This document shows, piece after piece, positions 1 through 11,036 of a stretch of 11,036 nucleotides of DNA (positions are counted from its first letter, which is position 1; each line of letters opens with the position of its first letter). The translations under genes were made by a program, and so were the position numbers. The notes beneath the pieces are model-generated. The model ran no database searches, was not told where the DNA came from, and saw only the letters and a program-made list of their open reading frames with translations. The DNA lies in the NCBI GenBank assembly GCA_016839865.1, contig JAEOTN010000087.1, positions 1-11,036 of the forward strand, read 5' to 3'. The stretch comes from Promethearchaeota archaeon. GTDB taxonomy: Archaea; Asgardarchaeota; Lokiarchaeia; Sigynarchaeales; MK-D1.

Positions 1-905
1 GGCTGATATGGCCGATATGGAATGACCGACCATGTTATCAATATACAACACTACTATTTCACCCAACCGATCCTGATATAGTATATCTAGGAGCGTTTCC
101 CTCAGGTATGTATAAAAGCATCGACGGGGGAACCAGTTGGAATGAAATTAATGTAGGTTGGACGAATGATGGTGTATTTTCTTTGAAATTCCACCCCACT
201 GACCCTAATATTATATTTGCTGGAACCTATAACGGCATAAGTCGGTCAATTGATGCAGGAGCCCATTGGGAAATGTGGGATAAAGGATGGCCTGTGGAAC
301 AATGGGCTTTTGCTATAGATTTCGATCCTTATGATTCTGATGTTATGTATGCTTGTTCAAAAAATGGTGAAAACGAGGGTGTAGGAAGGACGAACTTTCA
401 TGGAACAGTAATGAAAAGCATTAATGGAGGGGAGGATTGGTTCTCTATAACGAATGGACTAGATTTAGACCAAGAGTTCTACCAAATTTCAGTCGACAAG
501 AACAATCCGGATGTAATTTATTTATGTACACAAAAGAAGGGAGTTTTCATTACTTATGATGCAGGTGAAACATGGCAAGCATGGAATGAAGGATTGACTA
601 CTATATTCGCTGGAACTAACAGTAACAATGTTGCACAACCTATGGTTCAAACTGCTGATGGGAGGTATATCTACTTCGGCACTGCTGATTCAGGGGTATT
701 CCGCAGAAAAACCATTGGAATGAGTTCAAGTGAATACACAATAACAAATTCTATCGATCTTCTTGGGGAATCTGGATTTCATAATATCCGTTGGTATAAT
801 TGTATTCCAATTTTAAATAAGAAATTAACTTCATTTGAAAAAATGAAGCAAATTCAGTTAGTTGAGCGAAGTTATAGAGATTTCTTCACAACTAAGGTCC
901 CATAG
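1..905 (+). CDS. Asp-box (BNR-like) beta-propeller protein, 5' truncated by the window edge
   Basis: The frame is open from base 3, so the gene starts outside the window; the first ATG at 108 lies inside a repeat and is not the start. Four Asp-box motifs of the S-x-D-x-G-x-x-W type are visible: SIDGGTSW, SIDAGAHW, SINGGEDW and TYDAGETW, at about residues 39-46, 82-89, 139-146 and 184-191 of the visible part. They alternate with strands of the type FHPTDPDIVYLG, FHPTDPNIIFAG and KNNPDVIYLC. This is the pattern of seven- or ten-bladed propellers such as sortilin/Vps10, GH74 and HCF136-like proteins. The motif fixes a fold, not a function; no catalytic residues can be assigned. After the last blade (GVFRRKT) come about 65 residues without Asp-boxes or an evident membrane segment. 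Location cannot be judged because the N-terminus is missing. The gene ends with TAG at 903-905. Confidence 0.85.
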   Translation, partial: LIWPIWNDRPCYQYTTLLFHPTDPDIVYLGAFPSGMYKSIDGGTSWNEINVGWTNDGVFSLKFHPTDPNIIFAGTYNGISRSIDAGAHWEMWDKGWPVEQWAFAIDFDPYDSDVMYACSKNGENEGVGRTNFHGTVMKSINGGEDWFSITNGLDLDQEFYQISVDKNNPDVIYLCTQKKGVFITYDAGETWQAWNEGLTTIFAGTNSNNVAQPMVQTADGRYIYFGTADSGVFRRKTIGMSSSEYTITNSIDLLGESGFHNIRWYNCIPILNKKLTSFEKMKQIQLVERSYRDFFTTKVP

Positions 906-1017
906 AATTGTTTGATTTACCTACTCCTGCTTGATCATAATCTTGTTCCCCGCGAGAACCCACAACAGCATCTTTCTGCTGCATTATGTGTCGATCGGTC
1001 TGGAGTTCTTCCGTCAT
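892..1017 (-). CDS. candidate small protein, 41 aa
   Basis: An ATG at 1015-1017 on the minus strand opens 41 codons ending in TAG at 892-894, overlapping the propeller gene end by 14 bases tail to tail. The product begins MTEELQTDRHIMQQKDAVVG and continues with a Gly/Gln/Asn-rich hydrophilic stretch. A purine-rich GAAAGG lies upstream of the ATG. I recognise no family. Local base composition is more GC-rich than the surroundings, which is the only hint beyond the frame itself. It could easily be a chance ORF. Confidence 0.22.
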   Translation of the reverse strand: MTEELQTDRHIMQQKDAVVGSRGEQDYDQAGVGKSNNSMGP

Positions 1018-1116
1018 CTTCAGTTTTCCTTTCTTTATTCGGTTCTTAAGTTTATACCACCATTATCTTAGTTTCATTTTCGGATACCTACAAATTATTC
1101 AATCTCGAAAATTATC

Positions 1117-1254
1117 ATGCAATTAAAACGTCGCGCTTACGAAGAAGAACCCGAAGAAGATTTTGTATCATACATGAAAATGTTGGATGAAACCAAGAAG
1201 AGTGGAATTCAGAAATTTCGGAGATTATTGCGGATATTTCTTAAAAAAAAATGA
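1117..1254 (+). CDS. candidate small charged protein, 45 aa
   Basis: ATG at 1117 opens 45 codons ending in TGA at 1252-1254. The product has an acidic segment (EEEPEED, residues 9-15) followed by a basic amphipathic C-terminus ending in RIFLKKK. No cysteines, no membrane segment, and no family that I recognise. The charge pattern looks protein-like, but the length is within what chance gives in AT-rich DNA. No Shine-Dalgarno site is evident; a TATA-like TTTATACC at 1051-1058 is too far for leaderless expression. Reading through the TGA gives no recognisable protein, so there is no reason to treat it as selenocysteine. Confidence 0.33.
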   Translation: MQLKRRAYEEEPEEDFVSYMKMLDETKKSGIQKFRRLLRIFLKKK

Positions 1255-1322
1255 GATGAGAATACGATAAAAAATTCAAATTTGTACCCTTTTGTTCGGT
1301 TAAATCCTATACTCCATAGATT

Positions 1323-1330
1323 TTTATTTA
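1323..1330 (+). promoter_or_regulatory. possible TATA box of the selenoprotein gene
   Basis: TTTATTTA lies 21 bases before the ATG at 1352. That fits an archaeal TATA element with a transcript starting at or very near the start codon, in agreement with the lack of a Shine-Dalgarno site there. In such AT-rich DNA the match alone is weak. Confidence 0.35.
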
Positions 1331-1351
1331 CCAATATCCGATTCTCAGTAG

Positions 1352-1567
1352 ATGGAAGTAATTAAATACTCAAGTATTGTTACATGCCCACAATGTGGAT
1401 TTAAGGAAGAACATCCGTTGTCTGATGATGTGTGAAAACAAGCATACGAGTGTCAATATTGCCATAAAACTATTCACGGTGGAAATAATAAGCATGGATG
1501 ACGTTGAATTTACTGTGCTTTTGGAGATACTCCTTGAGTAGCAATACAAAAAAGCCAGATAGGGTAA
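1352..1567 (+). CDS. small selenoprotein with four in-frame UGA codons, GDCCVxC-type zinc-ribbon family
   Basis: From ATG at 1352 one frame runs 71 residues to TAA at 1565-1567. Its only interruptions are TGA at 1433, 1499, 1505 and 1535 (residues 28, 50, 52, 62). With U for TGA the motifs are TCPQCGF (C12, C15), DDVUKQAYECQYC (U28, C34, C37), HGURUIYCAFG (U50, U52, C55) and PUVAIQ (U62). This lines up without gaps in the motif regions with the small family I recall as the GDCCVxC-domain (seleno)proteins, whose pattern is CPxCG, DACxxxYECxxC, GDCCVxC, then KCPPxQ. U28 falls on the DAC cysteine, U52 on the second Cys of GDCCVxC, and U62 on the CPP cysteine; U50 is two codons before U52. Total length also fits the family. 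The biochemical role is not established; redox or metal binding through UxUxxC is an inference. The start follows a TATA-like box by 21 bases and has no Shine-Dalgarno site. The alternative, a decayed gene, is unlikely because no TAA, TAG or frameshift is present and the stops sit at or beside Cys positions. Confidence 0.85.
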
Positions 1568-1576
1568 TTTATATCA

Positions 1577-1614
1577 ATGAACTTTATCTATAAACCATTG
1601 GAGATAAAGAGAGA
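1577..1614 (+). promoter_or_regulatory. eukaryote-like SECIS element in the 3' UTR
   Basis: The element starts 9 bases after the TAA stop of the selenoprotein gene. The 5' strand carries AUGAA (1577-1581), then CUUUAUCU (1582-1589), which pairs perfectly with AGAUAAAG (1602-1609), followed by AGAG (1610-1613). U1578/G1613, G1579/A1612, A1580/G1611 and A1581/A1610 can form the tandem G-A quartet (kink-turn-like core) of eukaryotic SECIS elements. The apical region AUAAACCAUUGG has AAA at 1592-1594, 11 nt after the UGA, which is the eukaryotic spacing. CC (1595-1596) could pair with GG (1600-1601) to give a form-2-like mini-stem. A lower helix is weak: only GGGUA (1562-1566) with UACCC (1635-1639), enclosing a 4-bp hairpin at 1615-1627. 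Eukaryote-like SECIS elements in Lokiarchaeota have been described in the literature; the fold here was done by eye. Confidence 0.8.
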
Positions 1615-1640
1615 CTCCCGCAAGGAGAAAACTATACCCA

Positions 1641-1661
1641 TTTCTGATTTTTCGTTCTTTT
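1641..1661 (+). terminator. T-rich terminator after the SECIS element
   Basis: A run dominated by T (three successive T tracts broken by short C/G/A) follows the SECIS region and precedes the next promoter. Archaeal RNA polymerase terminates at such tracts, so this plausibly ends the selenoprotein transcript as a monocistronic mRNA. Confidence 0.45.
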
Positions 1662-1703
1662 CATCAAATTCCCACTCGTTTCCCAGATCTATAACTGAAA
1701 CAA

Positions 1704-1711
1704 TTATAAAG
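1704..1711 (+). promoter_or_regulatory. TATA box of the thiolase-DUF35 operon
   Basis: TTATAAAG, preceded by purine-rich GAAACAA as a possible BRE, lies about 65 bases before the ATG at 1776. A start about 25-30 bases downstream would give a leader of roughly 40 nt. It is the best TATA match between the SECIS element and the operon. Confidence 0.5.
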
Positions 1712-1775
1712 CTCATCGTTCAACAATAGTATGTTGAATTGATACTACAACAAACACGAATTTTGTGATATTAGC

Positions 1776-2990
1776 ATGAGAAAAGTAGTTGTTTTAGGCT
1801 TAGGATACACAAATGCGAAAACGCTCTCTCCAGCTGCAGGTTGGAAAGATTGGATGTACGAAGCATGTAAAAAAGCCTATATGGATGCTGGTGTCAATCC
1901 CCGAAAAGATGTAGATTCATTCATCACTTGTGCAGAGGATTTCTACGAAGGATTCTCGATATTTGATGAATTTGTTCCAGATCAGATTGGGGCTCTTCTA
2001 AAACCATGTTGTACTGTGTGTTCAGATGGGCTCTATGGGTTGGCAAATGCAGCAATGCAAATACGAACTGGATATTTTGATACTGTATCGGTAGAAGCAC
2101 ATAGTAAGAACTCAGATCTCTTGACCTACCCCGAAGTTGTTAATTTTGGCTTAGATCCTGTTTTTGAACGACCCGTTGTTGGTTCTTCTAAACGACCAAA
2201 TTACAAAGGGTCACCGGATTGGAATGTTGAAGATTATGAGACAGCAGTTTCCGATGAAAAGGAACGAGTTCATCCATATTTCTTAGCTGGAATGGAAATG
2301 CGTCATTACTTGAAAAAAACCGGAACTACAGAGGAACAATGTGCCGGAGTTGTGGTGAAAAACAAGAAAAATGCATTTTCGAACCCAATTGCCGCATATG
2401 AGTTGAATATTACAGTGGATGATGTTATGAAGTCTGAACCTGTCTTCACACCTATGAAAAAATATGATGTTGCTCCTACAGTTGACCTTGCAATTTGTTT
2501 CGTACTTGGAACTGAAGAAAAAGCTAAAGAACTAGGAATAGAACCGATATACTTAGAAGGAATTGGGTGGTCATCCGAAACTCCTTGGCTCTCAAACCGA
2601 GGATTTGATGCAAATTATGCTGCAATGTCTTCAAAGATGGCGTATAAAATGGCAAACATTAAAGATCCAAGCAAAGAAATAGATATACTCGAAGTAGATG
2701 ATAAATTCTCCTACAAGGAACTTCAGCATTTAGAAGCAATTGGATATACCGATAATGCTGCAAAAATGCTGGATGAAGGAAAACTCTCGAATGTTAACGT
2801 TTCTGGTGGAGCCCTAGGAATTGGAAATTGCCTTGAAGGAACTGGATTACAAAAATCACTCGAAATTGTTACTCAGTTACGAGGTCACGCAGGAAAGAGA
2901 CAATTAAAGGATGTGAATGTCGGTCTTGCCCAATCATGGAGAGGTATTCCTTCTCCGAGTGGAGCAGTTGCAATTTTCAGGAGGGGTTAA
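1776..2990 (+). CDS. thiolase-like protein A (SCP-x/archaeal type), candidate nucleophile retained
   Basis: A 404-residue thiolase-superfamily protein, near the usual length of about 390. The N-terminal VVVLGLGYT and the KKAYMDAGVNPRKDVDSFI helix-strand are typical of the family. The region KPCCTVCSDGLYG (76-88) aligns with the nucleophile loop of thiolases (CASG), making C82 the probable acyl-accepting cysteine, with C78 and C79 nearby. The usual His motifs are altered: the HDAF-type motif reads EVDDKF (D308 in place of His) and the GHP motif reads GIGNCLEG (N351 in place of His). It shares the unusual GWSSETPWLSNRGF segment (264-277) with thiolase B, so the two evolved as a pair. Known relatives act as acetyl-CoA acetyltransferases, as benzoylsuccinyl-CoA thiolase, or as steroid side-chain aldolases with a DUF35 partner. 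The substrate here cannot be told. It is the first gene of a four-gene operon and has no clear Shine-Dalgarno site. Confidence 0.85.
   Translation: MRKVVVLGLGYTNAKTLSPAAGWKDWMYEACKKAYMDAGVNPRKDVDSFITCAEDFYEGFSIFDEFVPDQIGALLKPCCTVCSDGLYGLANAAMQIRTGYFDTVSVEAHSKNSDLLTYPEVVNFGLDPVFERPVVGSSKRPNYKGSPDWNVEDYETAVSDEKERVHPYFLAGMEMRHYLKKTGTTEEQCAGVVVKNKKNAFSNPIAAYELNITVDDVMKSEPVFTPMKKYDVAPTVDLAICFVLGTEEKAKELGIEPIYLEGIGWSSETPWLSNRGFDANYAAMSSKMAYKMANIKDPSKEIDILEVDDKFSYKELQHLEAIGYTDNAAKMLDEGKLSNVNVSGGALGIGNCLEGTGLQKSLEIVTQLRGHAGKRQLKDVNVGLAQSWRGIPSPSGAVAIFRRG
2979..2986 (+). promoter_or_regulatory. Shine-Dalgarno site for thiolase B
   Basis: AGGAGGGG encodes the last residues of thiolase A and lies 7 bases before the ATG at 2994, so translation of the two genes is probably coupled. 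Confidence 0.75.
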
Positions 2991-2993
2991 AAT

Positions 2994-4157
2994 ATGAAGA
3001 AAACTTATGTCTTAGGAGCCGGTATGACGATTTTCAGACGTCATTTATTAGAGACTGGTAAGGAGTTATCATTCCTTGCTGCAAAGATGGCCATGGAAGA
3101 GGCAGGCATTACACGAAAAGATATCGATATGGTAGTGATGGGAACTGCTCCAGATGCATTCGATGGAATTCACATGAAGGGTGATAATCTTCTAGATGGA
3201 GCTGGCGGAGTTAATAAACCGTATGTTAGAGTGTTTAATGGTGGCGGTACAGGTGTTTTTGGCCCAATTGCTGGATGGTGGCATGTTGCATCAGGCATGG
3301 CAGACGTTTGTATGGTAATTTGCGAAGAAAAAATGGGAAATATCAGACCCCATCCGCAGGTGGCGTTCCAACATATCTGGGATCCCATTATAGATCGACC
3401 CTTACATCCTAACCTAGTTTGGTTGTTTGCGATGGAGATGAATCGCTACATGACAACGTATGACATTAAAAAAGAGCATATTGCAGAAGTTGCTGTAAAA
3501 AATAAGCGGAATGCAGTAGGTCATCCATGTGCTCAGCTACCTGACGAGAATATTACTGTGGAAGACGTTCTGAATTCTGAGATCATGGCTTGGCCCGTGC
3601 AAAGGTTAGACATTAGTCCACCAAGTGATGGAGCAGCTGCTATAATTTTCTGTAGTGAAGATGTTGTTCACAAATATACCGATGAACGAATAAATATAGC
3701 TGGAGTCGGTTGGAACATCGACTCAACTATGTGGACCAACCGAGATTTAGCTTTCCCACGTTACGTTGCCAACGCAGCTAAAATGTGTTATAAGAAGGCT
3801 GGAATTGATGATCCGAGGAAGGATATTGATTTTGCGGAGCCGTATGATCCTTTTGATTATAAAGAACTTCACCATGCCGAGGGTTTACTACTTTTTGATA
3901 AAGGTAAAGCCCCATTAGCTACACATGAAGGAGTTACTCAAAGAGACGGTGACCTACCGTTATGTCCAAGTGGTGGTTTATTAGGTGTCGGCAACCCTAT
4001 TGCAGCTACAATGGGACAGAAAGTATGTGAACTCTACTGGCAATTGGCTGGAAAAGCTGGTAAGAGACAAGTTCCAAATGACCCTCAAGTCGGTGTAGGA
4101 CAAGCTTGGGGAGATATAATGCAAATGGCTACCGTTATGGCCATGAGGAGGGAGTAA
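2994..4157 (+). CDS. thiolase-like protein B, lacking the catalytic cysteine
   Basis: A 387-residue thiolase-superfamily protein starting 3 bases after thiolase A. The N-terminal TYVLGAGMTIFRRH and MEEAGITRKDIDMVVMG are clear thiolase features. The nucleophile loop reads KPYVRVFNGGGTG (75-87): F81 occupies the position of C82 in thiolase A, so the normal acyl-enzyme cannot form. The HDAF-type motif reads AEPYDPF (Y284 in place of His) and GHP reads GVGNPIAAT (N334). A tyrosine there resembles what is known for SCP-x/Ltp2 aldolases that cleave C-C bonds without a cysteine. It shares the GW...W..NRD segment (239-251) with thiolase A. It may be a non-thiolytic catalytic subunit or a structural partner of A. 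The order with two DUF35 genes after it supports one hetero-oligomeric enzyme; the reaction is not known. Confidence 0.82.
   Translation: MKKTYVLGAGMTIFRRHLLETGKELSFLAAKMAMEEAGITRKDIDMVVMGTAPDAFDGIHMKGDNLLDGAGGVNKPYVRVFNGGGTGVFGPIAGWWHVASGMADVCMVICEEKMGNIRPHPQVAFQHIWDPIIDRPLHPNLVWLFAMEMNRYMTTYDIKKEHIAEVAVKNKRNAVGHPCAQLPDENITVEDVLNSEIMAWPVQRLDISPPSDGAAAIIFCSEDVVHKYTDERINIAGVGWNIDSTMWTNRDLAFPRYVANAAKMCYKKAGIDDPRKDIDFAEPYDPFDYKELHHAEGLLLFDKGKAPLATHEGVTQRDGDLPLCPSGGLLGVGNPIAATMGQKVCELYWQLAGKAGKRQVPNDPQVGVGQAWGDIMQMATVMAMRRE
4145..4154 (+). promoter_or_regulatory. Shine-Dalgarno site for DUF35 protein A
   Basis: GAGGAGGGAG at the end of thiolase B ends 4 bases before the ATG at 4159. The stop codon and the next ATG are separated by one base, indicating coupled translation. 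Confidence 0.75.
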
Positions 4158-4158
4158 A

Positions 4159-4692
4159 ATGACAGACGAAAAGAAAGCTCATCCACCTTATACAGTAGGA
4201 ACGAAAGTGAATGAAAAGGAATTCATAAATAAGGATATTACTGCTACCTTATGGCAACCAATGATGCAATATTCGTGGGCCCTTGGTCGTGCGAATGTTA
4301 AATTCCTTGAAGGATTGAAAGAAGCGAAGATCTACGGAATAAATTGCCATACATGCAAGAAGGTCATAGTTCCACCAACGATGTTTTGTCCATATTGTTA
4401 TGATCCTACAGAAGGTTGGGTAGAGCTACCAGATACAGGGATAATAGAGACTTTCTCGATTTCCTATTTAGATCCGAATGCAAATCGCATCGAAGAACCA
4501 ATTTTAATTGGTGTAATAGATCTCGATGGAGCTCCTGAACACTATGGGTTCATGCACTATTTCGATGAAATGGACAAAGATGAGATTCACATCGGCATGA
4601 AAGTGAAGGCAGTCTGGAAACCTGAAAAAGAACGAACTGGTTCGATAACGGATATTAAATATTTCAAGCCGTTAAAGGAAGGAGGGAAGTAA
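4159..4692 (+). CDS. DUF35 OB-fold/zinc-ribbon acyl-CoA-binding partner protein A
   Basis: 177 residues, with the two-domain build of DUF35 (Zn-ribbon plus OB-fold). After an N-terminal helical segment with WQPMMQYSWALGRANVKFLE (32-51), the ribbon carries C63-x-x-C66 (CHTC) and C77-x-x-C80 (CPYC). The OB-fold then begins GIIETFSISYLDP and continues through PILIGVIDLDG, ending in a strand with TDIKYFKPL. In the archaeal acetyl-CoA acetyltransferase/HMG-CoA synthase complex, and in SCP-x/ChsH2 and BbsAB pairs, DUF35 proteins hold the thiolase and contact CoA. The position directly behind two thiolase genes argues for the same role here. All four zinc ligands are present. Confidence 0.88.
   Translation: MTDEKKAHPPYTVGTKVNEKEFINKDITATLWQPMMQYSWALGRANVKFLEGLKEAKIYGINCHTCKKVIVPPTMFCPYCYDPTEGWVELPDTGIIETFSISYLDPNANRIEEPILIGVIDLDGAPEHYGFMHYFDEMDKDEIHIGMKVKAVWKPEKERTGSITDIKYFKPLKEGGK
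4681..4686 (+). promoter_or_regulatory. Shine-Dalgarno site for DUF35 protein B
   Basis: GGAGGG, coding for the last residues of DUF35 A, lies 7 bases before the ATG at 4694. The upstream stop (4690-4692) is one base from that ATG. Confidence 0.75.
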
Positions 4693-4693
4693 G

Positions 4694-5170
4694 ATGACCT
4701 TTGGTGAAAAACAAAACACTGAATCTGAAATTGGTTTAGCATGGAGAGGAGATATGCAGGCGGACTATCTCTATCCAAACGGTGCAGCAGGAGATAAATT
4801 TTTCAAGAATTTGAGAGAGAAAGAAACTTTCCTTGCATGTAAATGCCCAAAATGCAACATTACTTACTTACCACCCCGGATTTACTGTGAGGATTGCTAT
4901 GTAGAAATTCCGGAAGACGCATGGAAAGAAGTTGCCCCTGAAGGAACAGTTCGGATGTTCACAGTTGCCTATCTCAATTCTGAAGGTGGAAAGTTAGAAG
5001 CCCCCAGAGTAATGGCGCTTGTGGATATTGAAGGAACCGATGGTGCATGGTTAGCTAAGCTCAATGTGAAAGACTTGAAGAAGGATTACACTGGAGCAAA
5101 GGTTAAAGCGATTCTTCGTCCTAAAGATAAACGCGATGGAACAATGAAAGATATTTTGTACTTTGAGTGA
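4694..5170 (+). CDS. DUF35 OB-fold/zinc-ribbon protein B
   Basis: 158 residues, last gene of the operon. The N-terminal segment (about 1-45) is followed by a zinc ribbon with C51-x-x-C54 (CPKC) and C65-x-x-C68 (CEDC); C49 is an extra cysteine. The OB-fold begins GTVRMFTVAYLNSEGG and includes PRVMALVDIEG and a final strand DILYFE. It resembles DUF35 A in order of elements but is clearly diverged, so the cluster has two distinct DUF35 subunits to match its two distinct thiolase subunits. It probably pairs with one of the thiolases; which one cannot be told from sequence alone. The TGA stop is followed at once by a poly-T terminator. Confidence 0.86.
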   Translation: MTFGEKQNTESEIGLAWRGDMQADYLYPNGAAGDKFFKNLREKETFLACKCPKCNITYLPPRIYCEDCYVEIPEDAWKEVAPEGTVRMFTVAYLNSEGGKLEAPRVMALVDIEGTDGAWLAKLNVKDLKKDYTGAKVKAILRPKDKRDGTMKDILYFE

Positions 5171-5178
5171 ATTTCTTA

Positions 5179-5196
5179 TTTTTTTTTCTTTTTTTT
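5179..5196 (+). terminator. poly-T terminator of the thiolase-DUF35 operon
   Basis: T9, C, T8 begins 8 bases after the stop of DUF35 B. This is a typical archaeal intrinsic terminator without a needed hairpin. It acts on the plus strand only; the convergent ABC gene reads into A-rich sequence here. Confidence 0.7.
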
Positions 5197-5206
5197 ATTT
5201 GTTAAT

Positions 5207-6964
5207 TTATTTCTTCTTAATCTCACTTTCCCACAATTCTTTCATTTCTTTGGAAGTAGCCAGTAATTCTTTCAAAGTTCCAATGCTATCAATTTTCCCA
5301 TTCTTTAGTAAAATTACTTGATCTGCCTTTTGTAATACGGATTTCCTATGGGAGGATATCAAGAATGTGGAATTTTTTCGCTTAAACACTCGTCTCCAAA
5401 ATTTCTTTTCAGTGTTTACATCCAAAGCACTACTTATATCATCTAAAATAAACAATTCTGAATCGTGAATGAACATTCGTGCTGCAGCTACTCTTTGTTT
5501 TTGACCACCAGATAACTTAACTCCTTTGGGACCAATCAAAGTGTCCATTTTTTGTTCAAAATTCTGGATTTCTTTATCTATTACCGCTAACTCAAGAGCT
5601 CCTTCAATATCAATTGAATCCTCTGGTAATCCCAAAGTGATGTTTTGTTTAATATTTTCAGAAAATAAGGATGGAATCTGACTAGTATAAGAACTATGTG
5701 GAGGTTTAAAGAACCTTTGAGGATTCTTGATTTTTTCACCATTCCAATAAATATCTCCTTCAGAATCATACAATCCTTGTAAAGCTCGTAGTAATGTGGT
5801 TTTTCCAGACCCAATTCTCCCGGTTATCACATTTAAAGTTCCATTCTTCAACGAAAAGGAAATGTCCTTTATCCCATGTTTACTATTTGGGTAAGAATAA
5901 CTCAGATTATTTACTGTCAATACGTCCAATTCACTACTCATGGAGGTCAATGGTTGGATTTGGGGGAATTCTTTATCTATATAAATCTCTCCATCTTTCA
6001 CTACTGCAATAGTCTCTTTCTTCATGATATTCGCTAATCGATTATACGAGACTCCAGCTCGCTGTAAAGTCGCAATCAGGTTTCCTAACGCCCCAACAAA
6101 TCCTGTAAGCCACCCGATCAGGAAGCTGAATAAGAAAATGTTTCCTACCGTGAAATTTCCACTTCTAAGTTCAGTTCCTATCAAAAGAAACATAATCCCT
6201 ATTGATACACTGGATACAATCCCATACAATGATCTTACAGTTTGCAATAGGAACGCGTCTTTAACAGAGATCTTTTTTCGATCACTATTCAATGAATCAA
6301 AATGTTGGAGAATATTTGACTCTGAGTTTGTGACTTTGATCGAACGAATGGATGAAAAAAATTCATTAATAGCCCCAGTTACCATCCCAGTAGCTTTACG
6401 GCTTGCTTTATTTACTTCTACAATCTTCTTTTTCGCTAAAAATACAGAGATTACCAGAGCAATTAACGGGATTAAGATGAAAGCTGTGATTTTTGCATTT
6501 ATGGAGAACATTATATAAAACGCAAAAACTGCAAATATCCCAAAATTTATCATTTCGGCAAAAAAAACTCCGATTTCACCAATCGTTTCTACATCACCAC
6601 GAAATCTGCTGATTAATTCTCCTGAGCTTTCTTTAAGTGGTTCTGCACCAGGAAGTTCCATGATACCTTCAAGTAAGTTTTTCCGTAGTAGAGTGAACGA
6701 TTGCCATATATACTTCACAATAAAAAAAATGTAAATTGTTAATGCAGTCACTCGGATTACAAACGATACAGGAATGAGTGAAATCACCCCATTTATACCA
6801 AAATGAAAAAAAGAATCTGCCCCTTGCAGTTTATTGAAAACTTCTTGAATGACTAATGCGGTTCCTAGAGGTGAAATGAAAAATATTAGGTTAAAAATGA
6901 GGGTCATTACAAAAATCCAAGTTCGTGTTGAGATAAGTTTCAAAGTATTTCGTAATACACTCAT
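5207..6964 (-). CDS. ABC exporter half-transporter, subunit with LSGGQ but no catalytic glutamate
   Basis: 585 residues: an N-terminal membrane domain with about six hydrophobic segments (around 17-38, 60-84, 130-155, 158-176, 245-263, 272-296) and a C-terminal ATPase domain. Visible motifs: Walker [10 protein letters not shown] (382-390), Q-loop Q429, signature LSGGQ (484-488), Walker B FILDD (505-509), D-loop SALD and H-loop H539. The residue after Walker B is D509 where a catalytic Glu is normal, so its own ATP site is expected to be impaired. The other subunit has a good Walker B but a poor signature, so the two complete each other. Its ATG overlaps the stop of the upstream ABC gene (ATGA at 6961-6964). 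Substrate unknown; relatives export drugs, lipids or peptides. Confidence 0.9.
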
Positions 6965-8745
6965 TCCTCAGATACCTCCAATTCCAATAATCCAGTTTTA
7001 AGTAATTGAGAATATCGGGAATTCTCATCAGTTTCTAATTCGCTTCTTTTTCCTTGTTCGATTATTGTACCATCGTCGATTATCACGATTTTATCTACTT
7101 GGTTTAATGTAGATAATCTATGAGCAATAATGATCGCCGTGCGATTCTCTAGGAGTTTCTCTACTGCTTTATCTACTAAAACTTCAGTGAGGGGATCTAA
7201 TCGACTACTTGCTTCATCTAGCACTACAATCTTAGGATTCCGAAGGAAAACTCGTGTGAATGCGATTAGTTGAGCCTCTCCTGCCGAGAAACTATTACTT
7301 GCACTAATCTTGGTATCCAATCCATTTTCTAGACTTGTTAACCATGGACCTAATCCGACATTGTTTATTACATCAATTACTGCTTCATCTGAAATGTTTT
7401 GGTTAAATAAGGTGATATTGTCACGTAATGTCCCTTGGAACAATTCAACCGTTTGAGTCACCATTGCAATTTGTTTTCGGATTTCTTTCAATGGATATTC
7501 CTTGATGTTTTTCCCCCCGACCCGTATTTCTCCGTGAGTCGGATCATATAATCTGAATAATAAACGTGATATTGTTGTCTTTCCACTCCCAGTTCTCCCA
7601 ACTAGCCCGATACATGTGTTTTCTTTTATCTCCAATGTTAAATTATGCAATACAGGTTCATTTTCCTTATACTCAAAAGAAAGATTACTGAATGAAATCG
7701 CTGTAGCATGGTCAGTAAAAGCTTCTTTTCCATTATCTTCTAATCGTGTGTTAATACCGAGTAGTTCTTGAATTCGATCAATTGCTGCATCCGCTCTTTG
7801 GAGTTCTTGAATCTGAAATCCGATATTTATAATGGGATGTGTTATTAAACGCGTGTAATCAGCGATGAGGAAAATCCCACCTAAACTCAATGCTCCCGAA
7901 TCAAAAAATGGCACACCAAGGATATACACTAACGTGGTTGAAACACCGACCACAACGAAAATAATTATACGTACAATCGAGGTTTTCGTCAGTGCATTCA
8001 CCCCAACATTATATTGTTGTTTAGCTAGCTTATGGAAGCCCATCATTGTATAATTTCGAGCACCCAAAGCAAGCAAGTCTTCTTTTCCCGTGATTCTCTC
8101 TTCGATATATCCATAGGTTTCGGATGCTGCTTCTCTGACATCCATCCAGAGTTTTATAGCGGGTTTTGAAGATAACACAATAAAGTAGAATCCTATTATA
8201 GATGTGATTAAGAAGACTAGCCCAATTATCCAATTGAGCAAAAATAACCCTAGAAGGATTGAAATAATTAACAGTAAATTACGACCTAAATATAGAATTA
8301 ATGTGGAGAAGAATGTTGATAACATCAAAACATCCCCATCAATTCGTTCAACCATCGAGCCTGGCTTATGTTCATTATGAAATCGCATATCTAAATTTAA
8401 GCAATGTTCTAAGAGATCATATCGAAGTTGATTTGTTGTGGACCAAGCTAGATTCTGTCCAATATATACACCTAATATCACTAATAAATTTGCTACAACT
8501 GCAAACCCGATATAAATGATAGCCGCTATGATCAAACGGACAAGATCGACAGATTCCGCAAGAGCTGTGTCAATATATAGTTTCAAAATTTGAGGATTGA
8601 TAACAGAAAGAACTGTGCTTAGAAGAATTATCACCAGTAGGATTATAAAAGTCCGCATCTGGGGTTTTAAATACGATTTAAGTAATTTGAAATACTTACG
8701 AAAAGGAAATTTGAGATTTATCTTTAGACCACTCACAAATGTCAA
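6961..8745 (-). CDS. ABC exporter half-transporter, subunit with catalytic glutamate but degenerate signature
   Basis: 594 residues from a TTG at 8743-8745; no ATG occurs in frame between it and the upstream stop, and a GTG at codon 4 or an ATG at codon 30 are alternative starts. Codon 30 would cut into the first membrane segment region and is less likely. The membrane domain has about six hydrophobic segments (around 31-50, 70-95, 145-170, 172-192, 258-280, 287-303). ATPase motifs: Walker [10 protein letters not shown] (383-391), Q431, signature SFSAGEAQ (485-492) instead of LSGGQ, Walker B IVVLDE with E511, D-loop SRLD and H542. Together with the downstream gene this gives one complete composite ATP site (this Walker A/B plus partner LSGGQ) and one degenerate site, as in heterodimeric type IV exporters such as TM287/288 or BmrCD. 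First gene of a two-gene operon. Confidence 0.9.
6975..6979 (-). promoter_or_regulatory. Shine-Dalgarno site for the downstream ABC subunit
   Basis: On the minus strand GGAGG lies 10 bases before the ATG that overlaps the stop of the first ABC gene. Together with the ATGA overlap this predicts coupled, near equimolar synthesis of the two half-transporters. Confidence 0.65.
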
Positions 8746-8760
8746 ATTAGTATATCTTAC

Positions 8761-8767
8761 ATATAAA
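8761..8767 (-). promoter_or_regulatory. possible TATA box of the ABC exporter operon
   Basis: TTTATAT on the minus strand lies about 16-22 bases before the TTG at 8745. A start 25-30 bases downstream would fall at or just inside the annotated start, which would favour a leaderless mRNA and possibly the GTG at codon 4. A second TATA-like stretch lies closer to the gene (about 8751-8757), so the exact promoter is uncertain. Confidence 0.35.
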
Positions 8768-8871
8768 TGTTGGAGTCCTATTTATGAGTGTTTGTGAGTT
8801 ATTCCAGTGACCAAAGACTATTTAATTATGCTTCATGTACTGGTAGTAAGGAATATAGTACTTCTAAAAAT

Positions 8872-9024
8872 TCACTTACTCTTTTTCCTCTTTCTAACTT
8901 TCAACCGTATCACTGCGAATAATAATGGTAAAGCTAATTTTGATCTGAAAAAGGCAATTTTTTTCTTCGAACCAGTCATAATTTTCCCCCATTCGGTCGT
9001 AAATGCATCTCCTTTTATATTACA
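8872..9024. repeat. diverged direct repeat, left copy (partner 9918-10070)
   Basis: The DNA of the reductase remnant and the 3' end of the intact reductase form a same-orientation repeat of about 150 bp on both sides of the methyltransferase gene. Shared blocks include GCTAATTTTG, CTGAAAAAG, GAACCAGTCAT and AAATGCATCTCCTTT. The repeat is explained by gene homology, not by a mobile element. Confidence 0.8.
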
Positions 9025-9066
9025 ATTAGATTTTGAGAAGAGTTCAAAATATTGTGAGTACTTTAC
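8872..9066 (-). pseudogene. C-terminal remnant of a second geranylgeranyl-reductase-family gene
   Basis: On the minus strand an open frame ends in TGA at 8872-8874 and encodes KGDAFTTEWGKIMTGS, then KKKIAFFRSKLALPLLFAV. By hand alignment the last 50 residues match the last 50 of the reductase at 9918-11036 at 36 positions, with no gap and with the stop at the same place. Homology is clear for 8872-9024 and fades upstream; the frame meets a stop (TAA) at 9067-9069, just before the methyltransferase start. At the identical residues roughly ten codons differ synonymously, so the copy diverged as a working gene before it lost its front. There is no FAD-binding part, hence no enzyme activity is expected. 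A short expressed tail peptide cannot be excluded but has no good start. Confidence 0.85.
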
Positions 9067-9073
9067 TTAATTT

Positions 9074-9925
9074 ATGGGCAAAAAGACTCAAACTGAGATG
9101 GACGAGGATTTAACGAAAAAATTAGTGATGGTTGACGATTCATTTAGAGAAGTTATAAGACGAATCCCTCCTCAAGATAAACACGCACCGCATCCTTATT
9201 GGGTTCATAATGAGTTGATTGAACGATATTTAGTATTAAAAGATATTGATGTCAAAAAAGGAATGAAAATTTTGGACATAGGTTGTGGTGCGGATGCTCT
9301 TACATCCATCGTATTAGCTTATTTTGTAGGGGAAGAAGGAATAGTGGTGTCTGTGGATCGAGCAAGGTGGTCAAGGTTTGAAAGAATGGTTTCTTACGTC
9401 CAGTATCAAGATCGGATCATTCCATTGAAACTTGATGCTTCTGAATTACCAATACCATATCGATCGTTTGATTTAGCAGTTATAGTCCATGGAATCAGGA
9501 GTATGGGAGAAAATGAGGAAATAGAAGTTATTTTGAGAGAACTTCGACGAGTGGCATCCAAAATAATTATTGCTGAATCTTTACCAATTGCATATAATCC
9601 TGCTCAACAAGCTCATCTTGATATGTATAATCTTAGAGAACCAGTTTTTGAGGCAGTATTTGGGAAGAGAGATGATTTTAATTACCGAACAGAAGAAGAA
9701 CTTACCAAAATCGTGGAATCCAGTGGAGGAAAGAACATCAAGTCAAAGATTATTAATTTTGATCTAGCACATTATCTAGCTTTCTTTCCGAAAGAAATCA
9801 TCAAAAAAATTAAAAATGAACAATTGAGGAATAAATATCTGAAAAAATGGAGGGAAGCTTACACCCAACTGCAGGAAGTAGGAGAAGCTCATCCACCGGT
9901 TTGCATTATATCGTTTGCTATCTAA
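9074..9925 (+). CDS. class I SAM-dependent methyltransferase
   Basis: 283 residues with a Rossmann-type methyltransferase core. Motif I is MKILDIGCGADALT (64-77), the acidic residue ending strand 2 is D95 (VVSVDRARWSRFERM), D121 lies in KLDASELPIP, and strand 4 reads SFDLAVIVHGIRSMGE (131-146), followed by ELRRVASKIIIAE. The order and spacing are those of UbiE/Coq5-like or small-molecule methyltransferases. The N-terminal 60 residues and the C-terminal helical part (about 175-283) are not recognised and probably make the substrate pocket. No Shine-Dalgarno site precedes the ATG; an AT-rich stretch near 9046-9053 could be the TATA box of a leaderless mRNA. It ends convergently with the reductase gene, overlapping it by 8 bases. 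A role in lipid or quinone modification is suggested only by that neighbour. Substrate unknown. Confidence 0.85.
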   Translation: MGKKTQTEMDEDLTKKLVMVDDSFREVIRRIPPQDKHAPHPYWVHNELIERYLVLKDIDVKKGMKILDIGCGADALTSIVLAYFVGEEGIVVSVDRARWSRFERMVSYVQYQDRIIPLKLDASELPIPYRSFDLAVIVHGIRSMGENEEIEVILRELRRVASKIIIAESLPIAYNPAQQAHLDMYNLREPVFEAVFGKRDDFNYRTEEELTKIVESSGGKNIKSKIINFDLAHYLAFFPKEIIKKIKNEQLRNKYLKKWREAYTQLQEVGEAHPPVCIISFAI

Positions 9926-10070
9926 TCATGTTCTTCTTATTTCTTTTTAGTCGTATCGCTGCGATTAATAGGGGTAATGCTAATTTTGGTCTGAAAAAGC
10001 TTACTTTTTTCTTTGAACCAGTCATTATTTTACCCCATTCAGTCATAAATGCATCTCCTTTCTTATTGCA
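9918..10070. repeat. diverged direct repeat, right copy (partner 8872-9024)
   Basis: The 3' end of the intact reductase gene, homologous to the remnant on the other side of the methyltransferase. Both copies end at the equivalent stop codon position (TAG here, TGA in the left copy). Confidence 0.8.
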
Positions 10071-11036
10071 AACTTCTGCAAATGCATCGAGAAATATTGG
10101 ACGTTTCACAAACACATTGATCATTCTTTTAGACCATTTGAAGTCATTGCCGAATGACTTCATCCATTCTTTTTGATATTTTGAGAACAGTTGTTTATCG
10201 AACCGATTGGAAGACAATGCTTCTTTAGCAACATTCGCGGCAATTTCGGCAGCATCCATCGCGTATTGGATTCCTTCACCTGTTAAAGGATCTACATGTC
10301 CAGCAGCATCCCCTACAATCATTAAATTATCTCCGTAACTTGTTTGAATTCCACCAAATCGAATAGGTGCAGCTTTCATCTGTTCGAGTTTTGGATTTGG
10401 GCCTATTTTTTCGCTCATGGGGGGAAATTTCGTAATGAATTCATGATGAAACACTTTTAAATCGTCTGTTGTTGCTTTTCCTCCAGGAATGATGTAACAA
10501 CAATATCCAATATCTCCATTTGCCTGCCTAAATAATGAACAATAGCCTGGAACAAGCTTTGGGGGGTAATAACACACCCCATCGTAAGGATATTGATGAG
10601 ATCCCGCTTCAATATAAGCTCTGCTACAAATCGCTTGTGGAGGAGTCTTAACATATCCCAATGTTCTTGCTAATCGTGATGACGATCCATCTGCAATTAT
10701 CAATATCTTAGCTCTAAAGCTTCTAACATTTGATTTAGATGAAATTGTCCATTCAGAATTCTCAGGTGAAAAGACTGCATTTGATACTGAGTATTCTTCC
10801 ATTAATTCCGCTCCTTTTGTTATAGAAGCTTTGATCATCATCTCATCTAGTATTTGTCTTTTAATTGCTATTACAAGGTGACTTTGTTGGGTTGATGAAT
10901 CTCCGATATATTCAATGCCACTTGGGCTAACAAGTCCCCCAATTGCTGCCCAATGTCCTTTCCCTTCAGCAAGAACTTTTTGCATTACGCCCATACGTTC
11001 CAGATGAATTTGAGCTCTTGCAGTAATCGCATCACC
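9918..11036 (-). CDS. geranylgeranyl reductase family FAD-dependent oxidoreductase, 5' truncated by the window edge
   Basis: The frame stays open to the right edge (upstream of the ATG at 10994 it reads GDAITARAQIHLERMGV), so the gene starts outside the window and 372 residues are visible. Seen are VIADGSSSRLARTLG, the second FAD motif of this family, and IVGDAAGHVDPLTGEGIQYA, which contacts the flavin, followed by the AAEIAANVAKEAL helix. The middle segment has GVCYYPPK and GYCCYIIPGGK. The N-terminal GxGxxG dinucleotide site and the family's early motif are beyond the edge. Archaeal members saturate geranylgeranyl chains of membrane lipids; others reduce quinone or pigment side chains, so the exact substrate is open. 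The C-terminus (KKKVSFFRPKLALPLL) is basic and hydrophobic, possibly membrane-associated. It overlaps the convergent methyltransferase by 8 bases. A diverged copy of its 3' end lies at 8872-9066. Confidence 0.88.
   Translation of the reverse strand, partial: GDAITARAQIHLERMGVMQKVLAEGKGHWAAIGGLVSPSGIEYIGDSSTQQSHLVIAIKRQILDEMMIKASITKGAELMEEYSVSNAVFSPENSEWTISSKSNVRSFRAKILIIADGSSSRLARTLGYVKTPPQAICSRAYIEAGSHQYPYDGVCYYPPKLVPGYCSLFRQANGDIGYCCYIIPGGKATTDDLKVFHHEFITKFPPMSEKIGPNPKLEQMKAAPIRFGGIQTSYGDNLMIVGDAAGHVDPLTGEGIQYAMDAAEIAANVAKEALSSNRFDKQLFSKYQKEWMKSFGNDFKWSKRMINVFVKRPIFLDAFAEVCNKKGDAFMTEWGKIMTGSKKKVSFFRPKLALPLLIAAIRLKRNKKNMIR

Follow-up and report, generated by a model that had tools for sequence, protein, structure and literature searches.

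The window, by which we mean the full 11,036-nt contig stretch analyzed here, carries on its forward strand a reading frame (1352-1567) interrupted by four UGA codons, which stands alone ahead of a thiolase/OB-fold cluster. The preliminary description had placed TGA at codons 28, 50, 52 and 62 of this frame, without an earlier TAA or TAG or a frameshift, and translation bears this out. Read with TGA as U, the frame gives a predicted protein of 71 residues, MEVIKYSSIVTCPQCGFKEEHPLSDDVUKQAYECQYCHKTIHGGNNKHGURUIYCAFGDTPUVAIQKSQIG, and ends in a TAA stop (1565-1567). The UGA codons at 1433-1435, 1499-1501, 1505-1507 and 1535-1537, all on the forward strand, correspond to predicted Sec28, Sec50, Sec52 and Sec62. 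Ordinary gene finders would fragment such a gene. TGA terminates two of the nine other main genes in the window, which shows that UGA serves as a normal stop codon elsewhere in this DNA.

Searches of the window revealed no tRNA (ARAGORN), no Rfam match at E 1 and no mer gene. A 149-nt direct repeat (8877-9025 and 9923-10071, 80% identical) overlaps the gene at 9918-10994 at its 3′ end and looks like the remnant of a duplicated gene copy.

Family membership and relatives with four UGA codons

The predicted protein had been assigned to the GDCCVxC-type family, with U28, U52 and U62 on positions where relatives have Cys, and both claims hold. Against the NCBIfam profile of the family, NF041374, it scores 52.1 bits with C in place of U, and with X at the four UGAs it still exceeds the curated cut-off of 40 bits (40.2 bits). 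Cys or Sec stands at each of family columns 12, 15, 28, 34, 37, 52, 55 and 62. In ungapped alignments Sec28 and Sec52 fall on invariant family Cys columns and Sec62 on a further family Cys column: among 31 Cys-type rows compared, Cys is present at 28 and 52 in all 31 and at 62 in 30. The probability that at least three of four random codons (of 71) would fall on the nine Cys columns is 0.0055. The position of Sec50 is alignment-dependent, as it occupies an Asp column in ungapped alignments and corresponds to the first Cys of “CC” if a one-residue insertion is allowed.

The literal letters GDCC, which give the family its name and are not a criterion of the model, are absent. In their place the window protein has GURUIYC, and U-x-U-x-x-C occurs in all 15 UGA genes (the window gene and the 14 relatives described below), preceded by a longer loop than in the Cys relatives, which show C-C-x-x-C. 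The latter motif was found in 120 of 120 database relatives among the matches listed (of 1438). The UGA genes thus form a variant group, not typical NF041374 members; with stops unscored, only one of the other 14 (from genome G886) rises above the profile cut-off. Direct searches of genome contigs, viral contigs, phages and a 5.8-billion protein set with the recoded protein gave no match, and a search of plasmids gave only Cys relatives at <60% identity (36.6% among the 20 matches listed).

Scanning for relatives with the window thiolase led to no more than two loci, both distant. The neighboring OB-fold protein (4159-4689) shares 71% and 68% identity with Candidatus Lokiarchaeota proteins, which fits an Asgard origin. 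Relatives were reached through an archaeal centre locus with 394 relatives, the OB-fold protein being detected at E 1e-20 in 14. Other than the centre, 13 relatives bear the OB-fold protein, and in 6 of these the number of Ras-type GTPase matches ranges from 8 to 38. Our main set comprises the 227 genomes in the phylum of one OB-fold-bearing relative, G141. From the OB-fold protein and Ras-type GTPase matches, we infer that this phylum is Asgard. The OB-fold match in G141 itself (G141:C9:30249-30659) has one in-frame TGA, and the SepSecS match of that genome is weak.

The NF041374 profile gave 43 matches in the 227 genomes: 26 stop-free genes, 13 with exactly four TGA codons, one partial match with three (G885) and three zinc-ribbon proteins. 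A profile built from four UGA genes showed that the G885 gene has the fourth TGA as well, with a TAA stop of its own after it; beyond this completion the profile yielded no further family member in the 227 genomes. The three zinc-ribbon matches (G848, G867 and G882) lack the motif, as established for G848 and G882 by reading the sequences, and were set aside; a weak match in G977, with three TGA and two TAA codons, was rejected on reading because it has no family motif. Weak matches in G605, G960 and G995 were left out of the family counts. The pattern is therefore all-or-none, with 14 four-TGA loci in 13 genomes, 26 all-Cys genes, and none with one to three TGA codons in the 227 genomes. Two other sets, 150 relatives of G002 and 395 genomes from the phylum of G001, each contained five with a match above the cut-off, and none of these ten has an in-frame stop.

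As supporting evidence, the preliminary description had named homologs in which residues 28, 50, 52 and 62 are Cys or in-frame TGA, and all 14 further UGA loci have TGA at the four positions, so that these columns are TGA in 15 of 15 genes. The kinds of evidence that it had named as speaking against the gene, namely TAA, TAG or frameshifts in relatives or a lack of conservation, were not seen in any of the 14. The remaining Cys residues are encoded by TGT or TGC throughout, at columns 15, 34, 37 and 55 in all 15 genes and at column 12 in 14 of them, the remaining gene lacking its start. The 14 relatives are 35-52% identical to the window protein over its whole length, and the motifs past the first UGA are kept. 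Over nine close UGA pairs, which are not independent of one another, 19 of the codon changes upstream of the first UGA are synonymous and 28 are not; the corresponding counts are 20 and 15 between the first and the fourth UGA (the best-kept stretch), and 6 and 16 past the fourth. The last of these counts indicates that the C-terminal tail is little constrained. Judged from these sequence comparisons, conservation is the decisive evidence for the predicted four-UGA gene.

We built a tree and alignment from 46 rows: the 15 UGA genes and 31 Cys genes, 22 of them drawn from the Asgard set of 26 and the remaining 9 from outside it. The tree is unrooted, and draws on few columns with long branches, that of the window gene included; in it the UGA genes form one group (support 97/99, and recovered in 96% of 200 bootstrap trees), with the Cys gene of G795 nearest to it (92/95).

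The SECIS-like hairpin and Sec synthase

Downstream of the gene on the same strand is a predicted type I eSECIS-like element (1577-1612) that starts 39 nt past the last UGA and nine bases past the stop. It consists of an AUGA (1577-1580), an upper stem of eight pairs with an A-A mismatch at its base (1581-1589/1602-1610), the apical loop AUAAACCAUUGG (1590-1601) and a GA (1611-1612). The published Asgard type I model (PMC11227280) combines an [A/G]UGA..[G/A]A core with an upper stem of 7-15 bp, in which up to two mismatches are allowed, and an apical loop of 8-20 nt, all lying 3′ of the gene, and the window element fits it. We also used a strict version with an AUGA..GA core, a stem length of 8-12 with no more than one mismatch, and a loop length of 8-14 with at least three A in the first five loop positions. 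This version has one site on the two strands of the window, at 1577, compared with an average of 0.1 in 100 shuffled windows.

Within 160 nt past the last UGA, the looser model was found in 14 of the 15 UGA genes and the strict version in 12, starting 39-53 nt past that codon. In the fifteenth gene (G872) the element is of type II, with six pairs in its ministem; 0 of 200 simple base shuffles gave such an element. All 26 Cys genes served as controls, and the same scan past their last Cys gave neither strict nor looser sites (0/26 for each). Restricting the search to sequence 3′ of the nominal stop left strict sites in 11 and looser sites in 12 of the 15 UGA genes, against shuffle expectations of 0.045 and 0.425 and, again, none in the 26 Cys genes.

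The stem also covaries. Across 14 aligned type I hairpins (12 distinct rows), both sides vary at eight of nine stem pairs and 92.6% of cells pair; the covariation of 0.833 compares with a shuffled mean of 0.279 (0 of 500 shuffles as high) and with values of at most 0.320 for slid versions. RNAalifold, unaided, predicted eight of the nine pairs. Two alternative hairpin alignments were excluded as a gap fell inside the stem. Folded by itself to minimum energy, this stretch of the window retains the upper stem, with the AUGA paired to other bases. A covariance model made from ten of the 15 hairpins gave the window hairpin 8.5 bits (E 1.6, not significant). The same model had an 18.1-bit match 5′ of a Cys-type gene (L027, 1332-1367), which is probably due to chance.

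A second small hairpin, CTCC-CGCAA-GGAG (1615-1627, forward strand), directly follows the SECIS-like element. By eye, hairpin-like sequence stands directly past the element in several relatives as well, in some as CGAGA..TCTCG; such sequence could act as a terminator or belong to the element itself. Two relatives have a fifth in-frame UGA, located about 12 nt before the SECIS-like element in G910 (L064) and formed by the UGA of the AUGA core in G916 (L057). If translation ends there, a UGA so near the SECIS is not read as Sec.

SepSecS (PF05889, E 1e-20 or better) was detected in 138 of the 227 genomes, some of the weaker matches probably being paralogs. It is present in 12 of the 13 four-UGA genomes and in none of the 26 Cys genomes (Fisher p 3e-9, with kinship ignored); the four-UGA genome with no SepSecS match is G874. 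Among the eight genomes closest by the OB-fold protein (61-73%), seven have SepSecS.

Gene neighbors and candidate readings

Genes for mercury resistance adjoin four of the 14 UGA loci, in three of the 13 genomes. In G897, a thioredoxin-like gene, the four-Sec gene and MerB occur in that order on two near-identical contigs, which may be strain variants, and MerA then follows on one of them. MerB lies 202-203 nt downstream of the four-Sec gene (PF03243, E 3e-19 and 6.5e-20), and MerA scores 539 bits with TIGR02053 against a cut-off of 454. These loci (L062 and L065) form a predicted archaeal mercury cluster, whose MerB has a LexA-like DNA-binding stretch. In G885, MerA (511.9 bits) begins 207 nt downstream of the four-Sec gene, and in G916 a 199-residue N-terminal piece of MerA is found downstream. 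MerA above the cut-off was detected in 3 of 80 genomes tested; two of these belong to the 13 four-UGA genomes and one to a group of 41 others, and the 26 Cys genomes gave none. The MerA gene of G908 has no four-Sec gene in the surrounding 13 kb examined; it adjoins a gene for a 741-residue protein with an N-terminal heavy-metal-binding-like motif (L107, 4622-8593).

Other UGA loci have an arsenite methyltransferase (ArsM) gene upstream (G886) or a heavy-metal ATPase downstream on the opposite strand (G923, identified by scan, and G910, by likeness), and the neighbors of the remaining loci are of no clear kind. Plasmid pRA2 has a bacterial Cys relative in fourth place within a merR-merT-merP-GDCCVxC cluster. 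Given the mer neighbors of some relatives and the pRA2 cluster, we favor a soft-metal (mercury) role for the predicted protein, although taken by itself this role falls just short of an even balance.

The main rival is a redox relay, in which the four-Sec protein would carry electrons between a thioredoxin- or glutaredoxin-like protein and a disulfide reductase. Consistent with this, the thioredoxin-like gene lies about 108 nt upstream of the four-Sec gene in both G897 copies (in the one copy scanned, its best family match, at 36 bits, is under the cut-off). A glutaredoxin-like gene sits beside four of five archaeal Cys relatives examined, one of which is also flanked by a thioredoxin-reductase-like gene, both kinds being named from reading the sequence. 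Most selenoproteins characterized so far adopt a thioredoxin-like fold and carry a redox motif, according to the accessible part of a 2026 review (PMC13188914). However, MerB, which cleaves carbon-mercury bonds, was found in only 1 of 57 genomes tested and there solely beside four-Sec genes, which points to metal, as does the bacterial relative within a mer cluster. We consider the relay conceivable but distinctly on the doubtful side; the redox and metal roles are compatible, not exclusive.

Reading of UGA is often partial in other systems, and four UGAs under one hairpin are demanding. Only some of the codons might therefore be decoded, giving short peptides alongside the complete protein, a mixture perhaps tuned by selenium supply. 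Yet all 15 genes retain the four UGAs, and in none has a Cys codon taken the place of any of them; each codon thus appears to be under selection, and we regard partial decoding as improbable.

That UGA acts here as a stop, as it does for two other main genes in the window, leaving a pseudogene or a 27-residue peptide with relic similarity downstream, is scarcely credible against the identical UGA positions in 14 relatives that have no TAA, TAG or frameshift before the protein end, the identity kept past the first UGA, and the covarying SECIS. Equally negligible is a genome-wide reassignment of UGA to Cys or Trp, for which we found nothing beyond the location of UGA at Cys columns; TGA-terminated genes in the same window, TGT or TGC at the five other Cys positions in all 15 genes and the SECIS-like element speak against it.

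Reading of the four UGAs as Sec in the predicted 71-residue protein is, on the comparative evidence above, almost certain. The fuller reading, in which the hairpin at 1577-1612 directs Sec incorporation and the product likely binds soft metals such as mercury for detoxifying enzymes, seems to us probable. Sec-tRNA would be made by the PSTK/SepSecS route, and archaeal EFSec would deliver it to each of the four UGAs under the one 3′ SECIS. Cys 12, 15, 34 and 37 show the CPxCG..CxxC pattern of zinc ribbons, in line with weak sequence matches to the zinc ribbons of RNA polymerase subunits; they would stay cysteine and hold zinc. As UGAs never fall on the zinc-ribbon Cys, the active site is left to Sec28, Sec50, Sec52, Cys55 and Sec62, which could form a selenol/thiol cluster that catches Hg(II), organomercury or arsenic, and bound metal might then be passed on to detoxifying enzymes. 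Mercury is bound more tightly by selenols than by thiols. More tentatively, and with the balance tilting somewhat against so specific a picture, the Asgard protein may be a tetra-selenol “selenium claw,” in which four active-site Cys were converted to Sec as a set under one eukaryote-like SECIS, the zinc-ribbon Cys were kept, and mercury or methylmercury is handed to MerB and MerA.

Comparison with known selenoproteins

NF041374 corresponds to GOS_B, which the accessible part of the 2026 review gives with a single Sec and without an archaeal mark (PMC13188914). Eleven Sec-containing GOS_B sequences from ocean metagenomes appear in the available portion of an earlier report (PMC2398784), and another names the family without further detail in the part at hand (PMC9312934). 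The window protein resembles GOS_B in its profile score and in the pattern of CPxCG, Cys/Sec28, CxxC, xxC and Cys/Sec62. It differs from GOS_B as described in these portions in having four Sec rather than one, U-x-U-x-x-C for C-C-x-x-C, a longer loop before this motif, an archaeal host and, in the UGA genes, a eukaryote-like 3′ SECIS. The review, in its accessible part, counts 119 families, the vast majority with one Sec and a small subset with two or three, and 11 archaeal families (PMC13188914).

For Asgard archaea, the available part of a 2024 survey describes seven families, namely SelD, FrhA, HdrA, FrhD, Prx-like, AhpF-N-like and DsbA-like (PMC11227280), and that of the paper by Sun and colleagues names HdrA, Prx and MvhD (PMC9723677). 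The UGA genes share with the Asgard selenoproteins of the survey an eSECIS-like 3′ element, the AUGA..GA core, an A-rich loop and the same Sec synthase, but the GDCCVxC family is absent from the seven described there. Selenoproteins listed in connection with mercury or other metals, in the portions of the sources at hand, likewise contain Sec, but belong to different families and have one or two Sec. No mention of a four-Sec GDCCVxC protein was found in the open-licence literature searched. On the accessible parts of these sources, four-Sec GDCCVxC proteins are a new form within a known family, and prior mention in the 2016 Lokiarchaeota selenoprotein paper is possible.

The gene adds to the closest archaeal kin of eukaryotes a selenoprotein family absent from the portions of the inventories examined. 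With four Sec in just 71 residues, it goes beyond the one, rarely two or three, given for prokaryotic families in the accessible sources. It also offers a small, naturally occurring example in which a single eukaryote-like SECIS apparently serves the reading of several UGAs. No SBP2 was found in the Asgard group, according to the available part of the survey (PMC11227280), and the gene makes the reading of multiple UGAs in one archaeal message directly testable. The family occurs as either all-Cys or four-Sec, in step with whether Sec synthase is present, and clearly illustrates how residues can switch together as a set; the mer neighbors of some relatives suggest selenium-based handling of mercury.
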